Assembly (NCBI RefSeq): GCF_001570405.1 | Contig: NZ_BBYM01000010.1 | Coordinates: 112,909-176,908, forward strand | Origin: Microtetraspora niveoalba | GTDB taxonomy: Bacteria > Actinomycetota > Actinomycetes > Streptosporangiales > Streptosporangiaceae | Direction: 5' to 3' | DNA: 64,000 nucleotides | Part shown: positions 1-64,000 of the stretch, in pieces | Layout: each line of letters opens with the position of its first letter | How positions within the stretch are numbered: the first letter of the stretch is position 1 | Notes under the pieces: generated by a model | The model's input: only the letters and a program-made list of their open reading frames with translations | Told to the model about the DNA's origin: nothing | Database searches by the model: none | Translations under genes and position numbers: made by a program

Positions 1-1
1 G

Positions 2-925
2 GCCAAGGCCCCCGGCACCGCACCCGTCTGGTATGTGGACGTGCGGACCAACAGCGTCGTCGTGCTGTCCTCCGAGCCCGCCAAGGCCGAGGCGTTCGTC
101 GCCGCCAGCGGCGCCGACCGCTCCCTCGTACGGGTCGAGAAGTCGGCCGAGCAGCCGCGGCCGCTCTACGACCTGCGCGGCGGCGACGCGTACTACATCG
201 GCAGCGGCACCCGCTGCTCGATCGGCTTCCCGGTGACCCGCGGCGCCACGCAGGGATTCGTCACCGCCGGGCACTGCGGCACCACCGGCAGCTCCACCAG
301 CGGCTACAACCGCGTCGCCCAGGGCACCTTCCAGGGCTCGTCCTTCCCGGGCAACGACTACGCCTGGGTCGCGGCCAACAGCAACTGGACCGCCCGGCCG
401 TGGGTGTACAGCAACGGCGCCAACCTCCCCGTGCGCGGCGCGAACGTGGCGATCGAGGGCGCGTCCGTCTGCCGCTCCGGCTCGACCACCGGCTGGCACT
501 GCGGCACGGTGCTGCAGCGCAACAGCAGCGTCACCTACCAGCAGGGCACCGTCTACGAGGTGACCCGCACCAACGTCTGCGCCGAGCCCGGCGACTCCGG
601 CGGGTCGTTCATCTCCGGCGACCAGGCCCAGGGCGTCACCTCCGGCGGCACCGGCAACTGCGGCAGCGGCGGTGTCACCTACTTCCAGCCGGTCGGCGAG
701 ATCCTCGCGACCTACGGCCTCACGCTGACGGTCGAGGGCGGCGGCGGCAACCCCAGCCCGAGCCCCAGCATCCCGCCCGGCGGCACCACCTGGCAGGCCG
801 GCACGTCGTACGCGGCGGGCGCCACGGTGACCTACGGCGGCGTCTCCTACCGGTGCCTCCAGGGGCACACGTCGATTACCGGGTGGGAGCCCCCGAACGT
901 GCCCGCCCTCTGGCAGCGGATCTGA
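2..925 (+). CDS. Streptogrisin-type secreted serine protease with C-terminal carbohydrate-binding module (5' truncated)
   Basis: Extracellular chymotrypsin-fold endopeptidase of the streptogrisin/alpha-lytic family (MEROPS S1E). The frame is already open at base 2, so the signal peptide and most of the pro-region lie outside the window. The triad is visible: His in TAGHCG (bases 272-274), Asp in GNDYAW (356-358) and Ser in GDSGGS (596-598). Cysteines near His and Ser fit the family's disulfides. A Pro/Ser/Gly linker (about 745-783) leads to a small aromatic-rich module (about 784-922, with TWQAGTSYAAG and GWEP) that resembles chitin/cellulose-binding domains. The fold and chemistry are well supported. 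Targeting to chitin or another polysaccharide is inferred from the module only. Confidence 0.93.
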   Translation, partial: AKAPGTAPVWYVDVRTNSVVVLSSEPAKAEAFVAASGADRSLVRVEKSAEQPRPLYDLRGGDAYYIGSGTRCSIGFPVTRGATQGFVTAGHCGTTGSSTSGYNRVAQGTFQGSSFPGNDYAWVAANSNWTARPWVYSNGANLPVRGANVAIEGASVCRSGSTTGWHCGTVLQRNSSVTYQQGTVYEVTRTNVCAEPGDSGGSFISGDQAQGVTSGGTGNCGSGGVTYFQPVGEILATYGLTLTVEGGGGNPSPSPSIPPGGTTWQAGTSYAAGATVTYGGVSYRCLQGHTSITGWEPPNVPALWQRI

Positions 926-1018
926 TCACACGAAACGGCTCGCGCCGGCCGCCGTCTCCACCGCGGCGGCCGGCCCGCCCACCTGGTACCACCAACGGTT
1001 CGAACAGTGAGGACCATC

Positions 1019-1315
1019 ATGACGATCGACGCCGTCGGCCACCTGGAGCGACTCGGCACGGAGCTGGAGCAGCGGCGCTTCGCCGTACGCGTCCGGGCCC
1101 GCGAGGGCCACGCCATGCTGAACGTCACCAACGTCGCCGCCCCCGCCCTGGCGGAGAGCGTGTTCACCGCACCGGACGAGGACGGCGACCTCTGGTTCTG
1201 GTTCCCCTGGCAGACTCCCATCGGCCCGGTGGCCGACATCACCGCGGCGGCCGACCGCATCGAGCGGGTCCTCGCCGAGGTCGGGCGTCCCGGCCGCGCC
1301 CCCGCGACTCCCTGA
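1019..1315 (+). CDS. Small conserved hypothetical protein (98 aa)
   Basis: I do not recognise a named family. The protein is soluble, with no signal peptide or membrane segment. It has a short N-terminal helix (HLERLGTELEQR), a central hydrophobic/aromatic stretch (DLWFWFPWQTPIG) and a C-terminal helix (ITAAADRIERVLAEV). The ATG at 1019 is chosen because GAGG at 1009-1012 sits about 6 bases upstream; the in-frame GTG at 1007 overlaps that site. It follows the protease by 93 bases on the same strand. The WFWFPW pattern looks like a packed beta-strand core. Function unknown. Confidence 0.72.
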   Translation: MTIDAVGHLERLGTELEQRRFAVRVRAREGHAMLNVTNVAAPALAESVFTAPDEDGDLWFWFPWQTPIGPVADITAAADRIERVLAEVGRPGRAPATP

Positions 1316-1399
1316 CATCAACGCCGGCGGCGCGCGCATGACACGTCACACCCGGGGTAGGCGGGGGCGACCCCGGTTGCGACGAGTCGAGGAGATGCC

Positions 1400-1609
1400 G
1401 TGGCCACCGCTGATCCCGTACATGTGAGCGAGACCCTCTCGGCCTTCCCCTATCCGGGGACCCGGGAGGACCTCGTCCGCTTCGCGAGGCGCACGGGTGC
1501 GGACGAGAGCGTCGTGACGGCGCTGACCAAGCTGCCCGCCGGGCGGTACGCGAACTCCGCCGAGGTCATGCGGGCGGTCGCCGGCGACGACACCGGCCCC
1601 GGCCGCTGA
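1400..1609 (+). CDS. DUF2795 domain protein (69 aa)
   Basis: Short soluble protein matching the DUF2795 pattern: a YPGTREDLVRFARRTGAD block (residues about 18-35), then LTKLPAGRYANSAEVMRAV. Proteins of this family are common in actinomycetes, often beside other small DUF genes, and have no assigned reaction. The GTG at 1400 has a strong GAGGAG ribosome site at 1389-1394. The gene converges on the metallo-hydrolase gene on the other strand, with an 18-bp tandem repeat between the two ends. Confidence 0.8.
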   Translation: MATADPVHVSETLSAFPYPGTREDLVRFARRTGADESVVTALTKLPAGRYANSAEVMRAVAGDDTGPGR

Positions 1610-1635
1610 GCACCGGCGGACCCGGAGTCCGGCCG

Positions 1636-1714
1636 GCGGGCCTGGCCGGACCGCGGGCCTGGCCGGACGCGCGGGCCTGGCCGGACGCGCGGGCCTGGCC
1701 GGACGCGCGGGCCT
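1636..1714. repeat. 18-bp tandem repeat, about 4.3 copies
   Basis: The core GGGCCTGGCCGGA starts at 1638, 1655, 1673 and 1691, with a partial copy at 1709, so the period is 17 then 18 bp. The core contains the palindrome GGCCTGGCC. It lies between two convergent genes, where it could form hairpins and help end transcription from both sides. No coding role is likely. Confidence 0.85.
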
Positions 1715-1738
1715 GAACCGGGCGGCATGATCAGGTGG

Positions 1739-2563
1739 TCAGGCGGGCGAGGCCGCCACGGCCACCGGCAGGCGCAGCGTCTCACCTCGGTGGATGTAGC
1801 GCACACGGTCCGAGAGACCCGCCCGATCCACTCGGCGGCGGAAGTCGTCGAGCGGCGAGGTGAACGCCTCGTAGTCGTCGTAGTGAATCGGAACGGCGAT
1901 CCCGGGAGCGATCAGGCGCAGCCAGTCGACACCTTCCCGCCCGTCCATGGTCACGAGCACCCCGAGAATCTTCGTCCCGCCGAGGTGGACGATCCCGAGA
2001 TCGATGTCGGGATACCGCCGCGGGATGGCCGCCAGCTCGGGGATCATCATGGTGTCCCCGCTGATGTACAGCCGCAGGTTCACCCGGCCGCCGTGGCCGA
2101 ACTCCACCATGCTGCCCATGACCGGAGGCAGCACCGCCCCCATCGGCCCCCGCGCGTGCCGGCCCGGCATCGCCGTGACCGACAACGTCCGGCCCCCGTC
2201 CCCCCGGATCAGGTGCCGCTGCCAGGTGTCCATGCCCCGCGCCCGTCCGAACCCCTGCCGGACGAGACGCCGCGCGGCCTGCCGGGTCGTGATGATCGGC
2301 ACGTCCCTGTCCAGTCCCCGGCGGGCCACCCGGTCCCAGTGGTCGCCATGCATGTGCGACAGCACCACCGCGTCCAGCGCGGGCAGGTCGCCGACGTCGA
2401 TCGCCGGTTCCGTACGCCGACGCGAGCTCAGGCCGTAGCCGAGATAGGCCCGCTGACCGCGATGGAGGAAGTTGGGATCGGTCAGCACCGTGAAGCCGCC
2501 ACACCGGATCACGGTGGTGGCGTTGCCGACGAAGAACACGCTCACATCGTCCAGATCGGTCAT
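1739..2563 (-). CDS. MBL-fold metallo-hydrolase (UlaG/YtnP-like), 274 aa
   Basis: Cytosolic metallo-beta-lactamase-fold hydrolase. The zinc motif HMHGDHWD (HxHxDH) lies near residue 80 and follows LDAVVLSH. Further metal ligands are expected in the GRHARG segment, the SGDT motif (about residue 175) and PIHYDDYEAF (about residue 230). The opening strand VFFVGNATTVIRCGG with TDPNFL is typical of the UlaG-like branch. The substrate is unknown. The start at 2563 is chosen because a GGGGGGA site precedes it and it overlaps the stop of the upstream membrane gene by ATGA. The longer frame upstream belongs to that gene's region and was rejected. Confidence 0.9.
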   Translation of the reverse strand: MTDLDDVSVFFVGNATTVIRCGGFTVLTDPNFLHRGQRAYLGYGLSSRRRTEPAIDVGDLPALDAVVLSHMHGDHWDRVARRGLDRDVPIITTRQAARRLVRQGFGRARGMDTWQRHLIRGDGGRTLSVTAMPGRHARGPMGAVLPPVMGSMVEFGHGGRVNLRLYISGDTMMIPELAAIPRRYPDIDLGIVHLGGTKILGVLVTMDGREGVDWLRLIAPGIAVPIHYDDYEAFTSPLDDFRRRVDRAGLSDRVRYIHRGETLRLPVAVAASPA

Positions 2564-2829
2564 GGTCCCCCCGATTTCCGCGTTCCCGCTCTCCTGCTGC
2601 GTCTGACCCGGGCCCAGATGACGACCAGGTCGATGGCCGCGACCAGGGCGATGAAGGCGGCGATGCCGGACTCCACGGCCCAGACCCTCTCTCCCGTCGC
2701 GGCCGCGACGTACCCGAAGAAGACGGCTGCCGTGAGCGCGATGGGCAGCGCGATCCCGGAGAGGAGCGCCCGGGCGCGGATCGCACTTCGGGCCTCGATC
2801 GGTTCGGTGCCCCGTCGCTTGCCCCACAT
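2560..2829 (-). CDS. Small two-helix membrane protein, DUF6343-like (89 aa)
   Basis: The N-terminal signature GTEPIEARSAIRARALL resembles the DUF6343 opening (GNEPVTARSALRLR), a small actinomycete membrane family of unknown function. Two hydrophobic segments follow, at about residues 22-43 and 54-74, then a basic tail (RVRRSRRAGTRK). The ATG at 2829 has a GGGAAGGGG site 8 bases upstream; a far longer upstream frame was rejected. The stop overlaps the metallo-hydrolase start (ATGA), so the two are probably translationally coupled. The family name rests on my memory of the motif. Confidence 0.75.
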   Translation of the reverse strand: MWGKRRGTEPIEARSAIRARALLSGIALPIALTAAVFFGYVAAATGERVWAVESGIAAFIALVAAIDLVVIWARVRRSRRAGTRKSGGP

Positions 2830-2946
2830 GAAGTCGTCCCCTTCCCCCGGAAGCGGGGGAGACACCCGGCCCGCCGCCGCGCCCCTCGGCCCGCGCCGCA
2901 GGCTCCGCTCGTACGGCCTCCTACGGGCACCCACCAACGTCGGCCC

Positions 2947-3112
2947 TTTAACCGCGCCAGCCCTTGAACCGCGCCGCCCCTTGAACCGCGCCGCCCCTTG
3001 AACCGCGCCGCCCTCGAACCGCGTCAGCCCTTGGACCGCGTCAGCCCTTGGACCACATCGGCTTTGGACGGCGTCGGCTTGCGGACCGCGTCGGCTTTTG
3101 GACCACGTCAGG
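2947..3112. repeat. 17-bp imperfect tandem repeat, about 9 copies
   Basis: Units of the type CCTTGAACCGCGCCGCC recur with a 16-18 bp period. The TTGAACC/TTGGACC core starts at 2964, 2981, 2998, 3014, 3031, 3048 and 3064, and degenerates further right. The array fills the space between the divergent-looking ends of the DUF3140 gene and the DUF6343-like gene, both read leftwards. A leftward frame crosses the array, but its repetitive translation does not look like a protein. Confidence 0.85.
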
Positions 3113-3467
3113 ATTCTGCGGATGGGGTGGGTCCGAGGGGATCGTGGCCCACCGACATCAGCGTGTGCCGCCACTGGTCGTCCCTGGCCGCCGCGGCCGG
3201 AGCCGCCGCCACCTTCTCCCGCACGAAGTCGACGACACGGCGCATCACCACGACGTCCTCGTCGGTCAGGTCGACCTTGCGCTTGCCGAGCACGTGCAGG
3301 ACGCCACGCCCCAACTCCTGGACGCCCAGGTCCGGTTCGGCCGGAAAGGCGTTCTCACCCGACGCGGAGGTGAGCAGCCAGGAGCGCAGCTCCGCCGACG
3401 TCATGTTGACCACCTCGTGGAACTCCTCCCAGAGCAGGTCCACCTCGGGGTCGGAGCGATCGGTCAT
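3108..3467 (-). CDS. DUF3140 domain protein (119 aa)
   Basis: Matches DUF3140: VDLLWEEFHEVVNMTSAELRSWL at the N-terminus, a central GRGVLHVLGKRKVDLTDEDVVVMRRVV block, and a C-terminal WRHTLMSVGHDPL motif. Family members are small soluble proteins of unknown function, often found with DUF2945 genes or DNA-binding proteins. The ATG at 3467 has an AGGGGGG ribosome site. The open frame upstream to base 4001 is low-complexity repeat DNA and not part of the gene. The last codons run into the 17-bp tandem repeat, so that array may vary the C-terminus. Confidence 0.88.
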   Translation of the reverse strand: MTDRSDPEVDLLWEEFHEVVNMTSAELRSWLLTSASGENAFPAEPDLGVQELGRGVLHVLGKRKVDLTDEDVVVMRRVVDFVREKVAAAPAAAARDDQWRHTLMSVGHDPLGPTPSAES

Positions 3468-3629
3468 GAGTCCCCCCTTCGACCAGGCTCGTCTACCCGC
3501 GAGCGCCCCACCGATGCCGGGGGCCGGGAGACCGGCGAAGAGGGTCCGGGGAAGGGGTCCGGGGGAGGGGGTCCGGGGCCGGGAGACCGGCGGAGGGGCC
3601 CGGAGGAATGGTGCGGGCGCGGAGAAAGA

Positions 3630-3664
3630 CGAGACCCCGCCAGGATGCTCCTGACGGGGTCTCG
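3630..3664. terminator. Perfect 10-bp stem hairpin, terminator-like
   Basis: CGAGACCCCG (3630-3639) pairs perfectly with CGGGGTCTCG (3655-3664) around a 15-base loop. There is no T run. No annotated gene ends nearby, so it could be a leader element or the end of an unrecognised transcript. Confidence 0.4.
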
Positions 3665-3910
3665 ACGTGTGCGTAACCGGTGCCGGGTCGCCTCTCGGCG
3701 AAAGGCACAACGCGGCTCCAGCCGAACGGTAGTCCGCGAAGGCTGAATTAGGTGAGGCCCGGGGACACCTGCACACCGGCCACGATGGATGTAACCACCG
3801 GCCATCCGGCTTTGTTCCCCGGCCTCCGAAATTCAGAGGGATGCGGGGTGCCGGCCGAAGCGGCCGCGCCACCCGGTACCACCAGGTCGCCTTCTCCCGC
3901 CAGGCTGGGA

Positions 3911-4012
3911 CATGCAGCCACCGCACCACCCGGTCCCCTGCCAGGCAGGGACATACAGCCACCGCGCCCTCCAGTCCCCATCCCTTGCCCGACCAGGACA
4001 CGCAGCCACCGC
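3911..4012. repeat. Degenerate direct repeat, three copies, 41-47 bp apart
   Basis: The motif ACAyrCAGCCACCGC occurs at about 3910, 3951 and 3998, embedded in longer similar units (CCACCCGGT followed by a CCAGGCAGGGACA-like stretch). The left-most unit starts near 3866. It is intergenic and non-coding. Confidence 0.7.
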
Positions 4013-4160
4013 GGCACCCGGTCGCCTTCCCTTGCCCAGTTAGGCGCCGCGGCCGTGCGGGTCTTCACCTGAGTCAAGCGGCTCCTGCTCAGCTCCGGTT
4101 CTCAGCCGACACGGCCCGTTCGATCGGTGCAAGCGATCAAGCAGCCGTGCCGGGGCCCGA

Positions 4161-4268
4161 AGGAGCCCGCGCCCTTCCTGCAACCGCCCGCGCGACAGCG
4201 GCAGGACCCGCCCCTGCCGTAAGGAGCCGGCGCCCTTCCCACAACCCGGCCGCGCGACAGCGGCAGGC
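4161..4268. repeat. 46-bp direct repeat, two copies, 61-bp period
   Basis: Copies at about 4161-4206 and 4222-4268 share AAGGAGCC, GCGCCCTTCC, CAACC and the ending GCGCGACAGCGGCAGG with few differences. They lie just upstream of the rhodanese-CBS gene. Confidence 0.75.
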
Positions 4269-4327
4269 CCCCGCCGCGACGAGCGGGGGACACGTGCCAT
4301 GTGCCGCACGGCGGGTAGGGCAGACGC

Positions 4328-5020
4328 ATGGTGCACACGATCGACCGCGACGCCGTACAGAACCTGCTGGCCCGCCATGAGGCCCAGCTCGTCGAGGTGC
4401 TGCCCCTGGAAGAGTACGAGTGGGCGCATCTCCCCGGCGCCGCGCATCTGCCGCTCGCGGACCTCGACGAGGAGACGGCCGCCAGGCTGGACGCCAGCCG
4501 GCCCGTGATCGTCTACTGCCACGACCGGATGTGCGACATGAGCCCGCGCGCCGCCCGCCGGCTCGAACGCCTCGGCTTCGACCGGGTCCACGACTACGCC
4601 GAGGGCAAGATGGACTGGATCGCCGCCGGGCTGCCCTTCGACGGGCACGCCGTTATGGTCGCCCAGGCCGTACGGCGTGACCCGGTGATCGCCTATCTCG
4701 ACGACCCGGTGGACGAGGTGGCCGAGCGGATCATCGCCGACCCGGCCGGGCTCGCCGTGGTGGTCGACAGGGACCGCCTCGTCCAGGGCGTGATCGGCCC
4801 GGCCGAGCTGAAGGACGTGCCGGCCGGTGCGACCGCCGAACAGGCCATGCGCGTCGGCGTCACCACCGTACGGCTCAGCGAGGACATGGAGCCCCTGGTC
4901 CGGCGCATGGACCGGCACAAGGTTCACCAGATGGTGGTGACCCATCCCGACGGCACCCTGGTCGGCCTGTTCGTCCTCGACGCCGTCCGAGCCCCCGAGT
5001 CCGAACCCGACCAGGGATAG
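4328..5020 (+). CDS. Rhodanese-like protein with C-terminal CBS-like domain (230 aa)
   Basis: The N-terminal half is a rhodanese fold: LVEVLPLEEYEWAHLPGAAHLPL followed by PVIVYCHDRMCDMSPRAARRL, with the active-site Cys in VYCHD at about residue 64. That residue would carry persulfide sulfur in sulfurtransferases. The loop CHDRMCDMS is longer and different from the usual six-residue rhodanese loop, so substrate and activity are uncertain. Residues about 115-222 look like one CBS pair (VIAYLDDPVDEVAERI, LAVVVDRDRLVQGVI, VRRMDRHKVHQMVVTHPDG), which would sense an adenosine ligand. The protein is cytosolic and monocistronic. Confidence 0.88.
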   Translation: MVHTIDRDAVQNLLARHEAQLVEVLPLEEYEWAHLPGAAHLPLADLDEETAARLDASRPVIVYCHDRMCDMSPRAARRLERLGFDRVHDYAEGKMDWIAAGLPFDGHAVMVAQAVRRDPVIAYLDDPVDEVAERIIADPAGLAVVVDRDRLVQGVIGPAELKDVPAGATAEQAMRVGVTTVRLSEDMEPLVRRMDRHKVHQMVVTHPDGTLVGLFVLDAVRAPESEPDQG

Positions 5021-5188
5021 CGCTCAGGTGCACTTCGTGATCGTGGTGGTCGCTATGAGGACGGCCGGCGCTGCATCATCACGCCCACGTTCCCCTTGAC
5101 GCGCCCTGCCCAGGGGCAAGACGCCGCTCATCCCCACTCCGGCCCCGCCGCCCGGCTCACACGGACGGCGGTGCCGGGCAGACCGCGG

Positions 5189-6346
5189 TCAACCGGCCTG
5201 GAGCACTATCCGGGCGATCCGTTCGACGGTGGTGAAGTCGCCCGCGGAGGCGCGGTTCTTCATCACGCCGACGCTGAGACCCGTGGCGGTGTCGGCGAAG
5301 GCGGCGGTGCCGCCGCTGCCGGCCATGCCGAACAGGCTGGGGTCCGCGAGTGCCTCGGTCAGGCCGATCGTGTAGCCGAGCCCCCAGGTGGCCGGCGCGC
5401 CGGTGACCTCGTCCACGCCTGTGACCGCCGCCGAGGACAGCTCCGCCAGCCGGGCGGGGGAGACCAGCGTCCCGTTCAGGAGCGCGTCGTACAGGCGGGC
5501 CACCGCGCGGGCCGTCATCGTCGCCCCCGCCGGGATGTCCGAGGTCAGCACGTCCGAGCGGTTGCTGAACGCCGCGTCCGGAAGCGCCGCCATCGGAGCC
5601 GCCGTGTAGCCGTCCACGACGCGGAAGAACGGGATCTCCGCCATCATCTCAGCGGCCATCTCAGTGACCCCCTCCTCCTGCGCTCCCTCCGGGGTCTCGG
5701 CGGACGGCTCCATCATGGGGAACGGGGCGTCCTCGATCCTGGCCAATCTGTGGAGCTCCGACGCCGGGACCCCGAAGAAGAGTTCGTCCGCCACTCCGAG
5801 CGGCCCGGCGACCTCCTCCCGGAGAACCTGCGAGATCGCCTTTCCGGTCACCCGGCGCACGACCTCGCCCAGGATGTAGCCGTACGTCTGGGGGTGGTAA
5901 CCGGAGCGGGTGCCCGGCTCCCACCACGGCACGGCGTTCGCGATGACCGCGCACGTCGCGTCCCAGTCGCACAGGTCCTCGGGTGTGGTGCCGACGGGAA
6001 GCCCGGGCACACCGGTCGCGTGCGTCAGGGCATGCCGTACGGTCGCCTTGCCCTTGCCACGAGCCGCGAACTCGGGCCAGACGTCCGCGATGGGCGTGTC
6101 GTAGTCGAGGGCGCCGCGCTCGGCCAGCACGTGGACGACGGCCGCCGTCACCCCCTTGCCCGTCGAGGTGGCGTAGACCGGGGTGTCGGAGGTGAAGACG
6201 CGAGCCGCCTCCGGATCGGCGACACCCGCGACCGCGTCGACCACGAGCACCCCGCGCCGACAGACCGCGACCTGCACCCCGCGCTCGGCTCCCGACGCGA
6301 CCAGTTCGTCGATCGCGTCCTGCACGTCCCGCTGAAGATCCGCCAT
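5189..6346 (-). CDS. Serine hydrolase, beta-lactamase class C/esterase family (385 aa)
   Basis: Penicillin-binding-protein-like hydrolase (PF00144 type). The nucleophile motif SxxK is STGK at residues about 61-64; the second motif region is SGYHPQTYG (about 148-156), where His replaces the usual Asn-type position of YxN; the third motif region is GSGGTAAF near residue 350. There is no signal peptide, so it is probably a cytosolic esterase or peptidase rather than a secreted beta-lactamase. The ATG at 6346 has a GAGAGGAA ribosome site. It lies 64 bases downstream of the ECF sigma gene on the same strand and may be cotranscribed with it. Confidence 0.92.
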   Translation of the reverse strand: MADLQRDVQDAIDELVASGAERGVQVAVCRRGVLVVDAVAGVADPEAARVFTSDTPVYATSTGKGVTAAVVHVLAERGALDYDTPIADVWPEFAARGKGKATVRHALTHATGVPGLPVGTTPEDLCDWDATCAVIANAVPWWEPGTRSGYHPQTYGYILGEVVRRVTGKAISQVLREEVAGPLGVADELFFGVPASELHRLARIEDAPFPMMEPSAETPEGAQEEGVTEMAAEMMAEIPFFRVVDGYTAAPMAALPDAAFSNRSDVLTSDIPAGATMTARAVARLYDALLNGTLVSPARLAELSSAAVTGVDEVTGAPATWGLGYTIGLTEALADPSLFGMAGSGGTAAFADTATGLSVGVMKNRASAGDFTTVERIARIVLQAG

Positions 6347-6410
6347 TGTGGTTCCTCTCTCTCGTTGGCTCCCTCATGAGACGAGAGCGGCGCGAAAAAG
6401 GAATCGGTCA

Positions 6411-7370
6411 TCAGAGCGCGGCAGGCAGGCCGAACCGCGGGAACACCTCGCCTCCGTACGTCGTGACCTGTGTGACCAGGCCGTCCTCGACGCGCAGCAC
6501 GCCCAGCCAGGACGGCGAGAAGCCGGACTCGCCGCGCCTGCGGAGGTACGCCGCCGCGGCCGGCTGCCGGTTGGCACGAGCGGGCAGCATCCGCCACTCG
6601 CCCCACGCCTCGGGACCCACCATCGCCGGTGTCCACGACGCCACGAACGACTCACGTCCGAGGATCCAGATCGGCTCGGGCGGCATGGACTGCCACACGT
6701 CCGCCCGGAGGATGCCCGGCAGGATGGACGGATCGGCCCGTTCGACCGCGTCCATGTAGCGCCGCAGGACCGCGCGCTCCTCGGCGGTGGGCTCGGCCGT
6801 CGCGGCCCACTCCAGCCGCCGCTCCGGCAGGTGCTCCTTGATGGCCGGTCTGGCCCGCTGCAGGGCGCTCTTCACGGCGGCGACGGTGAGATCGAGCGAC
6901 TCGGCGGTCTCCTGCGCCGACCAGCCGAGCACGTCGCGCAGGATCAGCACGGCACGCTGCCGGGGCGGCAGGTGCTGGATCGCCACCAGGAAGGCCAGCT
7001 CGATCGTCTCGCGGTCGATCACCTCGTCGGCCGCGTCCAGCAGCACGTCCGGGTACGGCTGGAGCCAGGGGACCGCACCGGAGGCGGGCGCCTCGATCCC
7101 CGGATCGGCCGCGGCCGGGGCGGAGCGCGGCTGCGGAGTGCGGGGATGCGCCCTGAGATGGTCCAGGCACGCGTTGGTGGCGATCCGGTACAGCCAGGCG
7201 CGCAGGCCGGACTCGTCCCGCAGCGCCTCCCGGCGCCGCCAGGCCCGCAGGAACACCTCCTGCACCAGGTCCTCGGCCTCGTCGAAGGAGCCGAGCATCC
7301 GATAGCAGTGAATGTGCAGCTCGCGCCGGTGCTCCTCGACCCGCGCCCCGAAACCCTCCATCACCGTCAT
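6411..7370 (-). CDS. ECF RNA polymerase sigma factor with C-terminal SnoaL-like domain (TIGR02960-like)
   Basis: Sigma region 2 is seen in HCYRMLGSFDEAEDLVQEVFLRAWRR and WLYRIATNACLDHLR. Region 4 is seen in LPPRQRAVLILRDVLGWSAQETAESL with VKSALQRAR. After residue about 200 a 110-residue SnoaL/NTF2-like extension follows (MDAVERADPSILPGIL to the end), as in ECF groups whose tail replaces a separate anti-sigma factor. No anti-sigma gene is adjacent, which fits. The start at 7370 (MTVMEGF) is chosen for the GGGAG site 8 bases upstream; an in-frame ATG at 7397 is possible. The likely target is its own operon, including the serine hydrolase (inference). Confidence 0.9.
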   Translation of the reverse strand: MTVMEGFGARVEEHRRELHIHCYRMLGSFDEAEDLVQEVFLRAWRRREALRDESGLRAWLYRIATNACLDHLRAHPRTPQPRSAPAAADPGIEAPASGAVPWLQPYPDVLLDAADEVIDRETIELAFLVAIQHLPPRQRAVLILRDVLGWSAQETAESLDLTVAAVKSALQRARPAIKEHLPERRLEWAATAEPTAEERAVLRRYMDAVERADPSILPGILRADVWQSMPPEPIWILGRESFVASWTPAMVGPEAWGEWRMLPARANRQPAAAAYLRRRGESGFSPSWLGVLRVEDGLVTQVTTYGGEVFPRFGLPAAL

Positions 7371-7553
7371 CCGATCCGCTCCCATCCCGCCCGGCATGCC
7401 GTCGAGTCATCCAGGTAAGCACGCGTACGCACCGCATGGGGTGGGAAGCGCGCCGCCCGCGCACGCCGCGCGGTTGTGGAAAGCATGCCGCACGCGCGGC
7501 ACGTCGTTCCCGGTCGATGCACAGCCTGTGGACAACTCGCGACGGGACCGCGA

Positions 7554-8369
7554 TCAGGTGGCGGCGGCCGCCCTTCGCCGGTCCTCCGGGACGACCATCG
7601 GCGTCCCCGTCTGCGGGTCGGGGACGATCTCGCACCGCAGGTCGAAGACCTCCTCGACCAGGGCCGGGGTGACGATCTCGGCGGGGGCGCCCTCGGCGAC
7701 GATCCTTCCCGCCCGCATGGCGACCAGATGCGTGGCGTAGCGGCACGCCTGGTTCAGGTCGTGCAGCACGGCGACGATCGTCTTGCCTTCGTCGCGCAGT
7801 TCCCGGCAGAGCTCCAGCAGCTCGTACTGGTGCGCGATGTCGAGAAAGGTGGTCGGCTCGTCGAGGAGCAGCAGGTCCGTCTGCTGCGCGAGCACCATGG
7901 CGATCCACGCGCGCTGCCGCTGACCGCCGGAGAGTTCGCCGACCTGCGCCTCCGCGAGGTCGTTCAGGCCGGTGCGTTCGAGGGCGAAACCGATCGCCGC
8001 GTCGTCGTCGGGGGACCACTGGCGGAGCAGGGTGTGGTGCGGGTAGCGGCCGCGCCGCAGCAGTCCGCGAACACTGATCCCGTCCGGGGCGATCGGATTC
8101 TGCGGCAGGAGGGCGACCCGGCGGGCCGCCTCCCTGCCCCGGTACGACCAGATGTCCCTGCCGTGCAGCATGACGCGCCCGCCGGCCGGCCGCAGCCCGC
8201 GGGCGAACGCTTTGATCATGGTCGACTTGCCGCACCCGTTCGGCCCGATGATCATCGTGAACCCGCCGTCCGGGATCCTGAGGCTGACGTCGCGCACGAC
8301 CGGGACGGCCCCGTACGAGATCGTGACACCCTCGGCGACCAGACCACTCGCACCTGACGGGGTGTTCAT
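7554..8369 (-). CDS. Iron-siderophore ABC transporter, ATP-binding protein (271 aa)
   Basis: FecE/FepC-type ATPase on the cytoplasmic face of the uptake system. Walker A is GPNGCGKST (about residue 43), signature LSGGQRQR, Walker B LLLLDEPTTFLD, and the switch histidine is in VLHDLNQA. The start at 8369 is chosen because the ATG overlaps the permease stop (ATGA) and follows GGAGGAAGGGAAGCC; an ATG at 8387 would add six residues. It is the last gene of the operon binding protein-permease-permease-ATPase, all coupled by short overlaps. Confidence 0.95.
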   Translation of the reverse strand: MNTPSGASGLVAEGVTISYGAVPVVRDVSLRIPDGGFTMIIGPNGCGKSTMIKAFARGLRPAGGRVMLHGRDIWSYRGREAARRVALLPQNPIAPDGISVRGLLRRGRYPHHTLLRQWSPDDDAAIGFALERTGLNDLAEAQVGELSGGQRQRAWIAMVLAQQTDLLLLDEPTTFLDIAHQYELLELCRELRDEGKTIVAVLHDLNQACRYATHLVAMRAGRIVAEGAPAEIVTPALVEEVFDLRCEIVPDPQTGTPMVVPEDRRRAAAAT

Positions 8370-9418
8370 AGGCTTCCCTTCCTCCATTCGCGGGTCAGCA
8401 GATAGCCGAGGTAGAGGCCGCCCACGGCCAGCGTGTAGATGCCGACCGGCAGGTTCCCGGGGACGGGCGACTGCTGCGCGGCGAGATCGGCGAGCACCAG
8501 CAGAAGCGCGCCGACCAGCGCGGCCGACACCAGATGAGGGCCGGGCCCGCCGGTCAGCCGCCGGGCGATCTGCGGAGCCGTCAGGGCGATGAAGGCGACG
8601 GGGCCGGCGACGGACACGGCCCCCGCGGAGAGCACCACCGACAGCACGACGGACACGGCTCTGGTGCGCGCCGGTTCGGCCCCGAGCGCGGCGGCGACCT
8701 CGTCGCCCATCTCCCCGATGACGAGGCGGCCCGCCACGAGCACGACCAGGGGCGCCACGACGAGGAGGACCGCCCAGATCGTGGCGGCGTGCTCCCAGGA
8801 GCGCGCCGCGAGACTGCCGTTGAGGTACGCGGTGAGAGCGGTGGCCCGGTCCCGCTCGACGGCGTACACGACGTACTGGGTGAACGCCGTCGAGACGGCG
8901 GTGACGCCGATGCCGGCGACGATGAGACGCCCAGGGTTGCGGAACCCGGTGCCGGTGGACACGTAGAGCAGGGCCATGGCCCCCACGGCGCCGACCAGGG
9001 CGCCGACGGGCACCGGCAGCACGCCGGGCAGGAACAGCGCGACGACGGCGGCTCCCGCCCCGGCGCCCGCGGACAGTCCGATCACGTCGGGGCTGCCGAG
9101 AGGGTTGCGGGTGACGGTCTGGAACAGCGCGCCCGACAGCCCGAGCGCGGCCCCCGTTCCCACGGCGACGGCCAATCGGGGCCCGCGCAGGCGTTCGAGC
9201 ACGAACGCCTCCTTCCCCTCCGCGCCTCCGAAGACGGCCCCGGGCAGGTCCGCGAGGGGGATGCCGAGCCGGCCGAGGGACAGGGTGGCGACCGCGGCCA
9301 CGACGATCAGCGCCACCGTGACGATCACGACGACGACGGACGCGCGCCCGACCGGGATCGCCACGGCTCGGCCGAATGTGACGACTCCGCGCGGGGAGAC
9401 GGCGCGGATGGGTGTCAT
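8366..9418 (-). CDS. Iron-siderophore ABC transporter permease (FecCD family), second subunit
   Basis: Integral membrane FecCD permease of 350 aa with about nine or ten hydrophobic helices. Family hallmarks are GAALGLSGALFQTVTRNPLGSPDVIGLSAG (split here: GLSGALFQ, RNPLGSPD), MGDEVAAALGA in the coupling region and PVAFIALTAPQIARRL. It pairs with the neighbouring permease to form the channel for ferric siderophore. Start and stop both overlap neighbours by four bases, so the three membrane-complex genes should be made in fixed ratio. Confidence 0.95.
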   Translation of the reverse strand: MTPIRAVSPRGVVTFGRAVAIPVGRASVVVVIVTVALIVVAAVATLSLGRLGIPLADLPGAVFGGAEGKEAFVLERLRGPRLAVAVGTGAALGLSGALFQTVTRNPLGSPDVIGLSAGAGAGAAVVALFLPGVLPVPVGALVGAVGAMALLYVSTGTGFRNPGRLIVAGIGVTAVSTAFTQYVVYAVERDRATALTAYLNGSLAARSWEHAATIWAVLLVVAPLVVLVAGRLVIGEMGDEVAAALGAEPARTRAVSVVLSVVLSAGAVSVAGPVAFIALTAPQIARRLTGGPGPHLVSAALVGALLLVLADLAAQQSPVPGNLPVGIYTLAVGGLYLGYLLTREWRKGSL

Positions 9419-10470
9419 GAGGCGCCCTTCATCCTGCGTACGGCGAGCAGCAGCGCCGGAGCCCCGACGAACGCGGTCACGACGCCGACCATCAGCTCCT
9501 GCGGCCGCAGGACCAGCCGGCCCACGACGTCGGCCAGGAGCAGCAGGGCAGGGCCGACGACCGCCGAGAACACGATCCGCAGCCGGAAGTCCACGCCGAC
9601 GAGCGCCCGCACGATGTGCGGCACCGCCAGGCCGACGAACGCGATGGGCCCGACGGCGGCGGTCGCCGCCGTGCTCAGCAGCACCGCCGCGACGAGCCCG
9701 CCCGTACGGGTCAGGGCCGGGTTGGCCCCCAACGCGGACGCGGACTCGTCGCCGAGGGCGAGCGTGTTGAGCGCCGGGCTCAGCAGCACGGCGACGAGGA
9801 GGCCGAGCACGGCCGGCGGAAGGACCGCCCCCAGGACGTCGAAGTCCCGCCCGCCGAGGGCGCCGACCACCCAGTAGCGGTAGCTGTCGAAGACGCGCGG
9901 CTTGCCCAGGGTCACCGCCTGCACGTACGCCGTCAGCACCGCCGAGACGACGGCCCCGGCGAGGACGAGCCGTACCAGACCGGCTCCGGAGCCCGCGGCG
10001 CCGATGACGTGGACGAGGAGACCGGCGAGGAGGGCCCCGGCCAGCGCCCACCACACGCCGGCCCACTGACCCGACGCGCCCAGGAAGGCGGTGGCCGTGA
10101 CGATCCCCGCCGCCGCGCCGGAGGTGATGCCGAGCAGACCGGGGTCGGCGAGCGGGTTCCGCGTCACCCCCTGCATGAGCGTTCCGGCGACGGCGAGGCA
10201 GAGGCCGGCGAACACGCCGAGCGCGGTCCGCGGATAACGGCTCTCGACGACCGTGGCGACGCCGGGGTCCGCGGTGCCGTTCAGCACGGCGAGGACCTCC
10301 GAGATCGACGTGGGGCGGCTGCCGAAGGCGACGCTCGCGAACACCGCGAGCCCGAGCACGACGACCGCGACGAGCCCGATGAGCCCGATGAGCGGGAACG
10401 ACGGCCGCCGCGTGGGGCCGGGGCGCTTCGCGCCGGCCTCACGCGGCGGGGTGCCGGTGCCGGTGACCAT
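9415..10470 (-). CDS. Iron-siderophore ABC transporter permease (FecCD family), first subunit
   Basis: 351-aa FecCD permease. Hallmarks: AGLCLAVAGTLMQGV and TRNPLADPGLLGITSG, then LGDESASALGAN (coupling helix) and GPIAFVGLAVPHIVRAL. A 30-residue Pro/Arg-rich cytoplasmic lead precedes the first helix. The ATG at 10470 (MVTGTG) lies 17 bases after the binding-protein stop. The longer frame up to 10548 overlaps the binding-protein gene and was rejected. The ribosome site is weak, so expression may depend on read-through from the gene upstream. Confidence 0.94.
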   Translation of the reverse strand: MVTGTGTPPREAGAKRPGPTRRPSFPLIGLIGLVAVVVLGLAVFASVAFGSRPTSISEVLAVLNGTADPGVATVVESRYPRTALGVFAGLCLAVAGTLMQGVTRNPLADPGLLGITSGAAAGIVTATAFLGASGQWAGVWWALAGALLAGLLVHVIGAAGSGAGLVRLVLAGAVVSAVLTAYVQAVTLGKPRVFDSYRYWVVGALGGRDFDVLGAVLPPAVLGLLVAVLLSPALNTLALGDESASALGANPALTRTGGLVAAVLLSTAATAAVGPIAFVGLAVPHIVRALVGVDFRLRIVFSAVVGPALLLLADVVGRLVLRPQELMVGVVTAFVGAPALLLAVRRMKGAS

Positions 10471-10487
10471 GCGGGGCTGGACGGTTC

Positions 10488-11537
10488 TCAGCGGTCGATG
10501 GTCGCGACGGCCTTGTCGATCAGCGGCAGATAGCGGTCGATCACCCACGGCACGGTCAGCGGGTTGATGATCGACGACGCGGTGACGAACGAGGTGTCGT
10601 CACTGGCCACGACACCGCCGCGCTTGACCGCCGGGATGGCCGCGTACAGCTTCTGCGCCTCGATCTCCTTGCGGGTCTTCTCGTCCGTGTAGAACGTGAA
10701 GAGCAGGTCGCTGCCCTCGAGCTTCTGCGCGTTCTCCAGCCCGATCAGGGCGGAGGCGGTGCCCTTGGTCTCCTCGAAGGAGTTCACCACCGGGTCGACG
10801 GTGAGCCCGAGCGACGACACCATCTCGACGCGCTGCTCCTCCGGCTTGAACACGCCCAGGGTGCCGGGGCCGCTCGTGTAGATGTAGGAGAACGTCACGC
10901 CCTTGTACTGCGGGCGGCTCGCTGCGGCGTCGGCGAGCTGCTTCCTCACCTGGGCGATGAGGTTCTCACCGTCGGCCGACCGGCCCATCGCCTTCGCCAC
11001 GATCTTGATCTGCTCGTCCCACTTCGTGCTCCACGGCAGGCCCGGGTACGCGACGGTGGGCGCGATGTCCTTGAGGATGTCGTACTGCTCCTGTGTGATG
11101 CCGGACCACGGCGCCAGGATCAGGTCGGGGTCGAGCTCGACGATCGTGTCGTAGTCGATGTCCTCACCGCCGTCGAACTGCTTCGGCAGCGTGCCGCCGG
11201 CCTTGGTCACCGCCTCGTGGATCCACGGCAGATAGCCGGTCTTGTCGCTGCCCCACGCGTAGCTCTCGATGCCGACCGGGATCTGTCCGAGCGCGATCAC
11301 GGTCTCGGTCGACCCCTGCCCGAGGGTGACGATGCGCTTGGGCGCCTCGGGGATCGTCGCCTGGCCGAGGGCGCTGTCGACCGTCACCGGGAACGCGGTG
11401 CTCTCGGTCTTCGCCGGCGCTGCCGCGGCGGGCTCCTTCTCCGCTGCCGAACAGCCGCCGAGCGCCAGGACGGCCGTGGCGGCGATGGCCGAGAGGGTGA
11501 GCGCACGGCGACGCACGCGGGACAAGCTGAACGACAT
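10488..11537 (-). CDS. Iron-siderophore substrate-binding lipoprotein (349 aa)
   Basis: Periplasmic-binding-type lipoprotein (FecB/FhuD fold) anchored outside the membrane. The signal peptide RRRALTLSAIAATAVLALGGC ends in the lipobox LGGC (Cys at about residue 28). The mature part has PKRIVTLGQGSTETVIALG, PDLILAPWSGI and the long central helix of class III binding proteins. The ATG at 11537 is used, with AGGAG/GGGAA sites upstream; the longer frame would destroy the signal peptide. It is the first gene of the operon, 120 bases downstream of a near-perfect iron box. The substrate is probably a ferric hydroxamate or mixed siderophore, but the sequence does not say which. Confidence 0.95.
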   Translation of the reverse strand: MSFSLSRVRRRALTLSAIAATAVLALGGCSAAEKEPAAAAPAKTESTAFPVTVDSALGQATIPEAPKRIVTLGQGSTETVIALGQIPVGIESYAWGSDKTGYLPWIHEAVTKAGGTLPKQFDGGEDIDYDTIVELDPDLILAPWSGITQEQYDILKDIAPTVAYPGLPWSTKWDEQIKIVAKAMGRSADGENLIAQVRKQLADAAASRPQYKGVTFSYIYTSGPGTLGVFKPEEQRVEMVSSLGLTVDPVVNSFEETKGTASALIGLENAQKLEGSDLLFTFYTDEKTRKEIEAQKLYAAIPAVKRGGVVASDDTSFVTASSIINPLTVPWVIDRYLPLIDKAVATIDR

Positions 11538-11656
11538 GGGTGTTCCCTGTTTCTCCTGGACCGCGCGGCCTTTCCCCACCATCACAGGAGAAAGGGAAGG
11601 GCCCGGGGACGAGCCCATGCTGAGACTGCGCAGGTCATCACCTGAACTAGAGCAGC

Positions 11657-11675
11657 TTAGGTAAGGCTAACCTAT
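11657..11675. promoter_or_regulatory. Iron box (DtxR/IdeR/DmdR operator)
   Basis: TTAGGTAAGGCTAACCTAT matches the 19-bp actinobacterial consensus TTAGGTTAGGCTAACCTAA at all but two positions and keeps the dyad. It lies 120 bp upstream of the binding-protein start. Iron-loaded regulator bound here should repress the uptake operon. Confidence 0.92.
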
Positions 11676-11727
11676 GAAATGTCGGGTTTTCAATCTACCC
11701 TCGCCTTACCCGGCCGCCCCGTCCCGA

Positions 11728-12411
11728 TCAGGCCATGTCGAAGAAGCGGCGCTCCAGGTCGGTCGCGCGCCGGAAGACGTCCAGGACCCCGCCCTGCTCG
11801 GCCTCCGAGAGCGCCGGGCCGATCCGGTCCAGTTCCCCGCGCAGGAATCCCACCCAGCCCTCGAAGGCCGGGCCACTGTGCAGGTCGATCCACTCCCGGT
11901 ACACGAAGTCCTCGGGGAGCGGATCGACCGCGCGTTCCGCCCAGCCCAGGTACGTCCACTCCGCGACGCACAGCACCGCGATGATCCGCGCGTACGACTG
12001 ACCGTGGCGGGCCTCGTCCATCAACGCGCGGAACTCGACCGTGACCGGCTCCGGCGTCACGGGGGATGCCGGGTCCTCGCCGAGAGCCGCGAGCGCCCGG
12101 TGGAAGTAGCCGCGCTCGGCGTCGGCCACGGTGAGCCCGAGGAACCGGGCGACGGGGACGCGCGCCTCGAAGGTGTCCGCGGCCGCCACGGCCGCGCCGA
12201 GCAACGCCGTGAAGGCGTCCACGAACTGGAAGTCCTGCACGAGGTACCGGCGCATGTCGGCCTCGCCGCGCAGGATCGCGGCGGCGAACGGATGCGTGAC
12301 CACGGCGGTCCAGTCGGGCTCGCTCGACGCGCGCAGCCACTCGCTGAACCGGGTATGCCCCCCGGCCGCGCACCAGTCGGCGTATGAGGTGAAAGACGTC
12401 ATGACTGGCAT
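11728..12411 (-). CDS. TenA/thiaminase-II family protein (227 aa)
   Basis: All-helical TenA/PQQC-fold enzyme, probably an aminopyrimidine or related thiamine-salvage hydrolase. Seen: HPFAAAILRGEADMRRYLVQDFQFVDAF (the conserved Asp is in QDF), then LCVAEWTYLGWAER near residue 145 and YREWIDLHSGPAFEGWV. In the third block both a Cys and a Glu lie near the usual catalytic position, so I cannot say whether it belongs to the TenA_C or TenA_E branch. No TPP riboswitch is visible upstream. ATG at 12411; ATG at 12402 is an alternative. Confidence 0.85.
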   Translation of the reverse strand: MPVMTSFTSYADWCAAGGHTRFSEWLRASSEPDWTAVVTHPFAAAILRGEADMRRYLVQDFQFVDAFTALLGAAVAAADTFEARVPVARFLGLTVADAERGYFHRALAALGEDPASPVTPEPVTVEFRALMDEARHGQSYARIIAVLCVAEWTYLGWAERAVDPLPEDFVYREWIDLHSGPAFEGWVGFLRGELDRIGPALSEAEQGGVLDVFRRATDLERRFFDMA

Positions 12412-12434
12412 CGTCTCAAGTCGCCCTCCAGCGG

Positions 12435-12965
12435 CTACCCGACCAGCGTCGCGTAGCGCTGCCGCAGCGCCTCCTGGTCCCGCGGCGACCAGTCCAGCGT
12501 CTCACCGCTCAGACGCGACTCGATCAGGTCGAGGATGTGATGCCAGCCGGCGGCGTTGCGGGAGAGGATGGTGGTCAGGTCGTCGCCCGCCGCGATGGTC
12601 GCGGCGGCCGCCCGGATGTCGTCCATGCGCAGCCTGTGGGTGAGGACGAGCAGCGCGCCGGTCGGGGCCGCGTCGATCCGCCAGGTGACGACGGCGCTGG
12701 GATTGACGTCCTCGAAATAGGTGTGCTCGAACAGGCGCGGCGGCTCCACCCGCAGGACACGATCCACCACACGATGACCGCCCTTGTGCTGGGAGACGAG
12801 AAGCCCTCCCGGACGGAGGTCCAGCTCAGTGCCAGTGCCCGACCATCGCTCGATCTCCGCCGGATCGGTGACGGCGCGCCACACCACGTCGAGAGGCCGC
12901 GCCAGGAGGCGCTCGTACCGGAAGGTGAGCTCTTCACCGTGACGCTCGATGGTGCCGTCGGTCAT
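12435..12965 (-). CDS. SRPBCC/AHSA1-family protein (176 aa)
   Basis: START-like (activator of Hsp90 ATPase C-terminal-like) ligand-binding fold: FRYERLLARPLDVVWRAVTDPAEIERW at the start, LRPGGLLVSQHKGGH in the middle strands, PPRLFEHTYFEDVNPSAVVTWRI, and the long C-terminal helix GWHHILDLIESRLSG. Such proteins bind hydrophobic ligands or act as small regulators; the ligand is unknown. The ATG at 12965 follows GGGGGAA. It lies 23 bases upstream of the TenA gene on the same strand, so the two are probably cotranscribed. Confidence 0.88.
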   Translation of the reverse strand: MTDGTIERHGEELTFRYERLLARPLDVVWRAVTDPAEIERWSGTGTELDLRPGGLLVSQHKGGHRVVDRVLRVEPPRLFEHTYFEDVNPSAVVTWRIDAAPTGALLVLTHRLRMDDIRAAAATIAAGDDLTTILSRNAAGWHHILDLIESRLSGETLDWSPRDQEALRQRYATLVG

Positions 12966-13589
12966 CCCGCTTCCCCCTGTCCGTCCTGAGCGGCCGACAC
13001 CCGTCTCTCCGGAGGCTCCGCTCTCATCCCCATGGTCCGTCCGCCCGCTCGCCGGATGGAACAGCACGCTGATCCCGGCGGGGGCCTTGATCTAAAAGCA
13101 CTGGGCGAGCTCCGGGACCGACAGTGGCCCGAGTGCCCGCCCTCCGCCCACTCGCCACGCGGCCACCATCCGAACCGCTGGATCAGGTTTCACAGCCCGC
13201 CGGATCCGAGCGCCACCCGGATGGCGGAGGCACGCCCACCTGTGCGGAACATGATGCCCTCAAGAAGCGCCACCGTGGCCGGCTCTCCGAACATCCAGCG
13301 ACGGGCCGCCAAGCGTCGCCCTTGATCCCCATGAGCACGAACATGCCCTGGGACTGAATGTTGCCGGCGACCAGATCCGTCGAAAGCATGGGAACTGTGG
13401 CAAACAAGGGCGGGTTCATCGCGTTATTGGGCGCTTCGGCGAAACTACTGACCAAGAAGTTCCGCACGCCGACCGACTAATGCGCCTCCTGCTGTACGGC
13501 TCTCGCCCTGAGTGGATTTCGACGAGTGCCACCCCACCGCGCTTCCCTGACCGTACGAAGGGTCCGTCATGGCGCGGAGGGTCACAGAA
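12966..13589. other. Gene-poor stretch next to tRNA-Ile
   Basis: No certain gene. A leftward frame at 13183-13467 (94 aa, MRNFLVSSFAEAPNNAMN...) has lower GC than its surroundings and a natural-looking first half. It has no clear ribosome site and no family I recognise; it could be a gene relic. No integrase or repeat of the tRNA 3' end was seen. Confidence 0.45.
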
Positions 13590-13633
13590 GATCAAAAAAG
13601 GCAACCCCCGGAGAACGGAAGTTGCCTTTGATC
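13590..13633 (-). terminator. Intrinsic terminator of tRNA-Ile
   Basis: Read leftwards, AAAGGCAAC and GTTGCCTTT form a 9-bp stem around a GC-rich loop, followed directly by a T run (TTTTTT). It begins four bases after the tRNA 3' end. GATC flanks both sides and extends the symmetry. Confidence 0.92.
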
Positions 13634-13636
13634 GGG

Positions 13637-13710
13637 TGGGGCTACCAGGACTTGAACCTGGGACCTCTTCCTTATCAGGGAAGCGCTCTAACCGACTGAG
13701 CTATAGCCCC
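13637..13710 (-). tRNA. tRNA-Ile (GAU anticodon)
   Basis: 74-nt cloverleaf on the minus strand. The acceptor stem is GGGGCTA/TAGCCCC with discriminator A. The D arm contains AGCTCAGTCGGTTAGAGC, the anticodon stem CTTCC/GGAAG holds the loop CTGATAA (anticodon GAT), and the T arm contains GGTTCAAGTCC. CCA is not encoded. Its place after gyrA and the DUF3566 gene matches the ileT position in other actinobacteria. Confidence 0.97.
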
Positions 13711-13813
13711 TCGTGCGTGCAACGAACGTTACCCCATCCGCAGGACGGAGGCGAATTCCGTTGCTCGAACGAGAGAAAGCTTACCGTGTCCGGAGGGCTG
13801 GTCGTGCCGCCGG

Positions 13814-13850
13814 CCGGTACGGCCACCGCCGGGAGCGGCAGCCGTACCGG
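13814..13850 (-). terminator. Hairpin after the DUF3566 gene
   Basis: CCGGTACGGC (13814-13823) pairs perfectly with GCCGTACCGG (13841-13850) around a 17-base loop, just after the DUF3566 stop. There is no T run. The same 10-base stem is used at 34533-34572. Confidence 0.65.
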
Positions 13851-13856
13851 AACGCG

Positions 13857-14782
13857 CTACTCGGCCTCGCTGAAGGTGACCTCGACGCCGCCGACGAGGC
13901 TGGACGACAGGTTGTAGATGACCGCGCCCAGCGTGGACAGAGCGGTGATGAGGACGACGTTGACCGCACCGAGCAGCGCCGTGTAGCCGAGGATGCGGAC
14001 GGGGTCGAACCACCCCTCGATGCTCTTGGCGAGGTCACTCGTCGCCTTGCCGCCGTCGCCGGAGGTGAGCTGGGTGACCATGTCGGTGATGGTGTCGAAG
14101 ACACCGAGCGCCGAGAGCACGCCGTACAGCACGGCCACGGCGACGAACAGCACCACGAAGCAGACCAGCGACAGGACGAAGCTGAACTTCATCGCCGACC
14201 ACGGCTCCACCCGGCGCAGCACCAGGTGGGCCTTGCGCGGAGCGCGGATCCCGGGCTTGCCGTCCGGGGCCGGATCGGTCCGTATGGCGGACTCGGACGG
14301 GGAGGCCGCGGCCGCCCCCGGCTTGGGCGCCGAGCCCATGGCGGGCCGGGGGTAGGCGGCGGTCGGGCCGGGACCGGCGACCTGCCTGCCGGGAGCGGAA
14401 CCACCCGCACCCGGCCCCTTCGCGCCAGGGCCACCGGAACCGGGACCGTTCGCACCGGGACCGCCCTGGGCCGGGTTGCCGGGGCCGGGGTTGCCGCCCG
14501 GCCGCTGGGGGCCCGAACCCGGGCCCCCGGGACGCGGCGCGCCTCCGTCGCCGGACGGCTTCCAGGACTGCTCCGGCCCCCCGGGCCGGACGCGGACGGT
14601 GTCCCCGGGCTTGCCGTCCTTGCCCGGAGGTGTCACATCATCAGCATCTCGCGCCACCCCAGCGACGTTACCGCTTTCGCCGACCCGCTCGGTCACCTGA
14701 TCCCGCATGGGTGAGGAGGCGGGACGGGCGCCTCCGGACTTCTTCTTGGGCGCGCCGGCCGCGTTCCCGCCGCTGGAGTTGC

Positions 14783-14786
<4 letters not shown>
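13857..14786 (-). CDS. DUF3566 transmembrane protein (309 aa)
   Basis: Membrane protein encoded right after gyrA in most actinobacteria (Rv0007 position). Residues 1-185 are Gly/Pro/Ala-rich and presumably disordered cytoplasmic sequence. The DUF3566 domain follows: [24 protein letters not shown], a first helix (about 205-228), an extracytoplasmic loop with [12 protein letters not shown], and a second helix (about 268-290) ending VEVTFSEAE. Role unknown; a link to cell-envelope or division functions has been proposed for the family. The ATG overlaps the gyrA stop (ATGA). Confidence 0.92.
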
Positions 14787-17284
<2,498 letters not shown>

Positions 17285-17297
17285 GAAAAGTCAGTCC

Positions 17298-19435
<2,138 letters not shown>

Positions 19436-19481
19436 TGACGGCCGCTGTGATGCCCTGTAGCGCGACGATCATGTTTTCAGG

Positions 19482-19505
19482 GACCCCCCCTTAGGGAAGG
19501 GGGTC
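19482..19505 (-). terminator. Hairpin after dciA
   Basis: GACCCCC and GGGGGTC arms with a short loop follow the dciA stop by 25 bases. Read leftwards it could end the dnaA/recF-side transcripts before gyrB. No strong T run. Confidence 0.55.
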
Positions 19506-19530
19506 AGTCGCTCAGGCGCAATTATGGAGC

Positions 19531-20184
19531 CTAGCCGTAGGTGTCGCGGGGTCCGCGGCCGCCGCGGACGCGCAACCCGCCCTGTCGCGGCCCCGCCCCC
19601 GGGCCGCGCACCCTCACGCGCTTGACCGTGCCGTCGCCGAGTTCCTCGTTCAGCCGCCTGACCAGCGTGGCCGCGAGCAGCCGCACCTGCGTGGCCCACG
19701 CGGTGGAGTCGGCCGCCACGACCACCTCTCCGTCCTCGAAGGACTCCGGCTTCGTGTGCGCGGCCAGGTCGGGTCCCACGATCTCGTGCCAGCGGCCGAA
19801 CACGCCGCCCATCGCCACCGGCCGCTCCCAGCCGCGGTCGGCGAGCAGGTCTCTGATCGCCTTCGCGAAGGGTTGTGGATCGCCGGCGTCCCGACGCTGC
19901 CCGGAGGACCGGCGGCGCGGCTCGCTGCGCGGGAGCTGCCCCCGCCTCGCCGCGTCCGCCTTCGCCTGGGCCAGCTTCTCCCGCGCCAGCGCCGCCCCTT
20001 TGGCGGCAGTGTTCATGGCACTCGCTGTGCTTACGGCGCTCGCTTCGCTCGCGCGGTTCGGGGCGCTTTCGAGGCGGCTCGTGCCCTCGTCACGTCCTCG
20101 CTCGTCCCTCGCTGCGGGCGTTCCTCGGTTACTTCCCCGCCGCGCCCCGAACAGGTCAGGTGCCTGTGGAAACTCATCGGACAC
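19531..20184 (-). CDS. dciA: DciA family (DUF721) helicase-loader-like protein
   Basis: 217 aa. The C-terminal DciA/DUF721 domain spans about residues 105-195: [55 protein letters not shown] and [17 protein letters not shown]. In bacteria without DnaC/DnaI this protein helps load the replicative helicase DnaB. Residues 1-100 are Arg/Ala/Ser-rich and low in complexity, and include a stretch (bases 20021-20054) that matches a repeat in the murJ leader. GTG start at 20184, overlapping the recF end by 11 bases. Confidence 0.92.
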
Positions 20185-21355
20185 GGGTCGCGTTCCCTTC
20201 CGTCACGTCGAACCGCGCGCCGGCCAGCTCGGCGGGGACGTCGTCCGGCACCGCCGCCGTGATCAGCACCTGCTCGGCCGGCGCGACGATCTCGGCCAGC
20301 CGGGTCCGGCGGTGGCCGTCCAGCTCGGCGAACACGTCGTCCAGGATCAGCACCGGATCGCCGCCGTCCGCCCTGAGCAGGTCGTACGCGGCCAGCCGCA
20401 GCGCCAGCGCGAACGACCACGACTCGCCGTGGCTCGCGTACCCGCGCGCGGGCAGCTCGCCCAACGCCAGGTGCAGATCGTCGCGGTGCGGCCCCACCAG
20501 GGTCACGCCGCGTTCCAGCTCCGACTGCCGCGCCTCGGCCAGGCCGGCCCGCAACGCCTCTTCGAGAATCTCCCGAGACCATCCACAGCCTGTGGGCAAC
20601 TTCACGCCGGTCCGGTATTCCAGATCCGCCGCGGCCGACGCCGGCGCCAGCGTCGCGTACGCCTTGGCGGCCAGCGGGCGCAGCGCCTCGACCAGATCCA
20701 ACCGGGCGGCCAGCAACTCCGCGCCGTGCCGTACGAGATGGGTGTCCCAGACGTCGAGCGTGCTCAGCAGGTCTCCGGCGCCCGCCGACGCGAACGCCGC
20801 CTCGTCGTCCTGCCTGCGCGCGCTCCGCCGCCGCCCCTGCCTGGTCGCCGCGGCCGTGCGCAGCAGCGTGTTGCGCTGCTTGAGCACGCGGTCGTAGTCG
20901 GCGCGGACCCCGGCGAAACGGGGGGCGCGCGCCACGAGCAGGTCGTCGAGGAAGCGGCGCCGTTCCGAGGGGTCGCCCTTCACCAGAGCGAGGTCCTCGG
21001 GGGCGAACAGGACGGTGCGCAGCAGGCCGAGCGCCTCACGCGGCCGGGGGACGGGGGAGCGGTTCACCCGCGCCCGGTTGGCCCGGCCGGGATTGATCTC
21101 CAGCTCGACGAGCGCCCGGCGGTCGTCCCGCGCGACGAGCGCGCGCACGATCGCGCGCTCGGCGCCGTGCCGCACCAGCGGGGCGTCGGTGGCGACGCGG
21201 TGGCTCGACTGCGTCGCGACGTACCCGATCGCCTCGACCAGGTTGGTCTTGCCGTGCCCGTTGGGGCCGACGAACGCCGTCACCCCCGGGTCGAGGGCGA
21301 TCTCGGCCGAGGGATAGGACCGGAAGTCGGTCAGGGACAGGTGGCACACACGCAC
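20174..21355 (-). CDS. recF: DNA repair and replication protein RecF
   Basis: 393-aa SMC-like ATPase that acts at gaps with RecO and RecR to load RecA. Walker [14 protein letters not shown] at about residues 31-43; the signature-like segment [14 protein letters not shown]; Walker [14 protein letters not shown] near residue 340. A basic, Ala-rich insertion ([14 protein letters not shown]) at about 185 resembles the variable arm found in actinomycetes. GTG start at 21355. It follows gnd at 95 bases and overlaps dciA. Confidence 0.96.
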
Positions 21356-21450
21356 CCCGAAAGGCTAGTCCCTGCGGGTGACCGCCCGCGGGGCGACGAA
21401 CTCCGCCGCCGTCACGCCCCGCGCGCTCCGGTCTGTCCACAGCCCGTGGA

Positions 21451-22395
21451 TCAGCGCTGGGCCTCCACCGGCGGGGTCACGTCGGCGCCGGGGGCGTCCG
21501 CGCCCTTGCCGGTCTGCCCCTCCTGCGCGGTGACCGCGTGCCCGCCGAACTGGTTGCGCAGCGCCGCGACCATCTTCATCGCGGGGGAGTCCTCCTGCCG
21601 GGACGCGAAGCGGGCGTACAGCGCGGCCGTGATGACCGGCAGCGGCACCGCGTGCTCCACCGCGGCCTGGACCGTCCACCGGCCCTCTCCCGAGTCCTGG
21701 GCGTACCCCTTGAGGTCGGCCAGGCCGGGATCCTGGTCGAGCGCGCGGACGAGCAGGTCGAGCAGCCACGAGCGGATGACCGTGCCCTGCCGCCAGCTCT
21801 TGAACGACCCGTGGACGTCCGTGACGATGTCGGCGGCCTCGAGCAGCTCCCAGCCCTCGGCGAAGGCCTGCATCATGCCGTACTCGATGCCGTTGTGGAC
21901 CATCTTGGCGAAGTGCCCGGCCCCGATCCGACCGGCGTGGACGAAACCGTCCTCGCCTTCGGGCTTGAGCGTCTCGAAGACCGGCCGGAGCCGCTCCACG
22001 TCCTCTGAGGCGCCGCCGACCATCAGGGCGTAGCCGTTCTCCAGCCCCCACACGCCGCCGCTCACACCGACGTCCACGAAGCCGACCCCCTTGGCGGCGA
22101 GGTCGGCGCCGTGCTTCTGGTCGTCCACGTAGTGGGAGTTGCCGCCGTCGATCACGATGTCCCCGGGGGAGAGCATCTCGCCCAGCAGCCGGACCGTGCT
22201 GTGCGTCGGATCACCGGCGGGCACCATCACCCAGACGGCACGGGGGGTCTCCAGCCGGTCGACCAGTTCCTTGAGGCTGCCGACGTCGCTGAGCCCCGGA
22301 TCCCGGTCGTAACCGACGACCTCATGACCGCCGCGGCGAAGCCGCTCGGCCATGTTGCCACCCATCTTGCCGAGCCCGATCATGCCGATCTGCAT
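21451..22395 (-). CDS. gnd: 6-phosphogluconate dehydrogenase, decarboxylating (short form)
   Basis: 314-aa member of the short GntZ/YqeC-type branch, which oxidises 6-phosphogluconate to ribulose 5-phosphate. Rossmann motif GMIGLGKMGGNMAERL at the N-terminus, substrate motif DVGVSGGVWGLENG (about 118-131), catalytic Lys in GAGHFAKMVHNGIEYG (about 170-185). This branch is often NAD-preferring. The ATG at 22395 follows GAGGGGGG. Its place between dnaN and recF is conserved in Streptomyces and relatives. Confidence 0.96.
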   Translation of the reverse strand: MQIGMIGLGKMGGNMAERLRRGGHEVVGYDRDPGLSDVGSLKELVDRLETPRAVWVMVPAGDPTHSTVRLLGEMLSPGDIVIDGGNSHYVDDQKHGADLAAKGVGFVDVGVSGGVWGLENGYALMVGGASEDVERLRPVFETLKPEGEDGFVHAGRIGAGHFAKMVHNGIEYGMMQAFAEGWELLEAADIVTDVHGSFKSWRQGTVIRSWLLDLLVRALDQDPGLADLKGYAQDSGEGRWTVQAAVEHAVPLPVITAALYARFASRQEDSPAMKMVAALRNQFGGHAVTAQEGQTGKGADAPGADVTPPVEAQR

Positions 22396-22483
22396 AGAGC
22401 AACCCCCCTCAGGGTCGAACATCCACAAGGACGCCGTACCCGGACATACGACCTCCACGCCCGGGAGATCGTACGCCCCCGGG

Positions 22484-23623
22484 TCAGCTCGACAGCCGGA
22501 TCGGCATGATCAGGTAGCGGTAGTCCGGGGTCGCGCCTTCGTCCACAGGCTTGCCGCCGGTGAGGATGGCGGGCTTCGTCGACGTGGTGAACTGCAGGCG
22601 AGCCACGTCGGAGTCGATCGCTCCGAGGCCCTCCAGCAGGAACTGGTGGTTGAACGCGATGTTGATGTCGTCGCCGTCGAAATCGACCGGCAGCACCTCG
22701 ACCGCCTGCGCCTCGTCGCCGCTGCCCGCCTCGAGCACGACCTCGTCGCCGCGGAAGGCCAGCCGTACGGGGGTGTTGCGCTCGGCGACCAGGGCGACGC
22801 GCTTGACCGCCTCGACGAACGACGCGGTCGGGATGTCGGCCCGCGCGGAGAACTCGGTCGGCAGCAGCGAGCGGTACTTCGGGAACTCGGGGTCGAGGAG
22901 CCGCGTCGTGGTCCGCCTGCCCGAGCTGGAGAATCCGATCATGCCCTCGCCGGTGCCGCCGACGGAGCTCAGCGCGATCTCCACCTCGGCTCCGGTGCCG
23001 CCCAGCGCCTTGGCGGTGTCCGCGAGCGTACGGCCCGGCACCATCGCGATCGCCTGGAAGTCGGGCTGCTCGGGGTGCCACTTCAGCTCGCGTACGGCGA
23101 GGCGGTAGCGGTCGGTGGCGGCCAGCGTCACCGTGTCGCCCTCGATCTCCATCCGGACACCCGTGAGCATCGGGAGGGTGTCGTCCTTGCCGGCGGCCAC
23201 GGCGACCTGGCCGACCGCGCCGGCGAAGACGTCGCTGCCGATGCGCCCAGCGGCGGGAGGCATCGCCGGCAGGGAGGGGTAGTCCTCGACGGGCATCGTC
23301 AGCAGGGTGAACCGCGCGCTGCCGCAGGTGACCACGGCCTTGGCACCGTCCACCACGAAATCCACAGGCTGTGCAGGGAGCGCCCGGGTGATCTCGGCGA
23401 GGAGCTTTCCGGAGACGAGGACGACACCCGGCTCACCGGACTGCGGTTCGAGCGTCACCTCCGCCGAGACCTCGTAGTCGAAGCCGGAGAGTTTCAACTG
23501 CTGATCGTCGGTCACTTCTAGGCGCATGCCCGCCAGCACGGGCACGGACGGCCGCGCCGGAAGGCTCCGAGCCGTCCACGCGACGGCCTCGGCGAGTACG
23601 TCGCGGTCGATCCGGAATATCAC
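22484..23623 (-). CDS. dnaN: DNA polymerase III beta subunit (sliding clamp)
   Basis: 379-aa clamp subunit; dimers encircle DNA and tether the polymerase. The three repeated clamp domains are apparent: MIFRIDRDVLAEAVAWTARSL, VAVAAGKDDTLPMLTGVRM, TASFVEAVKRVALVAERNTPVRL. The C-terminus ends PDYRYLIMPIRLS, with the usual YLIMP-type hydrophobic cleft. GTG start at 23623 with AGGAGG nine bases upstream. Transcription begins inside the oriC interval. Confidence 0.97.
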   Translation of the reverse strand: MIFRIDRDVLAEAVAWTARSLPARPSVPVLAGMRLEVTDDQQLKLSGFDYEVSAEVTLEPQSGEPGVVLVSGKLLAEITRALPAQPVDFVVDGAKAVVTCGSARFTLLTMPVEDYPSLPAMPPAAGRIGSDVFAGAVGQVAVAAGKDDTLPMLTGVRMEIEGDTVTLAATDRYRLAVRELKWHPEQPDFQAIAMVPGRTLADTAKALGGTGAEVEIALSSVGGTGEGMIGFSSSGRRTTTRLLDPEFPKYRSLLPTEFSARADIPTASFVEAVKRVALVAERNTPVRLAFRGDEVVLEAGSGDEAQAVEVLPVDFDGDDINIAFNHQFLLEGLGAIDSDVARLQFTTSTKPAILTGGKPVDEGATPDYRYLIMPIRLSS

Positions 23624-23699
23624 GTGGACCAGCCTCCTGGGTATCGCTGCTTGGCATTCTTGCAGGCTTCACTCTCCCGCACCTCCGAGCCCCGAGAAC

Positions 23700-24361
23700 C
23701 CTCTATGGCTCTTGAGTTCTTCAGTAGAGAGAGCAAAGCGTCATCGTCATAGGGGGTGTGGATACTGTGGAAATCTCGTTCCCCCGCAGGTCAGAGCCCA
23801 TTATTCATCCACTGCCGGGTGTGGAGGACCGGTGGATTACCTGGGCATGCCTGGGGATGACCGTCCGTTGCCCACAGGCCGTCCCCAGCCGAGGGGGTCT
23901 CTATCCACCGGTTATCCACGAGTTATCCACTGGTTATCCACCGGATAAAAGCACATCTCAGGTGGACATCTTTCCACTACACACAGGCTGTCCCCAGGCT
24001 ATCCACCAGTCGTCCCCAGGTTGTCCACAGATCTGTCCCCAGGGTACGGGCGCGAATTTCCCCCTGCTGACGGGGTTATTCGACGGCAAGATCGGATGTC
24101 GGCGCACGCCGGTCCACAGAGTTATCCACAGCCTGTGTATCGAGGGGCGCCCGATCTGCCCGCGTGATGCCGGAACGCACCGATCGGACGTGTCCGTACG
24201 CGTGCCGGAACACGCCCACGGCTCGCGTCCTGCGCCGCTCGTGGGTCACGGTGGCGTCGTCGTCGCGAGGGCCCAGGGCCGGGCAGGTGATGCCGTGAGG
24301 CGCGGCGGGGAACCCCGTCAACGCGGGGTGCGGGAGCCCGTCCGCAGGGTGCGGGAGCCCG
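23700..24361. other. oriC: Chromosomal replication origin (oriC)
   Basis: The gene-free interval between dnaN and dnaA. DnaA boxes (TTRTCCACA type) include TTATCCACG 23912, TTATCCACT 23923, TTATCCACC 23934, CTATCCACC 23901 and 23999, TTGTCCACA 24021, TTATCCACA 24122, and one reversed at 23757-23765 (TGTGGATAC). Weaker forms occur at 23868 (TTGCCCACA) and 23879. Many of these keep an exact 11-bp step. ATAAAA directly follows the first array, and a relatively AT-rich patch at 23700-23750 could be the unwinding site. A direct repeat (GTGCGGGAGCCCGTC, twice near 24329-24364) closes the region beside the dnaA stop. Confidence 0.95.
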
Positions 24362-25891
24362 TCACGCGCTGCGCGCGCGCTGCTTGATCCGGGTCGTCAG
24401 CTCGTTGACCTGGTTGTACATCGACCGGCGCTCCGCCATCAGCGACCTGATCTTGCGCTCGGCGTGCATGACGGTCGTGTGGTCGCGACCGCCGAACTGG
24501 TGACCGATCTTGGGAAGCGACAGGTCGGTGAGCTCACGGGCGAGATACATGGCGATCTGCCGGGCCGTCACCAGGGCGCGCGAGCGCGAGGTCCCGCAGA
24601 CGTCGTCGAGGGAGACGCCGAAGTACTCGGCGGTCGTCGACATGATGAGCGAGATGGTGATCTCGGGGGTCGTGTCCTCGCTGATCAGGTCTTTGAGCAC
24701 GATCTCGGTGAGCTTGATGTCCACCGACTGCCGGTTGAGGCTGGCGAACGCGGTCACCCGGATCAGCGCGCCCTCCAGCTCCCGGATGTTCGTGGAGATC
24801 CGGCTGGCGATGTATTCCAGCACGTCGGGCGGCGCGGCCAGGCCCTCCTGGATCGCTTTCTTGCGCAGGATCGCGATGCGCGTCTCCAGCTCGGGCGGCT
24901 GGACGTCCGTGATCAGCCCCCACTCGAAGCGGTTGCGCAGCCGGTCCTCCAGGGTGACGAGCTGCTTGGGCGCCCGGTCACTGGAGATCACGATCTGCTT
25001 GCTCGCGTTGTGGAGCGTGTTGAAGGTGTGGAAGAACTCCTCCTGCGTCTGCTCCTTGCCTTCGAGGAACTGGATGTCGTCCACGAGCAGGATGTCCACA
25101 GCCCGGTAGCGGGCACGGAACCCGTCCGCCTTGTGGTCGCGGATGGAGTTGATGAAGTCGTTGGTGAACTCCTCCGAGCTCACGTACCTGACCCGCGCGC
25201 CGTCGTACAGGCTCTGCGCGTAATGGCCGATCGCGTGCAGCAGGTGGGTCTTGCCCAGCCCCGAGTCGCCGTAGATGAACAGCGGGTTGTACGCCTTGGC
25301 CGGCGTCTCCGCGACCGCGACCGCGGCGGCGTGCGCGAACCGGTTGCTCGCGCCGATGACGAACGTCTCGAAGGTGTACTTGGCGTTCAGCCGGGCCGGC
25401 TCCCCCGCGGTGCGGCCGCCGCGGCTGTCCCACCTGTTCTGCGGCGGCTCCGCGCTCCCCGGCTGCGGTGGCTCGGGAGGAGCGACGCCGTCCTGCGGCT
25501 CCTGCGGGCCCTCCTGTGGATAGTCGGACGACGGCGGAGGCGCCGCGCCGGGGCGGGACTGCGGCCCGGGCCCGCGCTGCGGAAAGGAGGGCGAAGGGGA
25601 GAAGGAGTCGTGCTTGCGGCCGTCGCCCCCGGTCTCCTGGGGGTCGACCATCACGGCGATGCGCATCGGCCGGCCGAACTCCTGGGAGAGCGCGTGCGCG
25701 ATGAGCGGCCGGAGCCGGACCTCGATGACTTCCTTGGCGAAATCGTTCGGAGCGGCGAGGAGGATGGTGTCGTTGATGAGCCCGGACGGCTGGGTCATCT
25801 GGAGAAACGCCCGCTGTTGTCCTGAAACGCCCTCATCGAGAAGGGTCCTCAGCGCGCGAGCCCACACCTCGTTGAGGTCGTCGGCCTCCAT
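24362..25891 (-). CDS. dnaA: Chromosomal replication initiator DnaA
   Basis: 509 aa. Domain I (residues 1-90) binds partners; domain II (about 95-165) is Pro/Gln/Gly-rich and disordered, long as in actinomycetes. AAA+ domain III has Walker [10 protein letters not shown] and Walker [10 protein letters not shown], with the arginine finger region in [12 protein letters not shown]. Domain IV binds DnaA boxes through [18 protein letters not shown] at 25891 with AGGGAGGAG upstream. The promoter region carries DnaA boxes, so autoregulation is likely. Confidence 0.98.
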
Positions 25892-26017
25892 GGTCGGGCA
25901 CTCCTCCCTAGCGCGGCCCCCGCAGATTCGCCGCGATCCGTTCTTTCACGCAGGTCCCGGCCGGAGGCGGCCCGGCGGGACCAGCCCCCGATACGTGATC
26001 CACAGAGGATCCACACG

Positions 26018-26126
26018 TTATGCACAGGCCGTCGCAAGGTCCCGGGCGCATCCACGTTCGATGGAGGAGGGTCCGGAGGGTTGACAGTAGTGGTGTGCGC
26101 GACCTGGGTTCAAGACGTTGTCCACA
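26018..26126 (-). promoter_or_regulatory. dnaA promoter with two DnaA boxes
   Basis: Read leftwards, TTGAAC (26113-26108) and TACTGT (26089-26084) form a -35/-10 pair with an 18-base spacer. A perfect actinomycete box TTGTCCACA (26118-26126) lies just upstream, and TTATGCACA (26018-26026) lies in the leader. DnaA bound there could repress its own gene. Start sites were inferred from sequence only. Confidence 0.65.
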
Positions 26127-26224
26127 GCCTACTGGTAGCCGTGGGCGGCTCGTGTGGGCGATGTGCGGACCAGGAGAAGAACCCTCACGCGCGGAGAGAA
26201 GGCCACCTCCGGGCGTGCTCCGGT

Positions 26225-26254
26225 TTGACCTGTGGCAGGATCGCCCCCTAACGT
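26225..26254 (+). promoter_or_regulatory. Candidate rpmH promoter
   Basis: TTGACC (26225-26230) and TAACGT (26249-26254) with an 18-base gap, about 120 bases upstream of rpmH and divergent from the dnaA promoter. Confidence 0.55.
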
Positions 26255-26375
26255 GTGGAGGTCGGCTGGTCACGCGACGGCTCTTTCGCATGTCCACGCA
26301 CTGGCGAGCCGCATCCTTGGAATGTTGCGCGTCCCGCGGCCTCCTGCGGGCGTATCTGAAGCCTGGAGTCCACTC

Positions 26376-26513
26376 GTGAGCAAGCGTACTTACCAGCCGA
26401 ACAACCGTCGCCGCGCAAAGACCCACGGCTTCCGGCTGCGTATGCGCACGCGTGCCGGCCGTGCCATCCTGGCCGCCCGCCGTCGCAAGGGCCGCGCCGA
26501 GCTGACCGTCTGA
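26376..26513 (+). CDS. rpmH: 50S ribosomal protein L34
   Basis: 45-aa, strongly basic ribosomal protein: [27 protein letters not shown] is the L34 signature, ending [14 protein letters not shown] start at 26376 with GGAG eight bases upstream. It opens the rightward rpmH-rnpA-yidD-yidC-jag-rsmG cluster. The longer in-frame extension upstream is not part of the protein, since L34 is always about 45 residues. Confidence 0.98.
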
Positions 26514-26581
26514 CGAGCGAAACCGTTGTCGCCCGCCGTCCCGGTGCCGGCGGGCGACAGTCGTAGTTCGAGGAAGTTTCG

Positions 26582-26959
26582 GTGCTGCCGTCCGCGTCCC
26601 GAATGCGGCGCGGTGATGAGTTCGCCGACGCGATCCGGCGCGGGCAACGCGCCGGCCGCCCCACCCTTGTCGCGCATCTGAACGTGCACGACACCGAGGG
26701 GCCGCCGTCGGTGGGTTTCGTCGTGAGCAAGGCCGTCGGTGACGCCGTGACCAGGAACCGGGTGAAACGCAGGCTCAGACACCTGATGCGGACCCGACTC
26801 GACCGCCTTCCGCGAGGTAGCCTGCTTGTGGTACGCGCCAACCCTGCTGCCGCGTCCGCGCGGAGCGAGCACCTGGCCGCCGAACTCGACATCGCGCTCG
26901 ATCGTTTACTCCGGCGGCGGGGGTCCACCCCGCGGACCCTTACGGATGGACGGTCATGA
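26582..26959 (+). CDS. rnpA: Ribonuclease P protein component
   Basis: 125-aa basic protein that assists the RNase P RNA in trimming tRNA 5' ends. Signature [25 protein letters not shown] (about residues 42-66), preceded by [25 protein letters not shown] start at 26582 after GAGGAAG. Its stop overlaps the yidD start (ATGA). The RNase P RNA gene is not in this window. Confidence 0.96.
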
Positions 26960-27264
26960 CAGTCGAGCAGTCGAGTCCCGGGCGAGCGGGCGCCTCCGAC
27001 GTGCGACCCACCCTGGCCGCGCGTGTGCTGCTCGTCCCTATCAGGTTCTACCGGGCGTTCATCAGCCCGGCGCTCGGCCCTCGATGCCGATTCGAGCCGT
27101 CCTGTAGCGCCTACGGGCTTGAGGCCATCGCCGTACACGGAGCGGTGCGCGGATCGTGGCTGACCATCAGGCGCATCGGGCGTTGCCACCCGTTCCATCC
27201 CGGAGGTTTCGACCCGGTGCCCCCACCCCGAGGCCGGTCTCACGACACAACGCAAGGGAGCTAG
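26956..27264 (+). CDS. yidD: Membrane protein insertion efficiency factor YidD
   Basis: 102-aa YidD/UPF0161 protein, peripheral on the inner face of the membrane and thought to aid YidC-dependent insertion. Motifs: [32 protein letters not shown] and [24 protein letters not shown], with the three conserved cysteines. The ATG overlaps rnpA by four bases. The N-terminal 25 residues are a nonconserved tail, and a methionine-less extension ends after DPVPPPRG. Confidence 0.96.
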
Positions 27265-27268
27265 CTCG

Positions 27269-28219
27269 GTGGAGCTGTCATTCCTCAACTGGCTGTATAC
27301 CGCCGTGGCATGGGTGATCACCCAGATCCACGCCGGTTACAGCACCTTCCTCGCCCCGGACAGCGGGTTGACCTGGGCGCTGACCATCATCACGCTCACC
27401 GTGCTGATGCGCCTGCTGATCTTCCCCCTCTTCCTCAAGCAGATGCGCTCGTCGAGGAAGATGCAGGAGCTCGCTCCCAAGGTGCAGGAGCTGCGCAAGC
27501 GCTACAAGAACGACAAGCAGCGCATGAACCAGGAGGTCATGCGCGTCTACCAGGAGGCGGGCGCCAACCCGCTCGGTGGCTGTCTGCCCATCGTCGCGCA
27601 GTTCCCGATCTTCATCTCCATGTTCACGGTCCTCCGGGCGATCGCCGAGGACCAGGACAAGTTCGGTATGACCAAGGAGCTGGTGGACAGCGCGCGGCAC
27701 GCGCACATCCTCGGCGCCCCGCTGCCCGCGACGTTCTTCACGAGCAGCGCCGACATCGAGGCGTTCGGCGCCGACCCGGTCATGACGAAGATCGTCCTCG
27801 CGTGCTTCGTCGCGATCAGCTCGCTCACCACGTTCCTCACGGTGCGGCAGAGCGTGAAGCGGTCGATGCAGCAGATGGTCGACAACCCGATGGCGCAGCA
27901 GCAGAAGATCCTGATGTACATCTCGCCGCTGTTCGCCATCTTCAGCCTCAACTTCCAGCTCGGTCTGATCCTCTACTGGGTCACCACCAACGTGTGGACG
28001 CTCAGCCAGCAGCACTGGTTCTACAGCCGTCACCCGATGCCGGTCGTGGACGAGAAAGGGAACGTGACGACGCCGCCGCCTTCCCACGGCGTCTTCAGCA
28101 AGGTGCTGGGCAAACCGAAGACCCCCTCGGCTCCTCCCGCTCCGCCGGAGCCTAAGATCGTCCGTCAGCAGCCGTCGCGTCAGTCGCGTAGCAAGCGGAC
28201 CGGCAGCAAGAAGTCGTAG
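27269..28219 (+). CDS. yidC: Membrane protein insertase YidC
   Basis: 316-aa Oxa1/YidC insertase of the Gram-positive type, with five predicted helices. WALTIITLTVLMRLLIFPLFLKQMRSSRKM carries the conserved Arg in the hydrophilic groove (MRLLIFP). The coiled cytosolic hairpin KVQELRKRYKNDKQRMNQEVMRVYQEAGANPLGGCLPI follows, then the remaining helices. The C-terminal tail is Lys/Arg-rich (about 265-316) and may contact the ribosome. GTG start at 27269, five bases after yidD. Confidence 0.97.
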   Translation: MELSFLNWLYTAVAWVITQIHAGYSTFLAPDSGLTWALTIITLTVLMRLLIFPLFLKQMRSSRKMQELAPKVQELRKRYKNDKQRMNQEVMRVYQEAGANPLGGCLPIVAQFPIFISMFTVLRAIAEDQDKFGMTKELVDSARHAHILGAPLPATFFTSSADIEAFGADPVMTKIVLACFVAISSLTTFLTVRQSVKRSMQQMVDNPMAQQQKILMYISPLFAIFSLNFQLGLILYWVTTNVWTLSQQHWFYSRHPMPVVDEKGNVTTPPPSHGVFSKVLGKPKTPSAPPAPPEPKIVRQQPSRQSRSKRTGSKKS

Positions 28220-28237
28220 GAGAAGGAGAGACCGGAC

Positions 28238-28732
28238 GTGACCGAAGCCGAGGAGAGCGTCAAGCCTGCTCCCGACGTCGCCGCCCTGGAACAGGAAGGT
28301 GAGATCGCCGCCGACTACGTCGAGGGGCTGTTGGACATCGCCGACATCGACGGCGATATCGACATGGATGTCGAGGGCGACCGCGCGGTCGTTTCAGTGG
28401 TCGGCGTCAAGGGAAGCGACCTGGTCGGCCCCGGCGGCGAGGTGCTGGAGGCGCTCCAGGAGCTCACCCGGCTCGCCGTACACCGCCAGACCGGCGAGCG
28501 GTCCCGGCTCATGCTCGACATCGGCGGTTATCGGGAGCGCCGCAGGGCCGAGCTGACCAAGATCGGCGCCGCCGCCGCGGACGACGTGAAGCGGAGCGGC
28601 GAGCCCAAGGCGCTCCAGGCGATGACCCCGTTCGAGCGGAAGATCGTGCACGACGCGGTCGCCGCGGCCGGCCTCCGCAGCGAGTCCGAGGGCGAGGAGC
28701 CCCGGCGTTTCGTCGTCGTGCTTCCCGCGTAG
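28238..28732 (+). CDS. jag: Jag/KhpB-type RNA-binding protein (KH-R3H)
   Basis: 164-aa single-stranded nucleic-acid-binding protein that acts next to YidC and in RNA regulation and cell elongation in Gram-positives. The KH-like part has GDRAVVSVVGVKGSDLVGPGGEVLEALQEL (GxxG-type loop VGPGG); the R3H domain is at the C-terminus (MTPFERKIVHDAVAAAGLRSESEGEEPRRFVVV). It lacks the long Jag_N domain, as is usual in actinobacteria. GTG start at 28238 with GGAGAAGGAG upstream. Confidence 0.94.
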   Translation: MTEAEESVKPAPDVAALEQEGEIAADYVEGLLDIADIDGDIDMDVEGDRAVVSVVGVKGSDLVGPGGEVLEALQELTRLAVHRQTGERSRLMLDIGGYRERRRAELTKIGAAAADDVKRSGEPKALQAMTPFERKIVHDAVAAAGLRSESEGEEPRRFVVVLPA

Positions 28733-28748
28733 TCCCGCTTTCGCATCG

Positions 28749-28783
28749 AAGGCCGTCGATCCTCCGAGGGTCGGCGGCCTTTG
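28749..28783 (+). terminator. Terminator after jag
   Basis: GGCCG...CGGCC arms with a partly paired centre follow the jag stop by about 18 bases and end in TTTG. It separates jag from rsmG. Confidence 0.6.
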
Positions 28784-28973
28784 CCGTACCCGGCGGAGGA
28801 ACGCGAGCCACCGCGGAAGGTATCGAGAGCGCAGGGAAGGAACCATCAGCGGGATCTCCCGCGAGCCCCGTGGGCCGGGATCGGCGAGAGGTGTGCTGGA
28901 ACGGAAGCGACCATGAAGCCCCGGCCGGAGCGGGGCGGCTACCCTTACCCCGAGAGCATCCATAGATGAGTGA

Positions 28974-29666
28974 GTGATGACGGAAAGCAACGAACTGCCC
29001 GAGGCGCCCGCGATGGCGCGAGAGGTGTTCACCGGTGAGGCATTGGGCAGAGCCGAGGCGTTCGCGAAGCTGCTCGCGGGCCCCGGTGTGGTACGCGGAC
29101 TGATCGGGCCACGCGAGGTCCCCCGGATCTGGGATCGCCATCTGCTCAACTGCGCGGTGGTGGCGGAGGCCATCCCCGAGGGCGTGCGACTGGTGGACAT
29201 CGGTTCCGGCGCCGGCCTGCCCGGTCTGGTCCTGGCGATCGTCCGCCCCGACATCACGGTGACGTTGCTCGAACCGCTGCTGCGCCGTACCACCTATTTG
29301 GGGGAGTGCGTGGAGGCGCTGGAGCTGGGCAACGTGGAAGTGCTGCGCGGCCGGGCCGAGGAACTGGCGCGCAAGCGCGTTTTCGACGTCGCCACGGCGC
29401 GTGCGGTGGCCCCGCTTGACCGCCTGCTTGCCTGGTCCATGCCTCTTCTTGAGGAGGGCGGCGAGCTTCTCGCGATGAAGGGCGAGCGTGCGGCCGAGGA
29501 GCTCGACGCGGCCGGGCCGCAACTCAAGGCGTACGGGGCGCGTAGCGCCGAGCTTGTTACGGTGGGGCACGGTAAGGTCGAGCCGCCGACCACTCTCGTT
29601 CGCGTCGTCGCGGGCCGATCCCCTGAGCGGAGTGGGAAGGGCGCGCGGCACCGACGGAAGAGGTGA
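28974..29666 (+). CDS. rsmG: 16S rRNA (guanine-527-N7)-methyltransferase RsmG
   Basis: 230-aa SAM-dependent methyltransferase modifying G527 in 16S rRNA (GidB). SAM-binding motif VDIGSGAGLPGLVLAI (about residues 73-88), ERLR-type helix ARKRVFDVATARAVAPLDRLLAW, and the conserved PREVPRIWDRHLLNCAVV near residue 50. A basic tail (SGKGARHRRKR) ends it. GTG at 28974 is followed directly by ATG, and either may start. Loss of this gene gives low-level streptomycin resistance in relatives. Confidence 0.96.
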   Translation: MMTESNELPEAPAMAREVFTGEALGRAEAFAKLLAGPGVVRGLIGPREVPRIWDRHLLNCAVVAEAIPEGVRLVDIGSGAGLPGLVLAIVRPDITVTLLEPLLRRTTYLGECVEALELGNVEVLRGRAEELARKRVFDVATARAVAPLDRLLAWSMPLLEEGGELLAMKGERAAEELDAAGPQLKAYGARSAELVTVGHGKVEPPTTLVRVVAGRSPERSGKGARHRRKR

Positions 29667-29742
29667 GGGTCGTGGCGGGTGCGGCTGGGGGCCTGGGTTG
29701 GCCGGAGAATCACATCGCCGTACCCTTGGAGATCGCGTCGGT

Positions 29743-29774
29743 AGGTCGGCCATCGGGGGTCGGCTGGCCTTTTA
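29743..29774 (+). terminator. Terminator between rsmG and parA
   Basis: AGGTCGGCC (29743-29751) pairs fully, with G-U pairs, with GGCTGGCCT (29762-29770) and is followed by TTTTAT. This is a good intrinsic terminator, so parAB needs its own promoter. Confidence 0.75.
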
Positions 29775-29806
29775 TCTCTGTTTCGCAGGGTGAAAGGACG
29801 ACCACC

Positions 29807-30745
29807 GTGTCCCAGACCCCCCTTAATCCCGGTGATTCCCCGCTGGTACGAGAGGCACTGAGCTCTGTGGTTTCACGTGAAACAGCGACGGCCGCTCCGG
29901 CGGCCGCGCCTTCGATTGGATACTCCACACGGGACGAGGAGGCGTGGCCCCGCCCCCCGAAGTGCCGAGTGATGACGGTGGCGAACCAGAAGGGCGGCGT
30001 CGGAAAGACCACGACGACCGTGAATTTGGCCGCCGCCCTCTCCATGCACGGGCAGCGCGTGCTGGTGGTCGACCTTGACCCTCAGGGCAATGCCTCGACG
30101 GCGTTGGCGACCGAACACCGGTCGGGGGTGCCGTCGGTTTATCAGGTGCTGGTGGACAATCTCCCGTTGGATTCGATTGTGAAGCCGGTCCCGGAGATGC
30201 CGAACCTCTATTGCGCTCCGGCGACACTGGATCTCGCGGGTGCGGAGATCGAGCTGGTGCCGATGGTCGGCCGCGAGACCCGGTTGAAGCGGGCGTTGAG
30301 CGCGTTCGACTCGATGGAGCTGGACTACATTCTGATCGACTGCCCGCCGTCACTCGGACTTCTCACGGTGAACGCGATGGCGGCGGCGCAGGAAGTGCTC
30401 ATCCCGATCCAGTGTGAGTACTACGCGCTCGAAGGGCTCACCCAGCTTATGCAGAACGTCGAGCTGGTGCGGGTTCACCTGAACCAGGAGCTGAACGTCT
30501 CGACGATCCTCTTGACCATGTACGACGGGCGTACCCGCCTGGCTTCCCAGGTCGCCGAGGAGGTGCGGTCACACTTCGGGGACACGGTGCTCAAGGCGGT
30601 CATCCCGAGAAGTGTCCGCGTGTCGGAGGCGCCCAGCTACAGCCAGTCGGTCATCACGTATGACCCCGGTTCGAGCGGGGCGCTGGCGTACAAGGAGGCC
30701 GCGCGCGAGATGGCGCACCGCGGCGCGGCGGTAGCGGGGGCATAG
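29807..30745 (+). CDS. parA: Chromosome partitioning ATPase ParA (Soj)
   Basis: 312-aa deviant-Walker ATPase that moves ParB-parS complexes. P-loop KGGVGKTTTTVNLA at about residues 61-74 with the signature Lys, switch region VLVVDLDPQGNAS, Walker B-like YILIDCPPSLGLL. The GTG at 29807 is chosen because AAAGGACG lies 8 bases upstream. The frame continues to 29663 but that part overlaps the terminator and lacks a site. A parS site (29869-29884) is embedded in the poorly conserved N-terminal tail, where it encodes VVSRET. Confidence 0.96.
   Translation: MSQTPLNPGDSPLVREALSSVVSRETATAAPAAAPSIGYSTRDEEAWPRPPKCRVMTVANQKGGVGKTTTTVNLAAALSMHGQRVLVVDLDPQGNASTALATEHRSGVPSVYQVLVDNLPLDSIVKPVPEMPNLYCAPATLDLAGAEIELVPMVGRETRLKRALSAFDSMELDYILIDCPPSLGLLTVNAMAAAQEVLIPIQCEYYALEGLTQLMQNVELVRVHLNQELNVSTILLTMYDGRTRLASQVAEEVRSHFGDTVLKAVIPRSVRVSEAPSYSQSVITYDPGSSGALAYKEAAREMAHRGAAVAGA
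29869..29884. promoter_or_regulatory. parS: parS site inside parA
   Basis: GGTTTCACGTGAAACA matches the universal parS TGTTTCACGTGAAACA at 15 of 16 bases. It is a ParB nucleation site inside the parA coding sequence. Confidence 0.95.
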
Positions 30746-30795
30746 CGGGTTGCGGGCACGGAATGAGCCCGCGCGGCGGTAACCTCTCGTGGTGG

Positions 30796-30827
30796 AGTGC
30801 CCGGCGACTCTGAGATCGCTGGGCACT
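30796..30827 (+). terminator. Hairpin between parA and parB
   Basis: AGTGCCCGGCGA pairs with TCGCTGGGCACT (one G-U pair) around a short loop, followed by GCCTTTCG. Partial termination here would lower ParB relative to ParA. Confidence 0.6.
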
Positions 30828-30865
30828 GCCTTTCGTACGGTGTTGTGCGGTGTTAAGGAGCAGCG

Positions 30866-31822
30866 GTGTCTCAGCAGCGTCGGGGACTGGGCAAGGGGCT
30901 TGGGGCACTGATTCCCACCGGGCCGATCGTCGAGCCGACGATCGCGGCCGGGCCGCCGGCGGCGGAGCCTGCCGACACCGGTCTCCGGCCGGTCGAGGGA
31001 GCCTACTTCCAGGAGGTCCCACTCGAGGCGATCGTGCCCAACCCGCGCCAGCCGCGTGACGTGTTCGACGAGGAGCGCCTGGACGAGTTGGCCACCTCCA
31101 TCTCCGAGGTCGGCCTGCTTCAACCGGTCGTCCTACGCGCCAGCGGAGACGGCCGATTCGAGCTGGTGATGGGGGAGCGGCGGTGGCGCGCCTCGAAGCT
31201 CGCCGGCCTGGAGAAGATCCCCGCGATCGTCCGCAGCACCCAGGACGACGAGATGCTCCGCGAAGCGCTGATCGAGAACCTTCAGCGCGAGCAGCTCAAC
31301 GCCCTGGAGGAGGGGGCGGCGTATCGCCAGCTCCTCGATGACTTCGGGGCCACCCACGAGGTCCTGGCCAAGAAGGTCGGTCGGTCGCGCTCGCACATCA
31401 CCAACACCCTCCGGCTGCTCAATCTGCCGTCGAACGTCCAGCTCCGGCTGGCGGCGGGGACGATCAGCGCGGGACACGCCCGCGCGCTGCTCGCTCTGGA
31501 CGATCCGGCGGCGCAGGAGCGGCTGGCGACGCGCATCGTCGCTGAGGGCCTCTCGGTCCGTACGGTCGAAGAGATCGTCGCCCTCGGTGAGGCCACCGCA
31601 GGACCGGCCCCGCGCAAGCCGCGTGAGAAGAAGCCGGCGGCCCCCGCGCTCCGCAGGCTGGCGGAGCAGCTTTCCGATCACTTCGAGACCCGGGTGAAGG
31701 TCGACCTGGGTTCCCGCAAGGGACGTATCGTCGTCGAGTTCTCCACGATCGACGATCTGGAGCGCATCATCGGCACGATGGCGCCTGAAACGGTCGCCAG
31801 CGTACGCGACGGCGACGAATAG
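30866..31822 (+). CDS. parB: Chromosome partitioning protein ParB (Spo0J)
   Basis: 318-aa CTP-dependent DNA clamp that loads at parS. N-terminal CTPase/ParB-Srx domain: IVPNPRQPRDVFDEERLDELATSI, GERRWRASKLAGL and ENLQREQLNALEEG. HTH: THEVLAKKVGRSRSHITNTLRLLNLP. C-terminal dimerisation part: RLAEQLSDHFETRVKVDLGSRKGRIVVEF. The first 45 residues are Pro/Gly-rich. GTG at 30866 with AAGGAG upstream. It ends 14 bases before a palindrome containing parS. Confidence 0.97.
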   Translation: MSQQRRGLGKGLGALIPTGPIVEPTIAAGPPAAEPADTGLRPVEGAYFQEVPLEAIVPNPRQPRDVFDEERLDELATSISEVGLLQPVVLRASGDGRFELVMGERRWRASKLAGLEKIPAIVRSTQDDEMLREALIENLQREQLNALEEGAAYRQLLDDFGATHEVLAKKVGRSRSHITNTLRLLNLPSNVQLRLAAGTISAGHARALLALDDPAAQERLATRIVAEGLSVRTVEEIVALGEATAGPAPRKPREKKPAAPALRRLAEQLSDHFETRVKVDLGSRKGRIVVEFSTIDDLERIIGTMAPETVASVRDGDE

Positions 31823-31835
31823 TCAGAGCTTGTGC

Positions 31836-31867
31836 GCGCGCTGTGTTTCACGTGAAACACAGCGCGC
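31836..31867. promoter_or_regulatory. parS: parS inside a 32-bp perfect palindrome
   Basis: The exact 16-bp parS TGTTTCACGTGAAACA lies at 31844-31859. The symmetry continues eight bases on each side (GCGCGCTG...CAGCGCGC), giving an uninterrupted 32-bp palindrome. It sits directly after parB and could also act as a transcription terminator. Confidence 0.97.
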
Positions 31868-32460
31868 AGGTCAAGGGTGAGAAGCATGTCTCCGCACGCC
31901 TGACCCGGCCGTTGCCTGCGGCTTGGACACGCGGGGGAGCCGTCGCGTGGTCGGTGCCGGTACTGGTGCCGCCTGGTGTGTGATGACGAATCGGCGCTGC
32001 CCCGCTTGAGCGGCGCTGTGATGGGGACGGGTGCCCCACATCACGGAGTACGCCGCGATTGCGGAGGCGAGGGCGCGGCACCGCATCGGCGGGCAGGCGG
32101 CCACTGATCTGGCGGCGCGGCAGAAGACTGCGGCGAATCCATCCTGCAAACCGGCTGCCTCGCAGCCCTCCGGCGGACGTACTGTACGACTGCGCCGTCG
32201 GCCACACGATCTGGGCGGGTTCTTCGCTCCCGCCCGCCCATCGCCGGAGGAGGCCGAGGCGTGCGCCGTGACGGCCCTCGCCCGTCCGTGGCTTGGCGCG
32301 GCACAGCAGGTGAGTACTTCTCCGGTCGGCCGTCACGGTGGCCGGTGAGCGTCGCGGCGAGCCAGGATCTGACGGACGGGGCGAACACGGTCGACATCTC
32401 GTCTCCTCTGCGAGAGGTCGTCTGTGTGGGGGGCCGTTTCGTGCGGCATCCCAGGGGACC

Positions 32461-32834
32461 GGGCAGGCACGTAATCCCAGAGGGACCTGGCGGACGGCGA
32501 CACTCCCGGCTGTGTGCCTGGGAGGAAGCGCAGCGGCGAGATCTGCGGTGCGCGCGGCATCAACCCCGGGGTCGCGGAATTTCGGGGATGGGGCGGACCG
32601 GGGCGGCGAGAGCGGCGAGGGCCCGCGGGCCGCACACTTCCGATGGACCGGTCGCCCCGGCGAAGCGCCGCCCCTTCCAACCGGACAGGCGTGCAATCCC
32701 AGAGAGACCTAGCGGACCGGCACCCTGCCCGTCCGCGTGCCCTGGGCCGGGGGAGTGCAGCGGCGAGATCTGCGCCCGGGCGCGGGACTGGCGAAGTCAC
32801 CGAGTCCCGGGGTGAGGCGGACGGGGGCGGCGAG
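32461..32834. repeat. Imperfect direct repeat, two copies of about 150 bp
   Basis: Copy A (about 32461-32610) and copy B (about 32683-32834) share a start (AATCCCAGAGrGACCT, at 32473 and 32695), a middle (GCAGCGGCGAGATCTGCG) and an end (GGGGCGGCGAG). The offset is 222-224 bp. Between and beyond them the copies diverge. Confidence 0.8.
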
Positions 32835-32888
32835 ATGCCCCGTCCGGAGGGCGGCAGGGGAGCTTTTGGAAGGGGGGATGGGGGGAGG

Positions 32889-32904
32889 GGTTTCACGTGA
32901 AACA
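32889..32904. promoter_or_regulatory. parS: Third parS site
   Basis: GGTTTCACGTGAAACA, 15 of 16 matches to parS, about 1.05 kb from the palindromic site. Confidence 0.95.
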
Positions 32905-32954
32905 CGGGAGGGGCTGGCCTCCGGCCAGGATCCGTCCAAGAGCCCGGCTGCAGT

Positions 32955-33290
32955 GGCGTCCACGAAAGAAGCCGGCACCGGCAGAATCCACAAGCAACCT
33001 CGGCCCCGCGCGTTAAGGCCCCAAGGAAACCATCCCTTGAACGGATCCAGGGAACGTCCGACGCCCCGCCACCAGCAGGATCCGCCCAGAACCGCGCCCT
33101 GGTGGCGTCCTCCATAGAAGCCGGCACCGGCAGGAATTCCAGGCAATTTCGGCTTCGTATGGGGAGACCCCAAGGAGCTCGCTCCCTTGGACGGATCCCG
33201 GGAACCGCCCGGCGTTCCGCCACCAGCAGGATCCACAAGCAACCTCGGCCTTGTGCGGAGAGGTCCCAAGGAGCCCCATCCGGACGGATC
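32955..33290. repeat. Degenerate direct repeat, three partial copies (149 and 96 bp apart)
   Basis: Shared blocks: GAAGCCGGCACCGGCAG (near 32969 and 33118), CCACAAGCAACCTCGG (32987 and 33231), CCAAGGA with ACGGATC further on, and CGCCACCAGCAGGATCC (33067 and 33218). Copies are mosaic rather than clean, as after repeated unequal exchange. Confidence 0.75.
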
Positions 33291-33379
33291 TCGGAAAGGG
33301 CTCCGGGCAGTGGCGATGGCCGCCCGCCTCGAAGGCGGCCGGAATCATGCCCTGGCGGGAGTGTGGAACCTCGGCGCCC

Positions 33380-33534
33380 CCCCGGCAGGAGCAGAGGGGG
33401 GACCCCGAGCAGAAGTAGAGGGGGGACCCCGAGCCGAAGTAGAGGGGGGACCCCGAGCCGAAGTAGAGGGGGGACCCCGAGCAGGAGCAGAGGAGGGACC
33501 CCGGGCAGAAGCAGAGGAGGGACCCCGAGCAGGA
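33380..33534. repeat. 24-bp minisatellite, about 6.5 copies
   Basis: The unit is GAGCmGAAGTAGAGGGGGGACC plus CC, nearly identical in the middle copies and drifting at both ends (AGCAGAGGAGGGACC). Copies are contiguous with no spacers. It ends 20 bp from the ddl stop codon. Confidence 0.93.
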
Positions 33535-33554
33535 TCCCTCCGGTGGCGGAAGAG

Positions 33555-34505
33555 TCAGCCTCGACGGGCGGCGAGTTCGAGGAGTCCCTTACAGAGGGTG
33601 CCGAGATCGCGCCCGGCGGCCTCGGCGGCCATCGGGAGCAATGAGGTCTCGGTCATGCCGGGAGCGACGTTCACTTCGAGGAAGTAGGGGCGGCCGGTCT
33701 CGTCCACGATCAGGTCGGTACGGGAGACGTCCCGCAGCCCGAGCGCCGCGTGTGCGGTGACGGCCATCGCGGCGCACGCCTCGGCGTCCTCCTGTGACAG
33801 CCGGGCGGGAGCGAAGAACTCGGTGTGCCCGGCCGTATAGCGGGCCGCGTAGTCGTAGACACCGCCGTCGGGCACGATCTCCACGGGAGGCAGGGCCACC
33901 GGACCGTCTCCGAGGTCCACGACGGACACGGCGACCTCCACTCCCGCGATGTACTTCTCGATCAGCACGGTGTCGCCGTACGCGAAGCAGCCGACCATGG
34001 CGGCGGGCAGTTCCTCGGCGGACCGCACGATGGAGGCGCCGAGTGCCGAGCCGCCGCGGGAGGGCTTGACGAACAGCGGCAGGCCGAGCCGGTCAACGAT
34101 GCGGGCGAGCACCGCGCTCGCCCCCAGATCGTGGAAGGTCTCCTTGGGCAGGGCGATCGAGTCGGGCGTGTTCAGCCCCCACGAACGGACGACCGCCTTC
34201 GCCGTCGGCTTGTCGTAGGCGACCCGGCAGGCGTCCGGGGTGGCCCCCACGTACGGAACGTCGAGGAGCTCCAGCACGGAACGGATGGCACCATCCTCAC
34301 CGGCTCCGCCGTGCAACGTCACGAAGACGGCGTCCGGCGGGTCGGCGAGCACGGCGGGAACAAGGGTGGCGTCGGTGTCGCGAGTCTCGACGACCACCCC
34401 GGCCGCGCGCAGGACCTCGCTGACCCGGCGGCCGGAGCGGATGGAGACCTCTCGCTCATACGAAAGGCCCCCCGCCAACACCAGCACATGCGCCAAGTCA
34501 CTCAT
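33555..34505 (-). CDS. ddl: D-alanine-D-alanine ligase family ATP-grasp protein
   Basis: 316 aa. Ligates two D-alanines for peptidoglycan stem peptides if a true Ddl. Seen: LAGGLSYEREVSIRSG at the N-terminus, LHGGAGEDGAIRSVLELLDVPYVG, PLFVKPSRGGSALGASIV (ATP-binding Lys and Ser-rich loop), and EVNVAPGMTETSLLP near residue 285, where the usual EVNTLPGMT has Val-Ala. The ligand-binding residues look intact, but chromosomal actinomycetes often have another Ddl elsewhere, so this may be a paralogue. ATG at 34505. It lies about 70 bases downstream of the aminotransferase start-side hairpin and reads toward the parS repeats. Confidence 0.9.
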   Translation of the reverse strand: MSDLAHVLVLAGGLSYEREVSIRSGRRVSEVLRAAGVVVETRDTDATLVPAVLADPPDAVFVTLHGGAGEDGAIRSVLELLDVPYVGATPDACRVAYDKPTAKAVVRSWGLNTPDSIALPKETFHDLGASAVLARIVDRLGLPLFVKPSRGGSALGASIVRSAEELPAAMVGCFAYGDTVLIEKYIAGVEVAVSVVDLGDGPVALPPVEIVPDGGVYDYAARYTAGHTEFFAPARLSQEDAEACAAMAVTAHAALGLRDVSRTDLIVDETGRPYFLEVNVAPGMTETSLLPMAAEAAGRDLGTLCKGLLELAARRG

Positions 34506-34532
34506 AGGGAGAGGGCCTTTCTCACTTCGGGA

Positions 34533-34572
34533 TTCCGGTACGGCCAGCCCGAACAGGCTAGCCGTACCGGAA
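34533..34572. terminator. Strong hairpin between aminotransferase and ddl
   Basis: TTCCGGTACGGC (34533-34544) pairs perfectly with GCCGTACCGGAA (34561-34572). It lies two bases from the aminotransferase stop and just upstream of ddl on the same strand, so it may separate the two transcripts. Confidence 0.75.
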
Positions 34573-34574
34573 CC

Positions 34575-35900
34575 TCAGGCGAGGTCCGGACCCGGCGTGT
34601 CGACTCCGGGGTGCTCGGGCACGGAGCCGGTGCCGAAGGTGTCGCGCAGTTGCAGCTCCTGCTCGATCACGCCGGCGAGCCGGCGTACGCCCTCACGGAT
34701 GCGCTCGGGCTCGGGATAGCAGTAGGAGAGCCGCATGTGCTGGGCGCCGCCGCCGTCGGCGTAGAAACCGGTGCCGGGGACGAACGCGACACGTTCGGCC
34801 ACCGCGCGCGGCAGCATCGCCTTGGAGTTGAGCCCCTCGGGAAGGGTCATCCACACGAAGAACCCGCCGGCGGGACGGGTCCACGAGCAGCCGGCGGGCA
34901 TCAGTACCTCGAGCGCGTCGAGAAGGGCGTTGCGCCGTTCCCGATACAGCTCTCGGAAGGATTTGATCTGCTCGCGCCACGGCTGGGTGGCGAGGTACTG
35001 CCCGACGGCGAGCTGGGTGAAGGTCGAGTGCGACAGCACGGCCGACTCCATGGCGAGGACCAGCTTCTCGCGGACGGCATGCGGCGCGAGCGCCCAGCCC
35101 ACCCGGAAACCCGGGGCGAGAGTCTTGGAGAACGAGCCGAGGTAGACCACGCCGTCCGGGTCGTCGGCCCGCAGCGCGCGCAGCGGCTCGCCGTCGAACC
35201 CGAGCAGCCCGTACGGATTGTCCTCGACGACCAGGACGCCGGCCCGCTGGCAGATCTCCAGCACCTGCCTGCGGCGGACCTCGTTCAGGGTCACGCCGGC
35301 CGGGTTCTGGAAGGTCGGGATGGTGTAGAGGAACTTGACCCGCCGACCGGCGGTGTGCAGCGCGTAGATCGTCTGCGCGAGCGACTCGGGCACGATGCCC
35401 TGGTCGTCCATCGCGATGTGCACGACCTTGGCCTGGTAGGCGCTGAAGGTGCCCAGCGCACCGACGTAGGAGGGCCCCTCGGCGAGCACCACGTCGCCGG
35501 GGTCGATGAAGATCCGGGTGATCAGGTCGAGGGCCTGCTGGGAGCCCACGGTGACGACGACGTCGTCCGCCCCGGCCTCGATGCCCTCCATCCGCATGAC
35601 CTCGCAGATCTGCTCGCGCAGGTCGGGGTCACCCTGGCCGGAGCCGTACTGGAGCGCGACCGGGCCGCGCCTGGCGACCAGGTCGGCGACCAGTTCGCCG
35701 ACCACGTCGAGGGGGAGGGCCGTGACGTACGGCATGCCGCCGGCGAGCGAGACCACCTCGGGCCTGGACGCGACGGCGAAAAGAGCTCGAACCTCGGAGG
35801 CGACCATCCCGGTAGCTCGTGCGGCGTACCGATCGACATAGGCGTCAATTCGCGACCCTTGGGGCGCGGTCGTCCGACCGTGATCGAGCTCGTGCGTCAC
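34575..35900 (-). CDS. PLP-dependent aminotransferase, 2-aminoadipate/LysN-like (441 aa)
   Basis: Fold-type I aminotransferase (class I/II). The PLP lysine is in SFSKTLAPGFRVGWA (about residue 265). PLP-binding residues are in VGSQQALDLITRIF, YTIPTFQNPAGVT (Asn) and VVEDNPYG (Asp). The C-terminus has GGFFVWMTLPEG and RLSYCYPEPE, as in the LysN/MocR-type aminotransferase branch; no DNA-binding domain is present. The substrate is not certain. GTG at 35900 with CGGAGG upstream is chosen over the longer frame to 36092, which lacks a site. Confidence 0.92.
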   Translation of the reverse strand: MTHELDHGRTTAPQGSRIDAYVDRYAARATGMVASEVRALFAVASRPEVVSLAGGMPYVTALPLDVVGELVADLVARRGPVALQYGSGQGDPDLREQICEVMRMEGIEAGADDVVVTVGSQQALDLITRIFIDPGDVVLAEGPSYVGALGTFSAYQAKVVHIAMDDQGIVPESLAQTIYALHTAGRRVKFLYTIPTFQNPAGVTLNEVRRRQVLEICQRAGVLVVEDNPYGLLGFDGEPLRALRADDPDGVVYLGSFSKTLAPGFRVGWALAPHAVREKLVLAMESAVLSHSTFTQLAVGQYLATQPWREQIKSFRELYRERRNALLDALEVLMPAGCSWTRPAGGFFVWMTLPEGLNSKAMLPRAVAERVAFVPGTGFYADGGGAQHMRLSYCYPEPERIREGVRRLAGVIEQELQLRDTFGTGSVPEHPGVDTPGPDLA

Positions 35901-36148
35901 GGTCCACCTCCGTTCACGTAGCCGAGAAACCAGACTACGGCAGCGCCGCCGTTCCGACGCCGCCGGGTTGCCCTCCGGTGACGGCACGCGACGCCGGACG
36001 TGGGCGCGGGAAGCCGTCGCGGGTACGGCGACCGGGCGCGTTCGCTGAGTTACGATGCCAGCGGAAGGCGCGATGGTCGTGTGGTTTTCCACACATCCGA
36101 CGGCGTTTTCGGGGGCTCATGTACTCCTCTCGGGGATTGGGGCAACAG

Positions 36149-36766
36149 GTGTCGCGTCGGCTGGCCAACGTCACTCTGGACAATCTCGACGATCTGCCGC
36201 GGCGATGTCGGCGCTGCGTCTTCTGGGAGCTCGATCCCATGAGCGGTGAGCGCGCGGTGCAGGCGGGCGATCCCGGCCTGGAGAAGGAGGCCTGGATCTC
36301 CGCGACCCTGCTGGAGTGGGGGAGCTGCGGCAAGATCGCGTACGTGGACGGTGTCGCGGCGGGTTTCGTGCTCTACGCGCCGCCGCTGTACGTGCCGCGG
36401 TCGGTGGCGTTCCCGACGTCCCCGGTCAGCTCGGACGCGGTGCTGCTGATGACGGCGCACATCATCCCGGAGTTCTCGGGAGGCGGCCTCGGCAGGATGC
36501 TCGTCCAGGGGCTCGCCAAGGACCTCACCCGTCGCGGCGTGCGGGCCATCGAGGCGTTCGGCGACCTGAAATGGGAGCAGCCCAGTTGCGTGGTGCCCGC
36601 CGAGTACCTGCTCTCCGTGGGGTTCAAGACGGTGCGTCCGCATCTGAGGTTCCCGCGGCTCCGGCTGGAGCTCAAATCGGCCGTCTCGTGGCGTGAGGAC
36701 GTCGAGGTGGCGCTGGAGAGGCTGCTGGGGTCGATGAGTCCGGAGCGGGCGCTTCGCCCCGTCTGA
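36149..36766 (+). CDS. GNAT-family N-acetyltransferase (Rv3916c-position protein), 205 aa
   Basis: Acetyltransferase fold with VLLMTAHIIPEFSGGGLGRMLVQGLAKDL (acetyl-CoA pyrophosphate loop) and GVRAIEAFGDLKW. The N-terminus RRLANVTLDNLDDLPRRCRRCVFWELDP, with paired Cys, is conserved in orthologues beside parB and trxA. The substrate is unknown. The GTG at 36149 (MSRRLANVTLDNL) is chosen because that is the usual length of the family; an ATG at 36119 would add ten residues. Confidence 0.9.
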   Translation: MSRRLANVTLDNLDDLPRRCRRCVFWELDPMSGERAVQAGDPGLEKEAWISATLLEWGSCGKIAYVDGVAAGFVLYAPPLYVPRSVAFPTSPVSSDAVLLMTAHIIPEFSGGGLGRMLVQGLAKDLTRRGVRAIEAFGDLKWEQPSCVVPAEYLLSVGFKTVRPHLRFPRLRLELKSAVSWREDVEVALERLLGSMSPERALRPV

Positions 36767-36801
36767 GGCGATCTCAGCGCGTTCCGGCGCCCCGATACGC
36801 G

Positions 36802-36835
36802 GAAGCCCCCTGCGCCGTGATCGGCGAGGGGGCTT
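36802..36835. terminator. Bidirectional terminator between GNAT and trxA
   Basis: GAAGCCCCC pairs with GGGGGCTTC, with further CGCC/GGCG pairing inside. It lies between two genes that end facing each other. Confidence 0.85.
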
Positions 36836-36895
36836 CGCTGTGGGTGGGTGCCGCCGGGAAGGCGGTGGTACGGCTCGCGCCGCAGGGGGCACCGG

Positions 36896-37219
36896 TCAGA
36901 TGATGCCCTCGAGCTCGCGGAGCAGCATCGCCTTCGGCTTGGCGCCGATGATCTGCTTCACGACCTCTCCACCCTTGTAGACGTTCATCGTCGGGATCTG
37001 GAGTACGCCGTAGTCCCGAGGAGTCGACGGGTTCTCGTCGATGTTCAGCTTGACGATGGTCAGCCGGTCGGCGTTCTCGGTCGCGATCTCCTCCAGGATC
37101 GGCGCGACCTGGCGGCACGGACCGCACCACTCCGCCCAGAAGTCGACGAGGACGGGCTTGTCGCTCTTGAGTACGTCGGCTTCGAAGGTGGCGTCGGTCA
37201 CGCTCTTGATGGCGCCCAA
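36896..37219 (-). CDS. trxA: Thioredoxin
   Basis: 107-aa disulfide reductant with the active site WCGPC (about residues 30-34) in VLVDFWAEWCGPCRQVAP and the cis-Pro loop in VLQIPTMNVYKGG. Start is TTG at 37219 with GGGGAG seven bases upstream (there is no better in-frame start). It is reduced by the adjacent TrxB; the two are 63 bases apart and cotranscribed. In mycobacteria cwlM follows trxC on this side; here no cwlM is present before the GNAT gene. Confidence 0.97.
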   Translation of the reverse strand: MGAIKSVTDATFEADVLKSDKPVLVDFWAEWCGPCRQVAPILEEIATENADRLTIVKLNIDENPSTPRDYGVLQIPTMNVYKGGEVVKQIIGAKPKAMLLRELEGII

Positions 37220-37282
37220 TGTTCTCTCCCCTTACTCGGTGTGGAGGGTTCAACCGCGGGGCCGGGCCCCGCATTCCCCGGG

Positions 37283-38215
37283 CTAGCTGTTGTGATGGGC
37301 GAGCCAGCGCTCGGCGTCGATGGAGGCGGCGCAACCCGTGCCCGCGGCGGTGATCGCCTGGCGGTAGGTGTGGTCCACGACGTCGCCCGCCGCGAAGACG
37401 CCCTCGATGTTGGTGCGGGTGCTCGGAGCCTCGACCTGGATGTACCCGTCGGCGTCCAGGTTCACCTGGCCCTTGACGAGCTCGGTGCGCGGGTCGTGGC
37501 CGATCGCGACGAACAGGCCGCCGACGGCGAGCTCGCTCTCCTCGCCGGTCTTGCGGTTGCGGATCCGCACGCCGGTGATCTTGGTGTCGCCGAGCACGTC
37601 TACGACCTCGCTGTCCCAGATGAAGCGGATCTTGTCGTTGGCGAACGCCCGGTCCTGCATGATCTTGCTGGCGCGCAGCTCGTCGCGCCGGTGGACGACG
37701 GTCACCGAGGTGGCGAAACGGGTGAGGAAGAGCGCCTCCTCCATCGCGGTGTCGCCGCCGCCGACCACGACGATGTCCTGGCCGCGGAAGAAGAAGCCGT
37801 CGCAGGTGGCACACCAGGAGACGCCGTGCCCGGAGAGGCGCTTCTCGTTCTCCAGGCCCAGCTCGCGGTAGCCCGATCCGGTGGCGAGGATGACGGCCTT
37901 CGCGTAGAAGGTGCCGCTGTGGGTCTTGACGACCTTGGGGTTGGCGTTCAGGTCGACCTCGACCACGTCGTCGGCGACCAGCTCGGCCCCGAACCGCTCG
38001 GCCTGCTTGCGCATGTTGTCCATGAGATCGGGTCCCATGATGCCGTCGGGGAAGCCGGGGAAGTTCTCCACGTCGGTGGTGTTCATGAGGGCGCCGCCCG
38101 CGGTCACCGACCCCTCGAACACCAGGGGGTTCAGTTCCGCGCGGGCCGAGTAGACGGCCGCCGTGTAGCCGGCGGGCCCCGACCCGATGATGATCACGTT
38201 ACGGACGTCGCTCAA
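37283..38215 (-). CDS. trxB: Thioredoxin-disulfide reductase
   Basis: 310-aa FAD/NADPH flavoprotein reducing thioredoxin. FAD motif [19 protein letters not shown], redox motif CATC ([10 protein letters not shown], about residue 140), NADPH motif [16 protein letters not shown], and a C-terminal [10 protein letters not shown]. The start at the TTG 38215 is chosen because AAAGG lies 7 bases upstream and the protein then begins just before the FAD motif as usual; the frame extends to another TTG at 38254. Confidence 0.97.
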
Positions 38216-38313
38216 CGGTCTGCCTTTCGATCCGGGTGATGCCAGTCGCGTCAACAGATCCTAGGCGTCCGGGATTCCCTCCACCCCTTTCCGCCGCTCC
38301 GGCCGACAAACGA

Positions 38314-38344
38314 GACAGCCCCCACCGTCGTGGCGGGGGCTGTC
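38314..38344 (-). terminator. Terminator after the anti-sigma gene
   Basis: GACAGCCCCC and GGGGGCTGTC arms form a 13-bp stem read leftwards, followed by TCGTTTGT. It ends the sigM operon before trxB. Confidence 0.85.
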
Positions 38345-38366
38345 CGGAGGTCGTACGTACGGTGGG

Positions 38367-39257
38367 TCACTTCCAGGTGGCGAGGCTTTCGGGCCGGAGA
38401 CTCTTGCAGGAGGAGTCGACCACCACCACGCGCACCGCGTTGATGTTCTTGTCCTCCCAGAAGGCCATGATCGTGGCCTCGTTGCCGTTGTAGAACGCCT
38501 TGTCGACTCCGATGGGCTTGCGGTCGAGCTGGTCGGAGAACCGCTTGACGCACTTGTCGAGCGGCGCGTCGTCCACCGTGTCCGACGCCGGACCGGCGCC
38601 GAAGTAGCTGAGCAGCGGGCCGTTCAGCTCCCGGCTGGTGTAGTTGTACTTGCTCTCGGAGACGGTGTAGGCCAAGGCCGGCGTGCCGGCCGAGGGGCTG
38701 CCGTCCGATCCCACGTACTCGACCGCGGGGGTCGAGCCGCCCTGGGCGGACAACACCGTCGTGGCCACCCCGGTGCCGCCGATGACGACCGCCGCCGCGG
38801 CCGCCGCCACAGCCGGTATCCGCCACGGTCTCCGCCGCCTCCTGGGGACGACGGGCACGACTGTGCCGTCGTCCGCGACGACGCCGAGAGTGGCCGCGGC
38901 GGGCGCGTCCTCCTCCTTGGGCGCCGCCGTCTCCCACGGCGCGTCCCGCATGATCCGGCCCCAGTCGGGGTTCTCCACGACGCGGAGCCCCTGTTCGCCG
39001 GCGTCGCCGACGTGGTCGAGGTCCCGGGACGCTTCGGCGGCCAGCGCGCGATCGATGCGCATGGCGACGCCCAACGGCATCGCCGGCACCGGGACCGCGG
39101 CCAGCACCTCCCGAACCGCCGCCAAGTCGGCAAGGCTCTCCCCGCAGGGGTCGCAGACCGCGAGATGCTCGCGGACCCGCCGTGCCGTGGCGTCGTCGAG
39201 GAGACCTTCCGCCAACTCGGCGAGGATCTCCAGGTCGTAGTGCGTATCACCCGTCAC
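38367..39257 (-). CDS. Membrane anti-sigma factor with zinc-finger domain, SigM partner (296 aa)
   Basis: N-terminal ZAS domain: HYDLEILAELAEGLLD and REHLAVCDPCGESL (H-x3-C-x2-C motif, about residues 34-46). A helix at about 145-165 (WRIPAVAAAAAAVVIGGTG) spans the membrane. The extracytoplasmic half (about 170-296) contains DKCVKRF and SSCKSL, one Cys each, which could form a disulfide. It should bind and inhibit the sigma factor encoded just upstream, whose gene it overlaps by 11 bases. GTG start at 39257 with GGGAG. Position matches mycobacterial rsmA. Confidence 0.9.
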   Translation of the reverse strand: MTGDTHYDLEILAELAEGLLDDATARRVREHLAVCDPCGESLADLAAVREVLAAVPVPAMPLGVAMRIDRALAAEASRDLDHVGDAGEQGLRVVENPDWGRIMRDAPWETAAPKEEDAPAAATLGVVADDGTVVPVVPRRRRRPWRIPAVAAAAAAVVIGGTGVATTVLSAQGGSTPAVEYVGSDGSPSAGTPALAYTVSESKYNYTSRELNGPLLSYFGAGPASDTVDDAPLDKCVKRFSDQLDRKPIGVDKAFYNGNEATIMAFWEDKNINAVRVVVVDSSCKSLRPESLATWK

Positions 39258-39888
39258 GAAGTTCTGCTCCCTTCGCGGATGAGACGCGAGTCCGGTCGGA
39301 TCGGTTCCGCAGATGCGAAAGAATCGGGGCAAGTTTCGCGCGTCCGCGAGCGCAGCGGCTCTTCACGGTGCCTGCGGGAACGCCGAGCACACCGGCCGCG
39401 TCCTCCACGGAATAGCCCATCATGTCGACCAGGACCAGGGCCGCGCGCTGGTCCGCGGGCAGCACCTTGAGCGCGGACGTGACGTCCATCGACACCTCGC
39501 GCTCGCCGGCCTGGTCGGGCATGGGCATGTCCCGCTCGGCGGCTTCGATCAGCTCGTCGTCGGCCACCGGCCGTACGGACTTGCGGCGCATCCTGTCCAG
39601 GCAGGCGTTCACCACGATGCGGTGCAGCCACGTCGTGACCGCCGCCTCGCCGCGGAAGCTCTCCGCCTTGCGGTAGGCGGACACGAACGCATCCTGTACG
39701 GCGTCGGCCGCCTCGTCCGGGTCGCCGAGGGTCCGCAGGGCGACGGCCCACATGCGGTCCCGGTGGCGCTTGACGATCTCGCTGAACGCATGGGGATCGC
39801 CGCCGATGTGGCGGCTGAGAAGGTCGGCATCGCTCACCGACCGGGCGGCGTGCTCAGCCGGTGGGAAGTTATCAGGTGGGGGATTCAC
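39247..39888 (-). CDS. sigM: ECF sigma factor SigM
   Basis: 213 aa. Region 2: RHRDRMWAVALRTLGDPDEAADAVQDAFVSAYRKAESF, WLHRIVVNACLDRMRRK. Region 4: LPADQRAALVLVDMMGYSVEDAAGVLGVPAGTVKSRCARGRAKL. It directs transcription of envelope or oxidative-stress genes in orthologues and is held by the next gene's product. The GTG at 39888 has only a weak site; a start at residue 18 (VSDADLL) is possible. The order pseudokinase-sigM-anti-sigma-trxB-trxA is the classic actinobacterial one. Confidence 0.94.
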   Translation of the reverse strand: MNPPPDNFPPAEHAARSVSDADLLSRHIGGDPHAFSEIVKRHRDRMWAVALRTLGDPDEAADAVQDAFVSAYRKAESFRGEAAVTTWLHRIVVNACLDRMRRKSVRPVADDELIEAAERDMPMPDQAGEREVSMDVTSALKVLPADQRAALVLVDMMGYSVEDAAGVLGVPAGTVKSRCARGRAKLAPILSHLRNRSDRTRVSSAKGAELRDG

Positions 39889-39896
39889 TTGGCCTG

Positions 39897-41399
39897 CTAT
39901 GCCGATCCAGGGGAATGCACTATTACGTCATAGATGGTGCCACGATATCTACCCTCATGGGGCGGAAGCCGGGTGAACCAGATCAAAACGTACTGACCGG
40001 TGACCGGCTTGCCGGGCGTGAGGGTCACCGTCCCCGAGACGTTCTTGACCTCGGCCACGGTCTTCAACGCGCTCAGAGTGGCGGAGTTGCCGACCTTGAG
40101 CTGCACGGACGCGCCCGGGGTGTCGGCCAGCGTCACCATGACGTCGGAGATCGAGACCGGCTGGTTCATGTCGAGGATGAGCCCGACACCCTCCTTCAAC
40201 CGGCCGAAGTCCGCGCTGTTGTAGCTCGTGGTGTGCCACTCGGTCGACGGCTTGCCGTCGATGGCGTTCGAGGAGAACTGCGGGTTCTCCTCCTGATCGT
40301 CCCCGAGCGGGTCGAACCCGACCGCGCCGACCGGCTTGACGACCACCGGCTTGAGGGTGGCCGTCGGCGCCACGGTCGGAGCGGGCGTGGCGACCGGGCT
40401 GTTCCCGATGCTCCTGCCCACCGTCCACGCGCCGATCCCGACGGCGAGCATGATCATGATGACCAGGGCGGTGACCAGGACCCGGCTGAGCGTCCCCGAC
40501 GAGGTGCGGGGCGGCACGCCGGCGTTCGTCATCGTCGTCATCGCCATCGGCGGCATGGTGGACGACCGCGAGCTCAGCGTGTCAGGGGCCTCGGACTGCA
40601 GCACTGCCGGCGGCACCGGGCCCACCGGTACGGGGGAGGGGCGCGGCACCTCCGCCAGCGCCTCCGCCATCTGCGCCGGGGTGGACAGCGGCGCCAGCCC
40701 GCGCCTGCTCTCGGGCAGGAGCGCGCGGCAGGTGATGGCGTCCAGGTAACCCGGCACACCCGCGGTCACCTGGCGCGGGGTGCACACCTTGTCGTCGTCC
40801 AGCGGCGCCGAGGGAAGCCCTGTGTCCTCGTCGCTCGGCCAGTGGCCGGTCAGCGCCGCGTACAGCAGCCGCCCCAGGCCCTCGGCGTCGTCCCGGGCGG
40901 GGTCGTCGCTGGTGAGGCCGACGATCGCGGCGTCCACGGCCAGCCCGAGCAGCTTGACCGTGCCGCTGGAGGTCCACAGCAGGCGGGCGGGCGTGAGCTG
41001 GAGATGCGTGAGCCCCGACTCGTGCGCGTGCGCCAGCGCCTCGGCCGCCTCCGCGACCAGGGCGGCGCCGCGCTCGGGCTCCAGCCCCCCGGCGGTGATG
41101 AGGTCGGCGAGCGAGTCGCCGCTCACCCACTCGCTCACGACGTACGCGGTGTCGTCCTCGTGGGCGGCGTCGAACACCTGGGTCAGGCGGGGGTCGGTGA
41201 GGCGGCTGGCCGCGCGCGCGGCGGTCACGACCTCCTGCACCCTGTCGAACTCGGGCGAGAACGTGTGCACCGCGACCGGCCGGGCCAGGATCTCGTCGAT
41301 GGCCTTCCAGAGGGTGACGCCGTTGGACTCGCTCACGCGGTCTTCGAGCCGGAACCGATCGGCCAGACGAGACCCCGGTTCGACCGTGGACATACTCAT
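39897..41399 (-). CDS. Stand-alone MurJ-associated pseudokinase with discoidin-like ectodomain (500 aa)
   Basis: Residues about 12-260 have a protein-kinase-like fold, but the catalytic parts are lost. The VAVK Lys is His (PVAVHTF), HRDLKP is replaced by HLQLTPARLLW, and DFG is replaced by LGLAV. No glycine-rich loop is clear. A Pro-rich linker, one membrane helix (about 308-330) and an extracytoplasmic beta-sandwich resembling F5/8-type C domains (about 350-495) follow. In mycobacteria this whole module is the C-terminal half of MviN/MurJ and its phosphorylated form binds FhaA. Here it is a separate gene, 170 bases downstream of murJ. ATG at 41399 after AAGGCGG. Confidence 0.9.
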   Translation of the reverse strand: MSMSTVEPGSRLADRFRLEDRVSESNGVTLWKAIDEILARPVAVHTFSPEFDRVQEVVTAARAASRLTDPRLTQVFDAAHEDDTAYVVSEWVSGDSLADLITAGGLEPERGAALVAEAAEALAHAHESGLTHLQLTPARLLWTSSGTVKLLGLAVDAAIVGLTSDDPARDDAEGLGRLLYAALTGHWPSDEDTGLPSAPLDDDKVCTPRQVTAGVPGYLDAITCRALLPESRRGLAPLSTPAQMAEALAEVPRPSPVPVGPVPPAVLQSEAPDTLSSRSSTMPPMAMTTMTNAGVPPRTSSGTLSRVLVTALVIMIMLAVGIGAWTVGRSIGNSPVATPAPTVAPTATLKPVVVKPVGAVGFDPLGDDQEENPQFSSNAIDGKPSTEWHTTSYNSADFGRLKEGVGLILDMNQPVSISDVMVTLADTPGASVQLKVGNSATLSALKTVAEVKNVSGTVTLTPGKPVTGQYVLIWFTRLPPHEGRYRGTIYDVIVHSPGSA

Positions 41400-41569
41400 C
41401 AGGCCGCCTTACCCCGCAGCCGGCCGGCACGCATCAGACGATGCCGGGTGGATCCGTCCACGCCTTCTCGCTTCCGCTCGCCGGTCGAAGTCTTGGCGCA
41501 CCATGCTAGTGCCGTACCGGTCCTGCCCGCCTTCCCCTTGGGCGACGCCTCACACCGGGCGGGCGGACA

Positions 41570-43174
41570 TTAGCGCCTTACCCGTCCCGCCACCAGTCCA
41601 ATGATGGAGCTGACCTCCGGGATCCGCATCATGTGCGCCGTGCCGAGGTAAAGCAGCAGACCGATCCCGCCGCCGGCCGCCAGCACGATCGCCGAGGTGA
41701 GCGCGGTGATGTCGGCGAACTGCCGGGTGACCCACAGGGCGGCCAGCGCGACCAGCGCCGCCGGGATCGCGGCGAAGTACATCTGCGAGAGCCCCGCGGC
41801 CACCTCCCTGCCGCCGAGACCGCCGACCTTGCGGCTGGCGAGCGTCCAGGCCACACCCGTGCCCAGCACGTACGCGATCATGAACGAGAACGCGAGGCCG
41901 ATCACGATGTAGCGCGCGGGGAGCACGAGGTAGGCGACGAGGCTGAGCGCCGCGTTGATCAGGACGTTCACCCCGCCGAGGATCGTGGGCGTCCGCGTGT
42001 CGCCGAAGCTGTAGAACACCCGCAGCAGGAGCTGGAAGATCGAGAACGGCACCAGCGCCAGCCCGAAGACCTGCAGCACGTTGCCGATGTAGAGCGCGTT
42101 GCCTCCGGTCATCCGGCCCCAGGAGAAGATCAGGGTCGTCACCGCCGGGCCGAGCACCATGAGCAGCAGCCCGGCCGGCACGATCACCGACGAGATGAGC
42201 CGCACCGCCGACCCGAACTCGCCGCGTGCCGAGTCGAGCTCGCCGTCCGCCACGTACCGGCTCATGCGCGGCAGCATCGCGGTGATCACCGATACCGCGA
42301 TGATGCCGTACGGGAGCTGGAAGAGCTGGAAGGCGTAGGCGTACGCGCTGTTGCCCGCGCCCGGCGCCCGCTCGCCCGCGCCGGTGGCGAGCTTGGTGGT
42401 GACCAGGAAGCCGAGCTGGGTGATGCCGACGTAGAGGAAGGTCCAGCTCGCCGTCCTGGCGGCCTCGCCGAGGCCGGTGTCGCGCAGCCCGAAACGCGGG
42501 CGGAACCGGAACCCGGCCCGGTGCAGGGCGATGACGAGGATGATCGCCTGGGCCACGATGCCCGCCGTGGTGCCCAGGCCGAGGAGCAGCAGGTCGCGGT
42601 CGGTCACCTCGTCGATGTTCGCCGAGGCGCCGCCGATCACGATGTAGGCGATGCCGACGCCGATGACCACGATGTTGTTCAGCACCGGAGCCCACATCGG
42701 GGCGGCGAACCTGTCGCGGGTGTTGAGGATCGCCCCCGCGAGCGCGCCGATCCCGAAGAAGGCGATCTGGGGGAGGATCAGCATCGCCAGCGTCGTCGCG
42801 ACCTCGACCTTGCGCGGCGTCCAGTTGTCCGCCGTGTAGAGCTGCATGATCGGCCCGGCCAGGAGCACGCCGAGCACGGCGATCACAGTCAGGATGAGGA
42901 TGGCGAGCGTCATCAGCCGCTGCTCGAACGCCTCGCCCGCGTCCTCGTCATGTTTCTGCGCCCGTACGATCAACGGCACGATCACGCTGCTCAGCACACC
43001 GCCGATGAGCAGGTCGAACAGGATGTACGGGATCTGGTAGGCCGCGTTGTACGCGTCGCCGAGCGCCCAGGTGCCGATCGCCGCCGCGATCACCGCGGTC
43101 CGCAGGAAGCCGGTGAGCCGGGACACCATCGTCCCGGCCATCATGATCGCGCTCGCGCGCAACATCCTGCTCAT
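41570..43174 (-). CDS. murJ: Lipid II flippase MurJ (MviN)
   Basis: 534-aa, 14-helix MOP-superfamily flippase moving lipid II to the outer face. Starts MSRMLRASAIMMAGTMVSRLTGFLRTAVIAAAIG, the conserved TM1 with Arg; later VPLIVRAQ, FSFGDTRTPTILGG (FYSFGDTRTP) and the C-terminal RIPEV helix. It ends soon after TM14, with no fused pseudokinase. The ATG at 43174 overlaps the stop of a tiny upstream ORF (ATGA) and follows GAGGGGG. The long disordered N-terminus seen in many actinomycete MurJ proteins is absent from this frame. Confidence 0.95.
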   Translation of the reverse strand: MSRMLRASAIMMAGTMVSRLTGFLRTAVIAAAIGTWALGDAYNAAYQIPYILFDLLIGGVLSSVIVPLIVRAQKHDEDAGEAFEQRLMTLAILILTVIAVLGVLLAGPIMQLYTADNWTPRKVEVATTLAMLILPQIAFFGIGALAGAILNTRDRFAAPMWAPVLNNIVVIGVGIAYIVIGGASANIDEVTDRDLLLLGLGTTAGIVAQAIILVIALHRAGFRFRPRFGLRDTGLGEAARTASWTFLYVGITQLGFLVTTKLATGAGERAPGAGNSAYAYAFQLFQLPYGIIAVSVITAMLPRMSRYVADGELDSARGEFGSAVRLISSVIVPAGLLLMVLGPAVTTLIFSWGRMTGGNALYIGNVLQVFGLALVPFSIFQLLLRVFYSFGDTRTPTILGGVNVLINAALSLVAYLVLPARYIVIGLAFSFMIAYVLGTGVAWTLASRKVGGLGGREVAAGLSQMYFAAIPAALVALAALWVTRQFADITALTSAIVLAAGGGIGLLLYLGTAHMMRIPEVSSIIGLVAGRVRR

Positions 43175-43254
43175 GCCGCCCCCTCGCCTGGCGGCTCGGG
43201 GCTGCATTCGCAGAGTGCGCTGTGTTTACTGATTCGCTCGCTCCGCTCGCTCAT
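43171..43254 (-). CDS. Tiny coupled ORF b upstream of murJ (27 aa)
   Basis: Begins ATG at 43254 within GCATGAGC and ends TGA overlapping the murJ ATG. It encodes MSERSERISKHSALCECSP and then EPPGEGAA. A GAAGGGAAAGC site precedes it. Start and end motifs match those of tiny ORF a, so the two look like a duplicated junction. It may be a leader peptide or a relic of the MurJ N-terminal tail split by frameshifts. Confidence 0.4.
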   Translation of the reverse strand: MSERSERISKHSALCECSPEPPGEGAA

Positions 43255-43373
43255 GCTTTCCCTTCGCCCGGCGGCTCGGCACGCCGTTCGCGGGGCGGGC
43301 CGTGCTCACCGGTCCGCTCGGGCGCCGGCGCCGTGCGGCGGGCGGCGGCGGGCCTGTCGGTTCGCTCGCTCAA
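43251..43373 (-). CDS. Tiny coupled ORF a downstream of the DUF6049 gene (40 aa)
   Basis: Begins TTG overlapping the DUF6049 stop (TTGA) and ends TGA overlapping the ATG of ORF b. It encodes MSERTDRPAAARR and later PPRERRAEPPGEGKA; Pro/Arg/Glu-rich and hydrophilic. The start has no ribosome site of its own, so it would rely on coupling. Confidence 0.35.
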   Translation of the reverse strand: MSERTDRPAAARRTAPAPERTGEHGPPRERRAEPPGEGKA

Positions 43374-45559
43374 GGCTTGTCTCCGTGGTCGGCGGGAACG
43401 GCCCGCTGCTCCACGGGCGCCGCGGCGTCGCGGGGGAGCGTCTTGCCGGACCGGCGCCGCAGGATGCGCATGACCACGGCGGCCAGCATGATCGCGAGGG
43501 CGGCGCCGACGATGACGAGGGCGATGCCGGTGTAGCCGGTGGCGCGGACGGTCACGTGGACCTGCTTGCCGTACGGCCTGCCGTCGGCGGTGAGGAGCTG
43601 CACGGCGATGGTGCTCTCACCGCCGTCGCCGTGCACGGTCACCGGGACGTTCACCAACTGGCTGCGGTTGTCGAGGATGTTGAGCTGCTCGGTCTCGTAC
43701 ACCCCTCCGCGCGCGTCGATCCCGAGGCGCGACTTGTCGTCCGACGTCACCCTGATCTTGAGCGCGATGCTCTCGGACAGCGAGTTGTCCACGCTGACCG
43801 GCACCTGGCCGTTGGCGCCCGCGAGCGCGCGGGGCGTGTCGATGACCGACACCTGGCCGGTCCGCTGCTCGATGGACGCGCGCACCTGCTTGACGAACCC
43901 GCTCGCCCGCTTGGCCTCGCCCCGCCAGGAGGCCGAGGCGAGCCGGAGGACGGCGTCGCCGAACAGGTTCTGCCGCTTGGTGGTCACGGTCTCGGCGATG
44001 TCCGCCTGGCGGCCGAGCTTCTTCACGCCGCCGAGGTAGGTCCGGGGCAGCTCGGCCTCGCGGTCCTGGTCGGTGTACACGAGGTCGGACCGCGGCACCT
44101 GCGCCTTGCCGGGCCGCACCGAGCTCAGCGCGGTCATCTGCAGCCACGGCGCCGACGAGGCGGCCTTGATCAGTCCGGACACGAACTCGGGGTCGGGGTT
44201 CCACAGGCGCGTGGAGGGCGCGGCGACCACGGTCCTGACCGGCTGCTGCGGTTGCCCGGACTGCTGCTGGCCCGTGCCCGACTGCTGCCCGAGCCCGCCC
44301 TGCGCGCCCTGCGGTTGCTCGAACGCGATCATCGCGGTCTCGGCGAGGAAGCGCTGCCGCGCGAGCGTGCCGGCACCGGGAACGGACGTGTCCGTGTCGA
44401 GGGCCTCGCTGAGCGTGGGGTCGGTGAGCAGCGCGGTGACCGGCCCGGAGACGGTGTCGAGGGTCGTCGCCGTGTCCGGGGTCGTGGCGACTTGAGGGTC
44501 CGGCGGCAGGGTGGAGCCGGACAGCAGGACGGTGCGCACGCCCGCGGTCGCCAGCTCGTCCAGGCCGTCGCGGTCGAGGGCGCCGCCCACCGGCCACGCC
44601 GTCGCCGTCGAGATCTCGCGGCCGAGGACATCGCCCGCGACCTCGGCGCCCCGCTTGACCGCGTCCTGCGTGGGCGTGTCCAGCCCGGCATGAACCAGCG
44701 CCGTAACGTCGGGATCCGCGTACGGCGTGGCGATCACGGGCCTGCTCGTGAGCGCGGCGCGCAGGCCGTCGAGCCAGCGGCGGGCGGACGGGTCGGCGGC
44801 CTTCTTCGCGCCGCCGCTCGCGGTCTTGACCGTGTACTCGCCGGTGGCGGTGCGGCGGGCGTCGTCGAGCAGCGCGGGGTCGACGAACCAGGTGACCGTG
44901 CGACCGCTCTTCTGCACGAGGTCGAGCAGCGAGGCGAGGCGGCCGGTGGAGACCGACGCGCGCAGGTCGTCGTCCATGAAGTCGGAGTCGCCCGCCCGGT
45001 GCGGCCGGTCCACGATCGGCATGGCCAGGGCGAGCTTGACCTTGGGCACGGGCTGCTCGGGCGGCACGTACGTCAGGAAGGTGCGCTCGATCTCGATCGG
45101 CTGCAGGCTGACCCCGTCCTGCACCTCGATGGCCAGGGGGTAGACGCCCTGGCGCGACATCCCGAGGTCGCGGGGGGTCAGGGCGAACTCGAACCGCAGC
45201 TTTCCCGCGCCGTCGAGCGGCGTGGCCTGCACCATGGTGCGGTAGGAGGGCGTGGGATAGCCCTGGCCGGCCGTGAAGGCCGCCATCTGTTCACGCGCCT
45301 GGAACGGCTGCCCCCAGTGGACGACGACCCGGACCGAGGCCGACGGCGTGCCGGTGACCACGCCGGAGATCGTCACGGGTGCGGCCGGATCGCGCAGCAC
45401 CGCGGAGCTGATCTGCTCCACCACCAGCGGATCGGTCGCCCGGGTCGCCGTGGCCGTCGCGGCTCTCGTCGCCGCCGTGCCCGCGACAGCCGTACCGGCC
45501 ATGCTCGTCGGAGCGAGCAGGGCGGACAGCAGGATCAGCGGAGCGGCCTTACGAATCAC
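43370..45559 (-). CDS. DUF6049 family secreted/membrane protein (Rv3909 position), 729 aa
   Basis: A large extracytoplasmic protein with an N-terminal signal (IRKAAPLILLSALLAPTSMAG), beta-rich domains (VVEQISSAVLRDPAAPVTISGVV, FALTPRDLGMSRQGVYPLAIEVQ), a central Asp/Ser-rich glycosidase-like region (TVTWFVDPALLDDARR, SRPVIATPYADPDVTAL), and one C-terminal helix (about 680-705) with a basic cytoplasmic tail. The conserved place between the CCA-adding enzyme/NUDIX region and murJ suggests an envelope role. No enzymatic activity is established. GTG start at 45559, weak ribosome site. Confidence 0.9.
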   Translation of the reverse strand: MIRKAAPLILLSALLAPTSMAGTAVAGTAATRAATATATRATDPLVVEQISSAVLRDPAAPVTISGVVTGTPSASVRVVVHWGQPFQAREQMAAFTAGQGYPTPSYRTMVQATPLDGAGKLRFEFALTPRDLGMSRQGVYPLAIEVQDGVSLQPIEIERTFLTYVPPEQPVPKVKLALAMPIVDRPHRAGDSDFMDDDLRASVSTGRLASLLDLVQKSGRTVTWFVDPALLDDARRTATGEYTVKTASGGAKKAADPSARRWLDGLRAALTSRPVIATPYADPDVTALVHAGLDTPTQDAVKRGAEVAGDVLGREISTATAWPVGGALDRDGLDELATAGVRTVLLSGSTLPPDPQVATTPDTATTLDTVSGPVTALLTDPTLSEALDTDTSVPGAGTLARQRFLAETAMIAFEQPQGAQGGLGQQSGTGQQQSGQPQQPVRTVVAAPSTRLWNPDPEFVSGLIKAASSAPWLQMTALSSVRPGKAQVPRSDLVYTDQDREAELPRTYLGGVKKLGRQADIAETVTTKRQNLFGDAVLRLASASWRGEAKRASGFVKQVRASIEQRTGQVSVIDTPRALAGANGQVPVSVDNSLSESIALKIRVTSDDKSRLGIDARGGVYETEQLNILDNRSQLVNVPVTVHGDGGESTIAVQLLTADGRPYGKQVHVTVRATGYTGIALVIVGAALAIMLAAVVMRILRRRSGKTLPRDAAAPVEQRAVPADHGDKP

Positions 45560-45605
45560 GTGCGGGCCAGGTGTGAGGATCGGCGCACGCCCAGAATGGT
45601 ATGGC

Positions 45606-46142
45606 CTAAGCCGTCCTCATTGGGCTTGCCAGGGGTGTCAGAACGCGCGGCCGGGGCACCGCGAGGTCCGCCGGTGTGCCCGTCACCAGCGAGAAAAGGT
45701 GCCGGGCGCGGATTCGCAGCGCGGTGCGGCGCTCGCCCGTGACGGTGTGGACGAACTCGTCGGGATGGATGCCGTCGGCGAGTCGCCGGTCGACGAGGAC
45801 CGTCAGCCCGTCGGGGAGCAGCAGCGGGCAGACGAGCCCGTCGGCGTAGTCGGTGACCGAGTTCACCACGAAGGCGGACGCGGCCGAGACGCGGTCGGCC
45901 CCGAGCACGGCCGCCACCGCGGACGGTGCGGGGGCCGTCCCCGCCGCCCCGACCACGGCCACCGGCGCGGCGGACCCGCGGGTCACCGCCTGGAAGACCG
46001 TGACGCGGACGCAGTGCGAGGCGGGGGCGCCGAGGACCTCCGGCAACTCGTCGGCGCATGTCAAGGGACGCGGAAGACGTACGATCTCATGGTGGATCTG
46101 GTGGGCGAGGAGCCAGCGGTGAATGGCGAGAGCGTCCTTCAT
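45606..46142 (-). CDS. YbaK/EbsC-type aminoacyl-tRNA deacylase domain protein (178 aa)
   Basis: YbaK-like fold, predicted to hydrolyse misacylated tRNA in trans. Seen: IHRWLLAHQIHHEIVRLPRPLTCADELPEVLG, HCVRVTVFQAV, VLGADRVSAASA, VTDYADGLVCPLLLPDGLTVLVD. The usual catalytic Lys position is occupied by other residues (CVRVTVFQ instead of VKTLVF), so true deacylase activity is doubtful. The ATG at 46142 has AGGAG seven bases upstream; the frame further up is antisense to the CCA-adding enzyme gene. It is divergent from that gene. Confidence 0.8.
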   Translation of the reverse strand: MKDALAIHRWLLAHQIHHEIVRLPRPLTCADELPEVLGAPASHCVRVTVFQAVTRGSAAPVAVVGAAGTAPAPSAVAAVLGADRVSAASAFVVNSVTDYADGLVCPLLLPDGLTVLVDRRLADGIHPDEFVHTVTGERRTALRIRARHLFSLVTGTPADLAVPRPRVLTPLASPMRTA

Positions 46143-46245
46143 CTCATTGCTCCTTGCCTCGTCCCAGAGCCCCCGGCACAGCCGTAAGAGGTGATCGCAG
46201 CGTGTCGGGGGAAACCTGTTCCGTGACCGAAGGACGTACCCAGCC

Positions 46246-47682
46246 TTGTCCGTTTCAAATCTGAGCGACATTCAGAAACGCTCCGTGGACGACCTGTTCC
46301 GGCGGATCGCTCCGGTCGCCGACGAGATCGGCCAGATGTTCGCCGCGCGCGGCCACGAGCTGGCCCTCGTCGGAGGGTCCGTCCGTGACGTCTTCCTCTC
46401 CCGCATCGGGAACGACCTCGACCTGACCACGGACGCCAGGCCCGAGCAGGTGCTGGAGATCGTCAAGGACTGGGCGGACGCCATCTGGACGATCGGCATC
46501 GACTTCGGCACGGTGGGCATCCGCAAAGGCGGCTGGATGCTGGAGATCACCACCTATCGCGACGAGGCGTACGACCGGACCTCGCGCAAGCCCGAGGTGG
46601 CGTACGGCGACACGCTGGAGGGCGACCTGGCCCGGCGGGACTTCGCGGTCAACGCGATGGCGGTGCGGCTGCCCCAGCACGAGTTCGTGGATCCGTACGG
46701 CGGGCTCTCGGACCTGATGGCCAGGGTGCTGCGGACGCCGGGCACGCCGGAGCAGTCCTTCGACGACGACCCGCTGCGGATGCTGCGCGCGGCGCGGTTC
46801 GCCTCCCAACTGGAGTTCACGGTCGATCCGAAGGCCGTCGAGGCCATGACGGCGATGGCCGGACGGATCGAGATCGTCTCGGCCGAGCGGATCCGCGACG
46901 AGCTGGACAAGCTCCTGTGCGGCGCGCACCCGCGCGCGGGCCTGTCGCTTCTCGTGGACACCGGGCTGGCCGCCCACGTCCTGCCCGAGCTGCCCAAGCT
47001 GCGTCTGGAGATCGACGAGCACCACCGGCACAAGGACGTCTACGAGCACACGCTGATCGTCCTGGAGCAGGCGATCGCGCTGGAGGAGGCCGGTCCGGAC
47101 CGCGTGCTGCGCTGGGCCGCGCTGCTCCACGACGTGGGCAAGCCCAAGACCCGCAGGAACGAGTCCGGCGGCCGGGTGTCGTTCCACCACCACGAGGTCG
47201 TCGGCGCCCAGATGGCCAAGAAGCGGCTGTCGGAGCTGCGGTTCCCCAAGGACGTCGTGTCGGACGTGTCCCGGCTCGTGGAGCTGCACCTGCGCTTCCA
47301 CGGGTACGGCACCGGCGAGTGGACCGACAGCGCCGTGCGGCGTTACGTGCGCGACGCCGGGCACCTGCTCGACCGCCTGCACAAGCTCACCAGGGCCGAC
47401 TGCACCACCCGCAACAAGCGCAAGGCGGCCGCCCTGTCGCGGACGTACGACCAGCTCGAGGAGCGCATCGCGCGGCTGGCCGAGGAGGAGGAGCTGGCCA
47501 AGATCCGGCCGGAGCTCGACGGCAACGAGATCCAGGAGATCCTCGGCGTGTCCCCGGGCCCGGTGGTCGGCCGCGCGTACAAGCACATGCTGGAGGTGCG
47601 CATGGACCAGGGTGTGATCGGCAAGGAGGCGGCGCGCGAGGAGTTGCTCGCCTGGGCGAGGGCGCAGGACCTCGTGCCCTGA
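46246..47682 (+). CDS. pcnA: CCA tRNA nucleotidyltransferase (class II)
   Basis: 478-aa enzyme adding CCA to tRNA 3' ends, needed here because the tRNA-Ile gene does not encode CCA. The head domain has LALVGGSVRDVFLSRIGNDLDLTTDARP (metal-binding DLD), RRDFAVNAMAVRLP and DDPLRMLRAARFASQL. A C-terminal HD domain follows (AALLHDVGKPKTRR, HHHEVVGA), as in actinobacterial homologues. Start TTG at 46246 (LSVSNLSD); no strong site. Gene symbol is used loosely, since actinobacteria call it pcnA. Confidence 0.95.
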   Translation: MSVSNLSDIQKRSVDDLFRRIAPVADEIGQMFAARGHELALVGGSVRDVFLSRIGNDLDLTTDARPEQVLEIVKDWADAIWTIGIDFGTVGIRKGGWMLEITTYRDEAYDRTSRKPEVAYGDTLEGDLARRDFAVNAMAVRLPQHEFVDPYGGLSDLMARVLRTPGTPEQSFDDDPLRMLRAARFASQLEFTVDPKAVEAMTAMAGRIEIVSAERIRDELDKLLCGAHPRAGLSLLVDTGLAAHVLPELPKLRLEIDEHHRHKDVYEHTLIVLEQAIALEEAGPDRVLRWAALLHDVGKPKTRRNESGGRVSFHHHEVVGAQMAKKRLSELRFPKDVVSDVSRLVELHLRFHGYGTGEWTDSAVRRYVRDAGHLLDRLHKLTRADCTTRNKRKAAALSRTYDQLEERIARLAEEEELAKIRPELDGNEIQEILGVSPGPVVGRAYKHMLEVRMDQGVIGKEAAREELLAWARAQDLVP

Positions 47683-47763
47683 CGTCCTGGAGGGCGCCTG
47701 CGGCCAAGCGGGTTTCCTGGGGTCAGCACGCCTCGTGCCTGACGCCCCGGAGGGCGCCTGCGG
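47675..47763. repeat. Direct repeat between pcnA and the MFS gene
   Basis: GTGCCCTGACGTCCTGGAGGGCGCCTGCGGC (split: CTGACGTCC, GGAGGGCGCCTGCGGC) at about 47675 recurs as CTGACGCCCCGGAGGGCGCCTGCGGC at about 47735. The first copy covers the pcnA stop. GGCGCC dyads could act as terminators for the two facing genes. Confidence 0.75.
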
Positions 47764-47768
47764 CAGCC

Positions 47769-49070
47769 TCAGGCGCTCTTCGACGTCTCGACGGGGGCGG
47801 TGCGGGCCGAGGGGACGAGCAGGCGGTATCCGAACGCCCCCAGCACGTACGCGCCGGCGATGACGCACAGAGCGGCGTAGGACCGGCCGTTCGGCGGGAG
47901 GATCGTCGCCGCGATCACCGCGCCGAGCACGGTCGAGCCGTTGAAGAGCATGTCGTAGATCGAGAACACCCGGCCGAGATAGACGTCGTCGATGTCCCGC
48001 TGCACGACCGTGTCGGCGCAGATCTTGACGCTCTGGCCGCCCACGCCGAGCATGAACCCGGCGACCAGGAACCCCCACTGCTGGAACGGCAGGCAGAGCA
48101 CCAGCTCCAGCACTCCGCAGCCCGCCAGCATGGCCGGCACCCAGTTCTCGATGCCGAACCGCTCGGCCCCCCACGGCGTGATCAGCGCGGCGACGAAGAA
48201 CCCCGCACCCGAGGTCGCCACCACGAGCGTGATGCCCTTGAGCGCCACTTCGGCGTCCGTCGTGAAGTAGTACCGGTACAGCATGACCACCAGCGCGATG
48301 GACATGCCGTACAGCAGGCGGTGGGTGGCCATGGCGCCGAGCGCGGCCGCCGCCGGGCGGCGCGAGAGGATGTGCCGCGTGCCGTTCGCGAGCCCCACGA
48401 GGACGTCCCGGATCACCTCGCTCGCCCGCGGCCGGTCCGGGTCGTACGGCGGGCCGAGCAGCTCGCGCGGCATCGTGCGCGCGATCAGCGCGCTGAAGCC
48501 GAAGGCCAGGCCCGAGACGGCGAGCAGGACGACGGTGCCGCCGGTGTGCGGGCCGAGCCCGAAGCGGAGCAGCAGCCCGATGCCCGCGCCGACGAAGGTC
48601 AGTACGGTGCCCGAGGTGGGGGTGACCGAGTTGGCGATCATGAGTCGCTCGGCCGGTACGACGTGGGGGAGCGACGCCCCGAGTGCGGCGAGGAAGAAGC
48701 GGTTGACGCCGAGCACGGCGAGCGCCGCGGTGTAGAAGACCGCTTCCGAGGCGCCGCCTGCCAGCAGGGCCGCGGTCAGGAGCAGCAGCGTGCCCCGGAC
48801 GACGGGCGCGACGACCAGGATCTGCCGGCGTGACCACCGGTCGATGAACACCCCGACGAACGGCCCGAGCAGGCTGTACGGCAGGAACAGCACGGCCATG
48901 CCCGCGGCGATCTCCGCCGCGGTGGCCTGCTTCTCCGGGCTGAAGAAGGCGAAGCCGGCGACGGCGGCCTGGAAGATCCCGTCGGAGAACTGCGACACCA
49001 GGCGGGTTCCGAAGAGCCGCCTGAAGTCCCGCCCCCGCAGGACAACGCGCAGATCTGAGACGTAGGACAC
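47769..49070 (-). CDS. MFS transporter (433 aa)
   Basis: Major facilitator protein of the MFS_3/enterobactin-exporter-like type with about twelve hydrophobic helices. The loop 2-3 motif FVGVFIDRWSRRQILV is present near residue 75. Helices at the N-terminus include DGIFQAAVAGFAFF. Substrate unknown; possible drug or siderophore export (inference from family only). GTG start at 49070. It converges on pcnA and is divergent from idi. Confidence 0.92.
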   Translation of the reverse strand: MSYVSDLRVVLRGRDFRRLFGTRLVSQFSDGIFQAAVAGFAFFSPEKQATAAEIAAGMAVLFLPYSLLGPFVGVFIDRWSRRQILVVAPVVRGTLLLLTAALLAGGASEAVFYTAALAVLGVNRFFLAALGASLPHVVPAERLMIANSVTPTSGTVLTFVGAGIGLLLRFGLGPHTGGTVVLLAVSGLAFGFSALIARTMPRELLGPPYDPDRPRASEVIRDVLVGLANGTRHILSRRPAAAALGAMATHRLLYGMSIALVVMLYRYYFTTDAEVALKGITLVVATSGAGFFVAALITPWGAERFGIENWVPAMLAGCGVLELVLCLPFQQWGFLVAGFMLGVGGQSVKICADTVVQRDIDDVYLGRVFSIYDMLFNGSTVLGAVIAATILPPNGRSYAALCVIAGAYVLGAFGYRLLVPSARTAPVETSKSA

Positions 49071-49238
49071 GCGGGACAGCCTACGTGGGGCGGCCGGACC
49101 GGCGTATCCGGATCATCCCTGAACCATCCCTGAAAACATTCATCACTAATTTCCCTTTTGTCGGGAAATCGGGTCATGTGGGAAGGGGGCTCGTGGAGCG
49201 ATAACGGCTGTTCGCGAGGTTTCCGCGGGCGGACACCG

Positions 49239-49254
49239 TAACCTCGGTCGTGTG
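49239..49254 (+). promoter_or_regulatory. Candidate leaderless promoter of idi
   Basis: TAACCT (49239-49244) lies seven bases before the idi GTG and there is no ribosome site. If this is the -10 box, the mRNA would begin at the start codon. The -35 is not clear. Confidence 0.35.
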
Positions 49255-49833
49255 ACCAATGACGAACATGTCGTGCTGGTCGACGGCGAGGGAAACCCCG
49301 TGGGCACGGCGCCGAAGGCAGAGGTGCACGGCACCGACACGCCGCTGCACATGGCGTTCTCCAGCTACGTCTTCGACCACGAGGGACGGCTGCTGCTCTC
49401 CCAGAGGGCCGGGCACAAGCAGACCTGGCCGGCGCAGTGGACGAACAGTTGCTGCGGGCATCCGCTGCCGGGCGAGGCGCTTCCCGACGCGGTGATCAGG
49501 CGGCTGAGGTACGAACTCGGGCTCGTCGTCGAGAGCGTCGATCTCCTGCTGCCCCGGTTCGCGTACCGGGCGGTCATGGACAACGGGACGGTCGAGAACG
49601 AGCTGTGCCCCGTCTACCGGGTGGTCGTCTCGGAGGAGCCGGCACCCAACGCCGACGAGGTCGACGCGGTGCGGTGGATGCCGTGGAAGCAGTTCGCCGA
49701 CACGGTGCTCAGCGGCGAGCTGGACATCTCGCCCTGGGCGCGGGAGCAGGTGCCGCAGCTCGTGGCGCTGGGCCCCGACCCGCTGGCGTGGCCCGCCGGC
49801 GACCCGGCCGCGCTGCCCGCCGCCGTGCGGTGA
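49252..49833 (+). CDS. idi: Isopentenyl-diphosphate delta-isomerase, type I
   Basis: 193-aa NUDIX-fold enzyme interconverting IPP and DMAPP for isoprenoids such as menaquinone and undecaprenol. Active-site Cys in [12 protein letters not shown] (about residue 66) and Glu in [11 protein letters not shown] (about 116); [21 protein letters not shown] gives the metal-binding His. Start GTG at 49252 without a Shine-Dalgarno site. The C-terminal Ala/Pro-rich tail (about 175-193) is not conserved. Confidence 0.97.
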
Positions 49834-49868
49834 GCTCTCGGCGGGACTCTCTGCGGAACACGGAAAAC

Positions 49869-49894
49869 GCCCCGGCTCTCCGAAGAGCCGGGGC
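49869..49894. terminator. Bidirectional terminator between idi and ino1
   Basis: GCCCCGGCTCT and AGAGCCGGGGC form a perfect 11-bp stem with a CCGA tetraloop. It lies between the facing ends of idi and ino1. Confidence 0.92.
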
Positions 49895-49923
49895 GCCCGG
49901 TACGGCTGGTCGACGGCGCCGGG

Positions 49924-51003
49924 TCAGCGGTCGGCCTCGCCGCGGATGAACCGCTCGACGGCCTCGCGGGCGTCGTCGTCGGAGTACTGCTCCGGCGGCG
50001 ACTTCATGAAGTAGGACGACGGCGACAGCAGCGGGCCGCCGATGCCCCGGTCCAGCGCGATCTTGGCGGCGCGGACCGCGTCGATGATGATGCCCGCGGA
50101 GTTCGGAGAGTCCCAGACCTCCAGCTTGTACTCCAGGTTGAGCGGGGTGTCGCCGAAGGAGCGGCCCTCCAGGCGCACGTAGGCCCACTTGCGGTCGTCG
50201 AGCCACGGCACGTGGTCGGACGGGCCGATGTGGACGTCGGCCTTGGACATCTCGTGCGGGATCTGCGAGGTGACCGACTGGGTCTTGGAGATCTTCTTGG
50301 ACTGGAGCCGCTTGCGCTCCAGCATGTTCATGAAGTCCATGTTGCCGCCGAAGTTGAGCTGGTACGTGCGCAGCAGCTCGACCCCGCGGTCCTCGAACAG
50401 CTTGGCCATCACGCGGTGGGTGATGGTGGCGCCCACCTGGGACTTGATGTCGTCGCCGACGATCGGCACGCCCGCCTCGGTGAACTTGGCCGCCCACTCG
50501 GGGTCGGAGGCGATGAAGACCGGCAGCGCGTTCACGAACGCCACCTTGGCGTCGATGGCGCACTGGGCGTAGAACCGGTCGGCCTCCTCGGAGCCGACGG
50601 GCAGGTAGGAGACCAGGACGTCGACCTTCGCGTCCTTGAGGGCCTGCACGACGTCGACCGGCCGCTCGTCGGACTCCTCGATGATCTCGCGGTAGTACTC
50701 GCCGAGACCGTCGAAGGTGTGCCCGCGCTGCACGGTGACGCCGAGGGGCGGCACGTCGCAGATCTTGATGGTGTTGTTCTCGGAGGCCACGATCGCCTCC
50801 GACAGGTCCCGGCCGACCTTCTTGGCGTCCACGTCGAAAGCGGCCACGAACTCGACGTCGCCGACGTGATAGTCGCCGAACTTCACGTGCATCAGGCCCG
50901 GCACTCGGCTGGCCGGGTCGGCGTCCTTGTAGTAGTGGACACCCTGCACCAGCGACGCGGCACAGTTCCCCACACCCACGATGGCTACGCGTACCGAACC
51001 CAT
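49924..51003 (-). CDS. ino1: Inositol-3-phosphate synthase
   Basis: 359-aa NAD-dependent enzyme converting glucose 6-phosphate to inositol 3-phosphate, the first step toward phosphatidylinositol, PIMs and mycothiol. NAD motif [17 protein letters not shown]; catalytic region [25 protein letters not shown] and [28 protein letters not shown] (split: [23 protein letters not shown]). The ATG at 51003 follows AAAGGAG. The gene lies 13 bases after the PadR gene, so one operon is likely. Confidence 0.97.
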
Positions 51004-51016
51004 CGCACTCGCTCCT

Positions 51017-51652
51017 TTACTCATCTGCCTCGGGCATATCCGCCCTCTTGGTTCCGTCCTGTACGGCATGCGGTCGTTCTGTCGTGCTCGGGTCCTCACG
51101 GGCCGTGGTGCCGCGCCGTTCGGAGTCGATCAGCTCGTTCAGCCACCTGACCTCGCGCTCGACCGATTCGAGCCCGTGGCGCTGGAGCTCCAGCGTGTAG
51201 CTGTCGAGCCGCTCCCTCGTCCGGGCGAGAGCCGTACGGACGCTGTCCAGGCGCTCTTCCAGCCGGCTGCGGCGGCCTTCCAGGATGCGCAGGCGCACCT
51301 CCGCCTCGGTGTGGCGGAAGAAGGCGAAGCGGATGCCGAAGCTCTCGTCCTCCCAGGAGGAGGGGCCCGACTGGGTGAGCAGCTCGTGCAGCCGTTCCTT
51401 GCCCTCGGCGGTCAGCTTGTACACGATCTTCGACCTGCGGCCGATGACGGTGTCCGCCGGCGGCTCCTCTTCGGTGATCAGACCGTCGTTGAGCAGGGCC
51501 CTGAGACAGGGGTACAGCGAGCCGTACGAGAACGCGCGGAACATCCCGAGCAGGGTGTTGAGCCGTTTCCGCAGCTCGTACCCATGCAGGGGGGTTTCGT
51601 GTAGCGAGCCAAGGACGGCGAGCTCCAGCATTCCACCACGCGGGCCGGTCAC
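51017..51652 (-). CDS. PadR-family transcriptional regulator (211 aa)
   Basis: Winged-helix repressor: [44 protein letters not shown] and [18 protein letters not shown] form the PadR domain. A long helical C-terminal part (about 110-180, [24 protein letters not shown]) serves in dimerisation. An Rv0047c-like position next to ino1 is conserved. GTG at 51652 with AAGGAGG. A perfect inverted repeat 26 bases upstream is a likely binding site, so it probably regulates itself and ino1. Confidence 0.94.
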
Positions 51653-51677
51653 CGGAACACCTCCTTGTATCTCGCAG

Positions 51678-51696
51678 ATGTATCGAACCGATACAT
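51678..51696. promoter_or_regulatory. Candidate PadR operator
   Basis: ATGTATCG-AAC-CGATACAT is a perfect 8-bp inverted repeat with a 3-base centre, containing the ATGT...ACAT ends typical of PadR sites. It lies 26-44 bases upstream of the PadR start. Confidence 0.8.
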
Positions 51697-51915
51697 CCGC
51701 AGGATACGTCCGCCTGGCATACCGTGCAACGTGTCAACGGCGGGGCACGATCCGGTAAAGAGCCGTAATCTGTGTCACATGCGGTCAGACTGGACGTCCT
51801 GGTCTCCTGGACGCGCCAAGCGGACGGCGTACTCGCCGGTCCGCGATGCCCGCATGGAATCGCGCGCTTCCCCAACCTGCGGGCGGTACCCCGTTCCTTC
51901 ACCCTTTGTCGCCGA

Positions 51916-51931
51916 TGTGAGCAAGATCACG
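51916..51931. promoter_or_regulatory. CRP-like operator
   Basis: TGTGAGCAAGATCACG fits TGTGA-N6-TCACA with one mismatch. It lies about 290 bases upstream of the penicillin-binding protein start, so any effect would be on a distant or unmapped promoter. Confidence 0.45.
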
Positions 51932-52119
51932 CCAAATGTCGGTGATCACGGCGAACAATCGGGCGGCCAGGGTAAAAGCCGCGCCATTCCCTCCCGCGAC
52001 TCCCCGGGAATGAGGAGAACTTCCCGTCCATGTGGTTCGGGTCTGCCATGGTTGGGGCTGGAACCACAGGCACGCCGCGACCGTCGTCGATACGGGCGGC
52101 GATCCTCAGGTTCGGGGTG

Positions 52120-52142
52120 GTCTCCTCAGTTCGTGAGGAGAC
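52120..52142 (+). promoter_or_regulatory. Perfect inverted repeat in the PBP leader
   Basis: GTCTCCTCA pairs exactly with TGAGGAGAC around GTTCG, 60 bases before the GTG. It could be an RNA hairpin or a protein operator; there is no T run. Confidence 0.55.
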
Positions 52143-52202
52143 GAGCCGCCCGCCCGCCGGCCCGACGTCGGCGACTTTCCCCTGATGACTGAACGAGGAC
52201 GC

Positions 52203-55103
52203 GTGACCAACAGCAACTATGGACCGGAGCCGACCGGCCGTCCCGAGGGTCCCTCGGGCTCCGGTGGATCAGCCCGCCCTGGGCGCCGCCGTCGCGCGGA
52301 CGCCGCGCCCGGTGATCAGTACGGCCGTGCCCCCCAGGGCCCACCAGGCGGACGTCCGGGCGCCCCGCGTCGCAGCGAGGCGGCCTTCGAGGACACACAG
52401 GGCATGCCGCCCGTCCAGCCGCCGCGCCCGGGACCGGATCCGCGTAGGAACGGTCCCGGCGGGCCCGGCGGGCAGGACCAGCGCACCCAGCGCCTGCCCC
52501 GCCCGGACGGCCTCGGCGGACGTGGACGGCCGGACGGCCCCGGTGGTCCGGGGGGGCCGGGGGGACCGCAGCGCGGCGGCAGGCCGGGCGGCGACCGGAC
52601 ACAGGTCATGGGCGCGCCTTCGGGCGAGCCGCGCCGCCGCGCCGACGGCGAGGAGACCCAGGCGATGCCCCCGGACGGCCGGCGCCGCCGGGGCGGTCGC
52701 GGCCCCGAAGGCCCGGGAGGGCGCGGACCCGGCGGGCGGGGCCCGCGGGACCCGCGCGACTTCGACGACGACGATGACGACGGGAAGCCGCGGCGCACCG
52801 GCTGGAAGCGGTTCATCCCCAGCTGGAAGATCCTCGTGGCCGGGTTCACCATCCTGGTGGCCGGCGTCTTCGGCATGATCGCCGTCGCGTACGCGAACAC
52901 TCCGGTGCCGACCGGGAAGCAGGCGGACGCCACGGCCGAGGGCAGCGTGTTCTACTACCGCGACGGCAAGACGGCCATCGGCCGCATCGGCCAGTCGCGA
53001 GTGAACATCGATGACATCAAGAAGATCCCCATGCACGTGCAGGACGCGGTGATCGCCGCGGAGAACCGCAGCTTCCGCGAGGACTCCGGCATCTCCTTCA
53101 GCGGCCTGATGCGGTCGGTCTACATGACCGTCACCGGCGAGCAGGTCCAGGGCGCCTCGACGATCACCCAGCAGATGGCCAGGAACTACTACGACGGCCT
53201 GAGCAGGGAGGTCAGCGCGCAGCGCAAGATCAAGGAGATCTTCGTCGCGATCAAGCTCAACAAGGAGAAGTCCAAGGACGAGATCCTCCTGCAGTACCTC
53301 AACACGGTCCCCTTCGGCCGGGGCGCCAACGGGATCGAGGCGGCGGCCCGGGCCTTCTTCAAGAAGCACGTCTGGGAGCTGGACGAGGGCCAGGCCGCCT
53401 ACCTCGCCGGCCGCATCCAGAGCCCCAGCCGGTTCGACGTGGAGGAGAAGAAGAAGAACTTCGCCCTCACGCGGGAGCGCTTCGCGTACGCCATCGACGG
53501 CATGGCCAAGCTCGACCCGGCCAAGTACGGCGGGCTCCCGGCGAAGTACGGCGTGCAGGTCGTCGACGGTCTGCCGAAGCTCGTCGACACCAAGAAGTTC
53601 CCCAAGCTCGCGAAGGACGACGACAAGAACGTCTACGGCGGGCTCAAGGGCTACATGATCGTCCAGGCCATGGAGGAGCTGAAGGATCGCGGCATCTCGC
53701 CGGACATGGTCCGCAGCAACGGCTACAAGATCATCACCACCTTCGACAAGCGGCTGATGCTCGCGGCCAAGAAGACCGTGAAGGACGTCACCAAGGCCAA
53801 CGGCATGTCGAAGGAGTACCACGCCGGGCTCGCCGCGGTAGACCCGCGCAACGGCCGGGTGCTCGCCTTCTACGGCGGCGACGACTACGTGACCGACAAC
53901 TGGAACGAGGCGTTCGACTCCAGGAAGCAGGCCGCCTCCGCCTTCAAGCCGTACGTGCTGGCCGCCTGGCTGGACGCGGGCTACAGCCTCGGCAGCCTCG
54001 TGCCCGGCAACGTCACCAAGCCGGAGAAGCTGCCCGGCACGACGCCGATCAAGAACAGCCACAACGTGGGCCAGGCCATCGACCTGATCAAGGCCACCGC
54101 GCAGTCGGTCAACACCGCCTTCGCCTCCATGGGGTACACGCTGGACGAGAAGAGCGGCACGATCGGCCAGCTCGCCGCGGTGAAGCAGATCGCCATCGAC
54201 GCCGGTCTCAGCAAGTACTGGATGGACAAGGACGTCGAGGACCACAAGTACCTGTTCACCATCGGCAGCGCCCTGGTGACCCCGGTCGAGCAGGCCGCCG
54301 GGTACTCGATCTTCGCCAACGCCGGAAAGCACGTGGACTACCACGTGGTCAAGGAGGTCAAGCAGGGCAACCTCGTCGTCATGCCCGAGCAGGCGACGGT
54401 CAAGCAGGTGATCAGCGCCGAGGCGGCGGCGGACGCCACCGTGGCGATGGAGGAGGTGCTCAAGTCCGGTACGGCCAGAGGCAAGGGCATCGGCCGTCCC
54501 GCCGCGGGCAAGACCGGCACGAACAACGACGAGAAGGAAGCCTGGTTCGTCGGCTACACCCCGCAGCTCGTCACCGCGGTCGGGATGTACCGCGAGCAGT
54601 GCTACACCAAGAGCGGGAAGCTCGTCCCGCTCAAGGGGCTGACCTGCCCCCTGGGCAAGGAGCCCAAGTACGGCGAGAACAACCCGTACTCCACCGCCAA
54701 GGAGGTCTCGCTCGGCTTCGAGGGAGCCGGTCCGCCCACCAGCATCTGGCGCGCGTTCATGCTCGAGGCGATGAAGGACGAGAAGGCCGAGCAGTTCCCG
54801 GCCAAGTCCGGGATGGGCCAGCCGGAGAACATCGTGCCGAGCCCGTCGCCGAGCCCGTCGGCCACCCCCGAGGGCGAGGAGTTCCCGCCGGACGGCGGGT
54901 TCCCACCGGACGACACGACCGACTGCGACCCCATGGACCTCTCCTGCAACGGCACGGGCGACCTGGACCCGGGCGGCGACAGCGGCGGTGAGGAGGACCC
55001 GTGGGGCGACGGCGGCGACGGCTTCGGCCAGGGCCCGGCCGTGGCCCCGGCGCCCTCGCCCGGGCCGTCCGGCAGGAGGACCACGTCGAGCACCGGCATG
55101 TAG
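52203..55103 (+). CDS. Class A penicillin-binding protein (glycosyltransferase-transpeptidase)
   Basis: About 966-aa bifunctional peptidoglycan synthase (PonA-like). Residues 1-200 are Gly/Pro/Arg-rich cytoplasmic sequence, then one helix (ILVAGFTILVAGVFGMIAV). GT51 domain: VIAAENRSFREDSGI (catalytic Glu), GASTITQQMARN, RKIKEIFVAIKLN. Transpeptidase: SxxK as SAFK in QAASAFKPYVLA, SxN as SVN in AQSVNTAFAS, KTG in AAGKTGTNND. An acidic Pro/Ser-rich tail ends it. GTG 52203 is chosen for GAGGA just upstream; ATG 52185 is possible. The ino1-padR-ponA-GT87-rpsF order is conserved among actinobacteria. Confidence 0.96.
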   Translation: MTNSNYGPEPTGRPEGPSGSGGSARPGRRRRADAAPGDQYGRAPQGPPGGRPGAPRRSEAAFEDTQGMPPVQPPRPGPDPRRNGPGGPGGQDQRTQRLPRPDGLGGRGRPDGPGGPGGPGGPQRGGRPGGDRTQVMGAPSGEPRRRADGEETQAMPPDGRRRRGGRGPEGPGGRGPGGRGPRDPRDFDDDDDDGKPRRTGWKRFIPSWKILVAGFTILVAGVFGMIAVAYANTPVPTGKQADATAEGSVFYYRDGKTAIGRIGQSRVNIDDIKKIPMHVQDAVIAAENRSFREDSGISFSGLMRSVYMTVTGEQVQGASTITQQMARNYYDGLSREVSAQRKIKEIFVAIKLNKEKSKDEILLQYLNTVPFGRGANGIEAAARAFFKKHVWELDEGQAAYLAGRIQSPSRFDVEEKKKNFALTRERFAYAIDGMAKLDPAKYGGLPAKYGVQVVDGLPKLVDTKKFPKLAKDDDKNVYGGLKGYMIVQAMEELKDRGISPDMVRSNGYKIITTFDKRLMLAAKKTVKDVTKANGMSKEYHAGLAAVDPRNGRVLAFYGGDDYVTDNWNEAFDSRKQAASAFKPYVLAAWLDAGYSLGSLVPGNVTKPEKLPGTTPIKNSHNVGQAIDLIKATAQSVNTAFASMGYTLDEKSGTIGQLAAVKQIAIDAGLSKYWMDKDVEDHKYLFTIGSALVTPVEQAAGYSIFANAGKHVDYHVVKEVKQGNLVVMPEQATVKQVISAEAAADATVAMEEVLKSGTARGKGIGRPAAGKTGTNNDEKEAWFVGYTPQLVTAVGMYREQCYTKSGKLVPLKGLTCPLGKEPKYGENNPYSTAKEVSLGFEGAGPPTSIWRAFMLEAMKDEKAEQFPAKSGMGQPENIVPSPSPSPSATPEGEEFPPDGGFPPDDTTDCDPMDLSCNGTGDLDPGGDSGGEEDPWGDGGDGFGQGPAVAPAPSPGPSGRRTTSSTGM

Positions 55104-55111
55104 TGCCCGCG

Positions 55112-55142
55112 AGCCCCCGCGCGTCCCGCACGCGCGGGGGCT
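55112..55142 (+). terminator. Terminator after the penicillin-binding protein
   Basis: AGCCCCCGCGCGT pairs perfectly with ACGCGCGGGGGCT around five bases, nine bases after the stop, followed by TCGCCTTTTCC. Confidence 0.9.
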
Positions 55143-55170
55143 TCGCCTTTTCCGGAAACGGAGAAACCGC

Positions 55171-55395
55171 ATGAAAGATTCAGCGAGAACCGCCGTGAAT
55201 TCGCCGCGGCGAACGCGGAGAACGCCGGGAACGCGAGGAACCCCGCGTACGAGAGGCGCCGGGCGAACACGGAGAAAAGCCGTCGCGCCGTTCTTGGCTT
55301 ATTGTGCGTACGGCGCCGCTGCTGAAAAGCTGATCGACGATCGGCGGGCCCGCCCGTACGCCTCCGCACACCGTTTCCCGAAAAGTGATCGATAG
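55171..55395 (+). CDS. Possible small Arg-rich protein (74 aa)
   Basis: An ATG with a good GGAG site seven bases upstream opens a 74-codon frame starting MKDSARTAVNSPRR and rich in RT and RG pairs, ending AHRFPKSDR. It ends seven bases before the next gene. The composition is unlike neighbouring proteins and base 3 GC is lower than usual for this genome, so it may be an untranslated leader. No family recognised. Confidence 0.35.
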   Translation: MKDSARTAVNSPRRTRRTPGTRGTPRTRGAGRTRRKAVAPFLAYCAYGAAAEKLIDDRRARPYASAHRFPKSDR

Positions 55396-55402
55396 GCGCG
55401 TG

Positions 55403-56731
55403 ATGACTCGGACCACGAACGCTCCTGGCCCGCTCGGCGCGGTCGCGCAGAGGGCGGTGCCCTACCTGCCGCTCGGGCTCCTCGCCGGTCTCGGCGCGGT
55501 GCTCGCCTTCCTGTGGAAATGGCCGTGCCGGTTCGGGGGCGCGTGGAACGGCGGTCTCGGGCAGTACACGAACTTCTGCTACACCGACATCTATCCGCTG
55601 TGGTGGGCCGAGCACCTGAACGAGGGGAAGATCCCCTACGTCGACTATCCGGTCGAATATCCCGTCGGCATCGGCGCGATCATGGAGTTCGCCCGGCGCC
55701 TGGCCGGCGGCGACGGCGTCGCGTTCTACGACATCACCGTCATCCTCATGGGCGCGTCCCTGGTCGCCGGGGTGCTGATCATGGCGGCCCTGGCCGGGCC
55801 CGCCCGCCCCTGGGACGCCCTCTGGTACGCCGTCGGCCCCGCGGTCATCCTCTGCGCGTACATCAACTGGGACCTGGCGGCCGGGGCGCTCGCCCTGGGC
55901 GGGCTGCTCGCCTGGTCGCGGGACCGGCACGTGCTCGCCGGAGTCCTGCTCTCGCTGTCGGTGGCCACGAAGTTCTATCCGCTGATGTTCTTCGGCGCGC
56001 TGTTCCTGCTCACCGCCCGCACCGGGAAGTGGGTCCCGTTCTTCCGCATGGCGGTCGCCGCGGCGGGGACCTGGCTGGTCGCCAACGTCCCGGTCATGCT
56101 GATCAACTTCGAGGGGTGGAAGCGGTTCTACTCCTTCAGCAGCGAGCGCGGCGCCGACTGGGGCGGCCTGTGGTTCTTCTTCCAGCGCAAGGACTGGGGC
56201 TTCCTCGCCGACACCGGGTCGCTGAACACGATGGCCATGGCCGCGCTCGCCGTGCTGCTCCTGGGGATCGCGGTGCTCGCCGTGGCGGCGCCGCGCCGGC
56301 CCCGGCTGATGCAGCTCTGCTTCCTCGCGCTCGCGGCCTTCATGGTGACGAACAAGGTGTGGTCGCCGCAGTACGTGCTCTGGCTGCTGCCGTTCGCCGT
56401 ACTGGCCCGGCCGAAGTGGGGCGCACTCGTCGCCTGGCAGATCGCCGAGTGCTGGTACTTCTTCGCGATCTGGCTCTATCTCACCGCCCAGTACCCGGAC
56501 GGGGTGAACCTCGGCATCGGGGACACCTCGTACTTCCTCGCGGTGTGGGCCCGGGCGATCACGATCGTCGTCCTGATGGCCCTGGTCGTACGGGACATCC
56601 TGCGGCCGGAGGTGGACGCCGTCCGCGCGGGCGGGGCCGACGACCCGTCCGGCGGCGTGTTCGACGGGGCCGAGGACCGGTTCACGCTCACGCCCCGGCC
56701 GAAGGCCGACGTGGCGGCCGTGGAAGCCTGA
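55403..56731 (+). CDS. GT87-like polytopic membrane glycosyltransferase (Rv0051-position)
   Basis: About 442-aa protein with around ten helices and the DUF2029/GT87 pattern: an early loop with an acidic pair (FCYTDIYPLWWAEHLNEGKIPYVDYPVEYPVG), where Asp residues would be catalytic, and KVWSPQYVLWLLPFA near residue 330. Such enzymes use polyprenyl-phosphate mannose or arabinose to build lipoglycans. The specific acceptor is unknown. Start uncertain: ATG 55403, GTG 55400 or GTG 55385. It is adjacent to a second, related gene, four bases upstream. Confidence 0.9.
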   Translation: MTRTTNAPGPLGAVAQRAVPYLPLGLLAGLGAVLAFLWKWPCRFGGAWNGGLGQYTNFCYTDIYPLWWAEHLNEGKIPYVDYPVEYPVGIGAIMEFARRLAGGDGVAFYDITVILMGASLVAGVLIMAALAGPARPWDALWYAVGPAVILCAYINWDLAAGALALGGLLAWSRDRHVLAGVLLSLSVATKFYPLMFFGALFLLTARTGKWVPFFRMAVAAAGTWLVANVPVMLINFEGWKRFYSFSSERGADWGGLWFFFQRKDWGFLADTGSLNTMAMAALAVLLLGIAVLAVAAPRRPRLMQLCFLALAAFMVTNKVWSPQYVLWLLPFAVLARPKWGALVAWQIAECWYFFAIWLYLTAQYPDGVNLGIGDTSYFLAVWARAITIVVLMALVVRDILRPEVDAVRAGGADDPSGGVFDGAEDRFTLTPRPKADVAAVEA

Positions 56732-56735
56732 GAGG

Positions 56736-58019
56736 GTGCGACACCGGTTTCCCTGGCAGGTGCTGCCCGTCTGGCTGATCACGCGCGCGGTGCTCTTCCT
56801 CGCCGCGACGCAGGTCATCCCGGTCGGGCACGAGGGGTCGTTCGAGGGCGACGTCACGCTCTACGGCAACTGGGCCCAGATCCTTCTCGGCGGGGAGTTC
56901 CCCGCCGGGGACGACAAGTGGCAGTACCCGCCCTACGCCGCGCTGCCCATGCTCGCGCCGCACCTGCTGCCGTGGAGCTACCGGATCAGCTTCTACGCGG
57001 TCGCGCTGGTGTGCGACCTGGCGATCCTGCTGCTGCTGTGCCGGTTCACCGCCAAGACCGGCGGGAGCCGTGCCGGCGTGTGGGGGTGGACCGTCGGAGC
57101 GGCCCTGCTCGGGCCGCTGCTGATCTCCCGGTACGACCTGATGGTGACCCTGGTCGCGGTCCTCGCGCTCACGCTCTCGACGGACGCGGCGGTGCGGGGA
57201 GCGCTGATCGGGTTTGGGTTGGCGATCAAGGTGTGGCCGGTCGCGTTGCTCGCCGGGCTGCGCCGCTGGCGCGAGCTGCTCACCGGCGGCGCCTCGTCCC
57301 TGGTGGTCGTGGTGCTCGGCTGCGGCGTGGCCACCCTGGTCCTGCCGCACGCGCTCGACTTCCTCACCGCTCAGCAGGATCGGGGGCTCCAGATCGAGTC
57401 GCTGGCGGCCACGCCGTTCGCGCTGGCCCGCGCGCTGGGGTGGTGGGGCGGGTTCACGACGTACCAGCACGGTGCGATGGAGCTCGTCGGTCCCGGCGTC
57501 GAGAGCGCGACCCTGGTGAGCGTCGCCGCGACGCCGGCCGCGTTCGTCCTGCTCCTGGTGTGGTGGTTCCGCGCCGCGCCGACCGAGAACACGTACTTCG
57601 ACGCGGCGCTGACCACGGTGTTGTTCCTGGTGGTGACCAGCAGGGTGTTGTCGCCGCAGTACCTGGTCTGGCTGCTGGGCGTCGCTGCGGTGGTGCTCGC
57701 GGCGCGGACCCGGCAACGGCCCGCCGCCTGGCTCGTCCTCGCCGCGACCCTGCTGACCGGGATCATGTACCCCTGGGTGGAGGAGGACTACAGCTGGAGC
57801 GGCCGGCTGCCGGGCACGCTGGTCCTGGTCGCGCGCAATCTCGTCTTCCTCGCGGCGGCCGTCGTGTCGTTCGTCCAGCTCTGGCGCAGCACCCGCCGGC
57901 CGCGCGCGGCCGGGCACGGAGAGTCGGACGAGCGCGGAGAGGACGCCGAGCCCGGCGAGGATATCGGCGATCCCGGGGACGGTGCGGCCTCGCGCGGTCC
58001 CGGGATGCGCACGGCGTAA
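56736..58019 (+). CDS. Second GT87-like membrane glycosyltransferase (427 aa)
   Basis: Polytopic protein related to its neighbour: GDVTLYGNWAQILLGGEFPAGDDKWQYPPYAALP (the lumen-facing loop with Asp), GFGLAIKVWPVALLAGLRRWREL, RVLSPQYLVWLLGVAAV. The C-terminal 45 residues are acidic and disordered (ESDERGEDAEPGED). GTG at 56736, four bases after the previous stop, so the pair is coupled. Probable polyprenyl-phosphate-sugar-dependent transferase of the cell envelope. Confidence 0.9.
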   Translation: MRHRFPWQVLPVWLITRAVLFLAATQVIPVGHEGSFEGDVTLYGNWAQILLGGEFPAGDDKWQYPPYAALPMLAPHLLPWSYRISFYAVALVCDLAILLLLCRFTAKTGGSRAGVWGWTVGAALLGPLLISRYDLMVTLVAVLALTLSTDAAVRGALIGFGLAIKVWPVALLAGLRRWRELLTGGASSLVVVVLGCGVATLVLPHALDFLTAQQDRGLQIESLAATPFALARALGWWGGFTTYQHGAMELVGPGVESATLVSVAATPAAFVLLLVWWFRAAPTENTYFDAALTTVLFLVVTSRVLSPQYLVWLLGVAAVVLAARTRQRPAAWLVLAATLLTGIMYPWVEEDYSWSGRLPGTLVLVARNLVFLAAAVVSFVQLWRSTRRPRAAGHGESDERGEDAEPGEDIGDPGDGAASRGPGMRTA

Positions 58020-58057
58020 GTCCCTACCCGTTCTGATCCGGCCGTAATCCAGAGAAG

Positions 58058-58078
58058 TTATCCACAGGCTGTGGACAC
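58058..58078. promoter_or_regulatory. Inverted pair of DnaA boxes
   Basis: TTATCCACA (58058-58066) faces TGTGGACAC (58070-58078) across GGC, directly after the GT87 gene and before the end of the endonuclease gene. This is an off-origin DnaA-binding cluster, 34 kb from oriC. Confidence 0.6.
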
Positions 58079-58097
58079 TGTGGAGAACCGGTGGACG

Positions 58098-58892
58098 TCA
58101 GAGGTGCTTGCGCAGGAAGGCGATGTCGTCGGCCTGGCCCTCGAACGGCGTCTCCACCACGATCGGCGCTTCGGCCTGGCGGCAGACCGCGAGGATGCGC
58201 TCGGCGTCGATCTGGCCCGCGCCCAGGTTGGCGTGCCGGTCCGCGCCGGAGTCGAAGGCGTCGCGCGAGTCGTTGCAGTGGACCAGGTCGATGCGGCCGG
58301 TGATCGCCTTCACCCGGTCCACGACGTCGGCGAGGTCCTCGCCGCCCGCGTGCGCGTGACAGGTGTCCAGGCAGAAGCCGATCATCGACGCGTCCCGCGC
58401 ACCCGAGGTGACCGCGTCCCAGAGCCTGGCGATCCGATCGAGCTTGCGCGCCATCGCGTTGCCGCCGCCCGCCGTGTTCTCGATCAGCACGGGGATCGGG
58501 CAGTCCATCCGCTCGAACACCTTGCGCCAGTTGTCGAACCCGATCTGCGGGTCGTCGTCCTTGTTGACGTGGCCGCCGTGGACGATCAGGCCCTTCGCGC
58601 CGATGGAGGCGGCCGCCTTGAGGTGGCCCTCCAGGAGCTTGCGGCTCGGGATGCGGATCCGGTTGTTCGCCGTGGCCACGTTGATCACGTAGGGCGCGTG
58701 GACGTAGACGTCCACCTCCGACTCCTTGATCGCGTCGGCGCTCTCCGGCAGGACCGGGCCCTTCCACCCCTGCGGGTCGCCGAGGAAGAACTGCACGACG
58801 TCGGCGTCGCGCGCCGCCGCGTGGGCGAGCGGGTCGTCCTGGTCGACGTGCGCGCCGATGCGCGGGAGGCGTACGTCCTGACCACTGCCCAT
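58098..58892 (-). CDS. nfo: Deoxyribonuclease IV (endonuclease IV, AP endonuclease)
   Basis: 264-aa TIM-barrel, zinc-dependent AP endonuclease for base-excision repair. Metal ligands seen in LIVHGGHVN (His), VLIENTAGGGN (Glu), GFCLDTCHAHAGG (Asp, His), LVHCNDSRDAF (His, Asp) and VVETPFEGQ (Glu). The start at 58892 (MGSGQDV) is chosen because GGAGGTAGG lies upstream; a longer frame from 58940 exists. It is convergent with the GT87 pair and divergent from the small membrane protein. Confidence 0.94.
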   Translation of the reverse strand: MGSGQDVRLPRIGAHVDQDDPLAHAAARDADVVQFFLGDPQGWKGPVLPESADAIKESEVDVYVHAPYVINVATANNRIRIPSRKLLEGHLKAAASIGAKGLIVHGGHVNKDDDPQIGFDNWRKVFERMDCPIPVLIENTAGGGNAMARKLDRIARLWDAVTSGARDASMIGFCLDTCHAHAGGEDLADVVDRVKAITGRIDLVHCNDSRDAFDSGADRHANLGAGQIDAERILAVCRQAEAPIVVETPFEGQADDIAFLRKHL

Positions 58893-59047
58893 CGTCGTCC
58901 TACCTCCGTGGGTCGGGGAAGCGTGTGGAAGATGCCGCACACCCGCAGGCGCCGGTGCCGTGCCGCGCGTGGGGCGTGCCGTACCGACACTAGACGGTCC
59001 CGCCGGAACGCGTCCCGACGGTGAAGGGCGAACCCTAAGCCATCGGC

Positions 59048-59087
59048 AAAGAGCGTTTCAAGGGGACTTGACCGGGAAGCGCTCTTT
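59048..59087. other. 12-bp stem inverted repeat in the nfo upstream region
   Basis: AAAGAGCGTTTC (59048-59059) pairs with GAAGCGCTCTTT (59076-59087), one G-U pair, around 16 bases, followed by T. It could be a terminator-like element or operator between divergent genes. Confidence 0.5.
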
Positions 59088-59124
59088 TGACGGCGCGGCG
59101 CGCGCCGACGCACGAGGAGGCGAC

Positions 59125-59301
59125 ATGACCCCCCGACTGTTGCGCGTCATCCTGGTGATCTACATCGTCGTCGGCGTCTACGTCGCCTGGGTGCACCACT
59201 ATCTGACGCCCGGCGTGCTGCGTCAGCTCGCCCAGGCGCTGCTGGCCGTCTTCCTCTGGGTCCTCGTCCTGCTGGGCGTGGACCTGCACCTGGCCCGCTG
59301 A
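59125..59301 (+). CDS. Small two-helix membrane protein (58 aa)
   Basis: MTPRLLRVILVIYIVVGVYVAWVHHYL is a first helix; LRQLAQALLAVFLWVLVLLGV is a second. The ATG at 59125 has GGAGG five bases upstream, the strongest site nearby. Nothing in it shows a function. It lies between nfo and the next membrane gene and is too short for most annotation pipelines. Confidence 0.7.
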   Translation: MTPRLLRVILVIYIVVGVYVAWVHHYLTPGVLRQLAQALLAVFLWVLVLLGVDLHLAR

Positions 59302-59366
59302 CCGCCGGACCGGGCGGCCCGCCCGCCGGGTACGCTCCGGTCACGGGTTCGGCTACGGGCCCGGCG

Positions 59367-59678
59367 TCATGGGAGGTAGCCTCCGTGCGCGATCCCGAGC
59401 GCGGCCCCCACGAACGAGGCGACGATCCCGATGATGATGATGCTGCGCTGCGGGGTCGTCACGGAGACGTACTGCGCGTAGAGCCCGCCGCAGAACCCGA
59501 TGGTGCCCACCCACGAGGCGACCGGGTGGAGACCGACGACGAACCCGGTGACGATCGCCAGGAGTCCGACGACCAGGGTGCTGACCGCCAGGGCGTTCTC
59601 CAGAGTGTGCGGCCTGCCGTCCGTGTTCAGGGTGAACCGGTAGGGCGGCCGTCTGAGGCGTCCAAGAACGTTCGGCAT
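59367..59678 (-). CDS. Small multi-helix membrane protein (103 aa)
   Basis: [32 protein letters not shown] is a cytoplasmic lead, followed by about three hydrophobic segments ([53 protein letters not shown]). GTG 59687 is an alternative start; GAGGGGG lies upstream of 59678. Its position between nfo and rpsF is not one I know; function unknown. Confidence 0.8.
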
Positions 59679-59753
59679 CTGCGTCACCCCCTCATGCTGC
59701 TCAGTTTCCCTCGCCAGGGCCGCGTACGGCCAGGGTCCTGGTAGCCTGAATCG

Positions 59754-59829
59754 GCTGTGTTCGATACGCGTGGGGTGGATTTCCCCGCGCTGCCCACAGC
59801 GTCCTCCTGTCACGGCAAGGCGTCGTGAC
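59754..59829 (+). ncRNA. Structured rpsF leader (possible S6:S18 autoregulatory site)
   Basis: GCTGTG (59754-59759) pairs with CACAGC (59795-59800) around an inner 8-bp stem of GCGTGGGG (59768-59775) and CCCCGCGC (59783-59790), separated by asymmetric bulges (TTCGATA, CTGCC). A second hairpin GTCACG/CGTGAC (59809-59829) precedes the ribosome site. Known S6:S18 leaders have a bulged stem of this sort; the exact motif was not verified. Confidence 0.45.
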
Positions 59830-59859
59830 CGCAAGAGTCCAGAGGAGGTTGGATTCCGC

Positions 59860-60150
59860 ATGCGTCGTTACGAGCTGATGGTCATCCTCGACCCGTCCCT
59901 CGATGAGCGCACCGTGCAGCCCTCGCTCGACCAGTTCCTGGGCGTCGTCCGGGGCGACGGCGGCACCGTGGAGAAGGTCGACGTCTGGGGCCGCCGCCGG
60001 CTGTCCTACGACATCGCCAAGAAGTCCGAGGGCATCTACGCCGTGGTCGACCTGACCGCGGAGCCCGCCACGGTCAAGGAGCTGGACCGCCAGCTCAACC
60101 TGAACGAGGGCATTCTCCGCACCAAGGTCATCCGTCCCGAGCTTCACTGA
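59860..60150 (+). CDS. rpsF: 30S ribosomal protein S6
   Basis: 96 aa: [26 protein letters not shown] and [23 protein letters not shown] are the S6 signature; it ends [12 protein letters not shown]. In the ribosome it pairs with S18. ATG at 59860 with AGAGGAGG. Opens the rpsF-ssb-rpsR-rplI operon. Confidence 0.98.
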
Positions 60151-60245
60151 GTGCGAACGGCCGAGCCCGGCTCTTTTGTCGGGCCGTGGTCGTACTCTGA
60201 GCCCTTGACGGCTGAGCTGACGGGATAGGAAGGCGAAAGCGACCG

Positions 60246-60773
60246 ATGGCAGCAGGCGACACCACGATCACCATCGTCGGCAACCTTGTCGACGACCCCG
60301 AGCTGCGCTTCACCCCGACGGGGCAGGCGGTGGCCCGGTTCCGCATCGCATCCACTCCGCGGTTCCTGGACCGCCAGACCAACGAGTGGAAGGACGGCGA
60401 AGGCCTGTTCCTGACCTGCAACGTGTGGCGGCAGGCGGCGGAGAACGTCGCCGAGAGCCTGCAGCGCGGCATGCGGGTCATCGTGCAGGGACGGCTGCGC
60501 CAACGGTCGTACGAGACCAAGGAAGGCGAGAAGCGCACGGTCTACGAGGTCGAGGTCGACGAGGTCGGCCCGTCGCTGCGCAACGCCACCGCCAAGGTGA
60601 ACAAGACCGCCCGGCAGGGCGGCGGCGGCGGTGGGTTCGGCGGCGGCCCGGCGAACGACCCCTGGGCGTCGGCCACGCCCGCTCCTCCGAGCGGCGGCGG
60701 TGGCGGCTACGGCCAGGGGGGCGGCGGCGGCGGCTTCGGCGGCGGCGACTTCAGCGACGAACCGCCTTTCTAG
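60246..60773 (+). CDS. ssb: Single-stranded DNA-binding protein
   Basis: 175-aa OB-fold tetramer coating ss[78 protein letters not shown] (shown in parts). The C-terminal linker is glycine-rich (about 125-165) and ends in the acidic partner-binding tip [11 protein letters not shown] at 60246. Confidence 0.97.
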
Positions 60774-60790
60774 TCACCCCTCGGGGTGAC
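60773..60790 (+). terminator. Small hairpin after ssb
   Basis: GTCACCCC pairs with GGGGTGAC across TC, overlapping the ssb stop. It may slow ribosomes or adjust rpsR expression; too short to end transcription with certainty. Confidence 0.4.
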
Positions 60791-60858
60791 AGCACCACAC
60801 GAATACGTATCCGAGCGACCATTCCCGCATCATGCGGGGCTCTGAAAGGAGCACCACG

Positions 60859-61095
60859 ATGGCGAAGCCGGCACTGCGCAAGCCGAAGAAGAAGGTTTGC
60901 CTGTTCTGCCACGACAAGATCTCCTACGTCGACTACAAGGACACGGCGCTGCTGCGGAAGTTCATCTCCGACCGCGGCAAGATCCGTGCTCGCCGGGTGA
61001 CGGGCAACTGCACCCAGCACCAGCGCGACGTGGCCACCGCTATCAAGAACGCTCGTGAGATGGCCCTGCTGCCGTACACGAGCACCGCGCGCTAA
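60859..61095 (+). CDS. rpsR: 30S ribosomal protein S18, zinc-binding (C+) form
   Basis: 78 aa. [29 protein letters not shown] and [25 protein letters not shown] are the S18 signature; CxxC plus a third Cys and His suggest a zinc ribbon, so this is the C+ paralogue. Actinomycetes usually also have a zinc-free C- paralogue controlled by Zur. ATG at 60859 with GAAAGGAG; the frame upstream is not used. Confidence 0.97.
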
Positions 61096-61112
61096 GGAAG
61101 GAGTCTCAGGAC

Positions 61113-61559
61113 ATGAAGCTCATTCTCACGACTGAGGTCTCCGGCCTCGGCACCCCCGGCGACGTGGTCGAGGTTAAGGACGGCTACGGCCGCAACTACC
61201 TCATCCCCCGCGGCTTCGCGATCCGGTGGACCCGCGGCGCCGAGTCGCAGATCGCCTCGATCAAGAAGGCCCGCTCGGCCCGCGAGATCCGCGACCTGGG
61301 CACGGCCAAGGAGGTCGCCGGCCAGCTCGGCGCCCTCAAGGTGGTCCTGAAGACGCGCGCCGGCGAGGCCGGTCGCCTCTTCGGCTCGGTCACCACCGGT
61401 GACATCGCCGACGCCGTGGCCGCCGCCGGCGGTCCGCAGCTCGACCGTCGCCGCATCGAGATCGGCAACGCGATCAAGAGCGTCGGGTCGCACCGGGTCA
61501 GCGTCAAGCTGCACCCCGAGGTGTCCGCGAACCTGGACGTCGAGGTCGTCGCCGGCTGA
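61113..61559 (+). CDS. rplI: 50S ribosomal protein L9
   Basis: 148 aa: MKLILTTEVSGLGTPGDVVEVKDGYGRNYLIPRGFAI is the N-terminal L9 domain, followed by a long helix and a C-terminal domain (VTTGDIADAVAA to LDVEVVAG). AAGGAGTCTCAGGAC precedes the ATG. No dnaB gene follows, unlike in many relatives. Confidence 0.97.
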   Translation: MKLILTTEVSGLGTPGDVVEVKDGYGRNYLIPRGFAIRWTRGAESQIASIKKARSAREIRDLGTAKEVAGQLGALKVVLKTRAGEAGRLFGSVTTGDIADAVAAAGGPQLDRRRIEIGNAIKSVGSHRVSVKLHPEVSANLDVEVVAG

Positions 61560-61580
61560 CCGGCGCTCACGACCGTCAGG

Positions 61581-61610
61581 AGGGCCCTTCCCGTCATCGG
61601 GAGGGGCCCT
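61581..61610 (+). terminator. Terminator of the rpsF operon
   Basis: AGGGCCCTTCCCG pairs with CGGGAGGGGCCCT, one G-U pair, around TCAT, followed by TTCG. It lies 22 bases after the rplI stop. Confidence 0.9.
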
Positions 61611-61715
61611 TCGCCGTACCCGGGCCGTACCTTCACTGGCCTGAAATGAACGGCCGATAGTATCTAGCCCGTCCTAAACGCGGCTTACGCGTGAGTTTTA
61701 CCCATGGAGGCTGAA

Positions 61716-62594
61716 ATGCACCGTCCCTCGCTGTTGCTGGCGCTCGGCGTCCTCACGACGGCGGCGGTCGCGTGCGCACCGGCCAACGACACCGCGCAGC
61801 CGTCCGGGAACGCCGCCTCCGGCAGCCCCGCCGCCGCGGCGAGCTGCACCAAGGACCAGCTCAAACTGGTCACCCCCGGCAAGCTGACCGTCGGCACGGA
61901 CAAGCCCGCGTACGAGCCGTGGTTCAAGGACGACGACCCGGCGAACGGCGAGGGCTTCGAGAGCGCGGTCGCCTACGCCGTGGCCGGCAAGCTCGGCTTC
62001 ACCAAGGACGAGGTCGCCTGGACGACCGTGCCCTTCGACAGCGCGTACGCGCCGGGGGACAAGAAGTTCGATTTCGACCTCAACCAGGTCTCCATCACCC
62101 CCGACCGGGCCAAGGTCGTCGACTTCAGCGAGGGCTACTACACGGTCAAGCAGGGCGTCGTCACCCTGAATGGCGGCAAGTACGCCTCGGCGACCGGGCT
62201 GGCCGACCTCAAGGACGCCACGATCGGCGTGCAGGTCGGCACCACGGCGCTGGACGCGGTCAAGAGCGTGGTCCAGCCGGCCAAGGAGGCCAAGGTCTAC
62301 ACCCAGCAGGTGGACGCCGTGAACGCCCTCAAGAACAAGCAGGTCGACGCCATCGTCGTGGACCTGCCGACCGCGTTCTACGTCACCGCCGCCCAGGTGG
62401 AGAACTCCAAGATCGTGGGCCAGTTCGCGGCGACCGGCGGCACTCCCGAGGAGTTCGGCCTGGTCTTCCAGAAGGGCAACGCCCTGGTGTCCTGCGTCAA
62501 CGAGGCCATCGGCGCGCTCAAGTCCTCGGGTGAGCTCGCCCAGATCGAGCAGCAGTGGCTGAGCGCGGCCGCCGGCGCGCCGGAGATGAAGTGA
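61716..62594 (+). CDS. Polar amino-acid ABC transporter, substrate-binding lipoprotein
   Basis: 292-aa extracytoplasmic solute-binding protein of the PF00497 family (glutamate/glutamine/cystine type). The signal LLLALGVLTTAAVACAP ends in the lipobox AVAC (Cys at about residue 20). Mature signature: KLTVGTDKPAYEPWFK, PFDSAYAPGDKKFDFDLNQVSITPDRAKVVDFSEGYY, IGVQVGTTALDAV. ATG 61716 with GGAGG five bases upstream; an ATG at 61704 is also possible. The first gene of a three-gene ABC operon. Confidence 0.94.
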   Translation: MHRPSLLLALGVLTTAAVACAPANDTAQPSGNAASGSPAAAASCTKDQLKLVTPGKLTVGTDKPAYEPWFKDDDPANGEGFESAVAYAVAGKLGFTKDEVAWTTVPFDSAYAPGDKKFDFDLNQVSITPDRAKVVDFSEGYYTVKQGVVTLNGGKYASATGLADLKDATIGVQVGTTALDAVKSVVQPAKEAKVYTQQVDAVNALKNKQVDAIVVDLPTAFYVTAAQVENSKIVGQFAATGGTPEEFGLVFQKGNALVSCVNEAIGALKSSGELAQIEQQWLSAAAGAPEMK

Positions 62595-63451
62595 CGGATG
62601 GGGTGACGCCGCCCGCGAAGAGCGCGCGGCAGTTGGAGAGGGAGCGGGTCCGCCGCGGGCAGGCGATCCGCTCCAGTTCCGTCGCCACGGCGTCCACCAT
62701 CGTCTTCCTGGTCCTGGTGGGCGTCCTGGTGACGAGTTCGCCGGGATGGCCGCGGGTCCGGGAGACGTTCTTCGATCCCGAGTGGTTCACCCGGGCGCTC
62801 CCCGACGTGCTCCAGGGTTTCTGGATCAACGTCAAGATCTTTCTGATCGCGGAGCCGATCATCCTGGTCGTCGGGCTGCTGGTCGCCCTGGCGCGGGGAT
62901 TGCGGGCGCCGGTCTTCTTCCCGCTGCGGGTCCTGGCCGTCGTCTACACCGACGTGTTCCGCGGGGTCCCGACGCTGCTCGTCATCATGCTCGTCGGGTT
63001 CGGCCTGCCCGCGCTCCAGCTCACCGGCGTGCCGTCCGACGAGATCACCCTCGGGGTGGTCGCGCTCGTCCTCGCGTACGGCGCGTACGTCGCGGAGGTG
63101 TTCCGCGCGGGCATCGACACGGTGCACCCGAGCCAGATCGCCGCGGCGCGCTCGCTCGGGTTGTCCCACGGGCAGGCGATGCGCCACGTCGTGCTCCCGC
63201 AGGCCGTGCGCCGGGTGATCCCGCCGCTGCTCAACGACTTCGTCTCCCTGCAGAAGGACACCGCGCTGGTCTCCACCATCGGCGTGATCGAGGCGCTGCG
63301 GCAGGCGCAGATCTACGCCGCGAGCAAGTTCAACTACACGCCCTATCTCGTGGCGGCGCTGCTGTTCATCGTGCTCACGATCCCGATGGCGCGGTTCACC
63401 GACTATCTGTCGGCGCGCGCCGCCCGTCGTCGCGGTCCCGGAGGTGCCTGA
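62591..63451 (+). CDS. Polar amino-acid ABC transporter permease
   Basis: 286-aa HisM/GlnP-type permease. Hallmarks: VVYTDVFRGVPTLLVIMLVGFGLP, AYVAEVFRAGIDTVHPSQIAAARSLGLSHGQAMRHVVLPQAVRRVIPPLLNDF (EAA loop, split) and LQKDTALVSTIG. Start GTG 62591 overlaps the binding-protein stop (GTGA) after GGAG. The first 30 residues are hydrophilic. Confidence 0.95.
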   Translation: MTDGVTPPAKSARQLERERVRRGQAIRSSSVATASTIVFLVLVGVLVTSSPGWPRVRETFFDPEWFTRALPDVLQGFWINVKIFLIAEPIILVVGLLVALARGLRAPVFFPLRVLAVVYTDVFRGVPTLLVIMLVGFGLPALQLTGVPSDEITLGVVALVLAYGAYVAEVFRAGIDTVHPSQIAAARSLGLSHGQAMRHVVLPQAVRRVIPPLLNDFVSLQKDTALVSTIGVIEALRQAQIYAASKFNYTPYLVAALLFIVLTIPMARFTDYLSARAARRRGPGGA

Positions 63452-64000
63452 TGACGCTCCTGCGCATCGAGGGCGTGTGGAAGAACTACCGCCACCAGAG
63501 CGTGCTGCGCGGCATCGACCTGGACGTCGCGCCGCACGAGGTGGTCTGCCTGATCGGCGCCTCCGGCTCCGGCAAGTCCACGCTGCTGCGCTGCGTCAAC
63601 CTGCTGGAGACGATCGACGACGGCGCCATCCACCTGGACGGCGACGAGATCACCGACGTCCGGGCCGACGTGGACGAGGTCCGCAAACGGATCGGCATGG
63701 TCTTCCAGTCCTACAACCTCTTCCCGCACATGACCGTGCTGGACAACATCACCCTGGCTCCGCGCAAGGTGCACGGGACGCCCCGGGACCGGGCCGAGGA
63801 GCAGGCGAGGGAGCTGCTCGCCCGGTTCGGCCTCGCGGACAAGGCGGGGGAGTACCCCGACCGCCTCTCCGGCGGCCAGCAGCAGCGGGTGGCCGTCATC
63901 CGGGCCATCGCCACCCAGCCCCGGCTGCTGCTGCTCGACGAGGTGACCTCCGCGCTCGACCCGATCCTCGTCACCGAGGTGCTGAGCATCATCCGCGAGC
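63451..64000 (+). CDS. Polar amino-acid ABC transporter ATP-binding protein (3' truncated by window end)
   Basis: GlnQ/ArtP-type ATPase, 183 codons in view. Walker A IGASGSGKST, Q-loop GMVFQSYNLFPHM, signature LSGGQQQRVAVIRAIA, Walker B LLLLDEVTSALDP. The ATG at 63451 overlaps the permease stop by one base (TGATG). The remaining C-terminal part lies outside the window. Confidence 0.96.
   Translation, partial: MTLLRIEGVWKNYRHQSVLRGIDLDVAPHEVVCLIGASGSGKSTLLRCVNLLETIDDGAIHLDGDEITDVRADVDEVRKRIGMVFQSYNLFPHMTVLDNITLAPRKVHGTPRDRAEEQARELLARFGLADKAGEYPDRLSGGQQQRVAVIRAIATQPRLLLLDEVTSALDPILVTEVLSIIRE

Follow-up and report, generated by a model that had tools for sequence, protein, structure and literature searches.

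The replication origin (oriC) of a Microtetraspora-like Streptosporangiaceae genome carries two rows of DnaA sites spaced about one DNA turn (11 bp) apart, an observation that was confirmed here. It is likely that these two co-oriented arrays serve as a scaffold on which an ordered DnaA oligomer assembles in phase with the unwinding element. The positions of the sites, their register, their conservation, and their change in steps of ~10 to 11 bp are established by comparison of the window (i.e., the whole 64-kb stretch of DNA that was analyzed) with related origins.

The arrays lie in a 738-bp gap between dnaN and dnaA, which is the chromosomal origin at the ordinary actinomycete oriC location. 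The first-pass annotation had named this region oriC, and its call was borne out by the Pfam identification of dnaN and dnaA on either side. The cumulative GC skew minimum (-0.25, in the bin from 20001 to 24000; the signal is shallow inside 64 kb) fits this location. Three features of a dnaA-dnaN type bacterial oriC were found, i.e., a dnaA/dnaN intergenic position, an above-chance DnaA box cluster, and a GC-skew switch. Past dnaA, Pfam identified rnpA and yidD, and past dnaN a gene for a RecF/SMC-type ATPase; the neighbors that we take to be rpmH, yidC, gnd, and recF were named by eye from their translations. Three genomes of the window's genus were searched, and their intergenic regions are identical. 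The features of the locus are as follows.

22484 to 23623, minus strand: dnaN (beta clamp), with three Pfam DNA_pol3_beta domains; oriC flank
23694 to 23753, no strand: probable DNA-unwinding element, a conserved least stable block adjoining dnaN
23757 to 23774, minus strand: two abutting reverse boxes (TGTGGATAC, TGTGGAAAT) next to the probable unwinding element, the second at a conserved distance from b4
23820 to 23839, minus strand: reverse box pair, 11 bp apart
23868 to 23889, plus strand: first two units of array 1 (boxes A and B), occupied in 56/61 and 49/61 fitted genomes without the 10-bp insert
23890 to 23900, no strand: in-register slot without a box (box in 0/61 fitted genomes), often G-rich
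23901 to 23944, plus strand: four consecutive 11-bp units of array 1 (b1 to b4), all four slots being filled in 61/61 fitted genomes, a count in which anchoring favors b2 to b4
23945 to 23976, no strand: inter-array spacer of 32 bp, including ATAAAA; 31 to 32 bp in core genomes, with a sequence that drifts strongly between genera
23977 to 24041, plus strand: array 2, with units at 23977, 23988, 23999, 24010, and 24021 and then, after a 12-bp step, 24033
24110 to 24130, plus strand: two boxes near dnaA (CGGTCCACA, TTATCCACA) at a 12-bp interval, the same 12-bp pair occurring in seven relatives, two of which (L004 and L031) are identical
24362 to 25891, minus strand: dnaA (Pfam Bac_DnaA, 3.5e-77; Bac_DnaA_C, 1.1e-29), encoding the initiator expected on the arrays (putative binding)
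25996 to 26028, plus strand: third array in the 11-bp register, in the dnaA promoter region, with boxes at 25996, 26007, and 26018

All box positions proposed in the first-pass annotation (23868, 23879, 23901, 23912, 23923, 23934, 23988, 23999, 24010, 24021, and 24033) were correct, and several of its further claims needed amendment. The 11-mers of array 1 are TTGCCCACAGG (23868), CCGTCCCCAGC (23879), CTATCCACCGG (23901), TTATCCACGAG (23912), TTATCCACTGG (23923), and TTATCCACCGG (23934). The listed starts of the second set hold, but its first unit had been overlooked, and the array truly starts at 23977 (CTACACACAGG). Steps of exactly 11 bp describe most units but not the final one, from 24021 to 24033, which measures 12 bp. 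Similarly, the claimed two-purine ending is present in 10 of the 11 listed units and is lacking only in the unit at 23879, which ends in GC. Inside each array the sites are thus co-oriented and exactly 2 bp apart, apart from the 12-bp step that ends array 2 and the slot without a box. Tandem Repeats Finder (TRF) also called 11-bp arrays at 23902 to 23944 and 23984 to 24043. The empty slot (23890 to 23900) might be a site for some other protein.

This spacing far exceeds chance expectation. The intergenic region contains seven plus-strand box pairs at a lag of 11 bp, whereas 2,000 dinucleotide shuffles averaged 0.0055 such pairs and never gave more than 1; the whole window contains 17 matches to TTATCCACA with at most one mismatch on both strands, where 1.6 were expected. 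Sets of three TCCMC cores at 11-bp steps number four in the 8.47-Mb genome, all of them inside these arrays (reversed control, 0). The looser two-core pattern (RTCCAC twice) is unspecific, with 12 genome-wide matches (3 in array 1, 1 before dnaA, and 8 elsewhere; reversed control, 2). For the comparisons across genomes, a weight matrix was derived from TTRTCCACA-like 9-mers (at most two mismatches) of the same intergenic regions, with the window and its copy L001 removed. The results obtained with this matrix are backed by a matrix-free count of TCCMC pairs in 28 core origins, which gave 152 pairs at lag 11, compared with 3, 53, and 7 at lags 10, 12, and 13, respectively.

Of 168 sources, 157 yielded a dnaA-dnaN region; removal of L001 (the window itself) and seven near-identical regions left 149. 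These contain 458 lag-11 pairs, compared with 76.7 +/- 8.7 (maximum, 106 in 500 jitters) when each box was displaced by at most 6 bp. Taken singly, 52 of the regions reach significance (p<=0.01), and runs of at least three units occur in 55. The first round of the window's family (f1) comprised 37 genomes, 35 of which were counted (G022 and G023 lie outside the count). Runs of at least three were found in 27 of these 35, a figure unselected for the trait. The eight others (G005, G014, G016, G017, G020, G027, G032, and G035, with G027 near-identical to L053) lack a run of three, and long runs are therefore not essential for actinomycete origins. Among 88 further family regions (from 90 sources, the choice of which leaned to close relatives), all but L241 and L243 have such a run (86/88). 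Retention of the 11-bp spacing in relatives had been set in advance as the check on the first-pass annotation, and the spacing is kept in Streptosporangiaceae both near to the window and further from it. Long runs also occur in the Nocardiopsidaceae and Thermomonosporaceae regions that were sampled.

On a quickly built DnaA tree of 148 of the 149 rows, with low support in places, 47 of the 55 long-run regions fall in one 58-row clade, and the long-run label requires 10 changes, compared with 44.8 when shuffled. The remaining eight (L076, L089, L099, L132, L143, L149, L153, and L162), with runs of three or four, are scattered outside this Streptosporangiales-type clade. Nine regions that are near the family by DnaA (L009, L016, L047, L117, L118, L119, L122, L129, and L137) have few boxes, none of them in a phased run. 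The idea that long 11-bp arrays are a rule across actinomycetes was rejected, since several groups favor 12 bp. In a comparison whose group labels were set after the per-region results, so that the "array-type" group is selected on the trait, 12 bp exceeds 11 bp in a Micrococcales-type group, a Nocardioides/Frankiales-type group, other families of the same class, and an uncultured f1 group. Isolated pairs at 11 and 12 bp number 1.12 and 0.71 per region in an aquatic-actinobacteria group and 1.05 and 0.05 per region in other classes of the phylum. Long arrays are thus typical of Streptosporangiaceae and not universal.

The layout is conserved along with the spacing. In the 28-genome core, which includes the window and was chosen as a clade after the tree was seen, array 1 consists of box A, box B, the empty slot, and b1 to b4. 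Its units keep their own identity (b2 is often TTATCCACGAG, and b3, which is TTATCCACTGG in the window, is often GTTTCCACNGG), and 194 of 224 linkers are purine-purine. The first-pass annotation had seen a near-tandem repeat; it is not a fresh one, the units being positionally orthologous between genera. A recent tandem duplication by slippage, with the spacing unselected, could account for the 11-bp repeat scored by TRF and for an array 2 whose length varies in 11-bp steps, as gain or loss of units would give (56 bp in 8, 67 bp in 58, and 78 bp in 5 of the 77 fitted genomes, 71 in total; the other six chains end without the 12-bp step). We nevertheless regard slippage as extremely unlikely: orthologous units are 0.819 identical across 27 genomes, compared with 0.750 when the unit order is permuted (maximum, 0.765 of 500), units inside one genome are only 0.723 alike, and the same register recurs before dnaA.

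Of 116 family origins, 92 were non-redundant, and 77 of these fit one layout. The 15 that do not (L240, L241, L243, L245 to L250, and L252 to L257) have DnaA C termini with at most 83% identity to that of the window, except for L240 and L243 (84%). The unwinding-side reverse box lies 166 to 169 bp from b4 in 61 of the 77 and 177 to 179 bp in the other 16, a distance that is partly circular, the fit having demanded an offset of -160 to -180 from b4. Score cutoffs alone, with no condition on the offset, passed 82 of the 92, and the five extra origins (at -135, -157, -158, -261, and -262) indicate that further distance classes exist in more distant family members. No box was found at slots shifted by 3, 5, or 8 bp in any of the 61 fitted genomes tested. 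The 177- to 179-bp class consists of genomes from several genera (L005, L010, L011, L014, L044, L195, L204, L205, L207, L208, L211, L229, L236, L237, L238, and L242) with an insertion of ~10 bp and varied sequence between b1 and b2. On the DnaN tree, this insertion needs seven label changes, two of which are forced by starred branches. The step between the arrays is 42/43 bp modulo 11 in all 77 fitted genomes; for L044 it is 43 in the family fit and 32 (i.e., 43 minus 11) in the core alignment. The spacers themselves have a median identity of 0.355, compared with 0.28 for shuffled sequences (27 spacers), so that length is kept while sequence drifts.

These distances bear on a narrower explanation, in which only the local DnaA-DnaA contact across the 2-bp linker matters, the larger distances are kept by descent, and global phase is irrelevant. 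An adjacent-pair spacing of 2 to 3 bp is reported to suffice for Escherichia coli DnaA in vivo (PMC11317965), the relatives share ancestry, the starred branches force two insertion changes only, and the five more distant origins place the reverse box elsewhere. Against it, an insertion close to one turn in length and varied in sequence widens the b1-b2 contact to about 21 bp in 16 of the 77 fitted genomes, and the inter-array step stays constant modulo 11 despite the sequence drift; we judge this explanation to be unlikely. A hairpin in the spacer was rejected as a shared feature (mean z, -0.68 for 28 spacers, compared with -0.16 for 338 control segments), and none was found in the spacer of the window (z, -0.08). 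The well-folding spacers are those of L005, L036, L013, L019, L012, and L017, with a strong inverted repeat in L005 (z, -6.6).

Relaxed DNA has 10.5 bp per turn. The first-pass annotation had placed DnaA on one face of the helix; this holds roughly for each array alone (vector strength, about 0.8 at 10.5 bp/turn), but the pair would line up only on DNA that is slightly underwound compared with 10.5 bp/turn. The vector strength for the two arrays of the window is 0.976 at 10.9 bp/turn and 0.347 at 10.5 bp/turn, and therefore they would not share a face in relaxed DNA. Across 28 genomes, coherence is best at a median of 10.92 bp/turn (range, 10.78 to 10.98). A bolder reading, which we offer tentatively and consider rather unlikely, is that the Streptosporangiaceae origin is a quantized helical ruler over ~280 bp, tuned to ~10.9 bp/turn (i.e., slightly underwound), in which both arrays share one phase with the unwinding-side boxes and evolution moves the modules by whole turns.

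The unwinding element probably lies beside dnaN. The calculated least stable 40-mer is located on the dnaN side, 220 to 244 bp upstream of b4, in 26 of 28 core genomes, the exceptions being L011 and the window. In the window, the dnaN-side block (-50.8) comes second by 0.2 kcal/mol to a block covering b2 to b4 and ATAAAA (-50.6). The ATAAAA after array 1, to which the first-pass annotation had drawn attention, is not conserved as such among core genomes; for this reason and because of the prevalence of the dnaN-side block, it was rejected as a conserved unwinding element. Helix opening in Mycobacterium tuberculosis was mapped 500 to 518 bp from dnaN according to PMC2607554, a result that lends no support to dnaN-side opening in all actinomycetes. 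A strict DnaA-trio beside the reverse boxes (a box followed within 16 nucleotides by at least three N-A-N trios) is absent from the window and present in 5 of 77 fitted genomes. The basal unwinding system (BUS) in its strict form was therefore rejected for the reverse boxes of the window; deviant trios are permitted in the BUS as described in PMC8287927.

We infer DnaA occupancy, cooperativity, oligomer polarity, unwinding on the dnaN side, and autorepression, as follows. A 9-bp box with a 2-bp linker would set neighboring DnaA molecules about one helical turn apart and allow head-to-tail docking. With strong and weak boxes in one register, DnaA on the better boxes may aid the filling of the weaker ones, yielding one ordered oligomer. 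The 42/43-bp step between the arrays and the fixed distance to the reverse boxes would hold this oligomer in phase with the unwinding element, such that strain or a captured single strand could be directed to the low-stability block on the dnaN side. The same assembly on the third array, before dnaA, may repress that gene.

The third array (25996 to 26028) is probably an autoregulation site upstream of dnaA. In a scan of a stretch that starts inside dnaA, every core genome (28/28) had a minimum of two units in register, separated by 11 or 22 bp, and 26 of the 28 had three or more. A compact box cluster also occurs outside oriC, at 58058 to 58098, with TTATCCACA on the plus strand at 58058 and reverse boxes at ~58070, ~58079, and ~58090, the last two of which are 11 bp apart; it is possibly a DnaA titration or regulatory site. 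The phased array before dnaA and the cluster at 58 kb could be read to mean that the boxes chiefly titrate DnaA or regulate dnaN/dnaA, the phased arrays not being an initiation scaffold. This seems highly unlikely, given that the dnaN/dnaA position and the GC-skew minimum fit an origin and that replication in Streptomyces is reported to need all oriC boxes and the spacer (PMC3411110).

The scaffold that we favor has counterparts in known systems. The principle, i.e., co-oriented DnaA sites spaced 2 bp apart, is known from E. coli, and the Streptosporangiaceae arrangement is a clade-specific variant of it. In the E. coli arrays (R5M-tau2-I1-I2 and C3-C2-I3-C1), as described in PMC4451416, sites are exactly 2 bp apart and point in one direction within each array, as in the window, and they lie on the same face and are filled cooperatively from the better sites. 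E. coli DnaA favors box pairs 2 to 3 bp apart, with one more base pair costing much binding (PMC11317965). The E. coli arrays, however, point toward each other within a frame of R1, R2, and R4, whereas both long arrays of the window are on the plus strand; an array pair of opposite orientation was not found in the window, where the reverse boxes on the dnaN side form short groups. The window also differs in having ~6 units per array, several of them near-consensus, and a break in array 1 at the conserved empty slot. What is different here is therefore that the long arrays face the same way and are longer, that an empty slot is conserved, and that an insertion of about one turn recurs. Among the matches listed in a literature search, no title or abstract described DnaA arrays at 11 bp or insertions of one turn for Streptosporangiales, which is weak evidence of absence.

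Streptomyces oriC resembles the window in its dnaA-dnaN location, its many boxes (19) in two groups, and its need for the spacer (PMC3411110). In contrast, the longest 11-bp run in the one Streptomyces region sampled (L051) is two units, and its lag-11 pairs are not above the jitter null (p = 0.14); the three-region group to which it belongs mixes 21-, 11-, and 12-bp lags. The DnaA-oligomerizing region of Thermotoga maritima likewise contains direct-repeat boxes that pair best at 2 bp in vitro, and the helical turn between the unwinding element and the boxes was tested there as important (PMC10316083), but it has another box sequence (PMC4285127), few boxes, and mixed orientations. A plasmid record labeled as pTrp of Buchnera from Cinara fornacula (NZ_LT667502) contains 11-bp repeats arranged head to tail, whose sequence, TTATCCACCGG, matches the unit at 23934 of the window exactly, although these are homogeneous plasmid repeats in an unrelated host and the record annotates two trp genes only. 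In this record (L111), the repeats lie at both ends, at about 1 to 122 and 2783 to 2904.

A link between the length of the domain II linker of DnaA and box spacing is suggested in PMC4451416. Domain II (measured between the ends of the domain I and domain III queries) spans 76 to 259 residues across the 28 core genomes, in which the register is constant at 11 bp. As a cause of the spacing, its length was rejected in view of this wide variation, which argues that linker length does not set box spacing in this clade. Among the 149 regions, median lengths of 137 residues for array regions (n = 49) and 55 residues for others (n = 75) are confounded by phylogeny.

Changes between boxes in E. coli are tolerated when they amount to one turn and not when they amount to part of a turn, as engineered changes summarized in a review have indicated (PMC4285127). 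The related origins described here resemble a natural version of that phasing experiment, in that the spacing is retained as the sequence changes and an insert close to one turn long is seen repeatedly. If the tentative ruler reading were true, coherent assembly of DnaA would require a negatively supercoiled origin, and the spacing of its sites would read supercoiling. The family of origins to which the window belongs offers direct tests with an actinomycete DnaA.
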